DNA of 64,000 nucleotides from Lachnospiraceae bacterium (GTDB lineage: Bacteria > Bacillota > Clostridia > Lachnospirales > Lachnospiraceae). The notes under the pieces are model-generated. The model ran no database searches, was not told where the DNA came from, and saw only the letters and a list, made by a program, of their open reading frames with translations. The DNA lies in NCBI GenBank assembly GCA_900199595.1, contig FZRB01000016.1, positions 1 through 64,000 on the forward strand, given 5' to 3'. This document shows positions 1 through 64,000 of the stretch, piece by piece (the first letter of the stretch is position 1; each line of letters opens with the position of its first letter). The position numbers were made by a program, and so were the translations under genes.

Positions 1-38
1 AGAAAAATCGGAAGTGACTCGTTCAACGTGATTCAACG

Positions 39-1442
39 TTACTTTTCAGCACACTTTTTATAAATCTCTCTGGTTTCTTCCAAAGTGTTATCGTTAATGT
101 AATAAACAACGTTTTCTGTTTTAATCCTGATATATTCATCAACCTCCGGATTCATGAACATTTTTGCCTTTTTATCCTCACCGACACTCCATAGTCCCTT
201 AAGCAGCTTTTCAGTACCAACACCGGCTATCCTTACAGGATGAAGCTGTTCTATACCATTTCCGGTGGATATTTCTACTATCTCATCTTTAGGGATAACA
301 TATTCATCTCTCAGATGATGGCAGATTATATATCCATTTTCCACCCTTACATCTATGGATGTGGCATCCATAGCTCCAACCCAAACGAGAGAAGCAATAG
401 TTCCTATAAGCGTTAATGCCACCAATACAGTGATTATCTTACCAACAGGATGCGCCAGATTAATGGTTGCTCCCATGCCGTCTCTTCTTTCAACATTAAC
501 CCTTCCATCCCTGGTGTTATAATAGAACATACCATATATCCAGTTATCATCATCGTCACTATATTCATTCTCGAATTTATAGCATTCATTAAGCAGAGCA
601 GTTTTACTTGCAAGAATCGCAAGAATCACAAATATTCCCACCATATATATGATACTGGATATGATAACTCCTGCCTCTGACCATTCAATCAGAATAATTA
701 TCATAAAGATTATTATCATGGCGGTATTCAGCCAGCTCATCTGTATCCAGAGATCACTCCATATCTTCTTCTTAGCGCGGTTATAATTTGCATTCACTTC
801 GCTCTCTTCCGATATAACTTCATTACGCATATTGTCCATCATTCGAGCTATAAAAACAAAAAGAATCCCCATTATAAGAAAGCTTCCGGCCATCAGTGTT
901 GCTGCAAAAGAGCCCTGAAGACTATTGGGGGAAATGTTAAGCACATCAAAATCATATAAAAGAGCAAGAATCATGCATACTCCAGCGAGTATATTCGGCA
1001 GTAAGAGCATGGGCATATCAAGAGCATGTGATGAACTAATGCTCTTCAGGTCTGCCACTCTAATACCCTTCGATTGAATTCCAAACTCTCTTTTCAGACT
1101 TTTTAGCTCGCTATTTCCCTTTACATAAGGAAAATTACATATTACAAAAGCCAGCAATATGTAGACCGTATATGTAATCATCATAACAGTCAGATCCGGA
1201 ATAAGTAAAAGCAAAGCTCCAATAATTATTTCCACAATAATTACCCACAAAGACATCTTTCTGTTCCTTTGAACTATCTCCTCTACCTTTGCTTCTGCTT
1301 CGCCCATCTTAAATTCTTCACGATTCTTTACTCCGAATATATATTTCTTCTTTATCCAGTTCTTCGGATATAGAACAAAATACATAATAACCAGAAAAGG
1401 GGCGAGGCACATAAACATTATCAAACCAAGTTTTAAATTCAT
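39..1442 (-). CDS. DUF5808-type multi-pass membrane protein
   Basis: The 467-residue integral membrane protein has about nine hydrophobic segments spread through its length. Near residues 300-335 it has an acidic stretch followed by WIYGMFYYN and GMGATINLAHPVGK, which I recognise as the DUF5808 signature often attached to SdpI-like or DUF1648 proteins. It starts 40 bp after the GntR gene (SD AAAGGAT before ATG) and is the last gene of the GntR/ABC exporter unit, so it may work with or be protected by that system. The C-terminal 100 residues look extracytoplasmic or PH-like. The molecular function is unknown. Confidence 0.75.
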   Translation of the reverse strand: MNLKLGLIMFMCLAPFLVIMYFVLYPKNWIKKKYIFGVKNREEFKMGEAEAKVEEIVQRNRKMSLWVIIVEIIIGALLLLIPDLTVMMITYTVYILLAFVICNFPYVKGNSELKSLKREFGIQSKGIRVADLKSISSSHALDMPMLLLPNILAGVCMILALLYDFDVLNISPNSLQGSFAATLMAGSFLIMGILFVFIARMMDNMRNEVISEESEVNANYNRAKKKIWSDLWIQMSWLNTAMIIIFMIIILIEWSEAGVIISSIIYMVGIFVILAILASKTALLNECYKFENEYSDDDDNWIYGMFYYNTRDGRVNVERRDGMGATINLAHPVGKIITVLVALTLIGTIASLVWVGAMDATSIDVRVENGYIICHHLRDEYVIPKDEIVEISTGNGIEQLHPVRIAGVGTEKLLKGLWSVGEDKKAKMFMNPEVDEYIRIKTENVVYYINDNTLEETREIYKKCAEK

Positions 1443-1481
1443 CTTAATCCTTCTTTCTGAAACCCAAACTGTATCTATTCA

Positions 1482-1841
1482 TCAATAATATTCGTCGATA
1501 AGGTTCTTGATATCATTCTTTGATACGCCGGAAAGCCTCGCCTCAGAAACTATTCTCCGAAGCTCGGCTTTATTTTCCTCGCTTATAACTCCGGACTGTT
1601 TTATCTCTGCCCTTACTCTGGCTCCGTTCTTTCTGTCCGTTGTTATATATCCTTCATTTTTCAGTATCTGATAGGTCTTACTTACCGTCATGGTATTGAT
1701 ACCCATCTCAAGAGCAAGCGACCTTACTGTGGGAAGCTGTTCACCTGAAGCAAGCTCGCCTGATGATATTCCCATTACTATCTGATTTCGGATCTGCATA
1801 TATATAGGGACATCCGAATATTCGTCTATTTTTATAACCAT
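1482..1841 (-). CDS. GntR-family (YtrA subfamily) transcriptional regulator
   Basis: The 119-residue protein has an N-terminal winged helix (residues about 10-80; motifs VPIYMQIRNQI, LPTVRSLALEMGIN and TVSKTYQILKNEGYI) and only a short C-terminal dimerisation tail. This is the compact YtrA-type layout typical of regulators encoded with ABC exporters. It starts 12 bp after the permease stop behind SD GAGGAGAAG. Known relatives repress their own ABC operon and respond to envelope-active compounds. The likely target here is the palindrome just downstream of the -10 box of the operon promoter at 5253-5271. Confidence 0.9.
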   Translation of the reverse strand: MVIKIDEYSDVPIYMQIRNQIVMGISSGELASGEQLPTVRSLALEMGINTMTVSKTYQILKNEGYITTDRKNGARVRAEIKQSGVISEENKAELRRIVSEARLSGVSKNDIKNLIDEYY

Positions 1842-1853
1842 ATCTTCTCCTCT

Positions 1854-3458
1854 TTATGGTGCCTGCTCTTTACTTAGCTTCAGTACCATATTATAGCTAA
1901 ATCCTGCTAATACAGCAACTATCACAATCAGTATCAATAATATAAGATCCTTGTTCAAAAAAGTACCAAGGAAAACTGTAAGAACTATCAGTGCCATAGT
2001 ACTGAGCATATTCGGAAACAGATAAATTGCCACTGCAGCTCCCTGCTTGATCACTTCAACTTCATTTTCCCAGTCAAGTCTCATATGCTTTACTCCGCAC
2101 ACACATCCCCAGGCTGTGGAAAATGCACATAACAAGGTTACAAGAATTATACTCAGCAAGCTGCTCAATAAAGAACTTCCCATTGATATGGAAAATGTAA
2201 TGGTTGCAAAAACTGCGAATGGTACAGTAAGCAGCATATTATATAACATTTTCCCCTGATACATGGTTTTCTTAGTTATCGGCAGGCTCTGCAGGATCCA
2301 GTAATTCTTTCCTTCAAGGGAAGGAGTGAAGGCTGTAGTAGCCACCATACCGACGAAGAAATATACAACAAAAGGTATCGCCGGAGACAGCATTTCCTTT
2401 GTAAGCGGTGCCCCCATCAGCATCTTTTCCAGAATATCATCTACATTTACGAAGATTACGGCTATTCCGGCTATGAGGCACATCACCTGACCAACCAAAG
2501 CATTTGTCATATAAATTGTGGAACCTGTCATTCTCCTGAATTCTTTAAAAACTAAAGTACCGATAACACTTCTGTTTTTACGCTCGCCCATGACAAAACT
2601 ATTCGAAGCCGCATGTGACTTAAGTGCTGAATTGATCTTTTTATAAGATCTTCCGACTATCATAAATACTACTGCAGAAACAGCTATTGATATTACTATA
2701 AGCAGAAGTATATATGATACGTTCATGTCATTTACTGCACCGGCGAACCATTTAACAGGAAGATATATCTTACCTGCCTGCTCCGTTTTCTCAGAAACAG
2801 TCTGCACTACTTCAGCAGTTTTATCGGTTCTGAACATCTTTTCTATAAAGAATCTAAGACCGAATATTGCAAAAATGAAGATAAATGTTACTACGGTCTG
2901 TACCATAGTTTTATTCTTAAATCCGGAACCCACTTTCGCAATAATAAACCCTATAAATGTTGCAGCAACCATCGGCAGCAGAGGCAGAACTAATGATAGT
3001 ATTACCCATACTACATACGTAAGTAACGTTGCCTTAGCATATACTCCATATGCTGCCATCATCGAAAGAGACACACTCATATACCATGGAAGACTCTTTA
3101 TGTACATATAAAGAAACTTGCACATAGCCACTTCTCCGGGCTTAAAAGGTAGTGCCATCAGCATATCATACTCTTTAAAGTTAAACAGATAGCCGTTGGT
3201 CTTGAAAAAGGTTAGTACAAATCCCAGGGTTGAAACAACTATTGCGCACATAACCGGAATAGAATCTGTAAGACCATACATTCCATAACCCACACACTGA
3301 GCTATGCAGTAGCCTATCAGCGTGATGAAAAGAATAACCATACCGATGGTGTTGCCAACTATCCTTCCCTTTTTCTTCTTATCTTTGCAGTTTTTATATA
3401 TATTCCACTGACTTGTGGAAAGAAGTAATCCTTTTAATAAAATTGAGACCTTGTTCAT
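1854..3458 (-). CDS. ABC exporter permease
   Basis: The 534-residue polytopic protein has about 12 hydrophobic helices in two halves, with a cytoplasmic region near residues 280-300. It is the membrane partner of the ATPase encoded immediately upstream (34 bp). The start is the ATG at 3458, because GGAGG lies 5 bp before it; an upstream in-frame ATG overlaps the SD itself. The fold resembles ABC-2-type or YtrC/D-like exporters for peptides or antibiotics. The substrate cannot be read from the sequence. Confidence 0.85.
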   Translation of the reverse strand: MNKVSILLKGLLLSTSQWNIYKNCKDKKKKGRIVGNTIGMVILFITLIGYCIAQCVGYGMYGLTDSIPVMCAIVVSTLGFVLTFFKTNGYLFNFKEYDMLMALPFKPGEVAMCKFLYMYIKSLPWYMSVSLSMMAAYGVYAKATLLTYVVWVILSLVLPLLPMVAATFIGFIIAKVGSGFKNKTMVQTVVTFIFIFAIFGLRFFIEKMFRTDKTAEVVQTVSEKTEQAGKIYLPVKWFAGAVNDMNVSYILLLIVISIAVSAVVFMIVGRSYKKINSALKSHAASNSFVMGERKNRSVIGTLVFKEFRRMTGSTIYMTNALVGQVMCLIAGIAVIFVNVDDILEKMLMGAPLTKEMLSPAIPFVVYFFVGMVATTAFTPSLEGKNYWILQSLPITKKTMYQGKMLYNMLLTVPFAVFATITFSISMGSSLLSSLLSIILVTLLCAFSTAWGCVCGVKHMRLDWENEVEVIKQGAAVAIYLFPNMLSTMALIVLTVFLGTFLNKDLILLILIVIVAVLAGFSYNMVLKLSKEQAP

Positions 3459-3492
3459 AATAGCCTCCATATCACCATTTACTAAGTATTAA

Positions 3493-4218
3493 TTAACCGT
3501 CAACAGACTCAAGGAATATGTCTTCGAGAGACTCTCCATGTGTCAGTTCCTCCATAGTTCCCGATGCAATTATTCTTCCCTGCTTTATGATCGCAGCCTT
3601 ATTACAAAGCTTCTCTGCCACCTCCAGCACATGAGTCGAGAAAAATATTGCAGTACCCTTTTGACACATCTCATTCATTATCTGCTTTAATGTAAATGAA
3701 GCCTTCGGATCAAGTCCTACAAAGGGCTCATCCAGCACCATAAGCTTTGGCTCATGTATCAGCGCCGATATGATTGCAAGCTTCTGCTTCATACCGTGGG
3801 AATAAGAGCTTATCAGGTCTCCTAGTGAATCCGTGATTTCAAATCTATCAGCATATTCCTCGATACGCTTAGTTCTGTCAGTTGCATTTAACCCAAATAT
3901 ATCTGCTATAAAATCCAGATACTGAATGCCCGTGAAATTATCATAGAGATCAGGATTGTCAGGTATATAGGCCGTAACCTTCTTACACTCCAAGGACTCA
4001 TCCTTAACCGAATGACCGTCTATATATATCTCACCTTCAGAGAAGTCCATAACTCCCACAACAGCTCTGATGGTAGTTGACTTTCCGGCACCGTTATGAC
4101 CTATAAATCCATAGATATCGCCACGCTCCACAGTAATACTTACATTATCCGCAGCCTTCTTGCCCTCGCCATATACTTTTGTATAATTCTTAATTTCCAA
4201 CATATTATTTGTTTTCAT
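3493..4218 (-). CDS. ABC transporter ATP-binding protein
   Basis: The 241-residue nucleotide-binding subunit has Walker A GHNGAGKST near residue 40, signature SYSHGMKQKL near 130-140, Walker B LMVLDEPF near 155 and the switch histidine in FFSTHVLEV. It energises the adjacent permease and is probably an exporter ATPase of the antibiotic or bacteriocin-resistance type. The start is placed at 4218 because ATGAGGTT, an upstream in-frame ATG, is the ribosome binding site. The subunit is intact, with all catalytic motifs present. Confidence 0.92.
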   Translation of the reverse strand: MKTNNMLEIKNYTKVYGEGKKAADNVSITVERGDIYGFIGHNGAGKSTTIRAVVGVMDFSEGEIYIDGHSVKDESLECKKVTAYIPDNPDLYDNFTGIQYLDFIADIFGLNATDRTKRIEEYADRFEITDSLGDLISSYSHGMKQKLAIISALIHEPKLMVLDEPFVGLDPKASFTLKQIMNEMCQKGTAIFFSTHVLEVAEKLCNKAAIIKQGRIIASGTMEELTHGESLEDIFLESVDG

Positions 4219-4259
4219 ATTTAACCTCATTCTTTATTGTGCCTGTCACCTTGAATAAT

Positions 4260-5186
4260 TTATGCATTTTTTTCTTTCTTTAACACTACTACTGCCATGA
4301 TTATTGCCACTATCAGAAGTGGGATTCCGGCAATCAGTCCATTTGGTGCAGGACCGAAGATCATAAGCTTTTCTATTCTTTCTGCTTCATTTCCGTTTAT
4401 CACCAGCTGGAACACTGTTGCAGCTGCATTGATTGCTCCGTGGAACAGGGCCGGATACCATATACATTTTGTCTTGTCATATATTATCTCTTCAATAATT
4501 CCGAGCATTACACAGAAGATTGAAAATGTCACTATTCCAAGTACCGGTGCTCCTATATAGTTTGTACCATACTCATAACCTGCAAGTAACATGCATGGAA
4601 AATGAAATGCTGCCCAAACGACTCCACCGATGATCCATGTCTTAACTCTGCTGAAGCTTTTCTTAAGCTCGGGATAAAGAAAGCCTCTCCATCCGGCCTC
4701 TTCACCGATGGCAAAAAACATATTGATAATAGGAGCTTCAAATGTCACCTGTAAAATAGTTATCAGTAAAAGCTTCTTCATATCAAGTCCTGCCATGCCC
4801 AGTGCTTTTTTTATTTCTGCATCATTCATTCCAAGTTCTTTCATTGTGTTATACATGTATACACCATCGAGACTGAACAGATCCGGGAATATAATGAAAA
4901 AGCAGACAAATCCTAATAATGTAATAACCATTGGTACTGTTATGGAATAAATGATCCACTTGATATTACCCTTGAACTTAGGCTTCCAGCCCATGCCCTT
5001 CATATCTGCCTTTACTATAAGAGCTGCTATAAGAGGTGTGAACATACATACTGATAATCCTCCCTGGAATATCATTTTTCCTTTCATACCGCCATATTTA
5101 AGAAATAAGATTGATACTATTATCTGAATAGTCCAAGACACTGCATATGTAATTCCTATGAATTTAATAACCTTCTTCTTATCCAT
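4260..5186 (-). CDS. CPBP-family intramembrane protease (Abi-like)
   Basis: The 308-residue protein has about eight membrane segments and the CPBP/Abi glutamate motif EEAGWRGFLYPEL (residues about 165-177), followed by a helix with FHFPCMLL and a later helix with LFHGAINAA. These supply the predicted metal-binding Glu and His residues. Family members are Rce1-like proteases; in Firmicutes many protect against bacteriocins. It is the first gene of the GntR/ABC unit. The start at 5186 follows SD GAAAGGAT. The role as an immunity or maturation protease is inferred from context. Confidence 0.85.
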   Translation of the reverse strand: MDKKKVIKFIGITYAVSWTIQIIVSILFLKYGGMKGKMIFQGGLSVCMFTPLIAALIVKADMKGMGWKPKFKGNIKWIIYSITVPMVITLLGFVCFFIIFPDLFSLDGVYMYNTMKELGMNDAEIKKALGMAGLDMKKLLLITILQVTFEAPIINMFFAIGEEAGWRGFLYPELKKSFSRVKTWIIGGVVWAAFHFPCMLLAGYEYGTNYIGAPVLGIVTFSIFCVMLGIIEEIIYDKTKCIWYPALFHGAINAAATVFQLVINGNEAERIEKLMIFGPAPNGLIAGIPLLIVAIIMAVVVLKKEKNA

Positions 5187-5252
5187 TTTTATATCCTTTC
5201 TCAAAACCCTTTGAATATCATTTTATCAGGGTTTGTATCACTTGTATTGTTT

Positions 5253-5302
5253 GTATTACTTGTTGTAATACAGATAATACTCTAAATTTTTTCACTTGTC
5301 AA
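5253..5302 (-). promoter_or_regulatory. Sigma-A promoter plus GntR operator for the CPBP/ABC/GntR operon
   Basis: On the minus strand, TTGACA (5302-5297), 17 bp and TATTAT (5279-5274) form a near-consensus promoter. Just downstream of the -10 box lies the inverted repeat GTATTAC-N5-GTAATAC (5253-5271), with further half-site-like GTATCAC and GTATTGT sequences at 5235-5250. Blocking the start site by the YtrA-type GntR protein of the same operon is the simplest reading. Confidence 0.75.
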
Positions 5303-5307
5303 TATAT

Positions 5308-5386
5308 TTCGAAAAAATATTTTTCAGCATATAATTCGAAAAAATATTTTTCAGCATATAATTCGAAAAAATATTTTTCAGCATAG
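5308..5386. repeat. Three tandem 27-bp AT-rich repeats
   Basis: Three head-to-tail copies begin at 5308, 5335 and 5362; the third is cut at its end. Each unit starts TTCGAAAAAATA and ends CAGCATATAA. The array lies between the promoter at 5297 and the terminator at 5401, so it forms an A/T-tract block directly upstream of the -35 box. Confidence 0.9.
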
Positions 5387-5390
5387 AAAG

Positions 5391-5430
5391 TAAAAAAAAT
5401 CCTGCTAATGCTCCTATGAGCACTGGCAGG
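5391..5430 (-). terminator. Rho-independent terminator of the LRR gene
   Basis: Arms CCTGCTAATGCTC and GAGCACTGGCAGG pair across a CTAT loop with one mismatch and one wobble. On the minus strand the hairpin is followed by a T-rich run (A-run at 5392-5399 on plus). It lies 30 bp past the stop of the LRR gene. Confidence 0.85.
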
Positions 5431-5459
5431 AATCCGTAAGTTATATGTTTAATGATATA

Positions 5460-7736
5460 TTAATTTGGTTTAAATATCTTTTTGTATAGCTTTTTAACCT
5501 TATTCGGCGCTGATATCTTAAGCTTCTTTGATGCTCCCTTTACTACATTTTTTCCGACTTTTTTAGCCTTAAGCTTTGTAGTTTTAAATGTGAGCTTAGT
5601 AAGCTTCTTACAGCCCGCAAATGCACTCTTACCGATTGATTTTACATTTTTACCTATCGTTACACCGGTAAGTGATTTGCAGCCTTTAAATGCTTTATTT
5701 CCAACTGCAGTAACCTTAAACTTAACACCGCATATTTTTACCGTGTCCTTTATATTGGCTGTCTTACTGTTCTTGTTATAAGGCTTCATATAAGTAACCG
5801 TTCCTCCGGTTACCTTTCCTTTTTTCTTAGTCAGCTTTGTTATCTTATATTTTCCACCTGAAGCTTTATCAGCTATGATGAGATTCTTTTTCAGTTTCTT
5901 TGCCTTATATTTTTCTGCTACAACATATAAATCACCATCAGTATCTATAAGCTCTTTTCCATCTGGTGATATAGTACCTACACCATCCTTAGACACTGGA
6001 TACTTTGGAATAGGTATCTGGGATACAGAAGTATTGTTTTTTTCCAGCATTCTCTTAATCGTAACATCCAGTTCTTCACGAGTTACCTTTCCGTGAGGAT
6101 CTATTTTTTGCTGTGCCTTCGTAGACCCCGGTTCTCCCTTACCTTCCATGATGTTGCAGGTCACTGCCCAGGTAAGAGCTTCCCATGCATAATAATCGAT
6201 ATCATAATAATCGATGTATTCATCAGTTCTTCCAAAATCAATAGCTCTAGAATAATTCATATACTCTGCGTATCTCATCAGCATGAGAGCCATATCCTGT
6301 CTTTGAATACATTTGCCTACACCAAAGTTATCAGAAATAACATAAGGATAGCCTACGCATATAGAGTTTTTCTCACCCCAGAGTAAAGCATCCTCATACC
6401 ATGAACCCTTTACCACATCCTTAAATCTGGACTTTAATCCCTTGACACTGGGTTTTCCGGCCATTTCATACAAGGTCTGTACAACCATTTCACGCGTAAC
6501 TCTCTCGCCTTCAGCAGGAAGATCATCCTCATCACCAGTTCTGTCTTTGATCTTCATCATTGCTTCAGCTGTCTTAGCATTAATTTTAAGCTTCACTGCA
6601 TCATCAAAGCAGAGAAAGTATTTATTATCTCCTCCCGTAGAATCATCCCCACCGAAATCAAGCGTCCAGGAATGTCCCTTACAGGTCTCTGACTCATCTT
6701 TTTTTGCGCCTTTCTTATAGGTCTGAATAAGGAAAGGATTATTACTTATGTCTAGTGTTTTAAATGTATTGGTAAAAGCTTGCAAAAAGTATAGTTCAGT
6801 ATTCTTTGACAGATCAAGTTTATTAATTTCATTACATGCACAATCAAGATAAAGAAGCTTTGGATTGTTAGATACATCCAGCTTTTGAAGTTTTTCATGA
6901 TTGTAACTGCAAATAAGCTTTTGAAGCTGAGGATTCTTACTTACATCAACACTCGTAGCTCCGTTATTAGCACAGTTATAATACTGTAGTCCCGTGCATT
7001 TACTGACATCGATACTTCCCAGTTCATGATTGTCCCACACGTCCAGTCGCTTCATCTTCGGACAGCAGGTCACATCCAGTTTCTTAAACTTATTACGCAT
7101 AGCATCCAGATGCTGAAGATTTGGATTATTACTTAAATCGAGTTCTGTAAGACCACAATCACCACAGGTCAGATGCTCCAGCAAAGGATTACGGGATACA
7201 TCCAGTTCTTTCAATGGATTGGAATTCACCTCTAAATATGACATTTTAGGATTATTAGCAACATTCAGTGAAGTAATCTTGCAATCAAAACAGTATAACC
7301 ACTCCAGATCCGGATTCGGGGTAAAATCCAGTTCTGTAAACAGATTTCCGGAACACCATACACCTATAAGCAGCTTGTTGTTACTTAGATCCATGGTTTT
7401 TATCTTATTATCCATACAATAAAGACCACGCAGCTCAGTAAAATACTCTATACCCTTGAGAGATTTAATACCCTTGCCAACGCACCAGATATTTCTTAAA
7501 TATATATTTTCGTCTTCATCAATGATTCCATCCTGATTACGATCATAATCTGAGCTTGAAATCACCGCTCTGAAGTTATCATCCGGAAAATTAGTCTTAT
7601 CGATTTCTACCACAGGCTTCGCATCGCCATCGACAAATGTACCTGCACAAACCTTATCTGCCTCTCCTCCGATAATCATTGCCACTGTCATACATCCTGC
7701 AATGATCCTTAATAATTTACCATTCCTTTTCCTCAC
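5460..7736 (-). CDS. Secreted leucine-rich-repeat protein with SLH-like and BspA-type regions
   Basis: The 758-residue protein has a signal peptide (basic start, hydrophobic residues 8-24), then an EF-hand-like DRNQDGIIDEDE (65-76). About 12 LRRs of the LDxSxNPxLxxL type cover residues about 80-345. A region near 430-565 resembles SLH modules (GSWYEDALLWGEK, WEALTWAVTCNI). The C-terminus carries BspA/LRR_5 repeats such as AFKGCKSLTGVTIG and a lysine-rich tail. The start is GTG at 7736 behind AAGGAAG. It is probably a wall-associated adhesin or scaffold; there is no LPXTG motif. Confidence 0.85.
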   Translation of the reverse strand: MRKRNGKLLRIIAGCMTVAMIIGGEADKVCAGTFVDGDAKPVVEIDKTNFPDDNFRAVISSSDYDRNQDGIIDEDENIYLRNIWCVGKGIKSLKGIEYFTELRGLYCMDNKIKTMDLSNNKLLIGVWCSGNLFTELDFTPNPDLEWLYCFDCKITSLNVANNPKMSYLEVNSNPLKELDVSRNPLLEHLTCGDCGLTELDLSNNPNLQHLDAMRNKFKKLDVTCCPKMKRLDVWDNHELGSIDVSKCTGLQYYNCANNGATSVDVSKNPQLQKLICSYNHEKLQKLDVSNNPKLLYLDCACNEINKLDLSKNTELYFLQAFTNTFKTLDISNNPFLIQTYKKGAKKDESETCKGHSWTLDFGGDDSTGGDNKYFLCFDDAVKLKINAKTAEAMMKIKDRTGDEDDLPAEGERVTREMVVQTLYEMAGKPSVKGLKSRFKDVVKGSWYEDALLWGEKNSICVGYPYVISDNFGVGKCIQRQDMALMLMRYAEYMNYSRAIDFGRTDEYIDYYDIDYYAWEALTWAVTCNIMEGKGEPGSTKAQQKIDPHGKVTREELDVTIKRMLEKNNTSVSQIPIPKYPVSKDGVGTISPDGKELIDTDGDLYVVAEKYKAKKLKKNLIIADKASGGKYKITKLTKKKGKVTGGTVTYMKPYNKNSKTANIKDTVKICGVKFKVTAVGNKAFKGCKSLTGVTIGKNVKSIGKSAFAGCKKLTKLTFKTTKLKAKKVGKNVVKGASKKLKISAPNKVKKLYKKIFKPN

Positions 7737-7762
7737 CTTGTTACTTCCTTCCCTCTGCTGTT

Positions 7763-8827
7763 TTACTGATCAGACATTACAGCCCATCTCATCTTTGTGG
7801 ATTTACTTCTCGGATTAATCCTGCATTCCTCGGCCGAAGGTCTGATCACGTCCGTAGATATGTCATTAAATATACCATTTTTATAATACTCTTTAAACGC
7901 TTTTTTGACTAGTCTGTCTTCACCCGAGTGAAATGTAAGTATCGCAACTCTTCCACCTGGGGTCAAGATTTCCGGCAGTTTTTCGAGAAATGAATAAAGA
8001 ACCTCGAATTCACTATTTACGTCTATTCTAAGCGCCTGAAATACTCTTGCACAGCTTTTCTTTACCATCAGATCCTTCTCATCCTTGGGAAGCTTCCATA
8101 ATGCCTCCTCAACAGCCTGTCTTAATTCGTTGGTAGTATTCATAGGTTTACCTTTTCTAATAAGATTAAAAACCTTATCAGCTATTTCTTCAGCATATGG
8201 CTCATCAGAGTTTTCAATAAGCATACCGGCAAATTCATCTCTTGTAATGGCATGGAGTCTCTCTGCCGCAGACTCGCCATGAGTGGGATCCAGTCTCAGA
8301 TCCAGTGGTCCATCTGTCTTATAGGAAAACCCCCGCTCCGGATTATCTATCTGCATGGATGACACTCCAAGGTCAGCCAGTACAAAATCAAATCTACCGG
8401 CCTCCTCAGAAACCTTATCTATATTTGCAAAGTTTATAAGTCTGAACTGAAAGACATCTTCTCCATAACCTGCATCCCGAAGTCTTGCCACTGTTTTTTC
8501 TGATTCAATCGGATCTATATCCAATCCGTAGATACAACCCTTACCCTGCAGACACTCCAGCATTTTTCTTGTATGCCCACCATAACCCAGAGTACAGTCA
8601 AGTCCCCTTTGTCCAGGCTTTATCTGAAGAAAATCCAGAATTTCCTGAACCATTATGGATATATGCATTCCTGCAGGAGTTGATTCCTTTGCTATAACAT
8701 GTTCAACAATATCCTGATACTTTTCAGGACTATGCTCCTTATATTTCTCCTCAAACCTTCTGGGATACTTTCCGGAATAATGCACTCTTCTCTTATGCTC
8801 TTTATCTTTATTATTACTTGTTTCCAT
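7763..8827 (-). CDS. RsmH-like 16S rRNA (cytosine-N4) methyltransferase, paralogue outside dcw
   Basis: The 354-residue protein has RsmH/MraW hallmarks: SAM-binding GLDCTLGYGGHT (near residue 75), LADLGVSSMQID, GFSYKTDGPLDLRLDP, FQALRIDVNSE and ILTFHSGEDR. RsmH methylates C1402 of 16S rRNA. Unlike the usual copy of about 310 residues next to mraZ and ftsL, this one has a basic N-terminal extension of about 45 residues and sits beside an EamA transporter, so it is probably a second RsmH-type enzyme. The start at 8827 follows AAGGAAG and lies 10 bp after the transporter stop. Confidence 0.85.
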   Translation of the reverse strand: METSNNKDKEHKRRVHYSGKYPRRFEEKYKEHSPEKYQDIVEHVIAKESTPAGMHISIMVQEILDFLQIKPGQRGLDCTLGYGGHTRKMLECLQGKGCIYGLDIDPIESEKTVARLRDAGYGEDVFQFRLINFANIDKVSEEAGRFDFVLADLGVSSMQIDNPERGFSYKTDGPLDLRLDPTHGESAAERLHAITRDEFAGMLIENSDEPYAEEIADKVFNLIRKGKPMNTTNELRQAVEEALWKLPKDEKDLMVKKSCARVFQALRIDVNSEFEVLYSFLEKLPEILTPGGRVAILTFHSGEDRLVKKAFKEYYKNGIFNDISTDVIRPSAEECRINPRSKSTKMRWAVMSDQ

Positions 8828-8837
8828 ATTCACTTCC

Positions 8838-9743
8838 TTATTCATCCGGACGAACCATTTTTTTCAAATTCAATATTACTACAGCTGACAAGATCAGAAG
8901 AATTCCTAATCCTGACATAACAGTTAAAGGTTCGGAAAAAACTATTATTCCTATCACGGTTGCCACCATTGGTTCTATAGTGGCAATAATCCCCGCTTTA
9001 CTGGCTTCTACACTTCTAAGTCCAAGAGTATACGCCAGAAATGGTATCACTGCAGTAATCAAAGCAGTCAGACAGCAGAACAAGATTAGAAATCCTAAAT
9101 CAGCAGAGGCTGAAAACTTTGAAAACATATCTATAGGACGGCATATCACCCAGGAACCGGCTGCTGCAAAAATAAATGTATACGTCGTCACCGTATACGG
9201 AGAATATTTCCTCAATGCAATCGTACCTAAAATACTGTATAATCCATATCCTATCCCGGAACCGAGGCCCACAAGCAGCCCGGTTATTGTCATTCCATCA
9301 CCAGAGATTCCGGATACCAGAACACAGCCTGCAAAAGCAAGGGCCAAAGCTATCAACTTGTTTCTGCTTAACTTTTCATGAAAGAACAATACTGACATGA
9401 TCATAATCCATACGGGTGAGGTATAAAGCAGTATCGCTGCTGTTGAAAGTGACATCATTGTAATAGCTTTGAAATAGCAGACAGTAAAAAAAAGTATGCT
9501 TCCAAAACCAAGTCCAAGAAACAGGGGGATATCTCTAAGTGATATCTTAAATCCCGAACGATCCTTGATAAATAGTACCAATGCAAACATCAGCGCTGCA
9601 AGCGTCACACGTATGGAAACAATCTGAATCGAACTGAATCCATATGTACCCAGCCTTCTTACAAAAATACCCATACTACCCCAAAAACATCCAGCTAGTA
9701 TAATAAAGACCGGGCCAATTTTTGAATTCTGTTTTTCTGTCAT
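8838..9743 (-). CDS. EamA/DMT-superfamily transporter
   Basis: The 301-residue protein has ten predicted transmembrane helices arranged as two EamA repeats (first repeat GCFWGSMGIFVRR, second around GLLVGLGSGIGYGLYS), typical of drug/metabolite transporters of the plasma membrane. It lies 15 bp after the HTH/SOR-like regulator and just before the RsmH-like gene, forming a probable three-gene unit. The substrate is unknown; efflux of amino acids or metabolites is usual in the family. Confidence 0.88.
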   Translation of the reverse strand: MTEKQNSKIGPVFIILAGCFWGSMGIFVRRLGTYGFSSIQIVSIRVTLAALMFALVLFIKDRSGFKISLRDIPLFLGLGFGSILFFTVCYFKAITMMSLSTAAILLYTSPVWIMIMSVLFFHEKLSRNKLIALALAFAGCVLVSGISGDGMTITGLLVGLGSGIGYGLYSILGTIALRKYSPYTVTTYTFIFAAAGSWVICRPIDMFSKFSASADLGFLILFCCLTALITAVIPFLAYTLGLRSVEASKAGIIATIEPMVATVIGIIVFSEPLTVMSGLGILLILSAVVILNLKKMVRPDE

Positions 9744-9758
9744 GATTAAAAACCTATC

Positions 9759-10430
9759 CTATCCAAACAGCATTTTTGCCGCTTGTTCCAGTTCCTTTCG
9801 TTCCTGGTAATTATCGTATCCACTTTCTTTGTCGTCAATTCCTTTTACCGGTTCAATTGAAAACAGACCATCTCGATTACAATAAAAGAATATCCTTCTG
9901 ACTCCTCTTATTTTAAACCGTGCTTCGGCTTTTCCCTCCGGATAAAGTTTAACCATCTGTATATCATCAGATGATGCTGCTGCAACAAAAGAAATGTAAT
10001 GTTCCTTTGTCATGCTGTGATCTATCTGTACATAATACTCATCCTCTATTCGCTCGATGAAAATCATGTGATGCTCATCTGTCGGTTCTGCATCCAAAGG
10101 CGCAAGCTGTATACCGTGGCAATGTATAGCCGCCTCTCCCATACAGTGAATCACATTTCCACATACCGGACAGACATAGAATTTTGACCGCAGCATATTG
10201 GCAGACACATTTGCATTAAAAATAGTATTACCGGAAATCAGCTCCGTTACTGAAATCCTGAATACCTCTGCTATAGGCTCCAGCAGTGTAATATCCGGAT
10301 AGCCTTTACAGGTTTCCCATTTGGATACTGTCTTGTCGCTCACTCCCAGTTTTTCCGCCAGCTGAAGCTGTGTCATTTTATTCTTCTCGCGAAGTTCTCT
10401 TATAACTGCGCCTGTTACATATTGGTTCAT
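9759..10430 (-). CDS. XRE-family regulator fused to a superoxide-reductase-like domain
   Basis: In this 223-residue protein, residues 8-65 form an XRE HTH (MTQLQLAEKLGVSDKTVSKWE). Near residue 86 begins a desulfoferrodoxin-like region: CPVCGNVIHCMGEAAIHCHG, then a beta domain with HSMTKEHYISF and FYCNRDGLF. In superoxide reductases the iron ligands are four His and one Cys, the last being the C-x-x-H-G motif; here that His is Asp (CNRDG). It is likely a DNA-binding redox or metal sensor rather than an enzyme. The start follows GGAGGTAAG. A perfect palindrome in its promoter suggests autoregulation. Confidence 0.8.
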   Translation of the reverse strand: MNQYVTGAVIRELREKNKMTQLQLAEKLGVSDKTVSKWETCKGYPDITLLEPIAEVFRISVTELISGNTIFNANVSANMLRSKFYVCPVCGNVIHCMGEAAIHCHGIQLAPLDAEPTDEHHMIFIERIEDEYYVQIDHSMTKEHYISFVAAASSDDIQMVKLYPEGKAEARFKIRGVRRIFFYCNRDGLFSIEPVKGIDDKESGYDNYQERKELEQAAKMLFG

Positions 10431-10450
10431 ATTTCTTACCTCCTGTACTT

Positions 10451-10464
10451 AATCTGTACAGATT
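10451..10464. promoter_or_regulatory. Perfect 14-bp palindrome upstream of the XRE/SOR-like regulator
   Basis: AATCTGTACAGATT is a perfect inverted repeat 20 bp before the regulator's ATG. A TTGACT resembling a -35 box lies upstream on the minus strand, so the palindrome falls at about the -10/start region. It is a plausible autoregulatory operator; no binding evidence exists. Confidence 0.55.
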
Positions 10465-10511
10465 GTAATTCAAACCCGAGTCAATGCACAATCTACTCAT
10501 AGTAGAGATAT

Positions 10512-10931
10512 CTATAATGATTTTTTCTCCTGAAGCTCCTGAATCATCCTGCTTTGTTCCTTAGCTTCCCTGAAAAGATAATAGTAGAATATTCCGGCTA
10601 TAATGATATATGGTATCGTGAAGGATCTGTAATATTCAAACCAGCCTCTCGGAGATATGGGATCCAGCCTGCTTACTGCCAGCAGAAACAGCCCACAGAA
10701 GAAACACGAAGCAACATACTGAATTATCATCATTGCCAGCGGACTTATATTTTCAAAAAGTGAATAAAGCGATAAAACTATAGACGCTATTACACAAAAT
10801 GCAAACATTATAAGTGTATTGGAATTGTCATTATTCATTCCGGTTATAGCATTAATCACAGCACCGGTTACAGAAACAGAAGTATAACTTATACATATTT
10901 CCAATAAAAGCTTTTTTATATACTCTTTCAC
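10512..10931 (-). CDS. DUF3021 membrane protein of a LytTR module
   Basis: The 139-residue protein has four hydrophobic helices and a charged C-terminus (FREAKEQSRMIQELQEKK), matching the DUF3021 family that is encoded directly after LytTR DNA-binding proteins. The start is GTG: the LytTR stop overlaps it in GTGA, and GAGGAGG lies upstream, so translation is coupled. DUF3021 partners are thought to restrain or signal to the LytTR protein at the membrane; the mechanism is inferred. Confidence 0.85.
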   Translation of the reverse strand: MKEYIKKLLLEICISYTSVSVTGAVINAITGMNNDNSNTLIMFAFCVIASIVLSLYSLFENISPLAMMIIQYVASCFFCGLFLLAVSRLDPISPRGWFEYYRSFTIPYIIIAGIFYYYLFREAKEQSRMIQELQEKKSL

Positions 10932-11401
10932 TGTTTTATCCTCCTCATCCTTTGAAGATACTCGTTAAATGCTTTCTTGTAACTTCTGTTTATACAGATT
11001 CTTTCTCCGTTATCAAAGAAGGCATAAACCTTCATATTGATATCCGGTTTTAATTGCTTAATCTTATATATATTAATAAGATTGGACTTTGAAACTCTTA
11101 CAAAGCCATAATTCCAAAGCATTTCCTCACAAGAAACAAGTGTGTTCATCAGCCGGAACACACCTGTCTCTGTATACGCAAAGAGCTTTCTATCTACATA
11201 ATCAAAATAATATATATCTCCCGGATTAAGTATGGTTTCTTCCCAGTCATCCAGATCCTCATCTGCCGGGCGTCCTGAAAATGAAGGACGTTCCGAGTTT
11301 ACTGTATCTATAATCTGGCTTATGACCGGACGCATATTTGTATAATACAGATCCACATGCTCTTCTTTTAAATTTTTATCCTCAAAAAGATTAAGTTTCA
11401 T
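10928..11401 (-). CDS. LytTR-family DNA-binding regulator
   Basis: The 157-residue protein has a short N-terminal region and a LytTR domain at residues about 55-155 (FRLMNTLVSCEEML, FVRVSKSNLINI, INRSYKKAFNEYL). There is no receiver domain, as in the LytTR Regulatory System type. The start is set at 11401, where AGAAGGAAATG supplies the SD; an in-frame ATG 60 bp upstream lacks support. It is co-transcribed with the membrane protein upstream and DUF3021 downstream. The 21-bp-spaced direct repeat at 12197-12231 is its likely autoregulatory site. Confidence 0.88.
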   Translation of the reverse strand: MKLNLFEDKNLKEEHVDLYYTNMRPVISQIIDTVNSERPSFSGRPADEDLDDWEETILNPGDIYYFDYVDRKLFAYTETGVFRLMNTLVSCEEMLWNYGFVRVSKSNLINIYKIKQLKPDINMKVYAFFDNGERICINRSYKKAFNEYLQRMRRIKQ

Positions 11402-11415
11402 TTTGTCATTTCCTT

Positions 11416-12129
11416 CTAGAATGCATTCCAGATAAAGATGAAGGCAAAAACGCATCCCCATGAATTACCTGTATGTTTTCTAACTATAAGCATACCATAT
11501 AATGCGATAAATGTTACGATTAAGTCAATCAGTCCAAGTGTGTCAAAATGTATTGGATGGAATAAAATTCCCATAACAGCAGCAACCAGAACACCCCAGT
11601 CAAAAAACTTATTTTCTGTAGGATATCTTCTGGAAATAATCTCAGCGATGACTGCATAATTGAAGCCTTCAAAGAATCCCCATACCAGACCTATTATAAG
11701 AGTACCGATTATAGTACTGATGATTCCTGCCTTATGAAGATCATTTGTAACCATCACACTGAGTGGCTTATATCCTTCAAACTGACCTGAAACCATCTTA
11801 AATACTATAAACGGGATAAAACAGATCACTGCACCTACAACAGCTTTTAACGCATTTTCCTTTTTTAAACCATAGCTTGCAAACGACTCTCTTCTGAGAA
11901 GACAAACTATTGTAATCCCAAGTCCTGCCACCCCATATTCCATCGCTGCTGAAGCAAATAGACGCGGCCATACTGAAATGCTGCTGTCCTTACAAAAAGC
12001 CATTATATTGCTTCCGATAACGGCATAAACGCTATATACCAGCATTGATGCAAGTGCAATAATCCAAAGATTAACATCAAGCCTTTTTTGTTCAACTGTT
12101 AATTCGTGTTTTCTTTTTAATAATTTCAT
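11416..12129 (-). CDS. Multi-pass membrane protein, first gene of the LytTR module
   Basis: The 237-residue protein has about seven transmembrane helices. Residues around 145-170 (GLVWGFFEGFNYAVIAEII) recall the CPBP/Abi helix, but the double-Glu and Arg motif is incomplete and a later FHPIHFD only partly matches, so I call it a degenerate CPBP-like or unknown membrane protein. It begins behind AAGGAGC 9 bp from ATG and is followed after 14 bp by LytTR. It could be the effector or sensor of the module. Confidence 0.65.
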   Translation of the reverse strand: MKLLKRKHELTVEQKRLDVNLWIIALASMLVYSVYAVIGSNIMAFCKDSSISVWPRLFASAAMEYGVAGLGITIVCLLRRESFASYGLKKENALKAVVGAVICFIPFIVFKMVSGQFEGYKPLSVMVTNDLHKAGIISTIIGTLIIGLVWGFFEGFNYAVIAEIISRRYPTENKFFDWGVLVAAVMGILFHPIHFDTLGLIDLIVTFIALYGMLIVRKHTGNSWGCVFAFIFIWNAF

Positions 12130-12149
12130 CTTTGTAATGCTCCTTTTTC

Positions 12150-12231
12150 TTTGATGGCATTACCTTATCAGATATAAGAAACACGCGTATTCAAATATGT
12201 ACAAGTTGCACTTTCGCATGTACAAGTTGCA
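12150..12231 (-). promoter_or_regulatory. LytTR-type direct-repeat operator and promoter
   Basis: ATGTACAAGTTGCA occurs at 12197-12210 and again at 12218-12231, exactly 21 bp apart (two helical turns), as known for LytTR dimer sites. On the minus strand the repeats sit directly upstream of TTGAAT (-35-like), followed after 18 bp by TGATAA, then SD and ATG of the module. This fits autoactivation by the LytTR protein. Confidence 0.75.
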
Positions 12232-12319
12232 AAGCAATTAAGATATTAACACATAACGGAATATCATAACCTTCTATTAGTCTTTATCATCTCTCCCCCT
12301 AAACATATATTTCATTTTA

Positions 12320-12538
12320 TTAATACTCTGTTTTTATCTTATCAATCCCATATAATTCTTTAAAACGCTGTTCATCCATCTGCGAACGTATCAGCATAAC
12401 TTCTATAAAATGCCCATCATCTTTATTTTTAAAACCTGCCACTTTTTCACCTGTACATATGGAACTACGAATCACGGCATATTGTTTTTCAGGATTAAAC
12501 GGAATAATATCATTCTTTGGTTTTTTTCGTATTATCAT
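12320..12538 (-). CDS. Conserved small hypothetical protein (72 aa)
   Basis: The 72-residue soluble protein begins MIIRKKPKNDIIPFNPEKQY and ends FKELYGIDKIKTEY. An ideal SD (GAGGAGG, 8 bp before ATG) fixes the start at 12538, inside a longer open frame that overlaps the upstream acetyltransferase. I recall near-identical small Clostridial proteins sometimes mislabelled aspartate dehydrogenase; it has none of that enzyme's motifs. It follows the GNAT gene by about 28 bp and probably shares its transcript. Function unknown. Confidence 0.7.
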   Translation of the reverse strand: MIIRKKPKNDIIPFNPEKQYAVIRSSICTGEKVAGFKNKDDGHFIEVMLIRSQMDEQRFKELYGIDKIKTEY

Positions 12539-12566
12539 TCTACCAACCTCCTCAATAAGCCTTGAA

Positions 12567-13019
12567 CTATTTTGTAAGTACCATACATTCCGTAGAATCA
12601 TTAAATCCCAGTTTCCTGTAAAGTGGTCTGCCTGCTTCAGTAGCATCCAGACTAACCTCGGTAACACCACGCTCCCAGGCTTCTTTTATCAACAAATCCG
12701 CCATTTTATAAGCGATACCTTTTCCTCTGTACTCCGGACGTGTATAAACATTCATCAGATGAGCTCTCTTCCCTGACACATGGTCAAATGTTGGCATTAC
12801 CCTGATATAGCTTATAGAAGCACAACCAATCCATTGTTCTCCATCAAAAGCTAATACTGTCGTTTGATCTCCACTCAAAAAATAATCTTTGGAATAATCA
12901 ATAAAATCTTCGGAATATTTATAATCTTCGGATAAGTCATTTACCTCCCTAAGCATTACAAGCCTGCTTTCCATAAGAAGGTCGATATCCTCTTCTGTTG
13001 TAATCTTATAATCTATCAT
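12567..13019 (-). CDS. GNAT-family N-acetyltransferase
   Basis: The 150-residue protein has the GNAT acetyl-CoA motif A (VYTRPEYRGKGIAYKMADLLI, Q/RxxGxG/A loop at about residues 97-110) and the C-terminal motif GRPLYRKLGF. It transfers acetyl to an amine of an unidentified small molecule or protein. The start follows GGAACGGAG. It lies 16 bp downstream of the FliB-like gene in a run of small accessory enzymes. Confidence 0.88.
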   Translation of the reverse strand: MIDYKITTEEDIDLLMESRLVMLREVNDLSEDYKYSEDFIDYSKDYFLSGDQTTVLAFDGEQWIGCASISYIRVMPTFDHVSGKRAHLMNVYTRPEYRGKGIAYKMADLLIKEAWERGVTEVSLDATEAGRPLYRKLGFNDSTECMVLTK

Positions 13020-13035
13020 AATTTTTTCTCCGTTC

Positions 13036-13896
13036 CTATGAATTTAGAATAATTTCAATATTATCTTCATTATATTCTATTTGCTCGGACCATCTCCTTA
13101 CAGCCTCTATATCATCATGATATAATCTCTCGTAAAGCATTATAAAAATAATGCTATAAACCGCATAATCTATAATCTTCTTAATTCCATGTTTTAGAGT
13201 CAGCTCAAGCTGTCTGAAAAGAATATATTGGTAAATAAACTCATATTTTTTTATTTCAAGATTATTCAGATAGTCTTTATAATACCTTTTTATCAGCAAA
13301 ACTTCATTTTTCCAGTTAGAATCTATAGGTTCAGTAATACAAAAGATATCCAGGATTTTTTCAACCTTAGCTTCATCCAGATACTGGGGAATTATATTTG
13401 TAAGGTTCAAATAGTCCTTTGAAATTTCTATTTCTAACATTTTCAGAAGTTCCTGAAAACTGATAGTCTTCTGACTGTCACAGATTATAAAGTTAAGACT
13501 TTTCTTTTCAAAAAGTAACTCTGAAGCCTTCTCACAGCTTAACCCAACGCCGGCCAAACTATAATCATTTATTTCAACAAAAAATCTGGGATGAAGTCTG
13601 CATATATCACAAAGAGCATCCTCTCCTAATTCTTTTATTATCTTACATAGTCCGTCATCTTTTAGAAATGGGCATTTCTTATCATCAGTCAGCTTGAAAA
13701 ATGTATCCTCTCCCTCATGAATGTTCTGTCTTATCTCATTTCCCAATTCCGTGTCAAGGCTTTTGTAATATCCAAGTGTATCTTCGTCTATATCTATCTC
13801 CCAGCCCTTACAACAGCTATGCTTACACTTATCTGCTTTACATTTAAATTCACTATATATTTCTGCATCTATATTTATCATTTTAGAATAACTCAT
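13036..13896 (-). CDS. FliB-like (flagellin lysine-N-methylase family) protein
   Basis: The 286-residue protein has an N-terminal cysteine cluster (CKADKCKHSCCKGWEI, residues about 17-32) and a second set (CPFLKDDGLCKII, LCDICRLHPRF), as in FliB/YkgJ-type proteins that likely bind an Fe-S or Zn centre. FliB methylates flagellin lysines, but no flagellar gene is in view and this protein is shorter than the usual 380-400 residues, so the name denotes the family only. The gene overlaps the end of the aminoglycoside-phosphotransferase-like gene by 14 bp. Confidence 0.75.
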   Translation of the reverse strand: MSYSKMINIDAEIYSEFKCKADKCKHSCCKGWEIDIDEDTLGYYKSLDTELGNEIRQNIHEGEDTFFKLTDDKKCPFLKDDGLCKIIKELGEDALCDICRLHPRFFVEINDYSLAGVGLSCEKASELLFEKKSLNFIICDSQKTISFQELLKMLEIEISKDYLNLTNIIPQYLDEAKVEKILDIFCITEPIDSNWKNEVLLIKRYYKDYLNNLEIKKYEFIYQYILFRQLELTLKHGIKKIIDYAVYSIIFIMLYERLYHDDIEAVRRWSEQIEYNEDNIEIILNS

Positions 13897-14680
13897 CCAA
13901 TAAAATAAAGTAATTAATCTTTTCCCAATTTGGTTCTATCCCCAGCACTTCGAATAATTCCTCGGGTTTGAAATCAGGATATACAACTCCACCAAACGTC
14001 CCATCTGAATTATGCTTTAGGCTTCTGTAGCAAAGAGCGATATCCTTCCATTTATCACCAATACCCGCATCACCAACATCGATGAATCCGCTTACTTCTT
14101 CATTTTCAAAAAGAATATTAGGAAGACAGAAGTCACCATGGGAAAGCACCGGTTCGAAATCAGGTTGATTATCAACCAACCACTGATATAACTCTTCCGG
14201 GTTCTTAAAGGTGCCGTTATCACCAAATGTAGTTGGCTCGGCATAACTAATATCAACCAGGTTATTTTCAACTCGGATTTTTGCCTCTTTCAGATCTGCA
14301 TCTAAATCTCTGATACCCGGACAATCCGAAATGTCAACACTCCATAGCATATGCAATGCTTTAGCTAAAAGCTTGAACAACTCCTTAGGATGTTCCATAT
14401 AGTACTTATCACATGACATCATGCCCTTCACTCTGGTCATCAGCAGATACTGATACCTGCCATCAGTTTCATAGCAGATTACCTTCGGCGCAGGTATTTT
14501 CCCCTCAAGCCAACGCATCATTTCAACCGAAGAATCGTTTGCAGAACGACACTTCTGAATCTTAAGAACCATATCGTCAAAGATCAGAATCTTCGAATCA
14601 GACTTGCCGATGTCATCAACCTCATAGGTTTTTCCATTGATTAGCTTCTGTATGCTTTCAGGAATAATATAATCATTCAT
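13883..14680 (-). CDS. APH(3')-family aminoglycoside phosphotransferase-like kinase
   Basis: The 265-residue protein matches the APH(3') layout: N-lobe lysine in DMVLKIQK, catalytic loop LSHGDFCLPNILF (about residues 187-199), metal-binding GFIDVGDAGIGDKWKDIA and the family's C-terminal ending INYFILLDELF. The enzyme would phosphorylate the 3'-hydroxyl of kanamycin-like aminoglycosides with ATP. Catalytic Asp, Asn and second Asp are all present. No transposon surrounds it, so it appears to be a chromosomal relative; whether it gives resistance cannot be told. Confidence 0.85.
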   Translation of the reverse strand: MNDYIIPESIQKLINGKTYEVDDIGKSDSKILIFDDMVLKIQKCRSANDSSVEMMRWLEGKIPAPKVICYETDGRYQYLLMTRVKGMMSCDKYYMEHPKELFKLLAKALHMLWSVDISDCPGIRDLDADLKEAKIRVENNLVDISYAEPTTFGDNGTFKNPEELYQWLVDNQPDFEPVLSHGDFCLPNILFENEEVSGFIDVGDAGIGDKWKDIALCYRSLKHNSDGTFGGVVYPDFKPEELFEVLGIEPNWEKINYFILLDELF

Positions 14681-14806
14681 ATTGCTTTTTTCTCAATCCT
14701 TCCAAATATCTACATTTTCCAAAATAGTGTCTTCGTATTAGATGCTCTACATTTAATATACTCAAGTTTTCGATTTTCTTTCTCAGTAAGGTTACATTTT
14801 AATATA

Positions 14807-15331
14807 TCATTGCAACAATATTGAATCTATTATTTTTTCATAATCGTCATTTATCATAACGATATGATTATCTTTAGATTGAAATTCATTTATATACCTT
14901 CTGTTTTCTGCTTTAATCCATTCAACAGTACAATCAGAATCATCTAACCTTGATTCTATATCCGAACCATGTCCAATAATATCCGAGAAATGTGAATCGA
15001 TATAATAATCTGTCATTGCCAGACACACAAATTGAATCTGTGATAAGTATCCCGCATCAAAAGAAGATTGCCAATCACTTGGTATATAGCAACCTTCAAC
15101 AATTAGATTCTGTTTATTCTCAATTGCTGTTTTAATCATCTCACTAACAATTGGCCAGAGATAATCAGTTAGTTTATCATCATCACATGGTGTAAGATCT
15201 GTATAGCCGCTTCTAATAAGTCCCATTTTTAAGTGATCAATTGATAAATAAGGATATTTTAATTCTTCAAGTATTTTCTGAGCTAAAACCGTTTTTCCGG
15301 TATGCGATGCTCCTGTTATGATAATAATCAT
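14807..15331 (-). CDS. P-loop NTPase, small-molecule kinase-like
   Basis: The 174-residue protein has Walker A GASHTGKT at residues 7-14 directly after the first strand, a lid-like region, and Walker-B-like NLIVEGCYI near residue 105. The layout is that of zeta-toxin/adenylate-kinase-type P-loop kinases (for example 2-phosphoglycerate-kinase-like). The substrate is unknown. The start at 15331 follows GTGAGGC. The 126 bp to the APH-like gene contain no recognisable element. Confidence 0.7.
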   Translation of the reverse strand: MIIIITGASHTGKTVLAQKILEELKYPYLSIDHLKMGLIRSGYTDLTPCDDDKLTDYLWPIVSEMIKTAIENKQNLIVEGCYIPSDWQSSFDAGYLSQIQFVCLAMTDYYIDSHFSDIIGHGSDIESRLDDSDCTVEWIKAENRRYINEFQSKDNHIVMINDDYEKIIDSILLQ

Positions 15332-15534
15332 TTTGCCTCACTTTCTTATATCATAAAATTCGATAGTGATTTCAAAAAACAACAGTATCATTTATCAACT
15401 CCTGCAAATTGTTCCAATTCTTTGATTCATTTTTCTTTAACCTCAATAGTAAAATGTTTTTCTGCCCATCCATGTTCTCTGGCAGTTCTACTTTCCAAAT
15501 ATAACATATTATAGATACCCTGAACAGAATAAAA

Positions 15535-15560
15535 GCGCCTATGATTTTAATCATAGACGC
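15535..15560 (-). terminator. Terminator hairpin of the 1126-residue protein gene
   Basis: GCGCCTATGATT and AATCATAGACGC pair with one mismatch around a tiny loop, flanked by AAAA (T-run on minus) and by TTTG on the plus side. It follows the stop at 15586 by 25 bp. Apart from this hairpin, 15332-15585 shows nothing I can support. Confidence 0.7.
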
Positions 15561-15585
15561 TTTGTCGATGTATAAGTATTATCAA

Positions 15586-18500
15586 TTACACGAGCTTAGG
15601 CATTTTATCAATATCATTACCCTTTTGGTGAACTGTTCCCTTTCTCGGAACCTCACGGATGATATTCTTATTATCAGCCACTTCTTTTTTGACAGTATTT
15701 GCCATTTCTTTCATCTTATCCTCATTTAGTGCCTTTTTGGCAACCTCGGTCGGAGCTATATATTTATCCGGATCCTTCTTGGATTTCAGGGTTTTCTCAA
15801 ATTCACCCGAAGCTATCTTTTCCTGCATTATCTGCTGAAGATCTACGGATTTATCATCACCCCCGCTAACACGGTACATCTGACCATATAAAGCATATGC
15901 AGAATCTTGTATGTAATTTTTCCTATTTTTATAATCTCCCTGTTTCAGACGGAAAAGTGCCCGATCTGACTTTTCAAGAAATTCTTCATTTGTCAGTTTA
16001 GGAGTATCAACATTAAAGTAACGATTATTATGAAGAACTCTGCTCATTATCTTCAGCTTTCTCTTGTCATCACTATTAAGAGCTTTCTTATTCGGCTCCT
16101 TGGACTTGTCCTTGGTATGGTCTTTCATTTTATAGACCTCATAAACCTCGGCACAATCCTTAAGGTTGTTTACAGCCTCTTTATATTCTTTAAGCCTGTC
16201 AACATCTCCATTTAATATATTATTACTCGTCTTTTTAAGATTTCTTGCGGCTTTCATAACATCGTCTATGGCCATATAGAAGTCCATATATTCATCAGAA
16301 TCAGCGAATACTCCTCTCGCCTCTCCCGCTGTCTGCTTAAGTACCTGGAGATAATCGATTAACTCGTTTACCGGAATATTTTCTCCGCTACTGTTTTTGA
16401 AAGTCGCCACAGTCTTCTTTGCAGCCTTCTTCTCTGTCTTCTTTATAACCTTTTTCTCAGGCTTTACTTTTGGAAATACAACTTGTTCTTTTTCCTCATC
16501 ATATGTAGGCGCATTATTAAATACTCCCGCCGTTCCTTTCTTACCAGGTGTATATGTAAGATCCTTATACAAAATGCCATTCATGAAAAGATTATCTATT
16601 TTCTTTTGACGTTCATAAGATCCAGAACAGTTATATTCAAGTGAACCATTGGCCGCTCCTATGGCATTATTCATGGCATAATACTGTGCACCCAGATTAT
16701 TGTCTCTGAAATACTGTGTCAGAGTTTTACCATTACCGTTCTCATGCCACTGCCTAAACATATCGCGAGCAGGTCCTTGTTTAATCGCGGCATATAGGAA
16801 TTTTGAAGCCTGCATAGGCTGATCTGGATTCTGATTCACAAGTTTGTTATGTTCAGTATCCAGAATGATCATCTCACCGCCGATATCACTGATTGGTCCC
16901 ACAATATCCTGAAATGCATCATATCTCTGCTTGTTATTCTTAAGTTTGGGATACTCTTTTTTCAGTTTTTCATCCATAAGTTCAGGGAATGTACATATCT
17001 CCTGCCATGCATCATGGATTATGTTTCCAAGAAGATTGATCTGAAAGTATTCCTCTGATTTATCAAAGTTTTCATCATTAAAATCTAACTTTTCTGCCAG
17101 TTCATCAATCAAATCGACAGTCCCCTTGATTGATTCATATATTGTATCAACCAGCCATCTTGAGCTTTGATTCTTTATGCCTTGTAATCTTGGCCCTGCT
17201 TTGGAGGAATTATCCAAAACCTCGTCAAACAATTCCAGTTTCTTATCACGAAACTTTTTAGGATCAAATACATCCTGAATAGAATATTTACGTTTGCCGT
17301 TTTCCTTCATTGTAAGCATATGAAGTGCAGCTATTGAATATCCGCCTGTTCGGTCAATTGATATAGAGCCGCCTTTAAACTTCGGATCTTTTTCAACTTG
17401 TTCAGGAGTATATTTATCTCCAAGGAAACTCTGTTTAAGCTCTCTATTTAGTGAAAAAGCGTATTTATCTACTTTCTTTGAATATTCATCACCCGCTTTG
17501 AAGGTATTCATCTTTTCCTTCTTAACAGCATCATAGACAGCCTTATCCATAGGCTTAAGTCTACCTATGTTATCCATATCTATGACATCACCGAATGCAT
17601 CATTTAACTCGCTAATAAGGCCGTAAAACTCTCCCGGTTTCATTCCTTCAGATATGGTTTCATAGAAGGTCTTATCTCCTTCGTGTTTCTTCTGTAAGAA
17701 CTCCTCCAGGTGCTTCATTGTAGGAATACACTTCGATGCATCCGACTTCATTCCAACTAATCCAAGAACTAATTGTGTTGAAGCATTATAATTTGGATCT
17801 AACATATTGAGATTTTTATTAACAGCCATCAAGTTGCTGGCAATCTTATCAGCAACATGGTCCCATTTTCCCTTTGAAGCCATAATTTGATCAACAGTTT
17901 TAGGCTCCTTCTTGGGGGCAGCCGCTTTCTCTATTTCCATCTCCTCAACATCAAAATCACTATTATCATTTTTCAGTTTAGGAAAATTGGTGAAGGTTTC
18001 ATTAACATCATCATACTCAACATTTTTTAATAAGCTGCCATCCTGTATACGTCTGTCAGCCACTGCCACAATGTTCGGGAGTGTTGCTAATCTGATTGAC
18101 ATATCACCCATTTCCATGGTGGCAGCAAATCTATTTTGGTCCATTTTATGAGAGATATTATTATCAGCCATATACTGCGACAGCTTCGTTCCACTATTCT
18201 TCCAGTCACGCATGATATTCTCAACATATTTAACATGCAGTGCATTTAAAATATATGATGATACATTTATATCGTCAATTTGTGCCTTGTTGTGGTAATC
18301 GAAAGACTTCTGCATATATTGATATGTGGTGGATAAAGGGATCACCATGTTGTCAACGTGCTTACGTCTGGACTCTTCTGTGGTAAGCTCCGGTCGGTCT
18401 GCCTGAACTGCTTCATGCATCATTTTTTCAAAACGATTAATCTCCTGCCATGCATCAAAAGCAATACTCGAGAGGCCTGCTACCTTGGCAAATTCCTCCG

Positions 18501-18966
18501 AATAAATAAAATTATCCTTAGTAAAATCTATTTTTTCAGCTGTCTCATCAATTATTTCATTAAGACGCTTCATTCCTTTATACAAAGTCTCAACCAGCCA
18601 TTTACCATCCTCTGACTCGGCCATGGTTTTATCCTTATCATTCGCCGTCTTACGCGAACGATTTACAATCTCATCAAATCTTTCCTGCTTTTCCTTCTGA
18701 AACTGGTTCGTGTCAAGCAACTGATCAATTGTGTATTTAGGCTTTCCATTCTCTTCCTCAATCAACATGGAAAGTATGGCTGTTGTCATTCCGCCCTGTC
18801 TGTCTACGGATATAGAACCACTATTGCTCATAAGTTCCGCACGATTATGCTTATCCCCATAAAAAACATTATTATGATCCGGCGACACGGTATACTTGTC
18901 AAAACGTTGCTGAACTTCTGGCCCCATATTATCTATAACATTATTTTCACCTTCTACCTCTTTCAT
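15586..18966 (-). CDS. Large internally duplicated protein of unknown function
   Basis: The 1126-residue, lysine- and asparagine-rich protein has no signal peptide or membrane segment. Residues about 25-330 and about 500-800 are two diverged copies: GSISVDRQGGMTTAILSML versus GSISIDRTGGYSIAALHML, IDQLLDTNQFQKEKQERFDE versus IQDVFDPKKFRDKKLELFDE, WLVETLYKGMKRLNEIIDE versus WLVDTIYESIKGTVDLIDE. The last 300 residues are helical and charged. I recognise no known domain. The start follows AAAGGAG. A promoter (TATAAT at 19005-19000 on minus) precedes it. It is a stand-alone gene; a structural or secreted-effector role would be a guess. Confidence 0.8.
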   Translation of the reverse strand: MKEVEGENNVIDNMGPEVQQRFDKYTVSPDHNNVFYGDKHNRAELMSNSGSISVDRQGGMTTAILSMLIEEENGKPKYTIDQLLDTNQFQKEKQERFDEIVNRSRKTANDKDKTMAESEDGKWLVETLYKGMKRLNEIIDETAEKIDFTKDNFIYSEEFAKVAGLSSIAFDAWQEINRFEKMMHEAVQADRPELTTEESRRKHVDNMVIPLSTTYQYMQKSFDYHNKAQIDDINVSSYILNALHVKYVENIMRDWKNSGTKLSQYMADNNISHKMDQNRFAATMEMGDMSIRLATLPNIVAVADRRIQDGSLLKNVEYDDVNETFTNFPKLKNDNSDFDVEEMEIEKAAAPKKEPKTVDQIMASKGKWDHVADKIASNLMAVNKNLNMLDPNYNASTQLVLGLVGMKSDASKCIPTMKHLEEFLQKKHEGDKTFYETISEGMKPGEFYGLISELNDAFGDVIDMDNIGRLKPMDKAVYDAVKKEKMNTFKAGDEYSKKVDKYAFSLNRELKQSFLGDKYTPEQVEKDPKFKGGSISIDRTGGYSIAALHMLTMKENGKRKYSIQDVFDPKKFRDKKLELFDEVLDNSSKAGPRLQGIKNQSSRWLVDTIYESIKGTVDLIDELAEKLDFNDENFDKSEEYFQINLLGNIIHDAWQEICTFPELMDEKLKKEYPKLKNNKQRYDAFQDIVGPISDIGGEMIILDTEHNKLVNQNPDQPMQASKFLYAAIKQGPARDMFRQWHENGNGKTLTQYFRDNNLGAQYYAMNNAIGAANGSLEYNCSGSYERQKKIDNLFMNGILYKDLTYTPGKKGTAGVFNNAPTYDEEKEQVVFPKVKPEKKVIKKTEKKAAKKTVATFKNSSGENIPVNELIDYLQVLKQTAGEARGVFADSDEYMDFYMAIDDVMKAARNLKKTSNNILNGDVDRLKEYKEAVNNLKDCAEVYEVYKMKDHTKDKSKEPNKKALNSDDKRKLKIMSRVLHNNRYFNVDTPKLTNEEFLEKSDRALFRLKQGDYKNRKNYIQDSAYALYGQMYRVSGGDDKSVDLQQIMQEKIASGEFEKTLKSKKDPDKYIAPTEVAKKALNEDKMKEMANTVKKEVADNKNIIREVPRKGTVHQKGNDIDKMPKLV

Positions 18967-18999
18967 GGCAAAGCTCCTTTCTCAGATAATTAGCTAAGT

Positions 19000-19028
19000 A
19001 TTATACTAACATACAAATAGCAACAAAA
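19000..19028 (-). promoter_or_regulatory. Promoter of the 1126-residue protein gene
   Basis: TATAAT (19005-19000) is preceded, 17 bp upstream on the minus strand, by TTTTGT, a weak -35. The start codon is 34 bp downstream with AAAGGAG between. Confidence 0.6.
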
Positions 19029-19099
19029 GCGCAACCACTAAAAATGAACAAAAAAAGCTGATAAACACCAACTTACTTCTGCTGCTCATCCCAGGACTG

Positions 19100-19204
19100 T
19101 CTTAAAGAGATCAAATAACCGATGATAACGAAGGAATGTATTGCCACGAGCGCTACGAAGTCGTTTATAACAGACTGAATGAAATAATGGATGAATATTT
19201 TTAA
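19100..19204 (+). other. Possible coding remnant in the intergenic region
   Basis: Between the 1126-residue gene and hsp20 the plus strand carries a short open end that reads EGMYCHERYEVVYNRLNEIM and stops at 19202-19204. The preceding piece, in another frame, reads SQDCLKEIK. The composition looks protein-like but there is no start or SD, so it could be the decayed tail of a lost gene. The rest of 18967-19268 holds the promoter and terminator listed separately. Confidence 0.25.
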
Positions 19205-19256
19205 ACAAAAAACGGGATACCGCGGCCGTACCAATCAGGTACAACCACGATATCCC
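19205..19256 (-). terminator. Strong terminator of hsp20
   Basis: Read on the minus strand, arms at 19256-19238 and 19232-19214 pair over 19 bp, with only G-U wobbles as deviations, followed by GTTTTTTG. On the plus strand the same positions would be C-A mismatches, so the hairpin is strand-specific. It begins 13 bp after the hsp20 stop. Confidence 0.88.
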
Positions 19257-19268
19257 ATTAATTACATA

Positions 19269-19715
19269 TTATCCTTCAATGGCTATATACTGTTTTTCTG
19301 GAAGTTTTTCTGTTTCATTCTTTGGAATTGAAAGCTTTAGCACTCCATCCTCGAACTTAGCCTTTACATCTTCCTGTTTAACTGCATCTCCTACATAGAA
19401 GCTTCTCTGCATAGCACCTGCATAACGTTCCTGACGGATAATCTTGCCTTTCTTGTCTTTCTCATCCTTATCAAGTCCCTTTGCAGCACTTACTGACAGA
19501 TAACCATTTTCAAGCGTGAGCTTAATCTCATCTTTCTTAAATCCTGGCAAATCAATGTCCAGTTCGTACTTGTCATCATGCTCATGCACATCCGTCTTCA
19601 TGACCTGTGCAGCTCGTTTTCCATAAAGCTTGCGGTCAATATCACCGAAATCAAACCTTGGAAAATCCATCCAATCATCCAATAAGTTTTCTCCAAAAAT
19701 ACTAGGTAGTAACAT
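19269..19715 (-). CDS. hsp20: Small heat-shock protein, Hsp20/alpha-crystallin
   Basis: The 148-residue holdase chaperone has an alpha-crystallin domain at about residues 40-140 (YELDIDLPGFKKDEIKL, GYLSVSAAKG, ERYAGAMQRSFYVG, AKFEDGVLKLSIPK) and the C-terminal I-x-I-like LPEKQYIAIEG. The start follows GAAGGAGG. Regulation is visible: a CIRCE element overlaps the promoter (HrcA repression) and the 5' leader can fold to hide the SD (candidate RNA thermometer). It is monocistronic between its own promoter and terminator. Confidence 0.95.
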   Translation of the reverse strand: MLLPSIFGENLLDDWMDFPRFDFGDIDRKLYGKRAAQVMKTDVHEHDDKYELDIDLPGFKKDEIKLTLENGYLSVSAAKGLDKDEKDKKGKIIRQERYAGAMQRSFYVGDAVKQEDVKAKFEDGVLKLSIPKNETEKLPEKQYIAIEG

Positions 19716-19724
19716 AAGTCATTC

Positions 19725-19776
19725 CTCCTTCTCAAGAAAAATATATAATAATATGTTTCATGAGCAAGGGAAGGAG
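19725..19776 (-). promoter_or_regulatory. Candidate RNA thermometer in the hsp20 leader
   Basis: In the transcript, CTCCTT (19776-19771) can pair with the SD AAGGAG (19730-19725) and CTCA (19764-19761) with TGAG (19734-19731). A six-base bulge lies on one side, and the AU-rich loop can itself form a weak ATAT/ATAT stem. This would occlude the ribosome binding site at low temperature, as in ROSE/FourU-type elements of small heat-shock genes. It is predicted only from complementarity. Confidence 0.5.
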
Positions 19777-19824
19777 CGTTTGGATTCTTTATCGGAATCT
19801 TCTCTATTCCTTTGTTCTGACTAT

Positions 19825-19867
19825 GTTATAGCACTAATTGTTAGCACTGTCAAGAGGTGAGTGCTAA
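19825..19867 (-). promoter_or_regulatory. CIRCE operator overlapping the hsp20 promoter
   Basis: TTAGCACTG-N9-GAGTGCTAA (19841-19867) matches the HrcA-binding CIRCE consensus in 17 of 18 arm positions. On the minus strand a sigma-A promoter lies across it: TTGACA (19853-19848), 17 bp, TATAAC (19830-19825). HrcA binding would cover the -35 box. The resulting leader is about 100 nt. Confidence 0.92.
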
Positions 19868-19884
19868 TTTTTTTATAAATGGTG

Positions 19885-20014
19885 TTAGTTTTCTTTAAAT
19901 GTATCCATGATACGAGGCTCTTCTCCCCACCAGATCATCATTTAAGCGTGCGAACATTGGTGCAAATTCACCGAGCTGATTTCTTCCTGCTGTCTGTACG
20001 ATTTTCTCTGCCAT
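19885..20014 (-). pseudogene. Chimeric scar: carboxymuconolactone decarboxylase start joined to a flavodoxin piece
   Basis: The ATG at 20014 directly abuts the aldo/keto reductase stop and reads 27 residues of a carboxymuconolactone-decarboxylase-like N-terminus (MAEKIVQTAGRNQLGEFAPM, then FARLNDD), ending at a stop at 19895. Beyond NDD the homology jumps frame: 19933-19885 reads WWGEEPRIMDTFKEN, an internal flavodoxin sequence close to the IWWGKEPMVIRTF of the flavodoxin gene at 21.1-21.9 kb. The junction near 19934-19940 is best explained by a deletion that fused two neighbouring genes. The residual ORF is 39 residues. Confidence 0.7.
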
Positions 20015-21070
20015 TTACTTATCTCCTCCTATGATTTTCTGCGTTCCGGTTGTCCATACATGCTTCTTTGATGCATCGTTTCTCTTGTTCTGAGCCATAA
20101 CACCTGCAAGTGAATGAGGAACATATGGTTCTTCAAGATAGGCAAGCTCTTCATCCGTAAGCTTCAGATCTACCGCTTTTGAAGCACCTTCAATATGATG
20201 AAGCTTAGTTGCCCCAACTACAGGTGATGTAACTTTTGTGAGAAGCCATGCCAGGGATACCTCCGTCATTGTTACACCATGTTTCTCAGCAAGTTCTGCC
20301 ACACGACCTATGATTATAGCATCCTGTTCTGCAGTAGCATCATATTTGAACTTTGCATATGTATCTTCTGCGGCTCTCTTTGTTTCACCATCTCCCGGCT
20401 TTCTGGAAAGCCTTCCGCTTGCCAGAGCGCTGTAAGGGGTGAGTGCGATATTTTCTTCCTCACAATATGGAACCATCTCTCGCTCTTCTTCACGGAAAAT
20501 CAGATTATAATGTCCCTGGATTGAAACAAACTTGGCAAATCCTTCTTTTTCTGCCAGTGCATTGGCCTTTGCGATCTGCCATGCAAAGCAGTTTGAAATG
20601 CCAATGTATCTGGCCTTCCCTGCCTTCACGATTCGATTTAAACCATCCATGATATCGTAAACATCTGTATTCCAATCCCACATGTGATATATATATAGAT
20701 CCACATAGTCCATACCAAGGTTCTGAAGGCTTGTGTTTATCATATTTTCTATATGCTGCTGACCTGTTATTCCATTTTCAATCTCTTCAGGTGTTCTTGG
20801 TAAAAATTTGGTTGCAACAACTACATCTTCTCTCTTTGCAAAATCCTTAAGCGCACGTCCCACATACTGTTCACTGGTTCCACTCTGATAGGCTATCGCT
20901 GTATCATAGAAATTAACTCCCAGCTCAATACCTCTTTTTATGATTTCTCTCGAATGCTCTTCATCGATTGTCCAGCTATGCTGTCCTTTCGTTGCATCAC
21001 CAAATCCCATACATCCCATGCAGATACGGGAAACATTCAAATCTGAATTTCCAAGTTTTGTATAATTCAT
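20015..21070 (-). CDS. Aldo/keto reductase
   Basis: The 351-residue NADPH-dependent oxidoreductase has a TIM barrel with the tetrad: Asp and Tyr in NFYDTAIAY (near residue 55), Lys in VVATKFLP, His in DLYIYHMWDW; the cofactor region is SPVVGATKLHHIEGA. It resembles YghZ/YhdN-like enzymes that reduce aldehydes and methylglyoxal. Its ATG overlaps the stop of the flavodoxin gene, so the two are co-translated. Together with the LysR gene and the carboxymuconolactone-decarboxylase remnant it forms a familiar redox-stress cluster. Confidence 0.92.
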   Translation of the reverse strand: MNYTKLGNSDLNVSRICMGCMGFGDATKGQHSWTIDEEHSREIIKRGIELGVNFYDTAIAYQSGTSEQYVGRALKDFAKREDVVVATKFLPRTPEEIENGITGQQHIENMINTSLQNLGMDYVDLYIYHMWDWNTDVYDIMDGLNRIVKAGKARYIGISNCFAWQIAKANALAEKEGFAKFVSIQGHYNLIFREEEREMVPYCEEENIALTPYSALASGRLSRKPGDGETKRAAEDTYAKFKYDATAEQDAIIIGRVAELAEKHGVTMTEVSLAWLLTKVTSPVVGATKLHHIEGASKAVDLKLTDEELAYLEEPYVPHSLAGVMAQNKRNDASKKHVWTTGTQKIIGGDK

Positions 21071-21894
21071 TGTCCTTCTCCTTTCTTTTTATCTTCATTT
21101 TCTTGCTTAGCTTCTGTAGTCACATCAATGTTATTTTTCAGAATTGATTTCACCCAATTTGAAATCTCCGTTCTCGACATATCCGATAAATCTTTTCCTG
21201 TTAATACGGTTGCTTTCTTTGCATATTTTTTTATTCCAGGAATACTTCCTTCTATTCCACTACCGCCACTGGTACAAAACGGAATCAGTTTTTTACCTTT
21301 CCAGTTATATTTCTGAAGAAAGGTTCTGATAACCATAGGCTCTTTTCCCCACCAGATTGGGTATCCTATATAAATTGTATCATACTGATTTATATTCTTA
21401 ATCTGTGTTACAATCTCAGGACGTGCATCTAATTTCTGTTCTTTTTCTGCAACTTTTAAAAGCTTGTTATAATTCTGTGTATATGCTTTTTTCTCACATA
21501 ATTCAATTATATCTGCCCCAGCCTCATTTGCCAAAATTTTTGCAACTTTTTTAGTTGTTCCACTGTGTGAAAAATACACTACCAGGCTTTTTTTCTTTCC
21601 ATCAGAAACCACTACCCTACAAGAATAGGTCTTTTTACCAATCTTTGCTTTGATTGTTGTAGTACCAGCTTTTTTACCAGTAACCTTCCCTTTCTTTAAA
21701 GTTGCTACTTTTTTATTTTCGCTAATCCATTTTACTTTCTTTTTGTTATTTTGAACTTTTAAGGAAACTGTCTGTCCTTTTTTTATAGATATTGTTTTAA
21801 AATTCAAGCATGGGTCTGTTTTGGCAGATGCCTCTACGCCTTGAAACATTAGTAACGCCATTATCAACAAAACGCTTATAATTATCCTTTTCAT
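21067..21894 (-). CDS. Exported flavodoxin with an N-terminal Ig-like domain
   Basis: The 275-residue protein starts with a signal peptide (MKRIIISVLLIMALLMFQG, likely cleavage near ASA at 22-24), then a BIG2-type Ig-like domain (residues about 30-100, KVATLKKGKVTGKKAGTTTI). A flavodoxin domain follows from about 100, with the FMN phosphate loop SHSGTTKKVA, YIGYPIWWGKEPMVI and PFCTSGGSGIEGS. Flavodoxins are normally cytosolic, so an exported one implies extracytoplasmic electron transfer. The SD GGAGG fixes the start. Confidence 0.85.
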   Translation of the reverse strand: MKRIIISVLLIMALLMFQGVEASAKTDPCLNFKTISIKKGQTVSLKVQNNKKKVKWISENKKVATLKKGKVTGKKAGTTTIKAKIGKKTYSCRVVVSDGKKKSLVVYFSHSGTTKKVAKILANEAGADIIELCEKKAYTQNYNKLLKVAEKEQKLDARPEIVTQIKNINQYDTIYIGYPIWWGKEPMVIRTFLQKYNWKGKKLIPFCTSGGSGIEGSIPGIKKYAKKATVLTGKDLSDMSRTEISNWVKSILKNNIDVTTEAKQENEDKKKGEGQ

Positions 21895-21925
21895 ACAGCT
21901 CCTCCATTCCTCATATTAATGCTTA

Positions 21926-22030
21926 TTAGTATTTCTCATCAAGATTTAGATTTTTTTCTGTCTTTTCTTCATATTCTTCAGTTTCATCCTCTTCTGATAA
22001 GAATCCCGCAATAATATCTTCTACATTCAT
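21926..22030 (-). CDS. Possible small acidic ORF (34 aa)
   Basis: An ATG at 22030 opens a 34-codon frame, MNVEDIIAGFLSEEDETEEY continuing as a very acidic tail ending in NLDEKY. AGGGAGAAG lies about 11 bp upstream, but another ATG in a different frame intervenes. It is upstream of the flavodoxin gene on the same strand and may be a leader peptide or chance. No homologue is known to me. The rest of 21895-22234 is the intergenic region between this unit and the LysR gene. Confidence 0.3.
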   Translation of the reverse strand: MNVEDIIAGFLSEEDETEEYEEKTEKNLNLDEKY

Positions 22031-22140
22031 ACCATTTTCTTCTCCCTAAATGTTCATATCTCTCACATTATTTTTCTATCTTTCACTCATTATAACTTTC
22101 AAAACCTTTTATATCAAATACGTATTTTATATGAGGTTGC

Positions 22141-22155
22141 ATACCTAAAAGGTAT
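22141..22155. promoter_or_regulatory. Candidate LysR-type operator
   Basis: ATACCTAAAAGGTAT is a perfect palindrome of two ATACC arms about 5 bases, with the T-N11-A feature of LysR sites. It lies between the opposed LysR and flavodoxin/aldo-keto reductase units, about 80 bp before the LysR start. A TATAAT-like stretch follows at 22160-22175. Confidence 0.5.
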
Positions 22156-22234
22156 GTTATATAATATGTATAATATGACACCTATATCAGAATGACACCC
22201 AAATTAAAATAATTTTAAGTTTCGGGAGATAATA

Positions 22235-23119
22235 ATGGATATACGCACACTTCAATATTTTTTAGCAATCGCAAGAGAAGAAAGCATAACAAAAGCAGCT
22301 GAATCACTTAACATGACTCAACCGCCTCTCTCTAGACAAATAAAAGATTTAGAAGAAGAACTCGGCAAACAACTATTCATTCGTGGAAGTAAAAAGATTT
22401 CACTAACTGAAGATGGACTTTTACTCAAAAAACGAGCTGAAGAAATAGTTGCTCTAATGGATAAAACTATGCATGAATTAAACTCTTATGAAGAATCCAT
22501 AACCGGTGATATTCTAATTGCTGCTGGCGAAACAGAAAATATCTCTATTCTAGCCGAAATAGGTAAATCACTGAATCAAAAATACCCTGACATCCATTAT
22601 AAAATATATAGTAGTGATTCAAAGTATGTAAACGATAAAATAGACAACGGTCTTGTCGACCTTGGACTTGTAATCGGAACTGTTGACATCAAAAAATATG
22701 ATTATATTCAGCTTCCTGTCTCTGACCGCTGGGGAATCATTATGAAGGAGACCGATGAACTTACTAAATACGACCAAATCTCTTCCAATCAACTGATAGA
22801 CAAGCCTCTTCTATTATCACACCAGGCATCTGATAACAATGAGATTATGTCTTGGTTTCAGGAAAACGGAGTTGTTCCAAATATCGTTACAACCTATAAT
22901 CTTGCATATAATGCATCTGTCTTTGTCAAAACAGGTTTTGGATACATGCTTGCACTCGATAACATCCTTAATACAACTACCGGTTCCGGTCTGGTCTTCA
23001 GACCAATAACACCTGGTCTAAAAGCAAATATGTACGTCATCTGGAAGAAGAATCAAATATTTGGAAAAGCAGCAAGTATATATCTTGACGAAATAAAAAA
23101 ACTCTTTAACAAATCATAG
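22235..23119 (+). CDS. LysR-family transcriptional regulator
   Basis: The 294-residue protein has an N-terminal winged HTH (MDIRTLQYFLAIAREESITK, AAESLNMTQPPLSRQIKDLE) and a periplasmic-binding-like effector domain (residues about 90-290). It is transcribed away from the flavodoxin/aldo-keto reductase operon, the usual layout for a LysR protein that controls its neighbour and itself. Redox or quinone-like inducers are typical of such clusters; the actual inducer is unknown. The SD is GGGAGAT. Confidence 0.93.
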   Translation: MDIRTLQYFLAIAREESITKAAESLNMTQPPLSRQIKDLEEELGKQLFIRGSKKISLTEDGLLLKKRAEEIVALMDKTMHELNSYEESITGDILIAAGETENISILAEIGKSLNQKYPDIHYKIYSSDSKYVNDKIDNGLVDLGLVIGTVDIKKYDYIQLPVSDRWGIIMKETDELTKYDQISSNQLIDKPLLLSHQASDNNEIMSWFQENGVVPNIVTTYNLAYNASVFVKTGFGYMLALDNILNTTTGSGLVFRPITPGLKANMYVIWKKNQIFGKAASIYLDEIKKLFNKS

Positions 23120-23148
23120 TGAATCCTTCCAGATATATTCAATCCATC

Positions 23149-24480
23149 TTAATCGCAAACTATAATACCACCAAAATAATCTGGATTACCGTTACTATCA
23201 GTCAATACAAATCCTCTGGTGTGAAGAACTATATATGTGCCGTCTTTTTTACGAGCGCGGTAATGAATCGGCTGTACTTCTGCCTTTCCACTCAGTACAG
23301 ACTTTGTTCCATAATCTAACACTTCAATATCTTCTGGATGAACAACTTCACGGAATATCTTGTCCGCATGGTACATATATTCCGATTCAAAACCGAAGTC
23401 ATCAACCAGCGATAATGACCATCTGGAAAAATCATAGCGCATATCACTTAGATATACATATCCACCTCCTGTTACCGTAACCAGAGCGCCAAAAAATGCA
23501 TCAAGCAGCCTCTTTCTTTCTGGTGGGATTGGAGTATCTATCATATCCAGATTTTTCAGGCCTTCAACTGTTTTTTGCGACTTTATTGTATTTTTATCTA
23601 TATACATCAGCTGATCAGCACGCTCTAAAACATTTGAAAAAGTCTTATCTTCTGCCCCAAATGACGCTATACCGACAGCTATAACAGGACCAGAACGAGA
23701 TTTTCTATTGCTCTCGGATTCTTCTCTTATCGTTCTAATCAGATAATCGCGGTTCTCATAATCCTGTCCAGTTAATACAGAAACAAACTCATCGCCCCCG
23801 ACTCTGAACACAGGACTATGTTGAAAAGTCTCACATATCAGACGGCATGCTGCCTGAATAGCCTCATCTCCATAACTGTGTCCTCTCGTGTCATTGATAA
23901 TTTTTAGATCATTTATGTCACACATTACAACACTGAACTCGGTGCCTTCAGAATCAGAACTAATCATTTCATCTAGAGCATCCACATATTCCTTAAATGC
24001 ATGATTATTCTTAACACCTGTTAACTCGTCACGTCTAGCCATAATCTCAGCAGACTTAAGATTCTTTTTCTGCTTTTCTTTTTCCTTGAATTCTTTCTCG
24101 ATATCATCAAGGCAGCATACTATATGCTTTTTATCATTGCACAAGACAAATATATGTCTCATATGCCTGACACTGCCTTCTGCTATAGATCTAAATGAAA
24201 CGCTAAAAACCCCTCTATCAGAAAATCCCTCTATTATCTTCTCTTTACTACAGCTTTCCGCCAGCATCTGAATATCATCAGGATGTACAAATCTATCAGC
24301 ATTTTTAAGACAATCAGCAAAGAAATCCTCTCCTTCACTAGGAAAGCCCGAAGCCCCAGCATTAATAGTATCATTAAATACAAAATAACGATTTGTATCC
24401 AGATCAACATAATAAACACACACATAATGTTTTGCCAATGAAAAAGCCACCTGATTAAATACTTCTGGATTATTAATCAT
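23149..24480 (-). CDS. PAS-GGDEF-PAS diguanylate cyclase
   Basis: The 443-residue soluble protein has an N-terminal PAS-like region (residues about 10-135), a GGDEF domain (about 150-300) with the intact catalytic motif RVGGDEF near residue 225, and a C-terminal PAS fold (about 335-443, VHPEDIEVLDYGTKSV, PIHYRARKKDGTYIVL). It should make cyclic di-GMP from two GTP. The inhibitory RxxD I-site is not apparent five residues before GGDEF. It converges with the LysR gene, 29 bp apart. Confidence 0.88.
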   Translation of the reverse strand: MINNPEVFNQVAFSLAKHYVCVYYVDLDTNRYFVFNDTINAGASGFPSEGEDFFADCLKNADRFVHPDDIQMLAESCSKEKIIEGFSDRGVFSVSFRSIAEGSVRHMRHIFVLCNDKKHIVCCLDDIEKEFKEKEKQKKNLKSAEIMARRDELTGVKNNHAFKEYVDALDEMISSDSEGTEFSVVMCDINDLKIINDTRGHSYGDEAIQAACRLICETFQHSPVFRVGGDEFVSVLTGQDYENRDYLIRTIREESESNRKSRSGPVIAVGIASFGAEDKTFSNVLERADQLMYIDKNTIKSQKTVEGLKNLDMIDTPIPPERKRLLDAFFGALVTVTGGGYVYLSDMRYDFSRWSLSLVDDFGFESEYMYHADKIFREVVHPEDIEVLDYGTKSVLSGKAEVQPIHYRARKKDGTYIVLHTRGFVLTDSNGNPDYFGGIIVCD

Positions 24481-24548
24481 GTATCTCCCCTCACTCTCAC
24501 AAAATACCTATCCACTAATTAAATTATTATAAAAACTCTTTTCCATAC

Positions 24549-26014
24549 TTATACTAACATAAGTATCTTGTTCTTAAAAGCAAATATGGTTTTTTTTCCT
24601 GAGAATGCTATCCCAAATTTAATGATATCCGCTACACCCTCCTCACGCATTTCTGTGTCATACCCTTTTTTATTGATCTGATCAAGAGCTTCTGCAGATA
24701 AGGCATCCAGTTCCTCATCGTTCAGATCTTTATCCCATTTTAATTCCATGATCATTCCCGGATATTTATTTCCCCTGGGGAACAGGCTGATATCATATCG
24801 TCCGTCGCCGGACTCTCTGTTTGACCTGATCTGATACTGATTATCCATCAAAGCAATAAGCCCAAGAACCAGCCCATGATAAAACCCTTCTGCTCCGGCA
24901 TCATAGAAGCTGATACTCTTCTTTAAGTATTCTCCTATTCCGTCCTGCAGTTTCTTTGTATCCTGTGAAAAAAGACTCTCAGCGATCTTATTGGCTGTAG
25001 CTCTCCCCATTGCGCCGATCTGCATCAGATGCGATAGGATCTCACTCTTATATACTGCAGCTATCTCGCGGTTCGGTATCGAAACCTCACACAGCCATGC
25101 TCCATCGTCCTGAAGTTCCTTCTTTGGTGTCTTCAGATATCCGGATACTAGAAGCAGACTGTATATATTCGCAGGATCTTCTGCAAGCGATCTGTACACC
25201 ACGTTCTGATCGATCCTGGCAATCACACGCTCGCCCTGAAGAAGGGAATACAGTTTCTCAGTGATATCATCCGTTGCCACCTTCAGTACATCTTCCAGTA
25301 CTTCGTTCTTTCCGGTATTCACCCAGTATGCCTGCGGCAGGCATCCTCTTGACAAGTAATTGATCACTGACCACGGGTTATATATTTCCTTGCTCCCGAA
25401 GAAATATCCATCATACCAGTTACGAAGTTCTTCCTCGTTATCGGATGCTCCATAATAAGCAAGCATTTCTCTCACTTCCGATTCAGTGAATCCAAAGAAA
25501 CCATCGTACTCCTCGTCCATCACTGAATTAACAGTAAGATTATATAAACCGCTGAAAATGCTCTCCTGCGCTATCCGAAGTATTCCGGTCAGGAATCCAT
25601 ATGACTGGTTGCTGTTATCCTTGAACGCCCCGGAAAAAAAGTTCCTCATAAATCCGATGATCTCATCATAGAACTCCTTCGAATACCCTTCCTGGATCGG
25701 AGTATCGTACTCATCAATGATGATGATCGGAGCTTTTTTGTAATGAGCTGCAAGCATTTTGGAAAGCTTTTGAAGAGAAGCCGAAAGCTCTACTTCATTC
25801 GCCTGTCCGTTTAATACTTTCTCAAAATAGTCTTTCTCATACTTTTCGAGTTTATCACTGTTTTGTAGTTCAGAATGTCTTCCGAATTCTTCCTGCAGCA
25901 ACCCGGAGATCTTTGCAAAGGTTGCTTCCCAGGAATCATACCTTCCTTGCAGAATTCCGTTACTCTACGCTCCGATATTCCCCATAACGCAGCCATTTGC
26001 TTGCAGGATTTCAT
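24549..26014 (-). pseudogene. AAA-ATPase/PDDEXK gene lacking its Walker A half, fused to an HTH fragment
   Basis: The 3' part (24549-25940) encodes an AAA-ATPase-like domain (IIIIDEYDTPIQ Walker B) and a C-terminal PD-(D/E)XK region (DGRYDISLFPRG, MIMELKWDKD). In-frame homology runs back past the first ATG to GRYDSWEATFAKISGLLQEE, so the annotated ATG is not native, and the first 100 or so residues with Walker A are missing. Upstream, an ATG at 26014 with SD AAGGGGG starts an HTH protein (MKSCKQMAALWGISERRVTE) that runs out of frame into the ATPase near 25940-25965. A deletion joined two genes. Confidence 0.75.
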
Positions 26015-26062
26015 ATGGACATACCCCCTTTTCATCTATCATCTCCTACAGTATAAACATTA

Positions 26063-26101
26063 TTCGGAAGGATATCAATTTACATTTGATATCTTTCCGA
26101 A
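26063..26101. repeat. 16-bp inverted repeat upstream of the HTH fragment
   Basis: TTCGGAAGGATATCAA and TTGATATCTTTCCGAA pair around a 7-base loop with one G-U. No T-run follows on either strand, so it is more like an operator or mobile-element end than a terminator. It lies 49 bp upstream of the HTH fragment's ATG. Confidence 0.6.
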
Positions 26102-26188
26102 CAAAGTCGCCTTATGTACTTCATATCTATCCAATAGACATGAAATGGTTCACACTCCATCCACAACTTTCCCCTTCACAATTAACAA

Positions 26189-26237
26189 GGGCTATGTTAC
26201 CATAGCCCATGAAATATGATGCCACCGCAGCGGCATC
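26189..26237 (-). terminator. Double hairpin downstream of the phosphoesterase gene
   Basis: Two adjacent perfect hairpins: GATGCC/GGCATC (26218-26237) and GGGCTATG-TTAC-CATAGCCC (26189-26208). They lie about 110 bp past the phosphoesterase stop. Only a weak T-rich tail follows, so termination is plausible but not certain. The remainder of 26036-26344 shows no gene. Confidence 0.5.
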
Positions 26238-26344
26238 ACTGCTTTTTGAACGTCCACTTACGGCAGGACTCTCCATCTGTCTTTATTCTAACAAAATCAC
26301 AAGTTTGGTCAAGAGGGGTTTAGAATTTCGTAGTATAAAAATTA

Positions 26345-27289
26345 TTATTCTTCCGCACTATGGTCAAGTACATCCGTCAGGGAAAGATGCTTAAATAATG
26401 TATCACCGCTCATGACATCTATTGATACATGACCGCCCGGATAATGATCTATGATTTCCACTGTGCCATCACGGATCTCATCCTGGTCAGATTCGTGATA
26501 TCTGATTTTGAACTTGACCCGGTCACCTACTTTATAATTCCTGATATCCAATCTGGGATCTGGCTGCTTCTCCGGTTCACCGTTACCATCTGCAAATCCC
26601 CATTGTTTTGAAACAGTATCTACCCAGATAAATCGCTGGTCTCCGATAGGATTCCCATTACGGTATGTTGAAAAATTATCTACAGTAACCAATTCACCAA
26701 AGAAATCTGTTTTCCTAACCGGTGTATGTCCTACCACCTGCAGATATCCCACCGGATACATTTCAATTCTGCCATCCTGTGGTCTTACCCAAATCGGTGA
26801 TGCATCACACCACAGTTCATCTCTTCGGAAGCTGTTGATCTTTTCAAGAAGTTCATCTATATCACCGCCATAATTCGGCAGAAAGTGCGATACAAATATC
26901 TCCGTCAAACCTGCATGGCTGAAAAGAACCTTATCTACTCGATGAATATAAGCGATATTCCCTGCCGGTAAAAGCTTTTCAAGTTTTGATATTCCTTCAA
27001 GCACTACCTGTCTTGCATAATCAGAATACCCTGACTCCCGAGCCTCCCAGATGTAACTCACATCATGGTTTCCGTAGCAAAACAGAAAATTTGGATGTCG
27101 ATTTATAAATCTCTCAAGCGCATCAAATGTCTCCGAATACAATCTCAGGTTCTTTTCCTGATCCCAGTCATCTACGAGATCTCCCAGACAGACGATTTTG
27201 TCATATTCGTTTTGAGAAAGCAGTTCTTCTGCCTTATCAAATATCCAAGGTTTCAGATGCACATCCGGGATTACAAAAACCTTACTCAT
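26345..27289 (-). CDS. Calcineurin-like metallophosphoesterase with an extra C-terminal domain
   Basis: The 314-residue protein has the two-metal phosphoesterase motifs in order: DVH (9-11), GDLVDD (36-41), GNHD (73-76), SHAG (124-127) and GHTP (187-190). After residue about 250 comes an additional beta-rich domain (YKVGDRVKFKIRYHE, DGTVEIIDHYPGGHVSIDVM) of SH3/KOW appearance. It may act on nucleic acid ends or nucleotides. It is the last intact gene of a run that includes an RNA ligase, and related phosphatases prepare RNA ends for ligation, so an RNA-repair role is inferred. Confidence 0.85.
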   Translation of the reverse strand: MSKVFVIPDVHLKPWIFDKAEELLSQNEYDKIVCLGDLVDDWDQEKNLRLYSETFDALERFINRHPNFLFCYGNHDVSYIWEARESGYSDYARQVVLEGISKLEKLLPAGNIAYIHRVDKVLFSHAGLTEIFVSHFLPNYGGDIDELLEKINSFRRDELWCDASPIWVRPQDGRIEMYPVGYLQVVGHTPVRKTDFFGELVTVDNFSTYRNGNPIGDQRFIWVDTVSKQWGFADGNGEPEKQPDPRLDIRNYKVGDRVKFKIRYHESDQDEIRDGTVEIIDHYPGGHVSIDVMSGDTLFKHLSLTDVLDHSAEE

Positions 27290-27325
27290 TACGTTTCATC
27301 TTCCTTTCCACAGCACGATCTATTG

Positions 27326-27475
27326 TCACGCGATGAATACTGAATATATATTTGAAAACAGAGATGTCATCTGATCACTGTCTTCTTCCGTAACTCTCTG
27401 TGATGCAAAAAGATCTATCGTTTCGCTTTCCTTAAAAAGAGGATATCCGGAACAAACAATTCTTAAAAGTCTCAT
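27326..27475 (-). pseudogene. N-terminal stub of an AAA-family ATPase
   Basis: The 49-residue frame reads MRLLRIVCSGYPLFKESETI and later VTEEDSDQMTSLFSNIY, which I recognise as the opening strand region of ATPases whose P-loop follows about 15 residues later. Here the frame breaks after SNIY and stops before any Walker A, so only the stub remains. It sits between the phosphoesterase and the zinc-ribbon protein. The 170 bp upstream (27476-27644) are AT-rich with a partial CGTAATTA/TAATTACG repeat. Confidence 0.6.
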
Positions 27476-27644
27476 ATTTAACCTCGCTTTGTATTATTTA
27501 CATTTTTGGCGTAATTACTCACCGATATTTTATACGACGATGCCTATTATGCCAATCATTAATTACGAGTTTCGCGTAAATAATCGCAAACGCTTTGTTC
27601 TTGTTTATTATAGAAAGCATGCTTGTAAAAGCTGTCAGAGGTAT

Positions 27645-28283
27645 CTATCCAAAAAGTTTCTCTTGTCTTGCGATGATCTTATTTATGGTATCCGAGAAAT
27701 CGCGTTTTTCCTCATAATCTCCGCGATCTGCAGAAAAGTGTTTATATACTGCGATCATGTCAAGCTTCTGCTCTTCCTTCTTAAGATTCTTGTAGGGCGT
27801 ATACTTAAACTCCCGGTCCGGATGATTCTTTTCATGCCATCTTTTTTGTCTTACAATCCTCTTGTTATAGCAATCTTCACACAATGGTTCTACCCATCCT
27901 CCGGTAAGCACCGGTACATTCATACGACCGCATTCGATACAAAAATAACCGGAAATATGATCATATTTAGATTCCAGATCTGACACTTCTCTCGGCGCAG
28001 CATTTGAGTATAGCCTCAATGTTCCGTATTTTTCCTTTACCTGGATCCACTGGAATTGATTGAGATAATTATTTCTGATCAGCACCTCTCTGTATTCTTC
28101 AAGCATGATCTTACCAAAAGCTCTTTTCCATCCCGTCGGAACATCGTCATACATCGTGAAATTATAGCTTTGGATTCTCTTCCAATGCCAGTCCACAGGC
28201 CATATCCATGGATATCGTTCTATCAACTTTTTGTTTCTTAGCCTTTCAGCTTTTCTTTTTTTCGCTTCACCTTTTCTGCTCAT
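27645..28283 (-). CDS. Unknown protein with a zinc-ribbon-like CxxC pair
   Basis: The 212-residue soluble, basic protein starts MSRKGEAKKRKAERLRNKKL. The middle carries CIECGRMNVP and EPLCEDCYNKR (residues about 117-145), a probable zinc ribbon, preceded by WIQVKEKYGTLRLY. I do not recognise a named family; similar proteins occur singly in Firmicute accessory regions. It is 28 bp from the next gene in the RNA-ligase run, so it may be a nucleic-acid-binding partner; this is inference. Confidence 0.65.
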   Translation of the reverse strand: MSRKGEAKKRKAERLRNKKLIERYPWIWPVDWHWKRIQSYNFTMYDDVPTGWKRAFGKIMLEEYREVLIRNNYLNQFQWIQVKEKYGTLRLYSNAAPREVSDLESKYDHISGYFCIECGRMNVPVLTGGWVEPLCEDCYNKRIVRQKRWHEKNHPDREFKYTPYKNLKKEEQKLDMIAVYKHFSADRGDYEEKRDFSDTINKIIARQEKLFG

Positions 28284-28310
28284 ACATAACGCCCCTTGAA
28301 CTTACAAATA

Positions 28311-28976
28311 TCAGTCCCACAAAGAAAAAAAGTATTCCTTCAACATGTCAATTGCCTCGTCCTTGCATTCTTCTCTATATTTTTCAAGCTTATCGTCCTC
28401 TACCCGATGCTTCTCATAGATTTCTTTGTATTCAGGTATTTCATCCATGAAATGGATTGTTCCTCCGCCACCTCTTTTTTTGTTTTCTTCCAGTTCAGCT
28501 TTCGTCTGTAGCTTTTCGCCAAGAAAACCGTACTTTTCATCAAATTCAGAGAACGCATTAATATACTCATCTTCGTACGGATTCTTTTTGGAGCAGGTTT
28601 CTTCGTCGGTTTCCCTCCAAAGAAAAATCATCCGATTGAGTATTTTATCCCATTCGTCATGACAGGTATCATTCATAAGGATCCCATCTTCATTTGTATA
28701 ATTCTCCCCAAAGTAACCCGGTGAACCATGGCGACTATCCTTCAAATGCCGGAACATGTCAGGCATCAGTTCCTGCAAATATGAAAACATACTCCATACA
28801 TCACAATCTGCATACCCTCGGACAACCCTCTGTCTGCTCCATTTCAAGCACCTCCCGAAATGCTTGATCATCGCAATTATCCTACTCTTTTCACCAAGTC
28901 CTGCCATAGCAAATTCGTGACGGTTCCATATGTTTAAGGTACGCTCCGGTAATCTCTTTTTTCGCTTAAAACACAT
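28311..28976 (-). CDS. Unknown protein immediately after the RNA ligase gene
   Basis: The 221-residue soluble protein is rich in charged residues and aromatics. Its N-terminal half has HEFAMAGLGEKSRIIAMIKH and RGYADCDVWSMFSYLQELMP; the C-terminal half is a probable coiled helix (EDDKLEKYREECKDEAIDML). The ATG follows GAGGGATAG, which contains the ligase stop, so the two are translationally linked. I know of no assigned function. The tight coupling is the best clue that it works with the ligase. Confidence 0.65.
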   Translation of the reverse strand: MCFKRKKRLPERTLNIWNRHEFAMAGLGEKSRIIAMIKHFGRCLKWSRQRVVRGYADCDVWSMFSYLQELMPDMFRHLKDSRHGSPGYFGENYTNEDGILMNDTCHDEWDKILNRMIFLWRETDEETCSKKNPYEDEYINAFSEFDEKYGFLGEKLQTKAELEENKKRGGGGTIHFMDEIPEYKEIYEKHRVEDDKLEKYREECKDEAIDMLKEYFFSLWD

Positions 28977-28979
28977 TTA

Positions 28980-30026
28980 CTATCCCTCGTTCTTCAAAAG
29001 GTATTTGTTGCTCACAACCTTCATGGAAAGAGCAGCACTGATTCTTTCATTAAATACCGGTTCCGTTGGACGTATTACAATGCCTTCCTTCTTTCCACCT
29101 TTTGGGTATTCTCCGTCTGCCCTTTCAAGTAATACTTCCACTGTTGGATACTTTGATGGCAGATCCATACCAACCTCTTCAACCGGAACCATCATCAATC
29201 CTAATGAGTCACAGATTTCCTGCATCTTACGAAGTCCTACTCTCTCTCCATTGATACGTATCGTAAACACATACCATTCAGGTCTTGTCAGCTTCAATCT
29301 GTTCTGTTGGATTCCCGGAGCACACAGTTCTCCTTGTATGGTCAGTAAGTGCAGGCCGTTTTCCTCATAATACTTCCGAAGCTTGCTTTCAATATCCTCA
29401 CGCTTAACCAGATCATAAAATGCACTCTTACCATCATCCTTGTACTCATAATTATGACCGGTCACATGGAAGCCGTCCTCATCTATGGACACTGAATGAG
29501 AAGAACCATCCATCTTTGTAGTGATGTAATACTCCAGGCCTGCAAAATCTCTGATCAGATCCGGTTCAGCCTGAACCCTGGTCTCATCGGTATGCGGCAC
29601 ATCGATTGGAAGTGTTCCAATCACAGTTCCGCCGGTAGTCACCTTCTCCTCAATTTCCCACTTACGTACTCCAAGGATTTCTGTTACATCTGCTCCGAGT
29701 TCAATATCTACAGGCAACTCTGGAAACTGATTGATGGGAAGCAATAGTCCCTGTGATATCTGTCCCCGGAATTTCATGGTCCGAAGTCTGAATCCTTCTC
29801 CCATAATATCCGTCTTTCGATAGCTGGATGCTCTCATAAACTCAAACTCCGGACGAATCGGCAGGAAGCTGTCTATCTCAAAATACACCGCCAGATCCAT
29901 GGGTTTGAATTGCCCCTTGTTTACTACACACTGCCATCCGAGAACGTGTGCCAACTCTATTCTATCTGCTCCTTCTATCGGTTCTACTTTCCATATTCTC
30001 TGTATGCTTGCAAGTTTTCTGCTCAT
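28980..30026 (-). CDS. RNA ligase, DRB0094 family (Rnl5-like)
   Basis: The 348-residue covalent nucleotidyltransferase has motif I KMDGSS with the adenylated Lys171, motif III-like GELCAPG (232-238), motif IV EGIVIRP (314-320) and motif V SMKVVSNKYL (334-343). The N-terminal 100 residues (ADRIELAHVLGWQCVVNKGQ) form the OB-like domain typical of the Deinococcus DRB0094 group. Such enzymes seal 3'-OH/5'-PO4 nicks in RNA bridged by DNA or RNA. All key lysines are present. Its ATG overlaps the stop of a 45-codon ORF. Neighbours suggest an RNA-repair set. Confidence 0.92.
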   Translation of the reverse strand: MSRKLASIQRIWKVEPIEGADRIELAHVLGWQCVVNKGQFKPMDLAVYFEIDSFLPIRPEFEFMRASSYRKTDIMGEGFRLRTMKFRGQISQGLLLPINQFPELPVDIELGADVTEILGVRKWEIEEKVTTGGTVIGTLPIDVPHTDETRVQAEPDLIRDFAGLEYYITTKMDGSSHSVSIDEDGFHVTGHNYEYKDDGKSAFYDLVKREDIESKLRKYYEENGLHLLTIQGELCAPGIQQNRLKLTRPEWYVFTIRINGERVGLRKMQEICDSLGLMMVPVEEVGMDLPSKYPTVEVLLERADGEYPKGGKKEGIVIRPTEPVFNERISAALSMKVVSNKYLLKNEG

Positions 30027-30160
30027 AATTCTATTCCTTTCACTATCTTATAATGTCCAAACATTTTCATCATATCGTCAATGCCGGATACGATGCCGAG
30101 CGCTTTGGCTCCATTTTCTTTGACCTGTGGTAAAAGCGGCTTCTCTATATCGTATTTCAA
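30023..30160 (-). CDS. Small ORF coupled to the RNA ligase (45 aa)
   Basis: A TTG at 30160, with AGAGGATGG upstream, opens a 45-residue frame containing KPLLPQVKENGAKALGIVSG and ending FGHYKIVKGIEL. Its TGA overlaps the ligase ATG. There is no ATG alternative before MMKMF. The sequence looks like real protein and could be a small partner, or the tail of a truncated gene whose start was lost next to the broken XRE gene. Confidence 0.45.
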   Translation of the reverse strand: MKYDIEKPLLPQVKENGAKALGIVSGIDDMMKMFGHYKIVKGIEL

Positions 30161-30181
30161 ATAAAGTAACCATCCTCTTTC

Positions 30182-30502
30182 TTATGCGGCTCGCAGTTGC
30201 TTGATTCTTTCATAATAAACGTAGATACGAGCACAAGCCGGATCGCAGAATGGTACATACACAAACTTCCTGTTACCTCGCATTATTGCATCTACAGGCA
30301 TACGAAAAAGTTCACTGAGTGCATATATGTTGTCCAAAGTAGGCATTGTCATTCCGTCAAACTAGTGATAGATTCCCTGGGGTGTACTGAATCCCAGAAA
30401 GTTCTGTACATCTTTTACCGAAAGTCCCTTTGCCTGCATTATACGTTTGATATTCTGTCCAGTCCGGAGCATATCTATAAACGGATATTTTCTTCTCATC
30501 AT
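30182..30502 (-). pseudogene. XRE-type HTH protein interrupted by an in-frame amber codon
   Basis: The frame from ATG 30502 reads an HTH protein: IKRIMQAKGLSVKDVQNFLG, FSTPQGIYH, then TAG at 30364-30362, then FDGMTMPTLDNIYALSELFR and MPVDAIMRGN to a TAA at 30182. The expected residue is Trp (YHWFDG in relatives), so a single TGG-to-TAG change explains it. Total length is 106 codons. It may be inactive, or produce only the 46-residue HTH part. It lies upstream of the RNA-ligase run on the same strand. Confidence 0.8.
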
Positions 30503-30605
30503 TTATTTACTCCTTATATAATCCTTCTTAAAATAACACTTCACGTTATTATAATATCTGCCGTTCTGGTTGTCATTATACGTGTAGTATAAAACCACGC
30601 TGTAT

Positions 30606-30716
30606 TCATCCCCCTTCCGCTTCTTCATTCTTTTTCTTCCAATCAGCAAGAAGCTCAAGAAGTTCCTTTTTTCTTTCTTCTTCCCGCTCTTCCTTCGATC
30701 TTTTCGCCATGATCAT
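30606..30716 (-). CDS. Small charged coiled-coil ORF (36 aa)
   Basis: ATG at 30716 behind an ideal GAAAGGAGG encodes 36 residues: MIMAKRSKEEREEERKKELL then ELLADWKKKN and a short acidic end. It is almost entirely helical and alternates Lys/Arg with Glu. The position just downstream of a terminator with a strong SD suggests deliberate translation. Function unknown. Confidence 0.55.
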   Translation of the reverse strand: MIMAKRSKEEREEERKKELLELLADWKKKNEEAEGG

Positions 30717-30769
30717 GAGCCTCCTTTCGAATGAAAAAATGTTTACAAGTTGCCCCAAGCACGAAAAAA

Positions 30770-30803
30770 GGCACCTACTCTAGATTTCTCTAAAGTAAGT
30801 GCC
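30770..30803 (-). terminator. Terminator overlapping the end of the 50-residue membrane ORF
   Basis: Arms beginning GGCACCTACT and ending AGTAAGTGCC pair with wobbles; on the minus strand CCTTTTTTC follows. The stop codon of the small membrane ORF (30790-30792) lies inside the stem. Confidence 0.85.
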
Positions 30804-30942
30804 TTTCGTCCAGAAGTTTCGTTTTCTTTTTATCATTAGCCTCTTCGAATAGTAAAAAGCCAACTCCTATACACATCCCCGCGACAAGAATTATGACCTT
30901 TACTGATACTGGAAGATTAATAATCTGATCCATGCTCCACAT
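30790..30942 (-). CDS. Small single-span membrane protein (50 aa)
   Basis: ATG at 30942 behind GAAAGGAGG encodes 50 residues with one hydrophobic helix (VKVIILVAGMCIGVGFLLF, residues about 14-32) and a charged tail (ANDKKKTKLLDERHLL). Size and layout resemble small toxin-like or regulatory membrane peptides, though I cannot place the family. It lies between two terminators, so it has either its own promoter or read-through expression. Confidence 0.6.
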   Translation of the reverse strand: MWSMDQIINLPVSVKVIILVAGMCIGVGFLLFEEANDKKKTKLLDERHLL

Positions 30943-30966
30943 ATTGCCTCCTTTCAACGAAAAAAA

Positions 30967-30998
30967 GGAGCCTACAAGTATTCCTACTCATAGACACC
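30967..30998 (-). terminator. Terminator after the 71-residue membrane protein gene
   Basis: On the minus strand GGTGTCTATGAGTA pairs with TACTTGTAGGCTCC (one mismatch plus wobbles) around GGAA, followed by TTTTTTC. It lies 12 bp after the stop at 31011. Confidence 0.8.
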
Positions 30999-31010
30999 AT
31001 ATCGCTGTTT

Positions 31011-31226
31011 TTATTTTTGAATATGCTCTTTATATTTTATGATGTTAAATATATTTATGAACTGTCCAACCAATATAAATGAAAGTTGGATATATGTCTT
31101 TGTCACGAATATATTAGCCATATCTAGAAACATCAATCCAAGTCCTATCAAACATAAGATTACGGAAATAGTCCATGTTACAACCGCACTCTTTGGTAAG
31201 TCTTTATAACCTTTTACTTTAACCAT
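31011..31226 (-). CDS. Two-helix small membrane protein (71 aa)
   Basis: The 71-residue protein has two hydrophobic helices (VVTWTISVILCLIGLGLMFL and YIQLSFILVGQFINIFNII), a basic N-terminus (MVKVKGYKDLPKS) and a basic C-terminus. SD GGAGGTAG is well placed. It follows the 87-residue membrane protein by 40 bp and probably forms a pair with it. No family recognised; bacteriocin-immunity-like or phage-holin-like proteins have this size, but nothing proves that. Confidence 0.65.
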   Translation of the reverse strand: MVKVKGYKDLPKSAVVTWTISVILCLIGLGLMFLDMANIFVTKTYIQLSFILVGQFINIFNIIKYKEHIQK

Positions 31227-31266
31227 TTTCTCTACCTCCGATTATTCATTATAATTCACTGTTATA

Positions 31267-31530
31267 CTATGCAATATATGTATTAACTGATTCTAACTTT
31301 TTTTCTTTGTTCCACTTAATGAAGTAATCTACAGCAATACTTCCAAACACTACTGCGATTGCTATATCTGACCAGAAGTTCCAGCCAAGTTTATTACCTG
31401 AAGATCTGGAACCTACCAGATCCATTCCTGCATTGAATAACCATAGAACTGTTGTTATTGAATGAAGTATTGCACACACCTTTGCTGATGTAACCTTTGT
31501 TTCTTTCGTTTCCTTAATTTCCTTTGCCAT
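31267..31530 (-). CDS. Small membrane protein (87 aa)
   Basis: The start is placed at ATG 31530 (MAKEIKETKETK) because GTGGAGG just upstream is its SD rather than a GTG start. The charged N-terminus is followed by hydrophobic segments around VCAILHSITTVLWLFNAGM and FWSDIAIAVVFGSIAVDYFI, and a Lys/Glu tail. It probably pairs with the 71-residue protein downstream. Function unknown. Confidence 0.65.
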   Translation of the reverse strand: MAKEIKETKETKVTSAKVCAILHSITTVLWLFNAGMDLVGSRSSGNKLGWNFWSDIAIAVVFGSIAVDYFIKWNKEKKLESVNTYIA

Positions 31531-31975
31531 TTTCGTATCCTCCACTAATCTTTATATATTTGCGCGATTCAAACGCTTTGATTTATCTTGTGCCATATCG
31601 CTTTCAGCGATATGCAATCCTTCCTATGGAAGTCTTGGTTCTGCTTTGCAGAACGCATCCTCGTTTCACTCGGACCACCGATTACTTTGTAATCGGTAGC
31701 TTCGATGATTGGATAATACACCAAGCCGAGGATACATATATCAAATCTGGTGCGAATGGGATAAAAGTTGTTGTAAATGGTATTTATATTATTTTAGGCA
31801 AAAAATATTGAAAAGGTATTCCTATAACACTGCCATGTTCGCACCTCCATTTTCTTTCTTGGAGGTTAGGCTTGCCGGCTTACGTCACCTCTTGCTTACA
31901 CATGCAATTCTACGGAACTCTATGTAAAAAGTCGTTCCACAGGATTTCGAACTTTCGGTTCGAAAATATCGAACA
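31531..31975. repeat. Gene-free stretch with five short perfect hairpins
   Basis: Hairpins with 3-9 base loops occur at 31594-31614, 31638-31654 (GTTCTGC-TTT-GCAGAAC), 31677-31697 (ACCGATTAC-TTT-GTAATCGGT), 31843-31866 (ACCTCCA/TGGAGGT) and 31945-31965 (TTTCGAAC-N5-GTTCGAAA). On the minus strand GGAGGTGCGAACATGGCAGT is a strong SD plus ATG that opens only MAVL and a stop. I recall similar sequence in Firmicutes near holin-like type I toxin genes, so this may be a decayed toxin-antitoxin RNA locus. No protein-coding gene is visible. Confidence 0.45.
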
Positions 31976-32006
31976 TAAAAAAGACGCCTGCATTCTCTGC
32001 AAGCGC
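31976..32006 (-). terminator. Terminator of the AAA/DUF4143 gene
   Basis: On the minus strand GCGCTTGC, AGAGAAT loop, GCAGGCGTC, then TTTTTTATG. It lies 55 bp beyond the stop at 32061. Confidence 0.8.
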
Positions 32007-32060
32007 CCATCCATGCAATCCTAATATAACAGTTCTTCAATGCTATAATGTCACAACCTT

Positions 32061-33401
32061 TTATAAAAACGGTACCATGTATACCGGGATATAACTAATA
32101 CCATTTTCCCTCTTATAATCTTTCGTATGAACAACGTATTTTTCGCATATACGACTCCTGAATTTATCACAAAACACATCCAACGACTTATGTCCTCTGT
32201 AATTTCCCGACTTCACCTCTATAGGACAAATCTTGTTTCCCACCGAAGTCAGAAAATCTATCTCATACAAATGATTTGATGAATCACTTTCCATCGTGTA
32301 ATAGAACAGATTATCACCTTTGGCAACAAGCATCTGGGCAACGACATTTTCATAGACATAGCCCAAATTGGCTTCAAGTTTATCGGAAAGCAACTTATTA
32401 TAAATTGTATTCTCGGTATAATTCTTATCCCTGAACGCAAGCGTCACAAACAAACCTACATCGGAAGTAAACAATTTATATCTGCCCGCGTCCTTCTCTA
32501 ACGCCATACCGACTCCGGGATTATTTGCGTGATACGCTATATTGACCGTGTAAGAAGAAAGCATATCCGGCAACAGATCACGTACCTGTCCGGAACGTGT
32601 GCCTTCTCTCGCGCTTGATAATACATATCTCGAAGCATTGCCGCTTAAGTTTGCGGGTATCGCATCATATATGTCCCCCGCCAAACCGGAAGGATCGATT
32701 TTTGTAAAATCTTCTTCGTAAAGATCTACTATGTCTCTTTTGATCTCATCTACCGCCTGCAGATTATTCTGTTCTAAATATGTTTCTATGGCCTGAGGCA
32801 TTCCTCCGATCAGCATATATAATCTAAATGTCCGCATGAGACTCCTGTGGACAGAATTCCCCGCAGGTCTCTTTTTCTCCATAAGCATTTTGATCGTCCC
32901 GGTAGAAACCTCATCACCGATTGCCCACAAAAATTCCTCAAAATCCATCGGATACATAGATATTTTATGTTCTTCGCTTGGGATCAGAATATCCTTCATA
33001 TTCTTCCTGATTGATATAAGTGACCCTGTCTCAATGTATTTATATCTGCCATCGGCTACGAGATACTTTATTGCCTGCCTTGCCTTGGGAAGCAACTGGA
33101 CTTCATCAAAAATGATCACAGATTCTTTCTCAAATAATCTTGTTCCGGTCAATTGCTGCAACTGTAAAAAGAAGAAATCCAGATCATAAGTATCATCAAA
33201 TAAGTCCTTGATTGCCTTGCTGGTATGGGCAAAATCAATCATGATGTATGATTTAAACTCTTTTTTAGCGAATTCTTCCGCTATAGTCGATTTACCGACT
33301 CGTCTCGCTCCCTTAATCAGCAATGCGTACTTATCACTTCGATTTTCCTTCCATTCAAGAATCTCGCTATAGATTTTCCTTCTAAATACCGGTTTTTCCA
33401 T
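32061..33401 (-). CDS. AAA_14/DUF4143 ATP-binding protein
   Basis: The 446-residue protein has Walker A GARRVGKST (near residue 31), Walker B VIIFDEVQ (near 94-101) and sensor region IETGSLISIR. The C-terminal DUF4143 domain holds a PD-(D/E)XK-like core (YEIDFLTSVGNKICPIEVKSG). This family is widespread in anaerobes, often in accessory regions; its activity is not well established. The gene is under a promoter covered by three direct repeats, so it is tightly regulated. All key motifs are intact. Confidence 0.88.
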   Translation of the reverse strand: MEKPVFRRKIYSEILEWKENRSDKYALLIKGARRVGKSTIAEEFAKKEFKSYIMIDFAHTSKAIKDLFDDTYDLDFFFLQLQQLTGTRLFEKESVIIFDEVQLLPKARQAIKYLVADGRYKYIETGSLISIRKNMKDILIPSEEHKISMYPMDFEEFLWAIGDEVSTGTIKMLMEKKRPAGNSVHRSLMRTFRLYMLIGGMPQAIETYLEQNNLQAVDEIKRDIVDLYEEDFTKIDPSGLAGDIYDAIPANLSGNASRYVLSSAREGTRSGQVRDLLPDMLSSYTVNIAYHANNPGVGMALEKDAGRYKLFTSDVGLFVTLAFRDKNYTENTIYNKLLSDKLEANLGYVYENVVAQMLVAKGDNLFYYTMESDSSNHLYEIDFLTSVGNKICPIEVKSGNYRGHKSLDVFCDKFRSRICEKYVVHTKDYKRENGISYIPVYMVPFL

Positions 33402-33424
33402 ACTTCATCCGTCCTTTCAAACCG

Positions 33425-33512
33425 AGTATAACGCAAATCCCCATTCGTGTAAATACAATTTTAACGCAAATCCCCATTCATTTTTTTTGGATTTTTACTC
33501 AAATCCCCGTTC
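33425..33512 (-). promoter_or_regulatory. Promoter with three direct operator repeats for the AAA/DUF4143 gene
   Basis: TAACGCAAATCCCCATTC occurs at 33429-33446 and 33462-33479 (33-bp period), with a diverged third copy at 33496-33512. On the minus strand TTTACA (33453-33448), 17 bp and TATACT (33430-33425) form the promoter; the first repeat fills its spacer and part of the -10 box. Three helical turns between copies suggest cooperative repressor binding. Confidence 0.75.
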
Positions 33513-33542
33513 AGTTGACTCCGGCTGCCATAGGGTTCAGCA

Positions 33543-33749
33543 TCACCTTTTTGCACTTACAAGAGCTCTCATCTGTATCAGCATGATTTCTTTCGTACGT
33601 TCGTCCATAGAAGAAAACAGGCGCAGCATCTCCGCAGAAGATTCATCCGGCACACTTTCCTTTATCGCGCCACATACCAGGTACTCAACAGTAGTTTCCA
33701 AAATCACAGCAAACTCAGCAATCATTATAAATCGCTGATAAAGGTGCAT
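33543..33749 (-). pseudogene. C-terminal remnant of an XRE-family regulator
   Basis: The 68-residue frame reads IAEFAVILETTVEYLV and later LRLFSSMDERTKEIMLIQMR, the typical end of XRE regulators whose N-terminal HTH should precede it. No HTH is encoded upstream: the frame begins inside a 10-bp repeat array. The start codon shown is arbitrary. Most likely a deletion removed the HTH and left the operator-like array joined to the C-terminal tail. Confidence 0.65.
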
Positions 33750-33750
33750 C

Positions 33751-33810
33751 TGCGGTCATATGCGGTGAACTTTCGGTCATTTGCGGTCATTTGCGGTCGC
33801 TTACGGTTCA
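33751..33810. repeat. Six in-register 10-bp direct repeats
   Basis: Units TGCGGTCATA, TGCGGTGAAC, TTTCGGTCAT, TTGCGGTCAT, TTGCGGTCGC and TTACGGTTCA follow one another without gaps at 33751-33810. The exact 10-bp period places the CGGT core on one face of the helix. Possible operator for the truncated XRE gene or iteron-like array. Confidence 0.8.
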
Positions 33811-33847
33811 TCATAACTATAGCACGGTCTATACTTGAAAAAAATAC

Positions 33848-34498
33848 TCAGACGGTACTATTCTGGTACCAAAAACCTACGGAAAACCTACTTTTTTCAA
33901 AATTTGCTGCTTTAATCGCACCTAAACTGTGGATACGAACAACTCGGTTCTCATCTGACTCCGATATCTTTCGCAACAATTCAATATATGGCAAAACAAA
34001 CTCAGGTCTGCGTTTACCAAGAACACGAAAAATCTCCGGTGCTTCCATTCTTACCTTGTCATCCGGGTCATATAGGAGTTTCTCAAATACTGACATGTAG
34101 CTCTTATAGAAGTCGGGATTGTTTGTCGCGATATTCTCGGAAGCCCATATAAAACTCAATCTGACCCTGGGTTCTTCGTCTGTAGCGAAACGAAACATAT
34201 CTGACCAATACGATTCAATCAAAGTATAGTCTCCTCTTCCAATCCTTCCAAGCGCATTAATAGCACGTTCTCTTAGAAGCGGATTGTGACTGTCACAAAA
34301 GGAAACGATATCCGGTATCGCATCTTTAACCAACACAGTATATTCCAGCCCCATCTCAGCAAGCAGCCAAAGAGCTTTGGCCTGTATTTTTACAGATTGA
34401 TGATCAAGAAGGGATGACACATACGGTATGTTTTCTTTCCATTTGTTCTTTTCCTTCGTTAATACTCCAAGTTCTTTATATAGTTCTTTCTCTTCCAC
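33848..34498 (-). CDS. HEAT-repeat protein
   Basis: The 216-residue all-helical protein has about five HEAT-like repeats (VKIQAKALWLLAEMGLEY, PLLRERAINALGRIGRGD, DDKVRMEAPEIFRVLGKRRP, NRVVRIHSLGAIKAA). Such solenoids bind proteins or nucleic acids; some relatives are DNA glycosylases, but I see no catalytic signature. The start is GTG with AGAGGAC upstream. The last 15 residues (SRFSVGFWYQNSTV) look unlike a HEAT end and may reflect a shifted terminus. Confidence 0.7.
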   Translation of the reverse strand: MEEKELYKELGVLTKEKNKWKENIPYVSSLLDHQSVKIQAKALWLLAEMGLEYTVLVKDAIPDIVSFCDSHNPLLRERAINALGRIGRGDYTLIESYWSDMFRFATDEEPRVRLSFIWASENIATNNPDFYKSYMSVFEKLLYDPDDKVRMEAPEIFRVLGKRRPEFVLPYIELLRKISESDENRVVRIHSLGAIKAANFEKSRFSVGFWYQNSTV

Positions 34499-34532
34499 TA
34501 CTCTGTCCTCTTATTTCAATAACTGTTCTTTT

Positions 34533-34784
34533 TCAAATAGACTGCCCGGAAAAATTATTCAGTGTTTCTTTTTCCATCCGTATTATCTGAAGCATCCTGT
34601 CTATTGCGCATACTTCAATATAAGAAACATCATATTTAAGCATTATCTCCTTGTTCTCTAAAGTACCTTTCTCATATTCATCAAGGAGCTTAGTACGGAT
34701 CCCGATCTCACGTTCCAATTCTTTTTTGCTCAGGACACTCGAATACATTACTGCCAGGCAAAACCATACGGAATCAAAATCCAC
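34533..34784 (-). CDS. Unknown small protein (83 aa)
   Basis: The 83-residue protein has a hydrophobic start (DSVWFCLAVMYSSVLS) followed by a helical charged region (KKELEREIGIRTKLLDEYEK) and DVSYIEVCAIDRMLQIIRME. Its start is probably GTG; SD support is weak. It resembles no family I can name; the size and helix pattern fit small accessory-region regulators. It lies 34 bp upstream of the HEAT-repeat gene on the same strand. Confidence 0.45.
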   Translation of the reverse strand: MDFDSVWFCLAVMYSSVLSKKELEREIGIRTKLLDEYEKGTLENKEIMLKYDVSYIEVCAIDRMLQIIRMEKETLNNFSGQSI

Positions 34785-34893
34785 CCTATTCTACTTTTAT
34801 AATCATCATTCTAAATCAACGTGTGTCCCATAAGAATGCCAGCTATATTTGCATTTCAACAACATGTATATGTAAATGTGAAATAATAAAGAA

Positions 34894-34938
34894 CAAAAAA
34901 ACTGGAGAATAAAGAACTTGTTTTCTCTATCTCCAGTC
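34894..34938 (-). terminator. Terminator of the ADP-ribosylglycohydrolase gene
   Basis: ACTGGAGA and TCTCCAGT, extended by GAGAA/TTCT, form the stem; on the minus strand TTTTTTTG follows. It lies 44 bp past the stop at 34982. The rest of 34785-34981 shows nothing else. Confidence 0.85.
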
Positions 34939-34981
34939 TTTTCAAATATGTTATTCTGTTCCCTACTTTATGGAACTATAT

Positions 34982-35959
34982 TCACCACTTCTTTTTCTTA
35001 TCAAACGAACTGAAATCCGGAACCATATACTGTGGATTTACATTTGCTCTGACCACACCATTTCCCAAATCTTCACTTACTTCTATTGGTGCACCTTCCG
35101 GAATGATTTTATCAACATACATGTCGAGTATAGTGAACACATCTACTTTATCGTGGTCTTCTACGATTGCCTTCGATGGATAATTCCCTTCGAAGTAATA
35201 CAGTATCTTCATCTGAAGACTATCAAGATTCTTTATAACACTTCCGATAATCTCTTCTGGGACTCCATAATATGCTTCTGCTATAGATCCGGTTATTGCC
35301 CCGATAGTATCACTGTCTCCTCCAACAGAGATTGCATTTCTGATTGCATCCTCAAAACTTGTTGATTCAAAGAAAGCTTCAAATGCCACTGGAACTGATC
35401 CCTGACAAGATACATCAAACTCATATCCATCTCTGATCTCATCCAGAGTAAAATCTATCTTGTAATAGTTCTCTGTTATATGCTTCCTTATCTTGTCCAT
35501 ACTCTTTCCTTTTCTTGCAAGGAATATAGCTACTGCTACGGCTTCTGCTCCCTTCATCCCCTCAGGATGATTATGCGTCACCTCTGTAACTTTGGCAGAG
35601 AGTTCCTTAGCTTCCTTAATACTCTTTGCAGCATATCCGCAGGCACTTACTCTCATAGCAGATCCATTTCCATAACTGTTATATGGTTTAGGATTCTTAG
35701 ACATTATCCACTTGATAAAATTGCCGCCATATCCTGCCTTTATGTATATCTTTCCCAAGCCCTGCATATTCTCTATAGCCTTTGCGGAAAGATCTGAATA
35801 ATCCCCTTCACACTGCATAATTGATAAAGCTATCGCAAGACTCATAACACTGTCATCAGTCACATGACACTTTCTTTTAAATAGATCAAAATCTTTTGAC
35901 TTATGGTTATGCCATTCAAATCTTGAACCTACTACATCACCTATAATTGCTCCTATCAT
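34982..35959 (-). CDS. ADP-ribosylglycohydrolase (DraG/ARH family)
   Basis: The 325-residue all-helical hydrolase has the metal-binding motifs: GAIIGDVVGSRFEW at the N-terminus, TDDSVMSLAIAL near residue 35, and GGDSDTIGAITGSIAEAYYG near 230, the conserved D-x-D pair that binds two Mg ions. It removes ADP-ribose from modified proteins or small ligands. The SD AAGGAGGG is strong. A macro-domain gene, another ADP-ribose-handling fold, lies just upstream, so the region can reverse ADP-ribosylation in two ways; no transferase is visible here. Confidence 0.9.
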   Translation of the reverse strand: MIGAIIGDVVGSRFEWHNHKSKDFDLFKRKCHVTDDSVMSLAIALSIMQCEGDYSDLSAKAIENMQGLGKIYIKAGYGGNFIKWIMSKNPKPYNSYGNGSAMRVSACGYAAKSIKEAKELSAKVTEVTHNHPEGMKGAEAVAVAIFLARKGKSMDKIRKHITENYYKIDFTLDEIRDGYEFDVSCQGSVPVAFEAFFESTSFEDAIRNAISVGGDSDTIGAITGSIAEAYYGVPEEIIGSVIKNLDSLQMKILYYFEGNYPSKAIVEDHDKVDVFTILDMYVDKIIPEGAPIEVSEDLGNGVVRANVNPQYMVPDFSSFDKKKKW

Positions 35960-35972
35960 TGCAAAGCCCTCC

Positions 35973-36125
35973 TTATTTACCTATTTTTACTGAGAGTGTA
36001 ATTGGAACAAATCCTATGTTAGCCCGAATGATATTCAGTTCCGTTCCATTCATTTTACTAAGTATAAAGAATCCGGTTTTCTTTGCATTCATATAAATCT
36101 GTTTCTTAACTATATCTTTATTCAT
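35973..36125 (-). CDS. Small protein upstream of the ADP-ribosylglycohydrolase (50 aa)
   Basis: ATG at 36125 behind CAGGAGGAC encodes MNKDIVKKQIYMNAKKTGFF followed by ILSKMNGTELNIIRANIGFV and a short end. A longer open frame upstream lacks an SD. It precedes the hydrolase ATG by 13 bp and is surely co-transcribed. Basic, probably alpha/beta; function unknown. Confidence 0.6.
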   Translation of the reverse strand: MNKDIVKKQIYMNAKKTGFFILSKMNGTELNIIRANIGFVPITLSVKIGK

Positions 36126-36178
36126 ATCATTGTCCTCCTGGATTTGTATTTTTCTATATAATACAACTATCAAAAAAA

Positions 36179-36214
36179 GAAGTGGTCGAAAGTCAAGCGA
36201 CATTTCACCACTTC
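36179..36214 (-). terminator. Terminator after the macro-domain gene
   Basis: GAAGTGGT and ACCACTTC arms, extended with mismatches, are followed on the minus strand by TTTTTTT (36178-36172). The hydrolase unit must therefore rely on read-through or a promoter just after it; TTGACT within the hairpin and TGATAG 18 bp later are candidates. Confidence 0.85.
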
Positions 36215-36222
36215 AAAAAATA

Positions 36223-37338
36223 TCAATCACCCAAAGTCTCTTCTCCATGTTCAAACAGAGAAAGATTAATGGTCTGAACATCATAGATTCCACGTATCAC
36301 ATAATATTCTATTATCTTGTCAAATGTACTGCTTGGCGAGAATGCTATCCCCGCTCTCTTCAAGAGATCAACCATAGTATCATAATCCAGTTCAAGAGCA
36401 AGTGCCAATGCAACAGCCGTTTTCTTCTTTGGTTTATACTCCGGCGTACATCTTATTTTGGAAAATAGTTTCCGGTCAATATTTGCCTTCTTATAAACCT
36501 CTGGATCTGTCATACCACTTTCATCAATAAGTTCAAGAAGTCTTTTCTGATACGTTTTCTTATCTCCGGCTATAATATTCTCAAGGTCATCTGTTCTATC
36601 TCTCGAAGAATCACTAGAAGATCCATGATGAATCCTAGAAGTATTGAATATACTATGATACTTTTCAGAATTCTTTAATCTTATACTACTAAGATACTTC
36701 TTTATCTCTTCCTTTCCAGACAGACGCGAGATATTCTCCAGTACTTTTGCTCTGTCACTCTTATCAACATACTCTAGAAATGCCGAATATTCACTACTCT
36801 GACTATCCATTACAGCAGTATTATCGATATAACTATCTACATCTGCAAATATCCTGCCGGAAAGCTCAAAGGATTTCTCATCGAACACTACAATATATAC
36901 TGTCATATCGTGTTCATACAGGAATTCTGTGATAGAACTCATAGCCACCTGCAAAGCTTTATCCTTTGGAAACATATATGCACCAGAAGATATTAGTGGA
37001 AAAGCAATAGTTTCACACTTTAGCTCTGCAGCCTTCTCCAGCGACTTAATATAGCAGGATTTAAGTAATTCCAACTCCCTACGATTCCCACCAAACCATA
37101 TAGGTCCTACTGTATGGATAATATATTTAGCATTCAAATTAAATGCAGGAGTTACTGCTATATCTCCGACACTAATACTTCCTATTTTCTTTCGCTCAAC
37201 CAGAAGCTCATCAATACCAGCAGCGTTATATATAGCATGAGCAGTCCCGGTGCCATACTTAGGTTTTGGATTGGCGGAGTTGACAATGATATCAGCTGAG
37301 ACTTTTGTTATATCATTACGGATAATCTTTAATGGCAT
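36223..37338 (-). CDS. Macro-domain protein with a C-terminal helical/HTH-like region
   Basis: In this 371-residue protein, residues 1-165 form an Appr-1''-p/macro domain: NDITKVSADIIVNSANPK, the glycine-rich TGTAHAIYNAAG and FPLISSGAYMFPKDKAL. A linker rich in Ser/Asp (about 235-260) leads to a helical C-terminal domain (LLELIDESGMTDPEVYKKAN, TAVALALALELDYDTMVDLL) resembling the HTH-like tails fused to some bacterial macro proteins. Macro domains bind or hydrolyse ADP-ribose. The start at 37338 is supported by GTGAGGAAG. TATAAT at 37385-37380 is its likely -10. Confidence 0.88.
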   Translation of the reverse strand: MPLKIIRNDITKVSADIIVNSANPKPKYGTGTAHAIYNAAGIDELLVERKKIGSISVGDIAVTPAFNLNAKYIIHTVGPIWFGGNRRELELLKSCYIKSLEKAAELKCETIAFPLISSGAYMFPKDKALQVAMSSITEFLYEHDMTVYIVVFDEKSFELSGRIFADVDSYIDNTAVMDSQSSEYSAFLEYVDKSDRAKVLENISRLSGKEEIKKYLSSIRLKNSEKYHSIFNTSRIHHGSSSDSSRDRTDDLENIIAGDKKTYQKRLLELIDESGMTDPEVYKKANIDRKLFSKIRCTPEYKPKKKTAVALALALELDYDTMVDLLKRAGIAFSPSSTFDKIIEYYVIRGIYDVQTINLSLFEHGEETLGD

Positions 37339-37428
37339 ATTCTTCCTCACAATCAACATATCTTATTGCGCTCAAATGTATTATACCATAGCAATAATCT
37401 CTTCACTAATATGTTATCACAGACAATT

Positions 37429-37460
37429 TAAAAGAGAGCAACATAACTGTCACTCTCTTT
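37429..37460 (-). terminator. Terminator of the five-gene unknown operon
   Basis: AAAGAGAG (37431-37438) pairs with CTCTCTTT (37453-37460); on the minus strand the run TTTTAAATT follows. It ends the operon running from 39899 to 37493. Confidence 0.7.
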
Positions 37461-37492
37461 AATTCAGTAGACTATTACTCAAATCTCATTTT

Positions 37493-37878
37493 CTATTCTT
37501 CTTCATCATCAGAATTATCTATTCTAGTATTTGCTCCTAATGCAGCAGCTAGAACACCAAGCCCTGCGACTACCGCACTTAAGACTAAAGCCCACTGAGC
37601 AAAAATAAACTTCTTATTTTCAGTATCTTTCATTCCGATTTTATCAGCAACTTCCTTCATCTGCTCTATTATTTCTTTTTTCTCTTCAAATGATAATTCA
37701 TCCTGTTCTAATTGTTGCTTAAGGGAATCAATAATAGAATTACAAACATCATAATATACTTTTACGCTTTCTTGGTTTGCCGCCATTCCTTTATCCAATG
37801 TATCCTTATATTCAACTAAGATTTCTTTCGTTGTTTTAGCAAATTCAGGAAATTGTTAATCTTTTGATCTTCATTCAT
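37493..37878 (-). pseudogene. Frameshifted C-terminally anchored membrane protein
   Basis: An ATG at 37878, overlapping the previous gene's stop, reads MNEDQKINNF and then stops in its own frame. The -1 frame continues with FPEFAKTTKEILVEYKD into the 101-codon frame ending at 37493, which has SFEEKKEIIEQMKEVADKIG and a membrane helix (WALVLSAVVAGLGVLAAALG) before an acidic tail. A one-base loss in the T-run of AATTTCC near 37850 explains it. It could be a true mutation, a sequencing error or programmed slippage. Confidence 0.65.
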
Positions 37879-38116
37879 ATATTTTTCCCATATAAAGTAT
37901 TTTCGCAAATTCCTTGAAATCAAGTTGTTCAAATTCTTCATTTCCATGCAAATCTGTCCAATCATCTATCCAAGCAGCTATACTCTTTAAGTAATCATCA
38001 ATACTCAAATTCTTCCACTCATTATGATTGTCTTTATAATCCTGAGCCAGATTATTTAAGAACTGTACAAAGGATTCCATATCTGTAACATTTTCAATCT
38101 GATTAAAAACATCCAT
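37871..38116 (-). CDS. DUF7660-like small protein
   Basis: The 81-residue soluble acidic protein has the pattern MESFVQFLNNLAQDYKDN, WKNLSIDDYLKSIAAWIDDW and FAKILYMGKIYE, which I recognise as the DUF7660 family often annotated as an immunity-like domain. SD GGGGGAC. It lies 11 bp after the Ead-like gene and its stop overlaps the next gene's ATG, so it is part of a tight operon. Confidence 0.7.
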   Translation of the reverse strand: MDVFNQIENVTDMESFVQFLNNLAQDYKDNHNEWKNLSIDDYLKSIAAWIDDWTDLHGNEEFEQLDFKEFAKILYMGKIYE

Positions 38117-38127
38117 TTCCAGTCCCC

Positions 38128-38364
38128 CTATTTCTTTTTAAGTCTTTCTATTTCATCAAGCAATTTAGGTATATCTTGTCTTGCATTAGCTATAAAATCG
38201 TAATCAGCTTCCGTAGCTCCTGTTAGTTCGATATCCTCTCCCTGAGTTTGAATAAAGCTCGAACCACATTGAAAATCCCTATCTTCAATATATGCTTTCC
38301 ATGGTCCTTTTGTTGCACTTTCTGTTCTTTTTTTTATTTCAGCCAATTCATTATCACTTAACAT
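38128..38364 (-). CDS. Ead/Ea22-like small protein
   Basis: The 78-residue protein contains ATKGPWKAYIEDRDF, GEDIELTGATEADYDFIANA and RQDIPKLLDEIERLKKK. The GPW...DFIANARxDIPxLLxE pattern is shared with phage Ead/Ea22-like proteins and with stand-alone bacterial genes. Function unknown. SD AGGAGTT. It sits 20 bp after the possible HEPN gene. Confidence 0.7.
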   Translation of the reverse strand: MLSDNELAEIKKRTESATKGPWKAYIEDRDFQCGSSFIQTQGEDIELTGATEADYDFIANARQDIPKLLDEIERLKKK

Positions 38365-38384
38365 TGTATAACTCCTAAATCATT

Positions 38385-39329
38385 TTATCTTCCTGGCATA
38401 TCTTTAATAAGTGGCAATAGTTTTTGATATATCTCACCTGCCTCTTTATTTGGAAAAACCTTCTGTAATTTATTATTCACCTGCTGCTTTGTCTTTGATT
38501 TAAGAACCGCATAAATTATTGTTTCCTTATTATCCCTATAAAACTGCTTTTTGAAATGTTGTCCAAAAAAAGATCTAATCTGATTTTCTCTTTTGGGTGC
38601 AGTATTTTTTTTAGTCTCTTTAGACTTTGTCTTCTTAGGTTCTTTTGTAACATCTTTTTTCTTTGTTTCTTCCAGAATATTATCTGATAAATCAATATCA
38701 ATATTATCTACATAATTCTGAATTATATTATGTATCTCTGGATTTGTTTTAATAAACTCAACTATTTCATCATCTGTTTTTAATATCTTTGAATTATTAT
38801 CTCTTATTCTTGAAGCAGGAGGAAACAATATCTCAGATGGAATCACATTATATTCAAACGAAAACTTTTCCATATTCGCATCATAGTATTGTTGTACACA
38901 CTCACAGATAGACAAGCATAAATAGTTTGCATTTATCATTTCTGCCCTGTGAAGATTATTACCTTTCTTATCAGATAAACTGATAGTGAATTCATACATT
39001 TTTTCACTACTTCCAACTACCAGTATAAACTTATCAATTCTGTTTTCTTTATTCTTCACTTTACCAGAATCTAGTTTAAATGAACCTTGATGCATATATA
39101 CATTTCGTAAATTATATATTGTTTCTCCAGACATACCTTTATTACCATCTCCATATAAAAATGGACATAAAAAGGTATCACACCACTTTATGTATCTTTC
39201 CCCTACATCTTTGTTTGGATATTCGACCATTCCACAAATATCAGGTAGCATTAACGCTAGTGATAAAGATGAATAATAGCACTCATTTTCCAATGATTTT
39301 CTGATATCTTTGATATATAGATTTATCAT
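38385..39329 (-). CDS. Possible HEPN-type protein with a lysine-rich linker
   Basis: The 314-residue protein has an N-terminal helical region (IRKSLENECYYSSLSLALML, PDICGM) leading to NLRNVYMHQGS with R75-N-x3-H80, the R-x4-H arrangement of HEPN ribonucleases. I recall a Firmicute family with the same PDICG...LR...LHxG plan. After residue about 215 come a Lys-rich linker and a helical C-terminal domain (FFGQHFKKQFYRDNKETIIY). SD AGAGG. If HEPN holds, it may cleave RNA under neighbour control. The family assignment is tentative. Confidence 0.55.
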   Translation of the reverse strand: MINLYIKDIRKSLENECYYSSLSLALMLPDICGMVEYPNKDVGERYIKWCDTFLCPFLYGDGNKGMSGETIYNLRNVYMHQGSFKLDSGKVKNKENRIDKFILVVGSSEKMYEFTISLSDKKGNNLHRAEMINANYLCLSICECVQQYYDANMEKFSFEYNVIPSEILFPPASRIRDNNSKILKTDDEIVEFIKTNPEIHNIIQNYVDNIDIDLSDNILEETKKKDVTKEPKKTKSKETKKNTAPKRENQIRSFFGQHFKKQFYRDNKETIIYAVLKSKTKQQVNNKLQKVFPNKEAGEIYQKLLPLIKDMPGR

Positions 39330-39350
39330 GTATGACCTCTTTAGATATGT

Positions 39351-39899
39351 TTAATTTATTATCTCCCACTTAAGCTTTGGATAAGAAACTGTAGGAAAGT
39401 AATGCTCAGCATAAGGATTCTTCTTTGTATTCTTAGCAAGAGGCACCATTCTGATTTCCTTATTTTCAATCATATGTTCTAATTCAGTAGCTATATCTTC
39501 ATCTTTATCTAAAGCAATAATTTCTTCATATGATATTCTATGATGAACCTCTATTTCGTGTCTAATCATAGCATTGATTATTGGAGCCATTTCTTCATCT
39601 CTCGAAAGCCTATTTAAATATCTTTGAAAACAGGTTTCTTTATACTCCATTACTTTGATAAGCGTAATTAATTCCTCCAGATTAATCCTATATACATAAT
39701 CAGGACCTGGATCTTCATATCCGTCCCTACTGCTCTTCATATCAGGGATTACATATTTACTCTCAAATTCAGATATATATGAATTTGTAATATATTCATT
39801 TCTTATTGAAACAAGTTCTGACATGCGTTTTCCCAAATAATAGTCCAGATTACGCCATTCCATATCTATATTAAAGTAAATCGAAAATATATCTAACAA
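39351..39899 (-). CDS. Unknown 182-residue protein, first gene of a five-gene operon
   Basis: The start is TTG at 39899, five bases after GGAGGGA. The acidic, mostly helical protein has YYLGKRMSELVSIRNEYITN, RINLEELITLIKVMEYKET, MIRHEIEVHHRISYEEIIA and a basic end. No family recognised. It precedes the possible HEPN gene by 21 bp, and gene spacing throughout the operon is 0-21 bp, so the products likely act together. Confidence 0.6.
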   Translation of the reverse strand: MLDIFSIYFNIDMEWRNLDYYLGKRMSELVSIRNEYITNSYISEFESKYVIPDMKSSRDGYEDPGPDYVYRINLEELITLIKVMEYKETCFQRYLNRLSRDEEMAPIINAMIRHEIEVHHRISYEEIIALDKDEDIATELEHMIENKEIRMVPLAKNTKKNPYAEHYFPTVSYPKLKWEIIN

Positions 39900-39979
39900 G
39901 TTTATCCCTCCATTCTGAGCTTTATAAATTCAATATACCATACAAATCCATTAAATCACAGACGGAACATTTACCAAAA

Positions 39980-40015
39980 GAGTAAGCGGGGATGCCCGAA
40001 GACACCCCCTTACTC
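39980..40015 (-). terminator. Terminator of the ParA unit
   Basis: GAGTAAGCGGGG pairs with CCCCCTTACTC (one unpaired base); on the minus strand TTTTGG follows. It begins 12 bp after the stop at 40027. Confidence 0.75.
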
Positions 40016-40026
40016 AATGAAGAAAC

Positions 40027-40389
40027 TTATGCCAAAGCTACATCTCTTTTCTTGGATGGCTGTGGTTTGTTTGCTTCTCTATTATCTACTTCTGTCTGCT
40101 TCTTTGAGATTCTGTCCTGAAGAGATGAAGACTTCTGAGGAGTAGCCTTTTCTGACTTTGTCTTGTCATTCTTCGCTTTATCCGTCTTCTCAGCCTTATC
40201 AGTCTTTTCTTCTGTTATCTCTGACTTAGCAGCTTCTTTCTCCTGCTTACGCTCTTCCATCTTATCCATACGCACAAGCTCATGATTCTCAGAGTCATAC
40301 TGGAATACATGATCCGAAAGCTTATCCTCAGCACTTACCACTCCGGAATTGATTTCCTGAACCATACTTTCCATTGTTGCATGATCCAT
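40027..40389 (-). CDS. Lys/Glu-rich protein following ParA (120 aa)
   Basis: The first 45 residues (ATMESMVQEINSGVVSAEDK) look folded and the remaining 75 are a low-complexity Lys/Glu/Asp/Thr chain (EKTDKAEKTDKAKNDKTKSE). Its ATG overlaps the truncated ParA end. Comparable proteins follow ParA in conjugative or plasmid-derived elements, where a ParB-like or accessory partner is expected, but no ParB motif is present. Confidence 0.55.
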   Translation of the reverse strand: MDHATMESMVQEINSGVVSAEDKLSDHVFQYDSENHELVRMDKMEERKQEKEAAKSEITEEKTDKAEKTDKAKNDKTKSEKATPQKSSSLQDRISKKQTEVDNREANKPQPSKKRDVALA

Positions 40390-40390
40390 A

Positions 40391-41086
40391 TCATCTTTCA
40401 GCAGCTCTTACAGAAAATGGAATCTTGCTGTCATATATATGGACAGCTCCTCCATAAGCCTCATCAAGAAGAGTTACTATCTCACGTGCATAATTAGTTC
40501 TATTGTTGAGCATTGTAATAAGTATTCCATCTATCCCTAGTTTAGTATTAAGTCCACCCTTGACCTTGCTAATTGTCTTAATCAGCTGTTCTAATCCCTT
40601 GAGGGACAAATACGCCGCCTGTACTGGAATAATCACTTTATCAGCCGTTGCAAAAGCATTTATAGTGATTAGAGAGAGACTAGGTGCACAATCTATGATG
40701 ATATAATCATAATCATGCTTGATATGATATATATACTTACTCAGAACCACCTCTCGGCAGAATGTGCTTACTAGCGAACACTCTATACCTGATAATTCAA
40801 TATTGCATGGCAAGAGGTCTATCCCTTCCTGATGATGTAGAATTCCAAGTCTTTTATCAAAACGCTCTTCCTTGATGATATTTCCCATAACTGTTGCAAG
40901 TGTTTCATCAAGTCTATCCGGTTCCGTATATCCCAGACTTGCTGTTAGAGAACCCTGGGCATCCGCATCTATCAGAAGCACCTTATATCCTTCTCTAGCC
41001 AGTTCAATACCAAAATTAGCCGCTGTTGTTGTCTTACCTACTCCACCTTTCTGTGAAGCAATTGCGTAAACTTTACACATTTCCAT
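40391..41086 (-). CDS. ParA-family partition ATPase, short at the C-terminus
   Basis: The 231-residue protein has the deviant Walker A KGGVGKTT (residues 14-21), A' motif LLIDADAQGSLT and Walker B YIIIDCAP. These ATPases segregate plasmids or chromosomes by pattern formation on DNA. Usual relatives run to about 255-275 residues and continue past IPFSVRAAE with a last helix; here the frame ends at RAAER, so the C-terminal helix seems lost. It is a remnant of a mobile element together with the DUF3970 gene. Confidence 0.85.
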   Translation of the reverse strand: MEMCKVYAIASQKGGVGKTTTAANFGIELAREGYKVLLIDADAQGSLTASLGYTEPDRLDETLATVMGNIIKEERFDKRLGILHHQEGIDLLPCNIELSGIECSLVSTFCREVVLSKYIYHIKHDYDYIIIDCAPSLSLITINAFATADKVIIPVQAAYLSLKGLEQLIKTISKVKGGLNTKLGIDGILITMLNNRTNYAREIVTLLDEAYGGAVHIYDSKIPFSVRAAER

Positions 41087-41106
41087 CTACCTGCCTTTCC
41101 GCTGTA

Positions 41107-41382
41107 TTATTTCTTGCCTTTATTTCTTCGATTCGGATAAACACCGAATACTGTTCCTGAACCCACATACAGGTTCTGCTTTACTGGATGAAGAGAATCA
41201 TTGTATCTTCTACAATCCTCTTCACTTCTAAATATTTCTGTGTAAACTCTCTTATATTTATTTGAGCCTTTTATATCCATTGGCTCAGATGGCTTATTAG
41301 CTACGAATCGCTTATCTCGTGCCAGCATCTTTAAGAACCATTTCAGATCCTTTGTTGTACCCTGCAGTCTGATCTTTAACAT
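41107..41382 (-). CDS. DUF3970-family protein
   Basis: The 91-residue basic protein begins MLKIRLQGTTKDLKWFLKML and has NKYKRVYTEIFRSEEDCRRY, the pattern of DUF3970, often encoded near ParA in Firmicute integrative elements. SD GGAGG precedes the ATG. It is 21 bp upstream of ParA. Function unknown. Confidence 0.75.
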   Translation of the reverse strand: MLKIRLQGTTKDLKWFLKMLARDKRFVANKPSEPMDIKGSNKYKRVYTEIFRSEEDCRRYNDSLHPVKQNLYVGSGTVFGVYPNRRNKGKK

Positions 41383-41683
41383 TTAATCCTCCATTTCTGT
41401 CAGGCAGATGTCAAAGCTTACGCTGCCATATCGCTGTGTTTCTTTTTCTATTTTCAATACCTCCACTATCTATATCAAAACAACGAGTAACGACCATAAC
41501 GCAAAAAAGGACACTATCTAAAATTACTTTTAGAAAGTGTCCTTGATTTACAAATATTCGATTGACTATCTATCTGTGCAGAGTGCACATTTAGGAATAT
41601 TTAGGAAATAAACCTCTTCATTTTGTGTCAGATTTGTGTCAGTATTCTCACAAAACCTTTCGGAACCCGCATAAACTCTATGT
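41383..41683. other. Gene-free junction between the accessory island and lysS
   Basis: This 300-bp stretch holds the terminator at 41517-41544, a GTGCAGAGTGCAC near-palindrome at about 41576-41588 and the short direct repeat TTTGTGTCAG (about 41624 and 41635). It marks the edge between the island and core genes and is a plausible attachment region, but I could not find a matching repeat at the other end. Confidence 0.4.
41517..41544 (-). terminator. Hairpin near the island edge
   Basis: AAGGACACT/AGTGTCCTT extended by TCTAAAA/TTTTAGA around TTAC; on the minus strand CCTTTTTTGC follows. It would block transcription arriving from lysS into the ParA unit. Confidence 0.85.
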
Positions 41684-43303
41684 TTATTTCTTCTCGGTCT
41701 TAAGTGTCGGGAATAGAAGAACGTCTCTTATTGCCTGGCTGTCTGTCATGATCATAACAAGACGATCGATTCCGTATCCGATACCGCCTGTAGGTGGCAT
41801 ACCTACTTCAAGTGCGTTAAGGAAGTCTTCATCTGTGTGGTTTGCCTCCTCATCACCTGCATCTGCAAGTGCATCCTGTGCAGCGAATCTTTCTCTCTGA
41901 TCTATAGGATCGTTAAGCTCTGAGTACGCATTTGCCATCTCCCAGCCATTCATAAAGAACTCGAATCTCTCAACGTATTCCGGATTCTCAGGCTTCTTCT
42001 TTGTAAGTGGAGATATCTCAATAGGATGATCCATGACAAATGTAGGCTGAACGAGATGTTCTTCAACATATGTCTCAAAGAAGAGATTCAGGATATCACC
42101 CTTCTTGTGGAAGTCCTCGAACTCGATGTGATGCTCCTTAGCAAGAGCACGAGCCTGCTCGAGATCCTTTACTTCATTCCAGTCAACGCCACTGTACTTC
42201 TTTACGGCATCAACCATTGTTATTCTTTCAAACGGCTTACCAAGATCCATCTCAATTCCGTTATAAACTATCTTTGTAGTACCAAGAACTTCCTGAGCTA
42301 TGTATCTGTACATGTTCTCAGTAAGATCCATCATACCATAATAATCTGTATATGCCTGGTAAAGCTCCATAAGTGTGAACTCAGGATTATGACGAGTGTC
42401 CACACCCTCATTTCTGAATACACGACCGATCTCATATACTCTCTCAAGACCACCGACAATAAGTCTCTTCAGATAAAGCTCAAGTGATATACGAAGCTTC
42501 AGATCTTCATCAAGTGCATTGAAATGTGTCTCAAAAGGACGAGCTGCTGCTCCACCTGCATTTGCTACAAGCATAGGAGTTTCAACTTCCATGAAGCCCT
42601 GTGTATCAAGATATCTTCTTATAGCTGATATGATCTGTGATCTCTTGATAAATGTATCCTTTACTTCAGGATTCATGATAAGGTCAACATATCTCTGACG
42701 ATATCTTATATCTGTATTAGTAAGTCCATGGAACTTCTCAGGAAGAACCTGAAGTGACTTTGTCAGAAGCTGAACGCTGTCAGCATGTATAGACACTTCA
42801 CCCATCATAGTACGGAATACATATCCCTTTACACCTATGATATCGCCCACATCAAACTTCTTGAAATCAGCGTATGCATCAGTACCTATTACATCTCTTG
42901 CAACAAATACCTGTATATTACCTGACTTATCCTGTACATTGCAGAATGAAGCCTTACCCATTACACGCTTGGACATCATTCTACCGGATATACTAACCTG
43001 GATAGGATTTGCATCCATTATGGCACGTCTCTCATTATATGCATCGGTTTTAACCTGTTTAGCCTCTGCCTCATCCATGCCTTCGGTATCAGGCATTTCC
43101 TTACCTGCAAGAAGCTTTTCTTCAAGCTGGATGTATTCCTGTTTGGCCTGCTCAGCATGATAAGACTGATCAAACTTTGTTATTACAAAAGGATCCTTTC
43201 CCGCTTCCTGAAGAGCGGCAAGTTTCTCACGACGAACCTTAAGAAGCTGATTTAAATCCTGCTGCTGTGCGCCCTGATTATTCTGATTATTCTGATCTGC
43301 CAT
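41684..43303 (-). CDS. lysS: Lysyl-tRNA synthetase (class II)
   Basis: The 539-residue protein has an N-terminal OB anticodon-binding domain (VSISGRMMSKRVMGKASF) and a class II catalytic core: motif 1 near SAIRRYLDTQGFMEVETPML, motif 2 RVFRNEGVDTRHNPEFT, motif 3 GGIGYGIDRLVMIMT. It charges tRNA-Lys. The true start is 43303 (SD GGAGG, then MADQNNQNN), not the longer open frame that begins inside the greA terminator. It lies downstream of greA, as in many Clostridia, but with a terminator between them. Confidence 0.97.
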   Translation of the reverse strand: MADQNNQNNQGAQQQDLNQLLKVRREKLAALQEAGKDPFVITKFDQSYHAEQAKQEYIQLEEKLLAGKEMPDTEGMDEAEAKQVKTDAYNERRAIMDANPIQVSISGRMMSKRVMGKASFCNVQDKSGNIQVFVARDVIGTDAYADFKKFDVGDIIGVKGYVFRTMMGEVSIHADSVQLLTKSLQVLPEKFHGLTNTDIRYRQRYVDLIMNPEVKDTFIKRSQIISAIRRYLDTQGFMEVETPMLVANAGGAAARPFETHFNALDEDLKLRISLELYLKRLIVGGLERVYEIGRVFRNEGVDTRHNPEFTLMELYQAYTDYYGMMDLTENMYRYIAQEVLGTTKIVYNGIEMDLGKPFERITMVDAVKKYSGVDWNEVKDLEQARALAKEHHIEFEDFHKKGDILNLFFETYVEEHLVQPTFVMDHPIEISPLTKKKPENPEYVERFEFFMNGWEMANAYSELNDPIDQRERFAAQDALADAGDEEANHTDEDFLNALEVGMPPTGGIGYGIDRLVMIMTDSQAIRDVLLFPTLKTEKK

Positions 43304-43331
43304 AATCAATCCTCCAAATATGATTATTATT

Positions 43332-43362
43332 AAAAATAAAACCGCCGGAATAATCCAGCGGT
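43332..43362 (-). terminator. Terminator between greA and lysS
   Basis: On the minus strand ACCGCTGGA-TTAT-TCCGGCGGT followed by TTTATTTTTA. It starts 15 bp past the greA stop and ends 29 bp before the lysS ATG, so lysS gets partial read-through or a separate promoter. Confidence 0.88.
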
Positions 43363-43376
43363 TCATATGATCTAAA

Positions 43377-43859
43377 TTAGTTTCTTGTGAAATCAAGAAT
43401 CTTATAACTGTATTTTCCGCTTGGTGCATCAATTGTTATTACCTGTCCAACCTTTGAACCAATAAGCTTTGAACCAATCGGAGATTCATTTGATATACTG
43501 CCTTCCAAAATGTTTGACTCTGTGGAACCTGAAAGCTTATAGGTATATTCCTGCTTTGATTCCATGTCTTCAAAATGAACTGTACATCCAAAGTTTACTG
43601 ACTCTGTATCAAGATTATCCTCATCGATAACTTCAACATTTTTCAGTATTTTCTCTATTTCAGCTATACGAGCTTCGATATCTCTCTGCTCATCTTTAGC
43701 TGCATCGTACTCAGCATTCTCTGATAAGTCGCCCTGTTCACGTGCTTCTTTGATTTTCTGAGCTACTTCACGACGGCGGTTTACTTTGAGATCTGATAAT
43801 TCATCCTCGAGTTTTTTAAGACCTTCGTAGGTCAGAATATTTTTCTTTTCTTCTGCCAT
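43377..43859 (-). CDS. greA: Transcription elongation factor GreA
   Basis: The 160-residue protein has an N-terminal coiled coil (GLKKLEDELSDLKVNRRREV, AREQGDLSENAEYDAAKDEQ with the conserved D-L-S-E-N-A-E-Y tip) and a C-terminal FKBP-like domain (ISNESPIGSKLIGSKVGQVI). It stimulates RNA polymerase to cleave backtracked transcripts. The start at 43859 follows AAAGGAG; upstream in-frame codons are not supported. Confidence 0.96.
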   Translation of the reverse strand: MAEEKKNILTYEGLKKLEDELSDLKVNRRREVAQKIKEAREQGDLSENAEYDAAKDEQRDIEARIAEIEKILKNVEVIDEDNLDTESVNFGCTVHFEDMESKQEYTYKLSGSTESNILEGSISNESPIGSKLIGSKVGQVITIDAPSGKYSYKILDFTRN

Positions 43860-43864
43860 GATGA

Positions 43865-44155
43865 GTTCTCCTTTCATGGATATACATGGTTTATGAGGAT
43901 TTGTAGTAATCTTATACACAATCCACATTATTCGTAATGATTCAAAATGCATTCACTACGTCTTTGTAGTAATCTAAAACGCATTCATGAAGCTCGCGCT
44001 TCGCGCTCTACTGTCTGCTTACGCAGACGCTTCATTTCATGCATTTTCGATTCCTGCTTCGCAGGTACGCTGATTTTGCCACAAAGCGTCCTTGTGAGCA
44101 AGCTCCCAGTCCGCTTTTTGTCAATCTCAGCTACTACAAATACTAATTCCCTTTT
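43865..44155. other. Intergenic region downstream of tRNA-Leu with short hairpins
   Basis: Several compact hairpins share small TTC/TTAC-type loops: CGCG-CTT-CGCG (near 43996-44006), GTCTGC-TTAC-GCAGAC (44013-44028), CCTGC-TTC-GCAGG (44053-44065). A TTTGTAGTAATCT motif occurs near 43899 and 43964. No ORF with an SD is present. It could be a structured trailer of the tRNA transcript or a small repeat cluster. Confidence 0.45.
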
Positions 44156-44240
44156 TGCAGATGACGGGACTCGAACCCGAACCCACGTAATGTGGACATG
44201 AACCTGAATCATGCGCGTATACCAATTCCGCCACATCTGC
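44156..44240 (-). tRNA. tRNA-Leu (anticodon CAG)
   Basis: The 85-nt class II tRNA has acceptor GCAGATG/CATCTGC, anticodon stem CATGA/TCATG with loop TTCAGGT (anticodon CAG, reads CUG), a long variable arm (CCAC...GTGG) and TPsiC arm CGGG-TTCGAGT-CCCG. The 3' CCA is not encoded. A strong promoter lies upstream (44260-44288). Confidence 0.95.
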
Positions 44241-44259
44241 ATATTATAGCCACTGAACG

Positions 44260-44288
44260 ATTGTAACATTTCAAATTCAAAGTGTCAA
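44260..44288 (-). promoter_or_regulatory. Promoter of tRNA-Leu
   Basis: TTGACA (44288-44283), 17 bp, TACAAT (44265-44260) on the minus strand, about 20 bp before the tRNA 5' end. It lies within the loop of the inverted repeat TAGCCACTGAA (44247-44257)/TTCAGTGGCTA (44292-44302). Confidence 0.85.
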
Positions 44289-44343
44289 CCTTTCAGTGGC
44301 TATTAAAATTTATTTATTTTATTTTACAAAGTAAAGACGATAT

Positions 44344-45498
44344 TTATTTCTCTTCTGTTGTTCCGTAATCATCAACCATCTCGGTATTTCCGTCTGTTGA
44401 ATCCTTTGCGTCTGTATCTGAAGCCTCAACCTGTACTGCATTATTATAAACCAGGTCAACTACCTTCTTATATATTATTTCATAAGAGAAATCTTCATCT
44501 GTATATCCATAAGTCTGCTTAAGCTGCTCGATATCTGTCATTCCTGTCTGATCAAGAAGTTCCTGCTTCTTAGCCTCTATCTCATCATCACCTGCTGCGA
44601 TACCTTCTTTTTCAGCTATTGTAAGAATGATCATCTTCTCACGTATATAATCCTCTACAGATGTCTTAACCTGTGTTTTAAAGGATTCTTCATCATATCC
44701 ATAATATGAAAGATATGTTCCGAGATCTATTCCATTTGATTCTGCTGAAGAAGTAACACTTTCGATAAGATTATTCATACGATCTGTTACTTCCTGCTCA
44801 GGATATTCTGAAACATTTGAAGAATCAAGTACCTTATTAATTAATGTAGACTTATCTGTCTCGAGATCTGACTCTGCATTATCCTTTTCCTTCTCTTCTC
44901 TCTTTGCCTTTTCGAATTCAGCAGTAGTCTTATATTCAGTTGCAGATGAAACAAGCTTATCATCATATGTAGGAACTGTAGGTGTTGCAACTATATAGTT
45001 AAGAGTAGTAGCAAATACAGCAGCCTTGCCATTTAACTCATCATTACCATAATCCTGAGGGAATGTAACCTTAACATCAAATGATTCCCCTGGCTTATGT
45101 CCTACTATCTGCTCATCAAAATTATCAATATAACCACTATTTCCAAGAGTGATTTCTGTTCCGGCACCCTGTGTACTTCCGCCACTGAACTCTGTACCAT
45201 CTATAGATCCTACATAATCTATATTAACAGCATCTCCCATAGAAGCTTTTCTGTTCATTTCTTTATTTTCAATAGTATTATCAGATACAAGACTATCGAT
45301 TTCTGACTGAATGTCGTCATCAGTTACTTCTGTATGAGCCGGAGTATATTCAACACCTTTATATTCTCCCAAAGTAACGTAACTGGAATATTTACTCTGC
45401 TTATCCTTTATTGAAGCTTCTTCTGCTTTTCCGCATCCTCCAAGAACTGAAAGCACCATAGCTCCAATCAATACAGCGCTAATCTTTCTGATTCTCAT
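44344..45498 (-). CDS. FKBP-type prolyl isomerase lipoprotein, trigger-factor-like
   Basis: The 384-residue protein has a lipoprotein signal peptide with lipobox VLGGC (Cys22). Residues about 85-170 form an FKBP domain (GDAVNIDYVGSIDGTEFSGG, ITLGNSGYIDNFDEQIVGHK), and the C-terminal 200 residues are helical like the trigger-factor chaperone domain (IEAKKQELLDQTGMTDIEQL). It is probably anchored outside the membrane to fold exported proteins, a Gram-positive analogue of PrsA. It is divergent from dut. Confidence 0.9.
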   Translation of the reverse strand: MRIRKISAVLIGAMVLSVLGGCGKAEEASIKDKQSKYSSYVTLGEYKGVEYTPAHTEVTDDDIQSEIDSLVSDNTIENKEMNRKASMGDAVNIDYVGSIDGTEFSGGSTQGAGTEITLGNSGYIDNFDEQIVGHKPGESFDVKVTFPQDYGNDELNGKAAVFATTLNYIVATPTVPTYDDKLVSSATEYKTTAEFEKAKREEKEKDNAESDLETDKSTLINKVLDSSNVSEYPEQEVTDRMNNLIESVTSSAESNGIDLGTYLSYYGYDEESFKTQVKTSVEDYIREKMIILTIAEKEGIAAGDDEIEAKKQELLDQTGMTDIEQLKQTYGYTDEDFSYEIIYKKVVDLVYNNAVQVEASDTDAKDSTDGNTEMVDDYGTTEEK

Positions 45499-45681
45499 AA
45501 TCTCATCCTTTCATTGTAATGACATTTTTCAACCGTATGATAATAACACATTACTTTTTAAAAATAAAGCAATTTTTGTGATAATATTGTTAAATACGGC
45601 ATTTTTTAGTGTTTTGGGTGTTTTTTCAGAACAATCATGCTATACTGTAGCATTATAAAGCATCAGAAAAGAGAAAAAACT

Positions 45682-46131
45682 ATGATCAATTCTTCACAAA
45701 TTAATATTGTAAAAATCAATCCAAATGCTGTTATCCCTACCTATGGCTCAGAATACTCCGCAGGTGCTGATCTCTATGCATGCCTGGACGCTCCCATAGC
45801 TATCGCTCCGAACGAAACAATTCTTGTTAAAACAGGACTTAAAATGGAGCTTCCCACCGGCTATGCAGGATTAATATATGCGAGAAGCGGTCTCGCAACA
45901 AAAAAAGGACTTGCCCCTGCAAACAAGGTCGGAGTTATTGATTCTGATTACAGAGGTGAGATAATGGTATCTCTTCATAACCATTCTAAGGAAGAGCAAA
46001 TAATAGAGCCCGGCGAAAGAATCGCCCAGCTTGTGATCACCCCTTATATAAAAGGTATATTTAATGAAGTAACAGAGTTATCAGATACCGAACGTGGCGA
46101 AGGGGGCTTCGGTTCAACCGGAACCAGATAA
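45682..46131 (+). CDS. dut: dUTP diphosphatase (dUTPase)
   Basis: The 149-residue protein has all five trimeric dUTPase motifs: SAGADLYA, YARSGLA, GVIDSDYRGEI, ERIAQLVI and the C-terminal GEGGFGSTG. It converts dUTP to dUMP and keeps uracil out of DNA. The start at 45682 is preceded by AAAAGAG; the open frame upstream is not supported. One of few plus-strand genes; it ends against a long bidirectional terminator. Confidence 0.97.
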   Translation: MINSSQINIVKINPNAVIPTYGSEYSAGADLYACLDAPIAIAPNETILVKTGLKMELPTGYAGLIYARSGLATKKGLAPANKVGVIDSDYRGEIMVSLHNHSKEEQIIEPGERIAQLVITPYIKGIFNEVTELSDTERGEGGFGSTGTR

Positions 46132-46136
46132 TATGG

Positions 46137-46193
46137 TTAACATAAAAAGATGACACTTTGAACCAGGTTCAAAGTGTCATCTTTTTATGTTAA
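46137..46193. terminator. Bidirectional terminator: 28-bp perfect inverted repeat
   Basis: The arms 46137-46164 and 46166-46193 are perfect reverse complements separated by one base, with internal AAAAAG/CTTTTT so each strand ends in a T-run. It lies between the convergent stops of dut (46131) and the tubulin-like gene (46195). Confidence 0.93.
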
Positions 46194-46194
46194 C

Positions 46195-48687
46195 CTATCC
46201 CTGGGTATGCAGACCGAAGTAGGTACCTCTTGCCTGAACCTGGCCATAAGCCATTTCCATATCCATCGCGGATTCAAGCATATTTATTCTTACGCCTGAA
46301 TAGATATTATCTGTAGTTATTATCTGCTCGCCTATATTTGTTGTAATTGAATCTGCCTCTTCATTGTAAGGCTCTGCTGTAAGGATTTCCTTCATGGCAG
46401 ATGAGAAATGCGGCATTGAATCCGGAAGTGATATGTACTTCTGGCTGATAACCTTACTCTGGAAGCCATCCTTTAAGATACATAATCTCTTCTTCGCTGT
46501 CTTCTCCATGGCATTTGTAACAAATGCATGTGCAGCGCTCTTCATAACTCCGCGTCTTACCTCGCTGTCAAATGAAACAAACATTGCATTTATATCCTGC
46601 ATAGTCGGATGCTTGTCAGCAAATGCTACAGCTATAACCTTTTCATTCGGATATACTCCGAGTCCCAGCAGGAAGTTTTTATAAACATGCTCCATATCTG
46701 AAGCAATTGGAACAGCTCTGTCTCCATTGATATCAGCTTCATGGTTGACCATCATGTTGATGATTCCGGTTCTGAACTGTTCTATACGTTCTTCTGTAAC
46801 ATAATCAGATGGAAGGAACTCATGTCTCTTAGCATCTGTCAGAGTATAGTCAACTATCTGTCTTCCTCTGTTTGCAAGATCCTCGACTGCATTTTTAAGA
46901 TCCTGGCCAAACTGATCATAAGTATCACTTAACTGCTCTGCTCGCTGACGGAGCTGTCTGATAATATCACCGAAAACGTCCTGAGCATTAAGCTCATCCA
47001 CCAGCATGGTTCTCTCCCTTGCCAGAGCATTCTTCAGGCACGCTTCATAATATCCATTTTCTGTTTCTCTTTTTGCAGAAGGAAATGTAAAGAATCTCTT
47101 TTTAACTATCTGAAGTATAGAATCTACAATTCTTTCATATTCAGTAGTAGGCGTATACTGTGACAGCTTTGCTTCAAGATTCTTGGCTTCTTTTACCATT
47201 CCATCATCCTGATTGCAGCCGCCTATCCCCTTTGCTCCGATGATTCTCATCGTTATGTAAGGTCCATAGGATCTCATATATTTTTCAATATTAGCATCAA
47301 GTGCCTGAGACATCTTGATACGAAGAGACTTTACTATAACAGGTATATCGGTCTGTACTGAATTAAGCGCCTGTGGAAGTGCAGTGCTCAGACGGTCAAC
47401 TCTCTTCTTAATATCCTTATATAATGGTTTGGAATATTGTCCCGTCTTAATAAGTCCGTTAACAGAAAGATCTATCTCATCACCCGGAGCACCTTCGAGG
47501 AATTTACGCATTTCTCCAAAGGTTGCCTGAATATCCTGCTCCATCTTTTCATCCTTGGCAGGCATTCTGTTAAGTCTCGCATATGCCTCCTGAAATACGG
47601 AGTATTCAACTATATTCTCAATTCCCTGTATAGGAATCTTATAATCCGCTTCATTTATAACCTTGAAATATCCCAGCTTGCTCTTTTCAAAGAAGGAATC
47701 ACGAAGCAGCTTACGTCTTCCGTTCTCATCGGCATCATCTATGTACTTATTGTGTGCCAGTTTTGAAAGGAAATATGCTGTATCATTGTATATGACACCC
47801 TCCGGGATATATCCCTGCTCATCCTTTTTACCTGAAACAAGCATACATGAATCAAATATATTCTCGCTCATACTCAGTCTGTGAGAAGTACTTTCAAATA
47901 CATAACTCTTTCCTTCATATGCAGCCTGAATATAGTCAGAAACCTCTTTTAGAGTTGCATAACCATTTGCCAGAAGAAGAGTTCTTAACTCATCATTCTG
48001 GTAAATTTCCAGATTTGCAAAAAGCACATCCGGCATAAGCAGGCATCCGCCCACTCTGAAATTATCCCATTTACGGGACTTTGCGTAAGCTCTTATATTA
48101 TAAGTTACATCTCCGAGAATTCCACTTCCTGTTCCACCACAAACACTGGATACTAAAATAACATCAAGCTTTTTACTTACAGAATCACTGTAAAGATCCT
48201 CAAGCTTCTCAAAAAGCAGTATACGCATATCTTCATATGCATTTGAAAACATAAGACGACCTATCTGTCTGTTACCCTGCGCTCCTTCAGTACCTATATG
48301 AAGCTTAGGGAAATCAGGTCTCATCCACTTAGCAAGTGTATTCTGAACCGGCTGATTATTATATCCCTTTTCAAGTATATCCTCAAGATTCGGTCTATAG
48401 ATACTCATTACTTCAAGTGCATTGAGTCCAAGTCCATCCTTGCTGCTCTTTATGGTTTCCTCCATTTCAGGAATATCAGAATCTATTAATAAATAATGTA
48501 TATTATCTTCGGAATTGATTTCATCCTTCAGCATTCCCTTGAGTGCTGTTACAACCTTGCCGCCAATTCCGCCAAGTCCTACTACAAGAAGATCTCCGTT
48601 GATTTTTTCTCCCTGTTCTTCCTTTCCAAATATTCGAACATCTTTTAATCTCGAAAACTCTTCCTTTTGTGTCTGAAGTAGAATCAT
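46195..48687 (-). CDS. Tubulin-superfamily (tubulin-like domain) protein
   Basis: In this 830-residue protein the N-terminus begins a Rossmann-type GTPase fold with LLVVGLGGIGGKVVTAL (residues about 30-46). The tubulin/FtsZ signature appears as VCGGTGSGILGD (near 181-192), matching the bacterial Tubulin_2-like family. The remaining 600 residues are mostly helical and unassigned. Family members are large and poorly characterised, and some are encoded with VWA or secretion genes, but here the gene stands alone. SD AAGGAG. A cytoskeletal or scaffold role is inferred. Confidence 0.8.
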   Translation of the reverse strand: MILLQTQKEEFSRLKDVRIFGKEEQGEKINGDLLVVGLGGIGGKVVTALKGMLKDEINSEDNIHYLLIDSDIPEMEETIKSSKDGLGLNALEVMSIYRPNLEDILEKGYNNQPVQNTLAKWMRPDFPKLHIGTEGAQGNRQIGRLMFSNAYEDMRILLFEKLEDLYSDSVSKKLDVILVSSVCGGTGSGILGDVTYNIRAYAKSRKWDNFRVGGCLLMPDVLFANLEIYQNDELRTLLLANGYATLKEVSDYIQAAYEGKSYVFESTSHRLSMSENIFDSCMLVSGKKDEQGYIPEGVIYNDTAYFLSKLAHNKYIDDADENGRRKLLRDSFFEKSKLGYFKVINEADYKIPIQGIENIVEYSVFQEAYARLNRMPAKDEKMEQDIQATFGEMRKFLEGAPGDEIDLSVNGLIKTGQYSKPLYKDIKKRVDRLSTALPQALNSVQTDIPVIVKSLRIKMSQALDANIEKYMRSYGPYITMRIIGAKGIGGCNQDDGMVKEAKNLEAKLSQYTPTTEYERIVDSILQIVKKRFFTFPSAKRETENGYYEACLKNALARERTMLVDELNAQDVFGDIIRQLRQRAEQLSDTYDQFGQDLKNAVEDLANRGRQIVDYTLTDAKRHEFLPSDYVTEERIEQFRTGIINMMVNHEADINGDRAVPIASDMEHVYKNFLLGLGVYPNEKVIAVAFADKHPTMQDINAMFVSFDSEVRRGVMKSAAHAFVTNAMEKTAKKRLCILKDGFQSKVISQKYISLPDSMPHFSSAMKEILTAEPYNEEADSITTNIGEQIITTDNIYSGVRINMLESAMDMEMAYGQVQARGTYFGLHTQG

Positions 48688-48810
48688 ATCAGTTCTCCTT
48701 AGTTTCCCCTATAAATCATAACGTTAATATTATACACTATTTCATACAAAAAACATATATTTATTTGTAAAAGTTTTACAAAAGATTTACAAATCATTTA
48801 CAAACATAAA

Positions 48811-48839
48811 AGGAGGCACCGAAAACTACGATGCCTCCT
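48811..48839 (-). terminator. Terminator of fba
   Basis: AGGAGGCA and TGCCTCCT arms with a C-A position and inner CG pair; on the minus strand CCTTTTATG follows. It is 25 bp past the aldolase stop. Confidence 0.85.
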
Positions 48840-48863
48840 GATAAAATCATATATTTTCTATAA

Positions 48864-49727
48864 TTAAGCCTTGCCTGCTGAACCGAATACAGCTACACGA
48901 TCCTTAACTTCATCTCTGATAGCCTGTGCTCCAGGAGCAAGAAGCTTACGAGGATCATAACCTTTACCCTGCTGATCCTTACCCTCTTCGATGTACTTAC
49001 GTGTTGCAGCAGCGAAAACAAGCTGACACTCTGTGTTGACATTAACCTTTGCAACTCCCATAGAGATTGCTTTCTTGATCTGCTCATCAGGAATTCCTGA
49101 ACCACCATGAAGTACAAGTGGAGTATTTCCTATCTCAGCCTTTACAGCTTCAAGAACCTGGAACTGAAGACCTTCCCAGTTATCAGGATACTTACCATGG
49201 ATATTTCCGATACCACATGCAAGCATATCTACGCCGAGATCATTTATCATCTTACATTCTGCAGGATCTGCACACTCACCTGTTGAAGAAACGCCATCTT
49301 CTTCTCCGCCGATTCCACCAACTTCTGCCTCAATAGAGATTCCTTTCTCTCTGCAGATAGCTACGAGTTCCTTAGTCTTCTCGATGTTCTCATCGATTGG
49401 AAGTGAAGAACCATCAAACATGATTGATGTAAAGCCTGCTTCTATACATGCCTTAGCACCTTCATATGAACCATGGTCAAGATGAAGTGCTACAGGAACA
49501 GTAATTCCAAGTGACTCGTCCATAGCCTTAACCATAGCAGCAACTACCTTGAAACCTGTCATATACTTTCCTGCACCCTCTGATACACCAAGTATAACAG
49601 GAGTCTTAAGCTCCTCACACTCAAGCAGAATTGACTTTGTCCACTCGAGATTGTTAATGTTGAACTGTGCAACTGCATATCCGCCTGCAACTGCCTTCTC
49701 AAGCATCTCTTTAGCTGAAACTAACAT
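48864..49727 (-). CDS. fba: Fructose-1,6-bisphosphate aldolase, class II
   Basis: The 287-residue zinc aldolase has LHLDHGSYEGAKACIEAGFT (metal His and catalytic Asp near residues 82-85), EAEVGGIGGEEDG (metal Glu), GIGNIHGKYP and LVLHGGSGIPDEQI (phosphate loop and third metal His), then KVNVNTECQ. It cleaves fructose-1,6-bisphosphate to the two triose phosphates in glycolysis. SD GGAGGTAAC. It has its own promoter. Confidence 0.96.
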   Translation of the reverse strand: MLVSAKEMLEKAVAGGYAVAQFNINNLEWTKSILLECEELKTPVILGVSEGAGKYMTGFKVVAAMVKAMDESLGITVPVALHLDHGSYEGAKACIEAGFTSIMFDGSSLPIDENIEKTKELVAICREKGISIEAEVGGIGGEEDGVSSTGECADPAECKMINDLGVDMLACGIGNIHGKYPDNWEGLQFQVLEAVKAEIGNTPLVLHGGSGIPDEQIKKAISMGVAKVNVNTECQLVFAAATRKYIEEGKDQQGKGYDPRKLLAPGAQAIRDEVKDRVAVFGSAGKA

Positions 49728-49804
49728 TTTGTTACCTCCGTAAATAATATTTTAATAACGGCCATTGTTAGATTACCTTAACCGTCACTTAAGTCGCACC
49801 TAAG

Positions 49805-49833
49805 ATTATAACGCATTCTTTATCTTAAAACAA
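49805..49833 (-). promoter_or_regulatory. Promoter of fba
   Basis: TTGTTT (49833-49828), 17 bp, TATAAT (49810-49805) on the minus strand, immediately after the stop of the upstream BI-1/YccA gene. The leader to the ATG is about 70 nt. Confidence 0.8.
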
Positions 49834-49834
49834 C

Positions 49835-50734
49835 CTATTTTCTCTTTCCGAAGAGTCTCAGAAGCTTCAGGAACAGATTTATGAAATCAAGATACAGCTG
49901 CATAGCGCCATATAATGCAATCGTATTATCAGACAGCCCTGAATAAGACTGTGACATCTTAACGATTCTGTTAACATCGTATGCTGTAAATCCCATAAAT
50001 ACAGCAACGCCGATAATGGTTACAACAAAATCAACTGCTGATGAACCAATAAAAATGTTTATAACCGATGAAATAATTATACCCATCAGTCCGGCTATGA
50101 GAATACTTCCCAGACTGGTCAGATCTCTCTTTGTTACTGCACCGAGAAATGCCATGATTCCGAATACAAGGGATGTAGTAAAGAAAACACTTATTATTGA
50201 GGATAACTCAAATGCCATAAAAATAACTGAGAAAGTCAGTCCGTTTATTATTGCATACGCCGCAAAAAGAACTGCAGCAAGAACTACATTATCTTTTTTC
50301 ATGGCTGAAGTACAAGCTATTACCACAGCAAATTCCATCACAAAGATAACTATTATTCCAACTCTTCCTAATGCAAATATTGTAGCTAAAAGTTCCTGAG
50401 AAGAAACAACAAATATCGAAGTAATACCTGTAAGCAGAAGTGCAATAAACATATACAGGAAAGATCTTCCCAAAATGGAATTAAGAGCTTCAATTCCAAG
50501 AGCAGCGCCATGACCTGCTGTACCATTCAGGTTGAATCCTGTCTGCATCTGTGCCTGCTGCGCACTATACATCTGATCATAATATGAATCATAGTATGGA
50601 TTCTGTCCATTATTCTGCGGCTGTCCGTTATACGGATTCTGACTGCCATTCATAAGCTGATCCTTGTATGGATTCTGACCGCCGAATGGAGATTGATTAG
50701 AATTTGAATTATTGTTTGTGTAATAATCACTCAT
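49835..50734 (-). CDS. Bax inhibitor-1/YccA family membrane protein
   Basis: The 299-residue protein has an N-terminal 75 residues that are Asn/Gln/Tyr/Gly-rich and unstructured (NPYKDQ, NPYNGQ, NPYYDSYYDQ repeats). Seven transmembrane helices follow, ending in the family motif FTAYDVNRIVKM and YLDFINLFLKLLRLFGKRK. BI-1 family proteins are pH-sensitive calcium leak channels or modulators of FtsH. SD AGGAGG. The low-complexity NPY-rich extension is typical of Firmicute members. Confidence 0.92.
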   Translation of the reverse strand: MSDYYTNNNSNSNQSPFGGQNPYKDQLMNGSQNPYNGQPQNNGQNPYYDSYYDQMYSAQQAQMQTGFNLNGTAGHGAALGIEALNSILGRSFLYMFIALLLTGITSIFVVSSQELLATIFALGRVGIIVIFVMEFAVVIACTSAMKKDNVVLAAVLFAAYAIINGLTFSVIFMAFELSSIISVFFTTSLVFGIMAFLGAVTKRDLTSLGSILIAGLMGIIISSVINIFIGSSAVDFVVTIIGVAVFMGFTAYDVNRIVKMSQSYSGLSDNTIALYGAMQLYLDFINLFLKLLRLFGKRK

Positions 50735-50754
50735 ATTATTTTCCTCCTAAAACA

Positions 50755-51240
50755 CTAAAAACCTTCTACTCTTCTTTGTCGTCTAACTTCAAGCCTCTTC
50801 TTAGCACCTTCCCACTCAGCCTTCTCAGCCTCTGTCTCCAGAGTAAGACCGTACTTAAGCGGAAGGGGCTTTCCGTTATCATCCACATTAACCTCTGTGA
50901 AGTATGCCCTGTTGATCACTCTGCGGATTCCTGTATCACGTTCCTCCACATATACATCCACTCGAACCTCCATGGAAGTTCTTCCAACATACGTGAGTTT
51001 TGCTCTTATTACAATTATCTCATTGATAAATGCGCCCTTTTTAAACTGGAGATTATCAATAGCTGCTGTAGTAACATAACCTCCACAGTGGCGGGTAGCA
51101 GCTATACCTGCAACCTCATCCATCCATTCCATCAGACGTCCTCCGAAGAGTCGTCCATTTCCGTTTATATCCTCGTGCTGGATACATTTCATCCATTCCG
51201 TGCGGGAATCTTCTACCGTCTTATAACTTTCATATGGCAT
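50755..51240 (-). CDS. Acyl-CoA thioesterase, hotdog fold
   Basis: The 161-residue protein has the YciA/BFIT-type hotdog pattern NGNGRLFGGRLMEWMDEVAG with the conserved Asp on the hotdog helix, then AIDNLQFKKGAF and VDVYVEERDTG. It hydrolyses acyl-CoA to free acid and CoA; a role in short-chain fatty acid or CoA balance is inferred. The start at 51240 (MPYESYK) follows AAGGAAA and comes just after the hydrogenase terminator. Confidence 0.88.
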   Translation of the reverse strand: MPYESYKTVEDSRTEWMKCIQHEDINGNGRLFGGRLMEWMDEVAGIAATRHCGGYVTTAAIDNLQFKKGAFINEIIVIRAKLTYVGRTSMEVRVDVYVEERDTGIRRVINRAYFTEVNVDDNGKPLPLKYGLTLETEAEKAEWEGAKKRLEVRRQRRVEGF

Positions 51241-51268
51241 AACTTTTTTCCTTACTATATAAAACAAA

Positions 51269-51294
51269 CTAGCGGATGGTTACCCATCCGCTAG
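51269..51294 (-). terminator. Terminator of the hydrogenase operon
   Basis: CTAGCGGATGG and CCATCCGCTAG pair perfectly around TTAC; on the minus strand TTTGTTTTATA follows. It is 34 bp after the hydA stop. Confidence 0.85.
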
Positions 51295-51328
51295 CTATTA
51301 TATCCTTTTACATTATTATTGTAAAGAA

Positions 51329-53104
51329 TTACTGAACTTCATTGAAGCCTTCTCTTGCTGCATAAGTTGTATGAAGAAGCTCATGTGACTTATGGCTGTT
51401 AGGCTCGCCGAGGAACTTCTCATAAAGCTCAATGATTTGAGGATTGTTGTGTGACTGACGAAGTGTCTGTCTCTCATCCTCTGTGTAAAGAGCCTGAGCT
51501 CTCTTCTCTTTATAAGTATCCATGATATCATCAGACTCATTTGGAAGGAAGCACTCACGAACGTATGGCTGTCCACCACCGTTGATACATCCACCAGGAC
51601 ATCCCATGATCTCGATGAACTGATATTTTGACTTTCCTTCTCTGATTTCATCAAGAAGAACCTTAGCTGACTTCATACCTGAAGCAATTGCTACATTTAC
51701 TGTAGTACCGTTGATATCGATAGAAGCCTCTCTGATACCTGCGTCATGACCACGAACTGCTGTGAATTCGATTGGCTCTGACTCTTTTCCAGTAAGCTTG
51801 AAGTATACTGTACGAAGAGCAGCTTCCATAACACCACCGGTTACACCGAAGATAACTCCGGCACCTGTGTAATCACCCATGATGTCCTGATCCCAGTCTT
51901 CATCAGGAAGTCTGTTGAAGAGGATACCAGCACGTTTGATCATACGAGCAAGCTCTCTTGTTGTGATAACAGCATCAACATCATCATTACCGTTAACGTT
52001 CATAACGTCACGCTGTCTCTCAAACTTCTTAGCTGTACATGGCATAACTGATACTACGAATATATCTTCAGGCTTAACGTTGTTCTGCTCTGCCCAGTAG
52101 GACTTGATGATAGCGCCCTGCATCTGGTGAGGAGACTTACATGATGAAAGGTGTGGAAGAAGATCTCCATAGTTGTACTCTGCATAATTAACCCATCCAG
52201 GTGAACATGATGTGATCATCGGAAGAGTTCCACCATTTGTAAGACGTCCGAGAAGCTCTGTACCTTCCTCCATGATTGTAAGGTCAGCACCAAAGTTTAC
52301 ATCGTAAACTCTTGTAAAACCAAGTCTTCTCATAGCAGCTGCCATTTTTCCTGTAACAGGAGTTCCGATAGGGAAGCCAAACTCTTCACCAAGTGCAGCT
52401 CTAACTGCAGGTGCAGCCTGAGCGATAACTACCTTACCGGCAGCAAATGCTGCATCGATCTTATCTATCTCTGAATGTTCCATAAGAGCACCTGTAGGAC
52501 ATACATTTACGCACTGACCACACTGAATACATGGTGAATCAGCAAAAGATCTGTTCTCAGCAGGAGCGATAAATGTACTGAAACCTCTGTTCTCGAAACC
52601 AAGGATTCCAAGACCATGAGCGTTCTTACATCTCTCGATACATCTTCCGCAAAGGATACATTTTGATGTATCTCTTACAAGACCAGGAGCTATCTCATCG
52701 AAATATGTCTCTGAATGAACACCTTCGAAAGCGCCCTCTCTTGCGCCTGTGATATTGGCTACATGAAGCAGTTCGCACTGGCCGTTCTTGTCACACTGCT
52801 GACAGTTCTTATTATGATTTGAAAGAAGCAGTTCAACGCTCTGACGTCTAGCTGCTGTTGCTGCAGGAGAAGAAATAGTTATTTCCATTCCCTCTGCTAC
52901 AGGGTATACACATGATGCTACAAGGCCTCTTGCGCCGGTTGCCTCAACGAGACATACACGACATGAACCCTGATTGCACTCACCGTGATTAAATGCACAA
53001 AGTGAAGGGATCTCATATCCGCACTTCTTAGCAGCCTCGAGGATAGTTAAGCCTTCCTCAACCTGATAGGAGATGCCTTCTATTTTAATATTTACCATCG
53101 CCAT
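51329..53104 (-). CDS. hydA: [FeFe] hydrogenase catalytic subunit (HydA/HndD type)
   Basis: The 591-residue protein has an N-terminal 2Fe-2S plant-type domain (CAFNHGECNQGSCRVC), a His-Cys4 cluster domain, and two 4Fe-4S motifs (CILCGRCIERC, CIQCGQCVNVC). The H-cluster motifs are TSCSPGW, MPCTAKKFE and MGCPGGCINGGGQP. With the NuoF- and NuoE-like subunits it forms a soluble electron-bifurcating hydrogenase that couples NADH and reduced ferredoxin to H2. The start at 53104 follows AAGGAGGTAAC. Confidence 0.96.
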   Translation of the reverse strand: MAMVNIKIEGISYQVEEGLTILEAAKKCGYEIPSLCAFNHGECNQGSCRVCLVEATGARGLVASCVYPVAEGMEITISSPAATAARRQSVELLLSNHNKNCQQCDKNGQCELLHVANITGAREGAFEGVHSETYFDEIAPGLVRDTSKCILCGRCIERCKNAHGLGILGFENRGFSTFIAPAENRSFADSPCIQCGQCVNVCPTGALMEHSEIDKIDAAFAAGKVVIAQAAPAVRAALGEEFGFPIGTPVTGKMAAAMRRLGFTRVYDVNFGADLTIMEEGTELLGRLTNGGTLPMITSCSPGWVNYAEYNYGDLLPHLSSCKSPHQMQGAIIKSYWAEQNNVKPEDIFVVSVMPCTAKKFERQRDVMNVNGNDDVDAVITTRELARMIKRAGILFNRLPDEDWDQDIMGDYTGAGVIFGVTGGVMEAALRTVYFKLTGKESEPIEFTAVRGHDAGIREASIDINGTTVNVAIASGMKSAKVLLDEIREGKSKYQFIEIMGCPGGCINGGGQPYVRECFLPNESDDIMDTYKEKRAQALYTEDERQTLRQSHNNPQIIELYEKFLGEPNSHKSHELLHTTYAAREGFNEVQ

Positions 53105-53117
53105 AGTAGTTACCTCC

Positions 53118-55007
53118 TTATTCTTTTGATATTGCTGCAAATTTACAGTTACTCATACAAAGTCCGCACTTTACGCACTTATCAGGATCGATCTGCATTG
53201 ATGGAAGCTTATGACCTTCTGCGATATAGTCAGTCTTCTCTATGCAGCTTGCAGGACAATTACGGGCACAAAGTCCGCATCCGATACATTTATCCTTATC
53301 GATCTTATACTGCATAAGGCTCTTACATACATGAGCAGGACACTTCTTGTCAACGATATGAGCAACATACTCATCTCTGAAATGCTTAAGAGTTGAATTA
53401 ACCGGGTTAGCTGCTGTCTGTCCAAGAGCACAAAGTGAGTTCTTCTGAATTGTCTTACTAAGTTCTTCAAGAGTATCAAGATCTTCCATAGTTCCCTTAC
53501 CCTCAGTGATCTTTGTAAGAACTTCAAGGATTCTCTTTGTACCGATACGACATGGTGAACATTTACCACAGGACTCATCACAGATGAACTCCATGTAGAA
53601 CTTAGCAACGTCAACCATACAGTTATCTTCATCCATAACAATAGCTCCACCGGAACCCATCATAGATCCCTTCTGAACTAAGTTATCGAAATCGATTGGC
53701 TCATCAAGGAACTCTTCTGTAAGACATCCGCCTGAAGGACCACCTGTCTGGATAGCCTTGAACTTCTTACCATTAGGAATTCCACCACCGATATCATATA
53801 TGAGTTCGCGGAGAGTTGTTCCCATAGGAACCTCAACGAGACCAACGTTATTAACCTTACCACCGAGAGCGAATACCTTAGTACCCTTTGACTTCTCTGT
53901 ACCAGCTTCTGCGAACTTAGCAGCGCCTTCACGTAAAATATATGGTACACAAGCAAGTGTCTCTACGTTGTTAACGCAGGTTGGCTTGCCCCAAAGTCCC
54001 TTAACTGCAGGGAAAGGAGGTCTTGGTCTTGGCATACCACGCTTACCTTCGATAGAGTTAAGGAGAGCTGTCTCCTCACCACAAACGAAAGCACCTGCAC
54101 CAAGTCTGATGTGGCAATCAAAACTGAAGCCTGTTCCCATGATATTCTCACCGAGAAGTCCCATCTCTCTTGCCTGATTGATAGCAATCTTAAGACGATT
54201 AACAGCGATAGGATACTCAGCACGTACATAGAAGTAACCTTCTGAAGCGCCGAAAGCATAACCTGCAATCATCATACCCTCGATAACTCCAAGTGGGTTA
54301 CCCTCAAGGATAGAACGATCCATGAATGCACCCGGATCACCCTCATCACCGTTACATACAACATACTTCTGATCAGCCTCAACGTTGTAAGCGAACTGCC
54401 ATTTTCTTCCTGTTGGGAAGCCGCCGCCTCCACGTCCACGAAGTCCTGAAGCAAGTACTTCATCAAGAACTTCCTGCTGTGTCATTGAAAGTGCCTTCTT
54501 AAGTCCCTGGAATGCTCCCATTCCAAGTGCTTCTTCTATATCCTCAGGATTGATAACTCCACATCCATGAAGAGCAACACGACGCTGCTTCTTGTAGAAG
54601 TTGATATCCTCCTGTTTTGCCTTCTTCTCGCCTGATGATGGATCAACATAGAGAAGTCTCTCTACTATCTCACCATTTTTAATATCTGTTTCAACGATTT
54701 CTTCAACATCATCAATTGAAACCATACGATAAAGAGTATCTTCAGGATAGATCTTAACGAAAGGACCCTGTGAACAGAATCCGAAACATCCTACCTGATT
54801 AACTGTAGCCTTATCTGAAAGGCCTTTCTCTTCAAGAACCTGTACAAACTTTTCTGTTATCTCTTTTGAGTTACTTGAGAGACATCCTGTACCACCGCAG
54901 AGAACTATATGACGCTTATCGTCTGCACCTGCGAGCTTGTCATCCAGACATTTTGTACAAGCAGTAACTTTGCTGTCAAGCTCTGCAACTGTATTTATCT
55001 TACTCAT
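53118..55007 (-). CDS. hydB: Bifurcating hydrogenase NuoF-like subunit (HydB/HndC)
   Basis: The 629-residue protein has an N-terminal thioredoxin-like 2Fe-2S domain (CGGTGCLSSNSKEI, VGCFGFCSQGP). The central NuoF module binds NADH and FMN (RGRGGGGFPTGRKW, CNGDEGDPGAFMDRS, CGEETALL), with its 4Fe-4S site SCGKCSPCRIGT. Two C-terminal ferredoxin motifs follow (CIGCGLCARNCPASC, CVKCGLCMSNC). This is the flavin subunit where bifurcation is thought to occur. Its ATG overlaps the upstream stop; hydA begins 13 bp after it. Confidence 0.95.
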   Translation of the reverse strand: MSKINTVAELDSKVTACTKCLDDKLAGADDKRHIVLCGGTGCLSSNSKEITEKFVQVLEEKGLSDKATVNQVGCFGFCSQGPFVKIYPEDTLYRMVSIDDVEEIVETDIKNGEIVERLLYVDPSSGEKKAKQEDINFYKKQRRVALHGCGVINPEDIEEALGMGAFQGLKKALSMTQQEVLDEVLASGLRGRGGGGFPTGRKWQFAYNVEADQKYVVCNGDEGDPGAFMDRSILEGNPLGVIEGMMIAGYAFGASEGYFYVRAEYPIAVNRLKIAINQAREMGLLGENIMGTGFSFDCHIRLGAGAFVCGEETALLNSIEGKRGMPRPRPPFPAVKGLWGKPTCVNNVETLACVPYILREGAAKFAEAGTEKSKGTKVFALGGKVNNVGLVEVPMGTTLRELIYDIGGGIPNGKKFKAIQTGGPSGGCLTEEFLDEPIDFDNLVQKGSMMGSGGAIVMDEDNCMVDVAKFYMEFICDESCGKCSPCRIGTKRILEVLTKITEGKGTMEDLDTLEELSKTIQKNSLCALGQTAANPVNSTLKHFRDEYVAHIVDKKCPAHVCKSLMQYKIDKDKCIGCGLCARNCPASCIEKTDYIAEGHKLPSMQIDPDKCVKCGLCMSNCKFAAISKE

Positions 55008-55489
55008 GCTGATGCCTCCTTTCTGTAGGATTCGATTATTTCAGAAACCTGATTAACTTCAACCTTTGGATAAACTTTTCCGTTTATACTAACGGCCGGT
55101 GCTATACCACAAGCACCAATACATCTGAGGGCATCAAGTGTAAACAGTCCGTCCTCTGATGTCTCACCAGGTTTGATTCCTATTAACTCTGAGAACTTAT
55201 CGATAACCTGCTGAGCGCCTTTAACATAACAGGCTGTACCCAGACAACATCCGATAACATACTTTCCCTTTGGAGTAAGAGAGAAGAATGAGTAAAATGT
55301 TACTACCCCATAAATCTCTGCAACAGAAATGCCTGTGTTCTTTGAAACAATTTCCTGAACTTCGAGAGGTATATAGCCGTACTCATTCTGAATATCACTA
55401 AGAATCATCATGAGAGGAGTCTTTTCATCCTTGTATCTGGCGCATATTTCCTCGATTTTTGCCACCGCAGCGGCATTAAGCTTAGCCAT
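55004..55489 (-). CDS. hydC: Bifurcating hydrogenase NuoE-like subunit (HydC/HndA)
   Basis: The 161-residue thioredoxin-like 2Fe-2S protein has ligands in CCLGTACYVKG and CIGACGIAP (residues about 80-130) and helix VQEIVSKNTGISVAEIYGVV. It shuttles electrons within the HydABC complex. It is the first gene of the operon behind AAAAGGAGG, with a TATAAT promoter upstream (55529-55558). Confidence 0.95.
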   Translation of the reverse strand: MAKLNAAAVAKIEEICARYKDEKTPLMMILSDIQNEYGYIPLEVQEIVSKNTGISVAEIYGVVTFYSFFSLTPKGKYVIGCCLGTACYVKGAQQVIDKFSELIGIKPGETSEDGLFTLDALRCIGACGIAPAVSINGKVYPKVEVNQVSEIIESYRKEASA

Positions 55490-55528
55490 GTGTCGACCTC
55501 CTTTTGTAAATTTAAATCAGATATAATC

Positions 55529-55558
55529 ATTATACAAGAAACGGGTTAGTTAGTACAA
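55529..55558 (-). promoter_or_regulatory. Promoter of the hydrogenase operon
   Basis: TTGTAC (55558-55553), 18 bp, TATAAT (55534-55529) on the minus strand, 40 bp before the hydC ATG. I see no clear Rex-type TTGTTAA...TTAACAA site. Confidence 0.75.
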
Positions 55559-55588
55559 CTTAACCTTTATAAAAAAAGGTACAACAGA

Positions 55589-55632
55589 AAAAGATGACAG
55601 AAGCGAACCTTACTTCGTTTCTGTCATCTTTT
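55589..55632 (-). terminator. Terminator of the giant secreted protein gene
   Basis: AAAAGATGACAGAAGCGAA and TTCGTTTCTGTCATCTTTT pair over 19 bp with one wobble. It is 20 bp past the stop at 55652, and the A/T flanks allow termination on both strands. Confidence 0.9.
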
Positions 55633-55651
55633 GTTTTGTTACTTGATTTTG

Positions 55652-58600
55652 TTACTTAACTTTGATCTTTACAGTTATAGTCTTTTCTTTAGAAGCTTTG
55701 TAGTTGCCGTTTCCAGCAGCCTTAACCTTAATCTTAAGCTTATAGGTTCCCTTCTTCAGACCCTTCTTAACTGTGATCTTACCGGTCTTTGCATTAACCT
55801 TGAAATACTTCTTGAACTTAGACTTGCTTACACTCTTAAGTTTATAAGTAACCTTACCCTGTCCCTTATTCTTGAAATTGATTGCCTTAGTAACTTTAAG
55901 TGTCTGAGTCTTCTTCTTTACCTTGCTGTACTTAAGTGTTACTTTCTTAGCCTTTACACTTAATGTATTAGCTGCCTTGGTAATCGTAAATGACTGTGAA
56001 ACTGTTCCTGAGTAATTACCCTTCAGAGTAACTGTAACCTTATAAGTTCCGACATTTGTACGTCCTGCATCATAAGTAACTGTATAATCAGTATCCTTCT
56101 TAAGCTCTGTACTGCCATCCTTAACTGTTACAACAGGAGTCTTCTCTGTTCCGTCATATACATATGAAGTCTTATCAAGTGCTACTGTAGGAGTTCCGGC
56201 CTTTGCAACAATCTTGTATGTTGCTTTTGTTGTTCCTGCATATTTACCAATTCCAGTAATGGAGATTGTATAAGTTCCAACTTCTGTAGATGAGCTGTTT
56301 GACCACTCAGCCTTATAGTCGGTGCCTTCTTTAAGTGTCTTACCTGCAATTGATGTAATAGTAGGCTTCTGTACCTTTCCATTGTAGGTGAAATCAGTTG
56401 CTGAAAGAACTACCTTAGCATCCTTAAGATCGATTGGATCATTGATCTTGAAGGTGCCTTCCTTAGAACCGCCATAGATGCCTTTTCCTTCAATAACTAC
56501 TGTGTAAGTCCCAGGTTTAACACACTCTTTAAGAGAAGTACTGCCCGGCTGTGTTATTGTCATATCATAATCGGTTCCTTCAACAAGTATTGCATCACCA
56601 AGTGTTACTACTATCTTAGGTGTCTTAGCTGTTCCATCATACTCAAATGCTGCAGGGTTGATCTTTAATTCAGCATTTTTAACATCTATATATTTGATAG
56701 TGAATTCGGCTACTACTGTTCCTGTATAATTTCCCATACCTTCAGCGACAACTTCATAGGTTCCCTGTTCAACACACTCATCAAGGAATCCTCCCGGCTG
56801 TGAATATAATAATTTATAATCCTTTCCTTCAACCAAAATTGTATCGCCAAGTGTCAGAGATGCTACAGGCTTAACAGCTGTTCCTGTATATTCAAATTCC
56901 TGCTTATTAAGCTTAAGCTCAGCATTTGATATGTCTGCCGGTTTAATTTTGAATGTTTCGGATATTCTTCCTACAAAATCGCCTTTGCCGACAGCTGTTA
57001 TTACATAAGTCCCCGCATCAGTACATTCAGTAACTTCTGTTCCTGACTTGGAATATGTGAGATCATAATCTGTACCATTAACCAATGTATTTTCACCAAG
57101 TTTAATCGTTACTTCAGGTTCTTTCTTATTACCATCCCAATCAAATTCTTTAGGTGTAACAGAAATTGTTGCATTTGTGAGATGCGTTCTCTTAATAGTA
57201 AATGTAGCTGAATTAGTTCCACTGTAATTACCTTTTCCTGAAGCGGTTACAGTGTAGGTTCCCGGTTCAATAAATTCAGTAGGCACATCTTCAGTTGCAG
57301 AATACGAATAAGTCAAAGTATAATCTGTATCTTTAGTAAGTGTCTTTCCTCCAAGCGTAACTATAACAGCCGGAACTTTGGCGGACTTATCATAATCAAA
57401 GCTTGATGGATCAATGGTTATAGTTGCAGCCTTAAGATCAGCAGGCTTGATTGTATACTGTGCTGAAGACGTTGCCGTTCCACTATAATTGCCTTTACCT
57501 TCTGCAGTTACAGTATATGTTCCCGGAATAATAGACTCTGATTCTGAGAATTTGAGTTCATAATCTGTTCCTTCAACCAGTGTCTTGTCACCAAGTTTAA
57601 CAGTAGCCTTAGGAGCCTTAGCTGTTCCGTCATATTCAAACTCGTTTTTATCAAGAGCTATGGTTGCAGCTGCAAAATCAGCCGGTTTGATTGTAAACTG
57701 AGCAGTTTTCTCTCCGGTATTATTTCCCTGTCCTTTAATAACTACTGTATATGTTGCCGCATCTATACAAGAACTCTTATCAATGTCATTTTCGCCACAT
57801 TTATAAGTTACTGTATATTCATCTCTGTCGACATTAACATCATTTATCTTTACAGTAATATTTGCAGGATAATTTGCTTTTCCGTCATATTCAAAGCTGT
57901 CTGAATCCAGAGTAATTTCTGCATCCGAGAGATTCAGCGGAGGTTCCTTAATCTCAAATCTGGCTGTAGCTGATCCGGTATAATCATTACCTATTGCATC
58001 AGCAATAACTGTATATGTTCCCGGATTAATACACTCATCTGCTTTAAGGAAACCACCTGGTTGAGCATATTCAAGAACATAATCTGTATTTTCAACAAGT
58101 GTCTTGTCTCCCAGCTTCACAGTAACATTAGGCGTTTTTGCAGTTCCGTCATATTCAAACTCTTTAGATTCAAGTTCTACAACTGCATCCTTAATATCTG
58201 TCTTTGGCTTTTCAACAATCTTAAACTGTGCAGAGGTCTTTCCTATATTTTTTCCTTTATCGGCATTCTCTACAATAACTAAGTATGTATTAGGTTCAAT
58301 ACACTTATCCACCACCTTGTTATCACACATGTATGAAACCTTGTATTCACCCGACTGAACAGTCTTTCCATTTACTTTTACAGTGATACTTGGAACTATT
58401 GGCTCTCCAGTTCTTTCAAAGGTATCCTGTTTTAAAGTGATGGTTGCTTTATCAAAATTAATTGATTTTTCAACACCACCAAGACCATATCCATATATAG
58501 GGATATTTCTTTCAACAACTTTTTCGCCATCTTCATTCTTATACTCGTATTGTAGTCCTGAATCCCACATAGCCGGTCTCCAGGTGAATTTATTAGCTTC

Positions 58601-61405
58601 TACCTGCTTTTGAGTATAACCTTTCTCAAGAAGTTCATCCTCATCGATATTGGCTACTGTATTCATTATACCGGTTTCCTCTGTATTTGTTGATGCTACA
58701 GAGTGTCCAGACATTGACTCAATACTTTCTTTAATACCTGCTTTTGCAAATGGTGTGCCTGCCTTAAATTCAAGTTCAAAGGTGCAGCCTTCTGAAAGCT
58801 CTCTTCCGTGTTCCTTGCCCTCTGATCTGATAAGCTTGGTTGACGATTTTCCTCCGGCATAGCTAAGTGACATATTCGATTTATCCATCTCAAAGTAGCC
58901 GTTAGGAGCTTCCTTGCCTTGATAATACAATGTAGGATCACCTTCACATCCAAGGTAGATATTACCTTCAAGCTTCTTTAATGCAGTATATTCTCCTTCT
59001 TTAAGTCCTTTTTTCTTAAATTCATTATTATACTGATCAACAAAAGAATTGTATGCATTCACTGAAAGAGTCTCATATCTTGCCGGCTTAACATAGCTAA
59101 ATGCAACAGCTCCTTCTTCCCACTGCTTTGTTTCATTATTCCACAAATCATATGAATAATAAACAATCGGAAGACGATATATAATAACAACATCATGCTC
59201 CTCTGCAGTAAATGAACGGGTAAAGCCTGTTGTCTTTTCTTTTGCATTCCAAGTCTTTATATCTTCCTTAGCTCCCGCCGCGAAGGATGCTTCCACATAC
59301 TCAAAATCGAATGAGCCCTCAAAAGCAGCACTAAAGCTGAAGGTATCCGAGTCTTCATTAGTGTAATTGTATTCCCAGCCAAACTCATATTCTGTCTCAC
59401 CATATCTCTTTCCCAATTCGCCAAAATATGGAGCCGCCTGAAGAACTGCTAATATCTTTGGGTCAGCATATATATAATGCTTTTGCGAAAATCTTACAGA
59501 AACACCATCATCATCTGAAGAATCAACAGGGCACATAACATAGTTAATTCCAAAATCAGAATTTGTCACATTATAGTCTACTCCGTCAAGAACGCCCCTT
59601 GTATCATTGATATAACTACTCTGAATAGCCCCAACAACAGAGCCGTACTTTAGGTCTACAACTCCGGCATCACTGTCTACAATCGGACCGGAAACACCTG
59701 CACGATAGTAGTTTTTATAAGAATTGCCCTTCTTATATATGAATACCATCGAAAAAGCAAGAGCATTATAGTTACAGCCTACCATAGACAGACTTTGAGA
59801 TGACATATCATCAACAAACACTGTTTCAAGCTCATAACCACTTTTCCATGCATCACCAATTTCTTTGGTATATTCATTATCAAAGCAAGGAACTTCATAT
59901 TCTTTTGATATTGCATTTCCGGAAACATCATAAAAGCTTCCGCCGATAAATACCCAGTCCGGGGAAATATTACCGTTAAAGCTTACCGATTCAACCGGTA
60001 ACTTCGGAAATGTTTTTGAATCTCCGTTAAACTGTCTTAAAGCCTTGGAAACTTCAACTGAATCACCATCTGCTTTATCACGTACTAATTTATCATCATC
60101 TAAACGATACTCAAAAACAGAAGCTTTATCCAGATCTGTTTCACACATATTAAATGCATTATCGGATATAAATCTCTGTATTGTTTTTCTATATCCACCT
60201 ATTACCAGCCTGTAATCATCAGGATAATCAATCTTTGTAATAGTTACAGTAGGGCTTGCAACTGTAAGCCTCTCTTTTTCTTCCTGTCCCGGAGGAAATT
60301 TTCCCTTCATATTCTGATAATCTCCGGCAACATAGGTCTTTTTACTTGTATCAGATAAAAGATTTTTTCCCGCTTTATTTTTTCCACCTAAGCTCACTGC
60401 AAGCTCTGATAATACTATATTGTCTCCATATTTATTGACATTTCCATCAGACAGATTCTGAGTGTATGATAATACAGCCAGATCATCTGTCTTATCTCCA
60501 TTAATATCTCCTGATGCAAGAGAGCATCCCAGCTTATAACGACCATCTACAGCACTATCATTAACATTTATAGCTTTCCTGTTCTGCATATAAGCTTCAT
60601 GAAGCATATCGCTGGAGCTATCCACCTTGGTTACAGTCGGAGCCGCCTTACCATCACCCTCAGCCTTTAATTCAACAAGAGCAGGGCCTGTAGTGAATGC
60701 AGCGTATGCAACAATTGTATCCTTACCATCACCATTATAATCTCCTGATGTTATTGTAATGAAATTCCTCATCTGATACTGCATAGTCTGATTTTTGGAA
60801 TCATCAATACCGATACCGCTTATCTCTCCTATTTTTACTATGTTGCTGAATTTTTTTGATAATGTATCATAAATCCAGACATCCACATCATAAACACCCG
60901 TAAGCTTTTTTGCACCTATAAATGCAACACAGTTTCTGCGTCCGGTTTCATTATTACCTATATTCATAGGAACAGCATCAACAAACCAGTGACTACTGAT
61001 ATCACCGGTATAAGTTGATTCAGAAGAAATCTTTAAATCCTCAGCACTTACCCAGCGATCCTTTTCCAGAAACGGTGTACTGGCATCATCATTATACTTA
61101 TCATATATTATTGAACTCTTGGTTTTGCTTCCCGGATCTGTAACATAATTAAAGAATTCCGCATCCTCAAAATATTGTACCGGAACATCCTTCTGATAAC
61201 CCATAGGATTTGAAGTGTCATCTTCCGAGTATCCATCTGGATCACCAGGATTTAGAATATTGTCAATAGTCTGCTGCTCTGATGATTCTTGAGCCGGTGA
61301 ATCCTCCCCCTCTGCATGCACTTTTGCCGCTGCACCATATGGTACTGTTGCGGTGGCCATCGCCGCGGCTAAAAGTATAGCTAATATCTTCTTTCTTGCT
61401 ACCAT
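55652..61405 (-). CDS. Giant secreted protein with FG-GAP-like and about ten Ig/MBG-like repeats
   Basis: The 1917-residue protein has a signal peptide (MVARKKILAILLAAAMATAT, cleavage near residue 31). The N-terminal 700 residues include calcium-loop repeats (SGDYNGDGKDTIVAY, SGDINGDKTDDLAVL) of VCBS/FG-GAP type. Residues about 975-1810 are about ten tandem units of some 80 residues with cores EFEYDGTAKTPxVTV, LVEGTDYxL, PGTYTV and GKGNYSGT. The C-terminus is a Lys-rich beta domain without LPXTG. It is likely a long surface or matrix protein. SD AAAGGAGAGG. Confidence 0.9.
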   Translation of the reverse strand: MVARKKILAILLAAAMATATVPYGAAAKVHAEGEDSPAQESSEQQTIDNILNPGDPDGYSEDDTSNPMGYQKDVPVQYFEDAEFFNYVTDPGSKTKSSIIYDKYNDDASTPFLEKDRWVSAEDLKISSESTYTGDISSHWFVDAVPMNIGNNETGRRNCVAFIGAKKLTGVYDVDVWIYDTLSKKFSNIVKIGEISGIGIDDSKNQTMQYQMRNFITITSGDYNGDGKDTIVAYAAFTTGPALVELKAEGDGKAAPTVTKVDSSSDMLHEAYMQNRKAINVNDSAVDGRYKLGCSLASGDINGDKTDDLAVLSYTQNLSDGNVNKYGDNIVLSELAVSLGGKNKAGKNLLSDTSKKTYVAGDYQNMKGKFPPGQEEKERLTVASPTVTITKIDYPDDYRLVIGGYRKTIQRFISDNAFNMCETDLDKASVFEYRLDDDKLVRDKADGDSVEVSKALRQFNGDSKTFPKLPVESVSFNGNISPDWVFIGGSFYDVSGNAISKEYEVPCFDNEYTKEIGDAWKSGYELETVFVDDMSSQSLSMVGCNYNALAFSMVFIYKKGNSYKNYYRAGVSGPIVDSDAGVVDLKYGSVVGAIQSSYINDTRGVLDGVDYNVTNSDFGINYVMCPVDSSDDDGVSVRFSQKHYIYADPKILAVLQAAPYFGELGKRYGETEYEFGWEYNYTNEDSDTFSFSAAFEGSFDFEYVEASFAAGAKEDIKTWNAKEKTTGFTRSFTAEEHDVVIIYRLPIVYYSYDLWNNETKQWEEGAVAFSYVKPARYETLSVNAYNSFVDQYNNEFKKKGLKEGEYTALKKLEGNIYLGCEGDPTLYYQGKEAPNGYFEMDKSNMSLSYAGGKSSTKLIRSEGKEHGRELSEGCTFELEFKAGTPFAKAGIKESIESMSGHSVASTNTEETGIMNTVANIDEDELLEKGYTQKQVEANKFTWRPAMWDSGLQYEYKNEDGEKVVERNIPIYGYGLGGVEKSINFDKATITLKQDTFERTGEPIVPSITVKVNGKTVQSGEYKVSYMCDNKVVDKCIEPNTYLVIVENADKGKNIGKTSAQFKIVEKPKTDIKDAVVELESKEFEYDGTAKTPNVTVKLGDKTLVENTDYVLEYAQPGGFLKADECINPGTYTVIADAIGNDYTGSATARFEIKEPPLNLSDAEITLDSDSFEYDGKANYPANITVKINDVNVDRDEYTVTYKCGENDIDKSSCIDAATYTVVIKGQGNNTGEKTAQFTIKPADFAAATIALDKNEFEYDGTAKAPKATVKLGDKTLVEGTDYELKFSESESIIPGTYTVTAEGKGNYSGTATSSAQYTIKPADLKAATITIDPSSFDYDKSAKVPAVIVTLGGKTLTKDTDYTLTYSYSATEDVPTEFIEPGTYTVTASGKGNYSGTNSATFTIKRTHLTNATISVTPKEFDWDGNKKEPEVTIKLGENTLVNGTDYDLTYSKSGTEVTECTDAGTYVITAVGKGDFVGRISETFKIKPADISNAELKLNKQEFEYTGTAVKPVASLTLGDTILVEGKDYKLLYSQPGGFLDECVEQGTYEVVAEGMGNYTGTVVAEFTIKYIDVKNAELKINPAAFEYDGTAKTPKIVVTLGDAILVEGTDYDMTITQPGSTSLKECVKPGTYTVVIEGKGIYGGSKEGTFKINDPIDLKDAKVVLSATDFTYNGKVQKPTITSIAGKTLKEGTDYKAEWSNSSSTEVGTYTISITGIGKYAGTTKATYKIVAKAGTPTVALDKTSYVYDGTEKTPVVTVKDGSTELKKDTDYTVTYDAGRTNVGTYKVTVTLKGNYSGTVSQSFTITKAANTLSVKAKKVTLKYSKVKKKTQTLKVTKAINFKNKGQGKVTYKLKSVSKSKFKKYFKVNAKTGKITVKKGLKKGTYKLKIKVKAAGNGNYKASKEKTITVKIKVK

Positions 61406-61448
61406 TTTAACCTCTCCTTTCTGTAGCGGTATTTACCTGATTAACAGG

Positions 61449-61775
61449 CTACTTATCTTTGGACTTATTTGAGTCAGTTTTGTTTTTCTTTCTGTAGGAA
61501 CGTACTAAAACTGCGATGATTACTCCGAGTGTGAAAGCAAGTACTGCAGTGAGTACGTACCCGCCGGCTTCTGCCGGAAGAAGAAATGAACCATATACCG
61601 ACTCTGAACTCCGAGCCGCAGCTCCTGCATATATGCTGAGAACACACATCAGCATTATTCCGACAACAAAAGCAGAAGCTGTAAGGATCCTGGTCCTTTG
61701 CTTCTCCTTTTTTTCTCTGACAAGAGCGCCTCTTTTCATTATTTCGTTTAGAGCTTCTTCCGTAGAATACTTCAT
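61449..61775 (-). CDS. Small two-helix membrane protein upstream of the giant protein gene
   Basis: The 108-residue protein has a cytoplasmic N-terminus (STEEALNEIMKRGALVREKK) and two transmembrane helices (ASAFVVGIMLMCVLSIYAGA and YVLTAVLAFTLGVIIAVLV) with a short external loop and a basic tail. The N-terminal helix-membrane layout recalls small anti-sigma or regulatory proteins, but no domain is certain. The start at 61775 follows AGGAGAG; a GTG six bases upstream is less likely. It precedes the giant gene by 43 bp. Confidence 0.6.
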   Translation of the reverse strand: MKYSTEEALNEIMKRGALVREKKEKQRTRILTASAFVVGIMLMCVLSIYAGAAARSSESVYGSFLLPAEAGGYVLTAVLAFTLGVIIAVLVRSYRKKNKTDSNKSKDK

Positions 61776-61853
61776 TTTCACTCTCCTGAATCTGAATAAA
61801 TAAATCCATATATCTATTAATACCGTCTACACTTCATTTTACTCAATAAGAAT

Positions 61854-62483
61854 TTACTTTTTTTCAAAAAATATTTTTCCCTTTGAATAGAGTAAAAGAG
61901 CTGTGAATATCGGCAGTGCATATCCCATAATCGAAGATAGTCCCGTTTTTGAGACTAGAAGATTGTATGTAGCGTGAAATGTCATGGCAAGCGACAGGGC
62001 TCCAAGAACTCCCGGGAATCTGAAAACCTTATAACGTCTCAGAAGATTAAGACCTATAGCTAGAGCCACCATGCTGACCAGATGCATTACTCCTACTGCC
62101 AGTCCTCTTATCATGACATAGGGAAGACTCTGTGCGCTGTAGGAAAGAACATAGCAGCAGTTTTCAAAAGTAGCAAAGCCCGCTCCTATTCCGACAGAAA
62201 AGGATATCAGCTTATCATCTGCGGGTTCAAAAAGCATAAGACAAATCAATACTGGGATCAGCTTCATCACCTCTTCTATAATTGGAGAAATAAAAACAGA
62301 TGTATCCTCTGCTTTCATTCCCGATGCATTTTCTATAAATCCTCCCACATATGCAGCCAGAAGACACGCCACCATACCGGCAAGAAACGAAAGCACGAAA
62401 CGTCTCGCCCCACCTCTGATGAAAAGAAGGGAGATAATAAGCGGAACCGCTATGCATATGAGTACATTTTCAGCATATATCAT
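61854..62483 (-). CDS. PrsW-type intramembrane metalloprotease
   Basis: The 209-residue protein has about seven membrane helices with PrsW-family motifs: PIIEEVMKLIPV (the E-E-x-x-K motif, near residue 70), GAGFATFENCCYVL and MTFHATYNLLV (metal His). PrsW in Bacillus cuts anti-sigma factor RsiW at site 1. Its ATG overlaps the stop of the membrane protein gene, which in turn overlaps the ECF sigma gene, so sigma, membrane protein and protease are translationally coupled. Confidence 0.85.
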   Translation of the reverse strand: MIYAENVLICIAVPLIISLLFIRGGARRFVLSFLAGMVACLLAAYVGGFIENASGMKAEDTSVFISPIIEEVMKLIPVLICLMLFEPADDKLISFSVGIGAGFATFENCCYVLSYSAQSLPYVMIRGLAVGVMHLVSMVALAIGLNLLRRYKVFRFPGVLGALSLAMTFHATYNLLVSKTGLSSIMGYALPIFTALLLYSKGKIFFEKK

Positions 62484-63310
62484 TGACTCTCCCCTTTCTG
62501 AACATCATCCTCTCTTACACCCAGTCTGCAGTTCTTTTTAACCGCCATAAGCATAAGAGGAATCGTCATGGTATTTATGAAAAGCGCTATATCATAAAGC
62601 GCATCGGCACTCATATATGAAATAAGTATAGTCCAGAGATACAGCGTACATGTAAGATAAAGAGACTTCTCCTCATCAACGGACTGTCTAAGGGCAAAGA
62701 TACATTTTGCAAACAGCCATCCGGCTATACCATATTCAAAAACCACGCAGAATATATCTACTGCAGTTGCAGCTGTTCCAGATACATAGAATCTTATGGT
62801 ATGAAAAAGCACAAGAAACGAGCTGACGATTGCAGCTATATATCTTTCAGCCATATTGATTGCATGTGTATAAAACATACCTCTCAGCAAAAGATAAGTA
62901 ATATAAATATACGGAATACCAAAAATAATATCCTGTCCCCATTCTCCGGACCATGCGATCCACAGAGCAATGTTGACCAGGATAAATAAAAATGAAAAAA
63001 TTAACGCACCTATGTTAAACTTTTGATTTTTGCCCGCAACGGCCTCCAAACCCGCAGAAATAAGAAGCAGTGATGCACATTCGGCGATCTCATCTACTGC
63101 AAAGGGCATTCTGGTATCAGGTCTTAATATGGTATATATACTGCTGTAAAAGCCGCTTAATAAGAAACTGATCATTGCAAATGTAAAAAAAGCCGGGAAT
63201 GGTCCATTCCCTTCTATAACCATCAGCTTTGAAGACAGATAAATAACAAAAAACAAAACAAAAACCTGGAGAAGCTGTATGGATATTTCAAAAATCTCGG
63301 TAATACTCAT
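62480..63310 (-). CDS. Eight-helix membrane protein of the ECF operon
   Basis: The 276-residue integral membrane protein has about eight helices in a 7TM-sensor-like arrangement, no recognised enzymatic motif, and a short charged C-terminus (RLGVREDDVQKGESQ). The ATG overlaps the sigma factor stop. It could be the anti-sigma factor or a membrane sensor that PrsW acts on; this is inference from order only. Confidence 0.65.
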   Translation of the reverse strand: MSITEIFEISIQLLQVFVLFFVIYLSSKLMVIEGNGPFPAFFTFAMISFLLSGFYSSIYTILRPDTRMPFAVDEIAECASLLLISAGLEAVAGKNQKFNIGALIFSFLFILVNIALWIAWSGEWGQDIIFGIPYIYITYLLLRGMFYTHAINMAERYIAAIVSSFLVLFHTIRFYVSGTAATAVDIFCVVFEYGIAGWLFAKCIFALRQSVDEEKSLYLTCTLYLWTILISYMSADALYDIALFINTMTIPLMLMAVKKNCRLGVREDDVQKGESQ

Positions 63311-63867
63311 TTGTATCCTATCTCCTCCAGAGTTTTCTTTAGCGAAGCCTTCGCTCTTGCAGACAGGTTATAAACCTGCTTTTTTGTTTTCTTCATGATC
63401 CTGGCTATTTCATCCAGCTGCATATCTTCAAAATACATAAGATATAAAACCTGTCTGTAATCTGAATTAATCACCTTCAAAGCCTGCCACAGTTTCTGAT
63501 TCTTCTCTTCTCTGAGAATCACATATTCCGGCTGATTTTGAAAATCATCCGGCTGACTTTCCAGAGCATCATCAGTCATATCAAAGAATCTTTTCCTGCG
63601 TCTCAGATGATTTCTTGCCTGATTTCTGGCTACAGCAAAAAGCCATGTTTTAAACTCAGCATCCTTTCTGACAGAATAACGAGCAGTTTTTGACACCAAA
63701 ACAGCGAAGGTATCCATCATCAGTTCCTCCGCATCGTCTTCATTTCCCACAATTCCGTACAGAAACATTGTCAGACTGCTCTTATACTTCTCAAAAAGTA
63801 TGCGTAAAGCCTCTTCACTGTCATCATTGAGAAATCGAATATATAATTGTCCGTCTGTTTCGGACAT
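63307..63867 (-). CDS. ECF-type RNA polymerase sigma factor
   Basis: The 186-residue sigma-70 family protein has only regions 2 and 4: region 2 YGIVGNEDDAEELMMDTFAV and FKTWLFAVARNQARNHLRR, region 4 YRQVLYLMYFEDMQLDEIAR and KKTKKQVYNLSARAKASLKK. The start is set at 63867 because GGGGG lies 10 bp upstream. It is the first gene of a coupled unit with a membrane protein and PrsW. By analogy it should be held inactive until proteolysis releases it. Confidence 0.93.
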   Translation of the reverse strand: MSETDGQLYIRFLNDDSEEALRILFEKYKSSLTMFLYGIVGNEDDAEELMMDTFAVLVSKTARYSVRKDAEFKTWLFAVARNQARNHLRRRKRFFDMTDDALESQPDDFQNQPEYVILREEKNQKLWQALKVINSDYRQVLYLMYFEDMQLDEIARIMKKTKKQVYNLSARAKASLKKTLEEIGYK

Positions 63868-63944
63868 CTTGTACATTCCCCCACAATAAATCCTTCGCTC
63901 AGCTCAGGATGCGCCCCTTAAAAGACTCTTATAATAACAAAATA

Positions 63945-63973
63945 CTGCCCTTATAATCAGCTTATAAGGGCAG
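63945..63973 (-). terminator. Hairpin upstream of the ECF operon
   Basis: CTGCCCTTATAA and TTATAAGGGCAG pair perfectly around TCAGC; on the minus strand TATTTTGTTATT follows. It probably ends a gene beyond the window edge and insulates the ECF operon. Confidence 0.65.
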
Positions 63974-64000
63974 AAACTTATCAAAAATCAAACAGGTGTC

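Follow-up and report, generated by a model that had tools for sequence, protein, structure and literature searches.

The systems closest to the locus described here are the Pnkp-Hen1 and Pnkp1-Rnl-Hen1 RNA repair systems, the DRB0094/NgrRnl RNA ligases and the RNA-repair neighbourhoods of phages. According to the accessible part of its description, the ligase of Pnkp1-Rnl-Hen1 is a separate protein (PMC4411300), so that a split of healing and sealing activities between proteins, which the original prediction had put forward as a distinguishing feature of this locus, was already known. The accessible part of a phage survey describes neighbourhoods with a T4-like ligase, occasionally a calcineurin-like phosphoesterase and NAD-linked genes (PMC9503650). 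In our literature searches, which mostly covered sources other than subscription journals, no paper on the arrangement reported below was found.

We analysed 64,000 nucleotides of a Lachnospiraceae bacterium (GCA_900199595.1, contig FZRB01000016.1, positions 1-64,000 of the forward strand; the window), in which the genes for an RNA ligase, a protein termed U221, a protein with two CxxC pairs (the CxxC protein) and a metallophosphoesterase (MPE) are intact and all lie on the minus strand (Table 1). The ligase and U221 genes are separated by 3 nt, which makes the proposed translational coupling of these two genes plausible, and the CxxC gene follows closely after a further 27 nt, whereas the MPE gene lies outside this tight run at a distance of 355 nt. 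The locus is composed of two units rather than one module, the first formed by ligase, U221 and CxxC and the second by the downstream MPE. A four-gene operon including the MPE was rejected on account of the 355-nt gap, the relic of an AbiLi-like gene and the pair of operator motifs found there.

Table 1. Features of the locus with their positions in the window
Feature	Position	Strand	Remarks
Calcineurin-like metallophosphoesterase, MPEa long form, 314 aa	26345..27289	-	PF00149 45.4 bits (cut-off 21.5)
AbiLi-like AAA ATPase gene relic, 49 codons	27326..27475	-	95% identity over residues 1-44 to L021:9502-9633
Palindrome-like operator motif pair	27493-27519, 27558-27584 (27493..27584)		flanking promoter-like site 27555-27527, minus strand
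CxxC protein, 212 aa, two CxxC pairs	27645..28283	-	C115/C118, C135/C138
U221, 221 aa, mostly helical, family also on viral contigs	28311..28976	-	phrog_11543 E 3e-5
RNA ligase, DRB0094/NgrRnl kind, 348 aa	28980..30026	-	catalytic lysine K171 in KMDG
C-terminus relic of upstream gene, 45-codon ORF	30023..30160	-	234-aa gene intact in L091
HTH regulator gene with in-frame stop	30182..30502	-	105-127 aa versions in L016, L019, L020, L022

The N-terminal OB domain, the ligase domain, its KxDG lysine and the conserved motifs that define the DRB0094/NgrRnl (Rnl5-type) kind are all present in the ligase. It matches PF21189 with 126 bits and PF09414 with 62.4 bits (cut-off 27 for both), the solved NgrRnl structure 5cot_A over its full length (E 7.8e-50), phrog_968 across the whole protein (E 4e-72) and TIGR02306 over the whole length (E 2e-42), in the last case with 145.3 bits and hence under the equivalog cut-off of 151.15. 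Residues K171, D173, G174, E233, E314 and K336 are invariant among nine ligase sequences. Family matches and conserved motifs thus bear out the prediction of a complete DRB0094-type ligase. Its closest relatives are ligases on viral contigs and island copies, and host ligases fall at no fewer than two separate places (at least two) among the viral-contig ligases.

For U221, the AlphaFold2 model (pLDDT 76.5) gave nothing in the PDB at E < 0.001 (best 0.43), its only structural likenesses being phage models that are themselves uncharacterised; members of the family were found at 17 viral loci. The cysteines of the two CxxC pairs are invariant in 12 sequences and likely form a zinc site. No family above cut-off was found for the CxxC protein in profile searches of NCBIfam, PHROG and Pfam, and a structure search with its low-confidence model (pLDDT 62.1) returned no match, while eight viral relatives were identified. 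The two partners of the ligase that had been predicted as new are present, and both belong to families that are found on viral contigs as well. PADLOC models gave no match to the ligase, U221, the CxxC protein or the 45-codon ORF at E up to 1.

In an alignment of 16 MPE sequences, D9, H11, D37, N74, H75, D76, H125, H188 and D204 are invariant and the metal-site residues of the window protein are conserved. The window MPE, for which an extra beta domain had been suggested, has a C-terminal extension of approximately 70 residues, which is shared by the long relatives in L021, L022, L098 and L100, absent from the shorter ones and covered by no Pfam family. A phmmer search of the window MPE against the PDB gave no match, the best PDB profile match being a cold-active phosphatase (E 0.029). 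Among PADLOC models, it only matched PDC-S60 (E 0.0011, 54 of 314 residues), and no match to TIGR04075 was seen at E up to 1.

The region between the two units retains traces of a lost system. An intact version of the AbiLi-like ATPase is encoded at L021:9502-10659 (385 aa; AAA_21 match; PADLOC AbiLi, E 3e-34), and comparison with L090 places the junction of the relic at 27344/27345. In genome G079, the gene of an AbiLi-like ATPase and one further small gene separate unit 1 from the MPE, where the window has the 49-codon relic and the operator pair. The operator pair is also found in L016, L021 and L022, the pattern having been derived from these same sequences. Lying behind the relic, the window MPE probably has its own promoter. 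The 45-codon ORF, previously regarded as a coupled upstream gene, turned out to be a gene-tail relic: its residues 2-36 match the C-terminus of the 234-aa gene at L091:7986-8690 (31 of 35 identical, counted by hand), a gene that is intact in G135. The stop codon of this gene is altered in the window, and in L016, L019 and L020 shorter relics of it lie ahead of the ligase.

The block lies in a mosaic region, shortly after lysS in four relatives; no orthologue of lysS was found in G160, a genome of the same genus (best 27%). The description of the surroundings as an island with defence-type genes is supported by the AbiLi-like relic and by a match to the PADLOC candidate family PDC-S01 at 32061-33401 (E 1e-100). 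A plasmid origin was rejected, as positions 26000-30600 have no plasmid match. A conserved noncoding element of 95 bp precedes the ligase in G004, G079, G135, G193 and G206 and is absent from the window; among 200 genomes searched it occurs in four, all of which carry the ligase. We rejected the element as a structured RNA or ribozyme: no Rfam family fits (a U6 match elsewhere stayed below threshold), the folding energies do not stand out (z -1.14, -0.66 and 0.40), phage records gave no match and the stretch looks coding by eye in L021.

All four genes are under purifying selection, as judged by dN/dS between the window and its relatives, with values of 0.04-0.08 for the ligase (six comparisons), 0.13-0.34 for U221 (seven), 0.15-0.21 for the CxxC protein (four) and 0.08-0.14 for the MPE (four); six further comparisons with saturated dS were left out. 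The ligase-U221-CxxC block is intact in the window and in G004, G079, G206 and L022. Between G079 and the window, dS amounts to 0.43 for the ligase, 0.22 for U221 and 0.08 for CxxC; neighbouring genes of the same two genomes thus differ in synonymous divergence, which means that the block has recombined.

We surveyed gene linkage within 5 kb in 299 genomes of the family Lachnospiraceae, which contain 14 ligase loci, using three MPE families (MPEa, MPEb and MPEc). An MPE of any of these families is found near the ligase at 8 of the 14 loci compared to 0.08 expected for random genome placement, a model that does not include cargo hot spots, and part of the excess could therefore come from such hot spots. 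In five loci, the MPE is the direct same-strand neighbour of the ligase (MPEb in G079; MPEc in G193, G194 and G288; MPEa in G234). At the remaining six loci, none of the three MPE families is represented within 5 kb; in two of these cases the contig ends near the ligase. The CxxC gene is the tightest partner, with a ligase nearby in six of seven places, whereas U221 has one in 7 of 13. After near-identical block carriers had been collapsed, excess co-occurrence was also seen at the genome level for the ligase with CxxC (p 1e-4), U221 (p 0.0014), MPEc (p 0.007) and MPEa (p 0.015); MPEb did not co-occur with it more often than expected (5 against 3.9, p 0.34). The association of ligase and phosphoesterase across genomes is real and far above chance, as the original prediction would have it, but a fixed set of four genes is not supported: the MPE forms a separate unit beside AbiLi-like remains, other ligase loci carry other MPE families or none within 5 kb, and U221 has the ligase nearby in 7 of its 13 places.

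All four protein types are present on viral contigs. Among the best 80 of 429 viral ligase relatives, the block itself was not seen; flanks of about 6 kb contained an MPEb-like gene in 10 cases and CxxC and U221 in one case each, and never MPEa or MPEc. At 21 of these 80 loci, the ligase is 67-79% identical to that of the window, and U221, CxxC and the three MPE families are all absent from the available flanks.

We propose, with a probability of about 0.42, that a captured phage RNA-sealing operon repairs cleaved RNA and is served by any nearby MPE, the activities and the pairing being predicted from sequence. The ligase, U221 and CxxC genes would form a short, co-transcribed and horizontally spreading phage-type cassette in a chromosomal cargo region of Lachnospiraceae. 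The ligase would seal broken RNA that has 3'-OH and 5'-phosphate ends; the most likely substrate is tRNA that ribotoxins or defence nucleases have cleaved. Ends with a 2',3'-cyclic phosphate or 3'-phosphate would be cleaned by whatever standalone MPE belongs to the same array. Here this healing enzyme would be MPEa, probably read from a promoter left by the lost AbiLi-like system. The CxxC protein would act as a ligase accessory, perhaps by binding RNA; the roles of CxxC and U221 are inferred, as are the RNA substrate, the healing by the MPE and the joint action. Profile searches revealed no 5' polynucleotide kinase among the block proteins, and the RNA would therefore have to carry a 5'-phosphate already or be phosphorylated by a kinase encoded outside the block. 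Observed directly are the protein families, intact motifs, selection, conservation of the block, the repeated neighbourhood of the ligase with MPE and CxxC genes, and the relics. The proposal also draws on the tRNA genes near viral ligases and on the theta-ribozyme phages described below. Against it count the rarity of the ligase near MPE genes (9 of 208 places within 5 kb), the missing genome-level excess for MPEb, the distance and probable own promoter of the window MPE, the six ligase loci lacking a nearby MPE, the few partner genes at viral loci, the absence of a kinase and the recombination within the block.

Almost as probable, in our view, is that the genes are independent phage-type accessory genes, which became neighbours only through pile-up in mosaic regions. 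Members of each of the four families are found on viral contigs in different surroundings, gene order varies among relatives, relics of other genes lie between the genes, and a nearby AAA_14 ATPase unit moves separately (99% identical between L019 and L090). In addition, the MPE genes cluster with each other, mostly without a ligase: MPEb is near MPEa in 6 of 37 and near MPEc in 10 of 75 places, and G288 and G135 are the only genomes in which a ligase lies close to such a cluster. What speaks against mere pile-up are the MPE genes of three families near the ligase at 8 of 14 loci, five of them in direct same-strand pairs, the CxxC gene near the ligase in six of seven places and a block kept together with gaps of 3 and 27 nt.

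The same direct pairs argue against the idea that the MPEs hydrolyse nucleotide or ADP-ribose phosphates as counter-signalling enzymes unrelated to RNA ends, with the ligase acting alone. We regard this as unlikely, even though the window encodes an ADP-ribosylglycohydrolase (34982-35959) and a macro domain (36223-37359), PARG-like genes are close to the ligase in L016 and L080, and such roles are predicted for phage phosphodiesterases in the accessible part of a review (PMC7824862). Least probable of all, in our view, is that the ligase matures or circularises RNA, such as phage or host tRNA, instead of repairing damage. Here one might point to the tRNA genes flanking 8 of 30 viral ligase loci and to a 140-fold enrichment of ligases of this family in tRNA-processing theta-ribozyme phages, as given in the accessible part of PMC10879173. 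Yet the cassette has neither a tRNA nor a ribozyme close by: the window contains a single tRNA, at 44155-44241, and an Rfam ribozyme search of positions 20000-45000 gave no match. Theta ribozymes at the viral ligase loci themselves were sought and rejected, none scoring above the gathering score in 11 loci, in which one group I intron was found.

Going beyond the proposed repair function, one might speculate that the locus represents a distinct type of bacterial RNA-repair operon, in which a captured phage ligase and a dedicated zinc-binding CxxC partner are combined with interchangeable standalone MPEs, recruited independently from three families, that heal ends and shield mobile elements or their Lachnospiraceae hosts from the tRNA-cleaving toxins and abortive-infection systems of the same islands; we consider this rather doubtful. 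Should it hold, a major bacterial family of gut and rumen would depend for RNA repair on phage-derived ligases paired with exchangeable phosphoesterases, a solution different from Pnkp-Hen1 and Rtc, a function would be assigned to two widespread phage protein families, the U221 and CxxC types, and survival after tRNA cleavage would be the testable prediction.

Compared with the phage neighbourhoods, for which the accessible part of PMC9503650 lists a sirtuin, cREC, a kinase and a MazG-type gene, the present block contains CxxC and U221 and is without a kinase. With Pnkp-Hen1 and Pnkp1-Rnl-Hen1 it shares the idea of healing and sealing, and it differs from Pnkp-Hen1 by having no kinase in the block. 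In its own genome, no match to TIGR04075 (Pnkp) was found, whereas 14 control genomes gave nine, one of them over the cut-off. RNA sealing is also common to RtcB/RtcA, whose ligase fold is unrelated to this kind of ligase, and RtcB matches lie at two other places in the same genome. The phage RNA ligases of phrog_968 are alike over the whole protein, and the 21 viral loci mentioned above have no U221, CxxC or MPE of the three families in their available flanks. Lastly, the ligase has the same domain order and catalytic motifs as DRB0094/NgrRnl (TIGR02306; PHA02142 OB domain plus RNA_ligase), from which it differs in scoring about 6 bits below the TIGR02306 cut-off.

The original prediction had proposed an RNA-repair module of four genes, and these, coding for an RNA ligase, a 221-aa protein (U221), a CxxC protein and a metallophosphoesterase (MPEa), are all intact and located on the minus strand between 26345 and 30026. 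The four proteins belong to already known families. The ligase contains a PHA02142 OB domain and an RNA_ligase domain, each above the Pfam cut-off, a match to NgrRnl (5cot_A) spans its entire length (E 8e-50), and residues K171, D173, G174, E233, E314 and K336 are invariant in nine relatives; it missed the TIGR02306 cut-off by 6 bits and is the sole PF09414 match in its genome (G000). MPEa belongs to the calcineurin-like phosphoesterases (45.4 bits against a cut-off of 21.5); its metal-site residues are invariant in 16 relatives, and it matched none of the NCBIfam models at cut-off. U221 gave a weak match to phrog_11543, and the CxxC protein, with no family above cut-off, has four cysteines that are invariant across island copies and aligned viral relatives. 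As dN/dS for the four window genes against relatives (0.04-0.34) is well below 1, all four are kept for function.

Coordinates of features in the window and at related loci (G, genome; L, single locus or contig)
Feature	Location	Strand	Remark
MPEa	26345-27289	minus	
AbiLi-like relic	27326-27475		
Operator-like motif pair	27493-27584		
CxxC gene	27645-28283	minus	
U221 gene	28311-28976	minus	
Ligase gene	28980-30026	minus	
45-codon ORF	30023-30160		
raiA-hairpin RNA match	31719-31761		below threshold, 27.9 bits (gathering 43.7)
AAA_14/DUF4143 ATPase unit	31934-33522		PADLOC candidate PDC-S01
ADP-ribosylglycohydrolase gene	34982-35959		upstream of cassette
Macro-domain gene	36223-37359		upstream of cassette
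RtcB-type ligase matches	G000:C24:26944-28086; G000:C6:25748-26797		
Tn916-type integrase genes	L022:1121-2350; L099:5438-6649		beside lysS
Tandem MPEb pairs	L079:12154-13406; L099:4269-5460; L111:7421-8546		in L099 and L111 adjoin MPEa and AbiEi-type genes, without ligase
93-95 bp stretch before ligase operon	L016:6714-6806; L020:6750-6844; L080:13149-13243; L091:7874-7959		near-identical between genomes; G193-G004 conservation exceeds that of the ligase
Operator-like motif copy	L087:2033		three mismatches; before second AbiLi-like gene of G004

Among 299 genomes of the family Lachnospiraceae, 14 encode the ligase, 12 U221, 7 the CxxC protein and 34 MPEa. Two other phosphoesterase families, MPEb and MPEc, both found adjoining the ligase, occur in at least 83 and in 61 genomes, the MPEb count being low because the query missed diverged copies beside the ligase in G004, G079, G193 and G234. 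Of the 14 ligase places, 7 have U221 within 5 kb, 6 have CxxC, 4 have MPEa, 4 MPEc and 1 MPEb. Any phosphoesterase is present at 8 of the 14, as compared to 0.08 expected under random placement, and the linkage of ligase and phosphoesterase is supported; a fixed four-gene module is not supported, with a ligase within 5 kb at only 9 of 208 phosphoesterase places. When the five carriers of a near-identical LIG-U221-CxxC block (G000, G004, G079, G120 and G206) are counted by hand as one, the proximity is 6 of 10. After this collapse, genome-level co-occurrence with the ligase gave p values of 1e-4 (CxxC), 0.0014 (U221), 0.007 (MPEc), 0.015 (MPEa) and 0.29 (MPEb). Five genomes have a phosphoesterase gene directly beside the ligase on the same strand. 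In G079 it is an MPEb; in G193, G194 and G288 it is an MPEc, which in G193 overlaps its neighbour; and in G234, whose genes run HTH, ligase, MPEa and MPEb, it is an MPEa. Not every copy is in good condition: G004 has a broken MPEa and G135 a broken CxxC, and the G194 ligase has diverged strongly. MPEb has MPEa close by at 6 places and MPEc at 10; of these, just those in G288 and G135 also have a ligase in the vicinity. The conserved 93-95 bp stretch gave no significant fold in an RNA folding test.

The 45-codon ORF, previously regarded as coupled to the ligase, turned out to be the tail of a gene of which L091 has a complete copy, and it reads into the ligase start because the original stop codon is lost in the window. 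The intact counterpart codes for a cysteine-rich protein of 234 aa, whose top NCBIfam match, flagellin lysine methylase, is below cut-off. A second relic, between the CxxC and MPEa genes, corresponds to residues 1-44 of an ATPase of 385 aa. L021 (G079) has the intact gene, which PADLOC scores as AbiLi (E 3e-34) and which is followed there by a 178-aa gene that gave no PADLOC match. Window and G079 DNA part at a single sharp junction (27344/27345), G079 being 1.6 kb longer. Before this relic, a promoter-like site lies between two operator-like motifs of palindrome-like form, spaced at 65 bp, an arrangement kept in L016, L021 and L022. As a scan of the region gave 17 promoter sites versus 11.8 in shuffles, the promoter by itself is weak evidence. 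We infer that the motifs are part of the AbiLi-like system and that MPEa is a unit brought under its promoter through deletion.

Synonymous divergence is unequal between adjacent genes of one genome pair and partners differ between neighbouring units, indicating that pieces recombine. The block follows lysS by 0.8-2.5 kb in L017, L019, L020 and L022, in the last with a Tn916-type integrase gene in between; in the window the distance to lysS is 11.7 kb and takes in genes for ParA, a macro domain protein, ADP-ribosylglycohydrolase, HEAT and AAA_14/DUF4143 proteins. In this family, the region that follows lysS resembles a hot spot for insertions. The AAA_14/DUF4143 unit, 99% identical in L019 and L090 despite differing flanks, is a unit that moves on its own. 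PARG-like genes are found close to the ligase in L016 and L080.

Ligase relatives are encoded by 323 of 50,697 phage records, every one below 60% identity. IMG/VR contigs hold 429, of which 21 of the best 80 share 67-79% identity; from their numbers, many of these samples are presumably from rumen. In a tree of 67 ligases (excluding ORFs shorter than 280 aa, duplicate loci and those viral loci numbered beyond L171), the 16 host rows require five label changes, four of them forced by well supported branches. Eleven host rows join a single viral row, L119, itself perhaps an island misclassified as viral, within a set of 32 that is otherwise viral, and G288 and G088 join four other viral rows. 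As the root is the midpoint, the phage-to-host direction is only inferred. Relatives of U221, CxxC and MPEa occur on 17, 8 and 5 viral contigs, and tRNA genes flank 8 of 30 viral ligase loci. The ligase family is enriched 140-fold in theta-ribozyme phages according to a published survey (PMC10879173).

Our tentative preference (probability about 0.42) is for RNA repair, in which a ligase cassette captured from phage works with healing partners that can be exchanged, since the block has a sealing part, a plausible accessory and a frequently adjoining phosphoesterase. Ligases of this fold require 3'-OH and 5'-phosphate ends. The ligase would provide the sealing part, the CxxC protein might be an accessory to it, and an adjacent phosphoesterase of one of the three families could clean 3' ends. 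In phage repair sets, phosphoesterases serve 3' ends and kinases 5' ends (PMC7824862); no polynucleotide kinase is found among the block proteins, a TIGR04075 search of G000 returned no Pnkp, and RtcB-type RNA ligases match at two places elsewhere in this genome.

The competing explanation, that these genes are cargo without a module, is somewhat doubtful but a serious contender. Against a fixed module, no MPEa, MPEb or MPEc lies within 5 kb at 6 of the 14 ligase loci, and U221 stands without ligase at 6 of 13 places. The 3.1-kb contig L018 still has U221 and CxxC, with the ligase all but lost. In a sensitive profile search, the flanks of the best 80 of the 429 viral ligase loci contained MPEb-like genes at 10, CxxC at one (L181) and U221 at one, and neither MPEa nor MPEc; those of the 21 closest contained none of the five partners. 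For the RNA-repair reading, the MPEa gene of the window itself is the weakest point. The host-island arrangement with interchangeable phosphoesterases and a CxxC partner was not found in the portions of the literature covered by our search; calcineurin-like phosphoesterases as such have already been described in phage repair neighbourhoods (PMC9503650).
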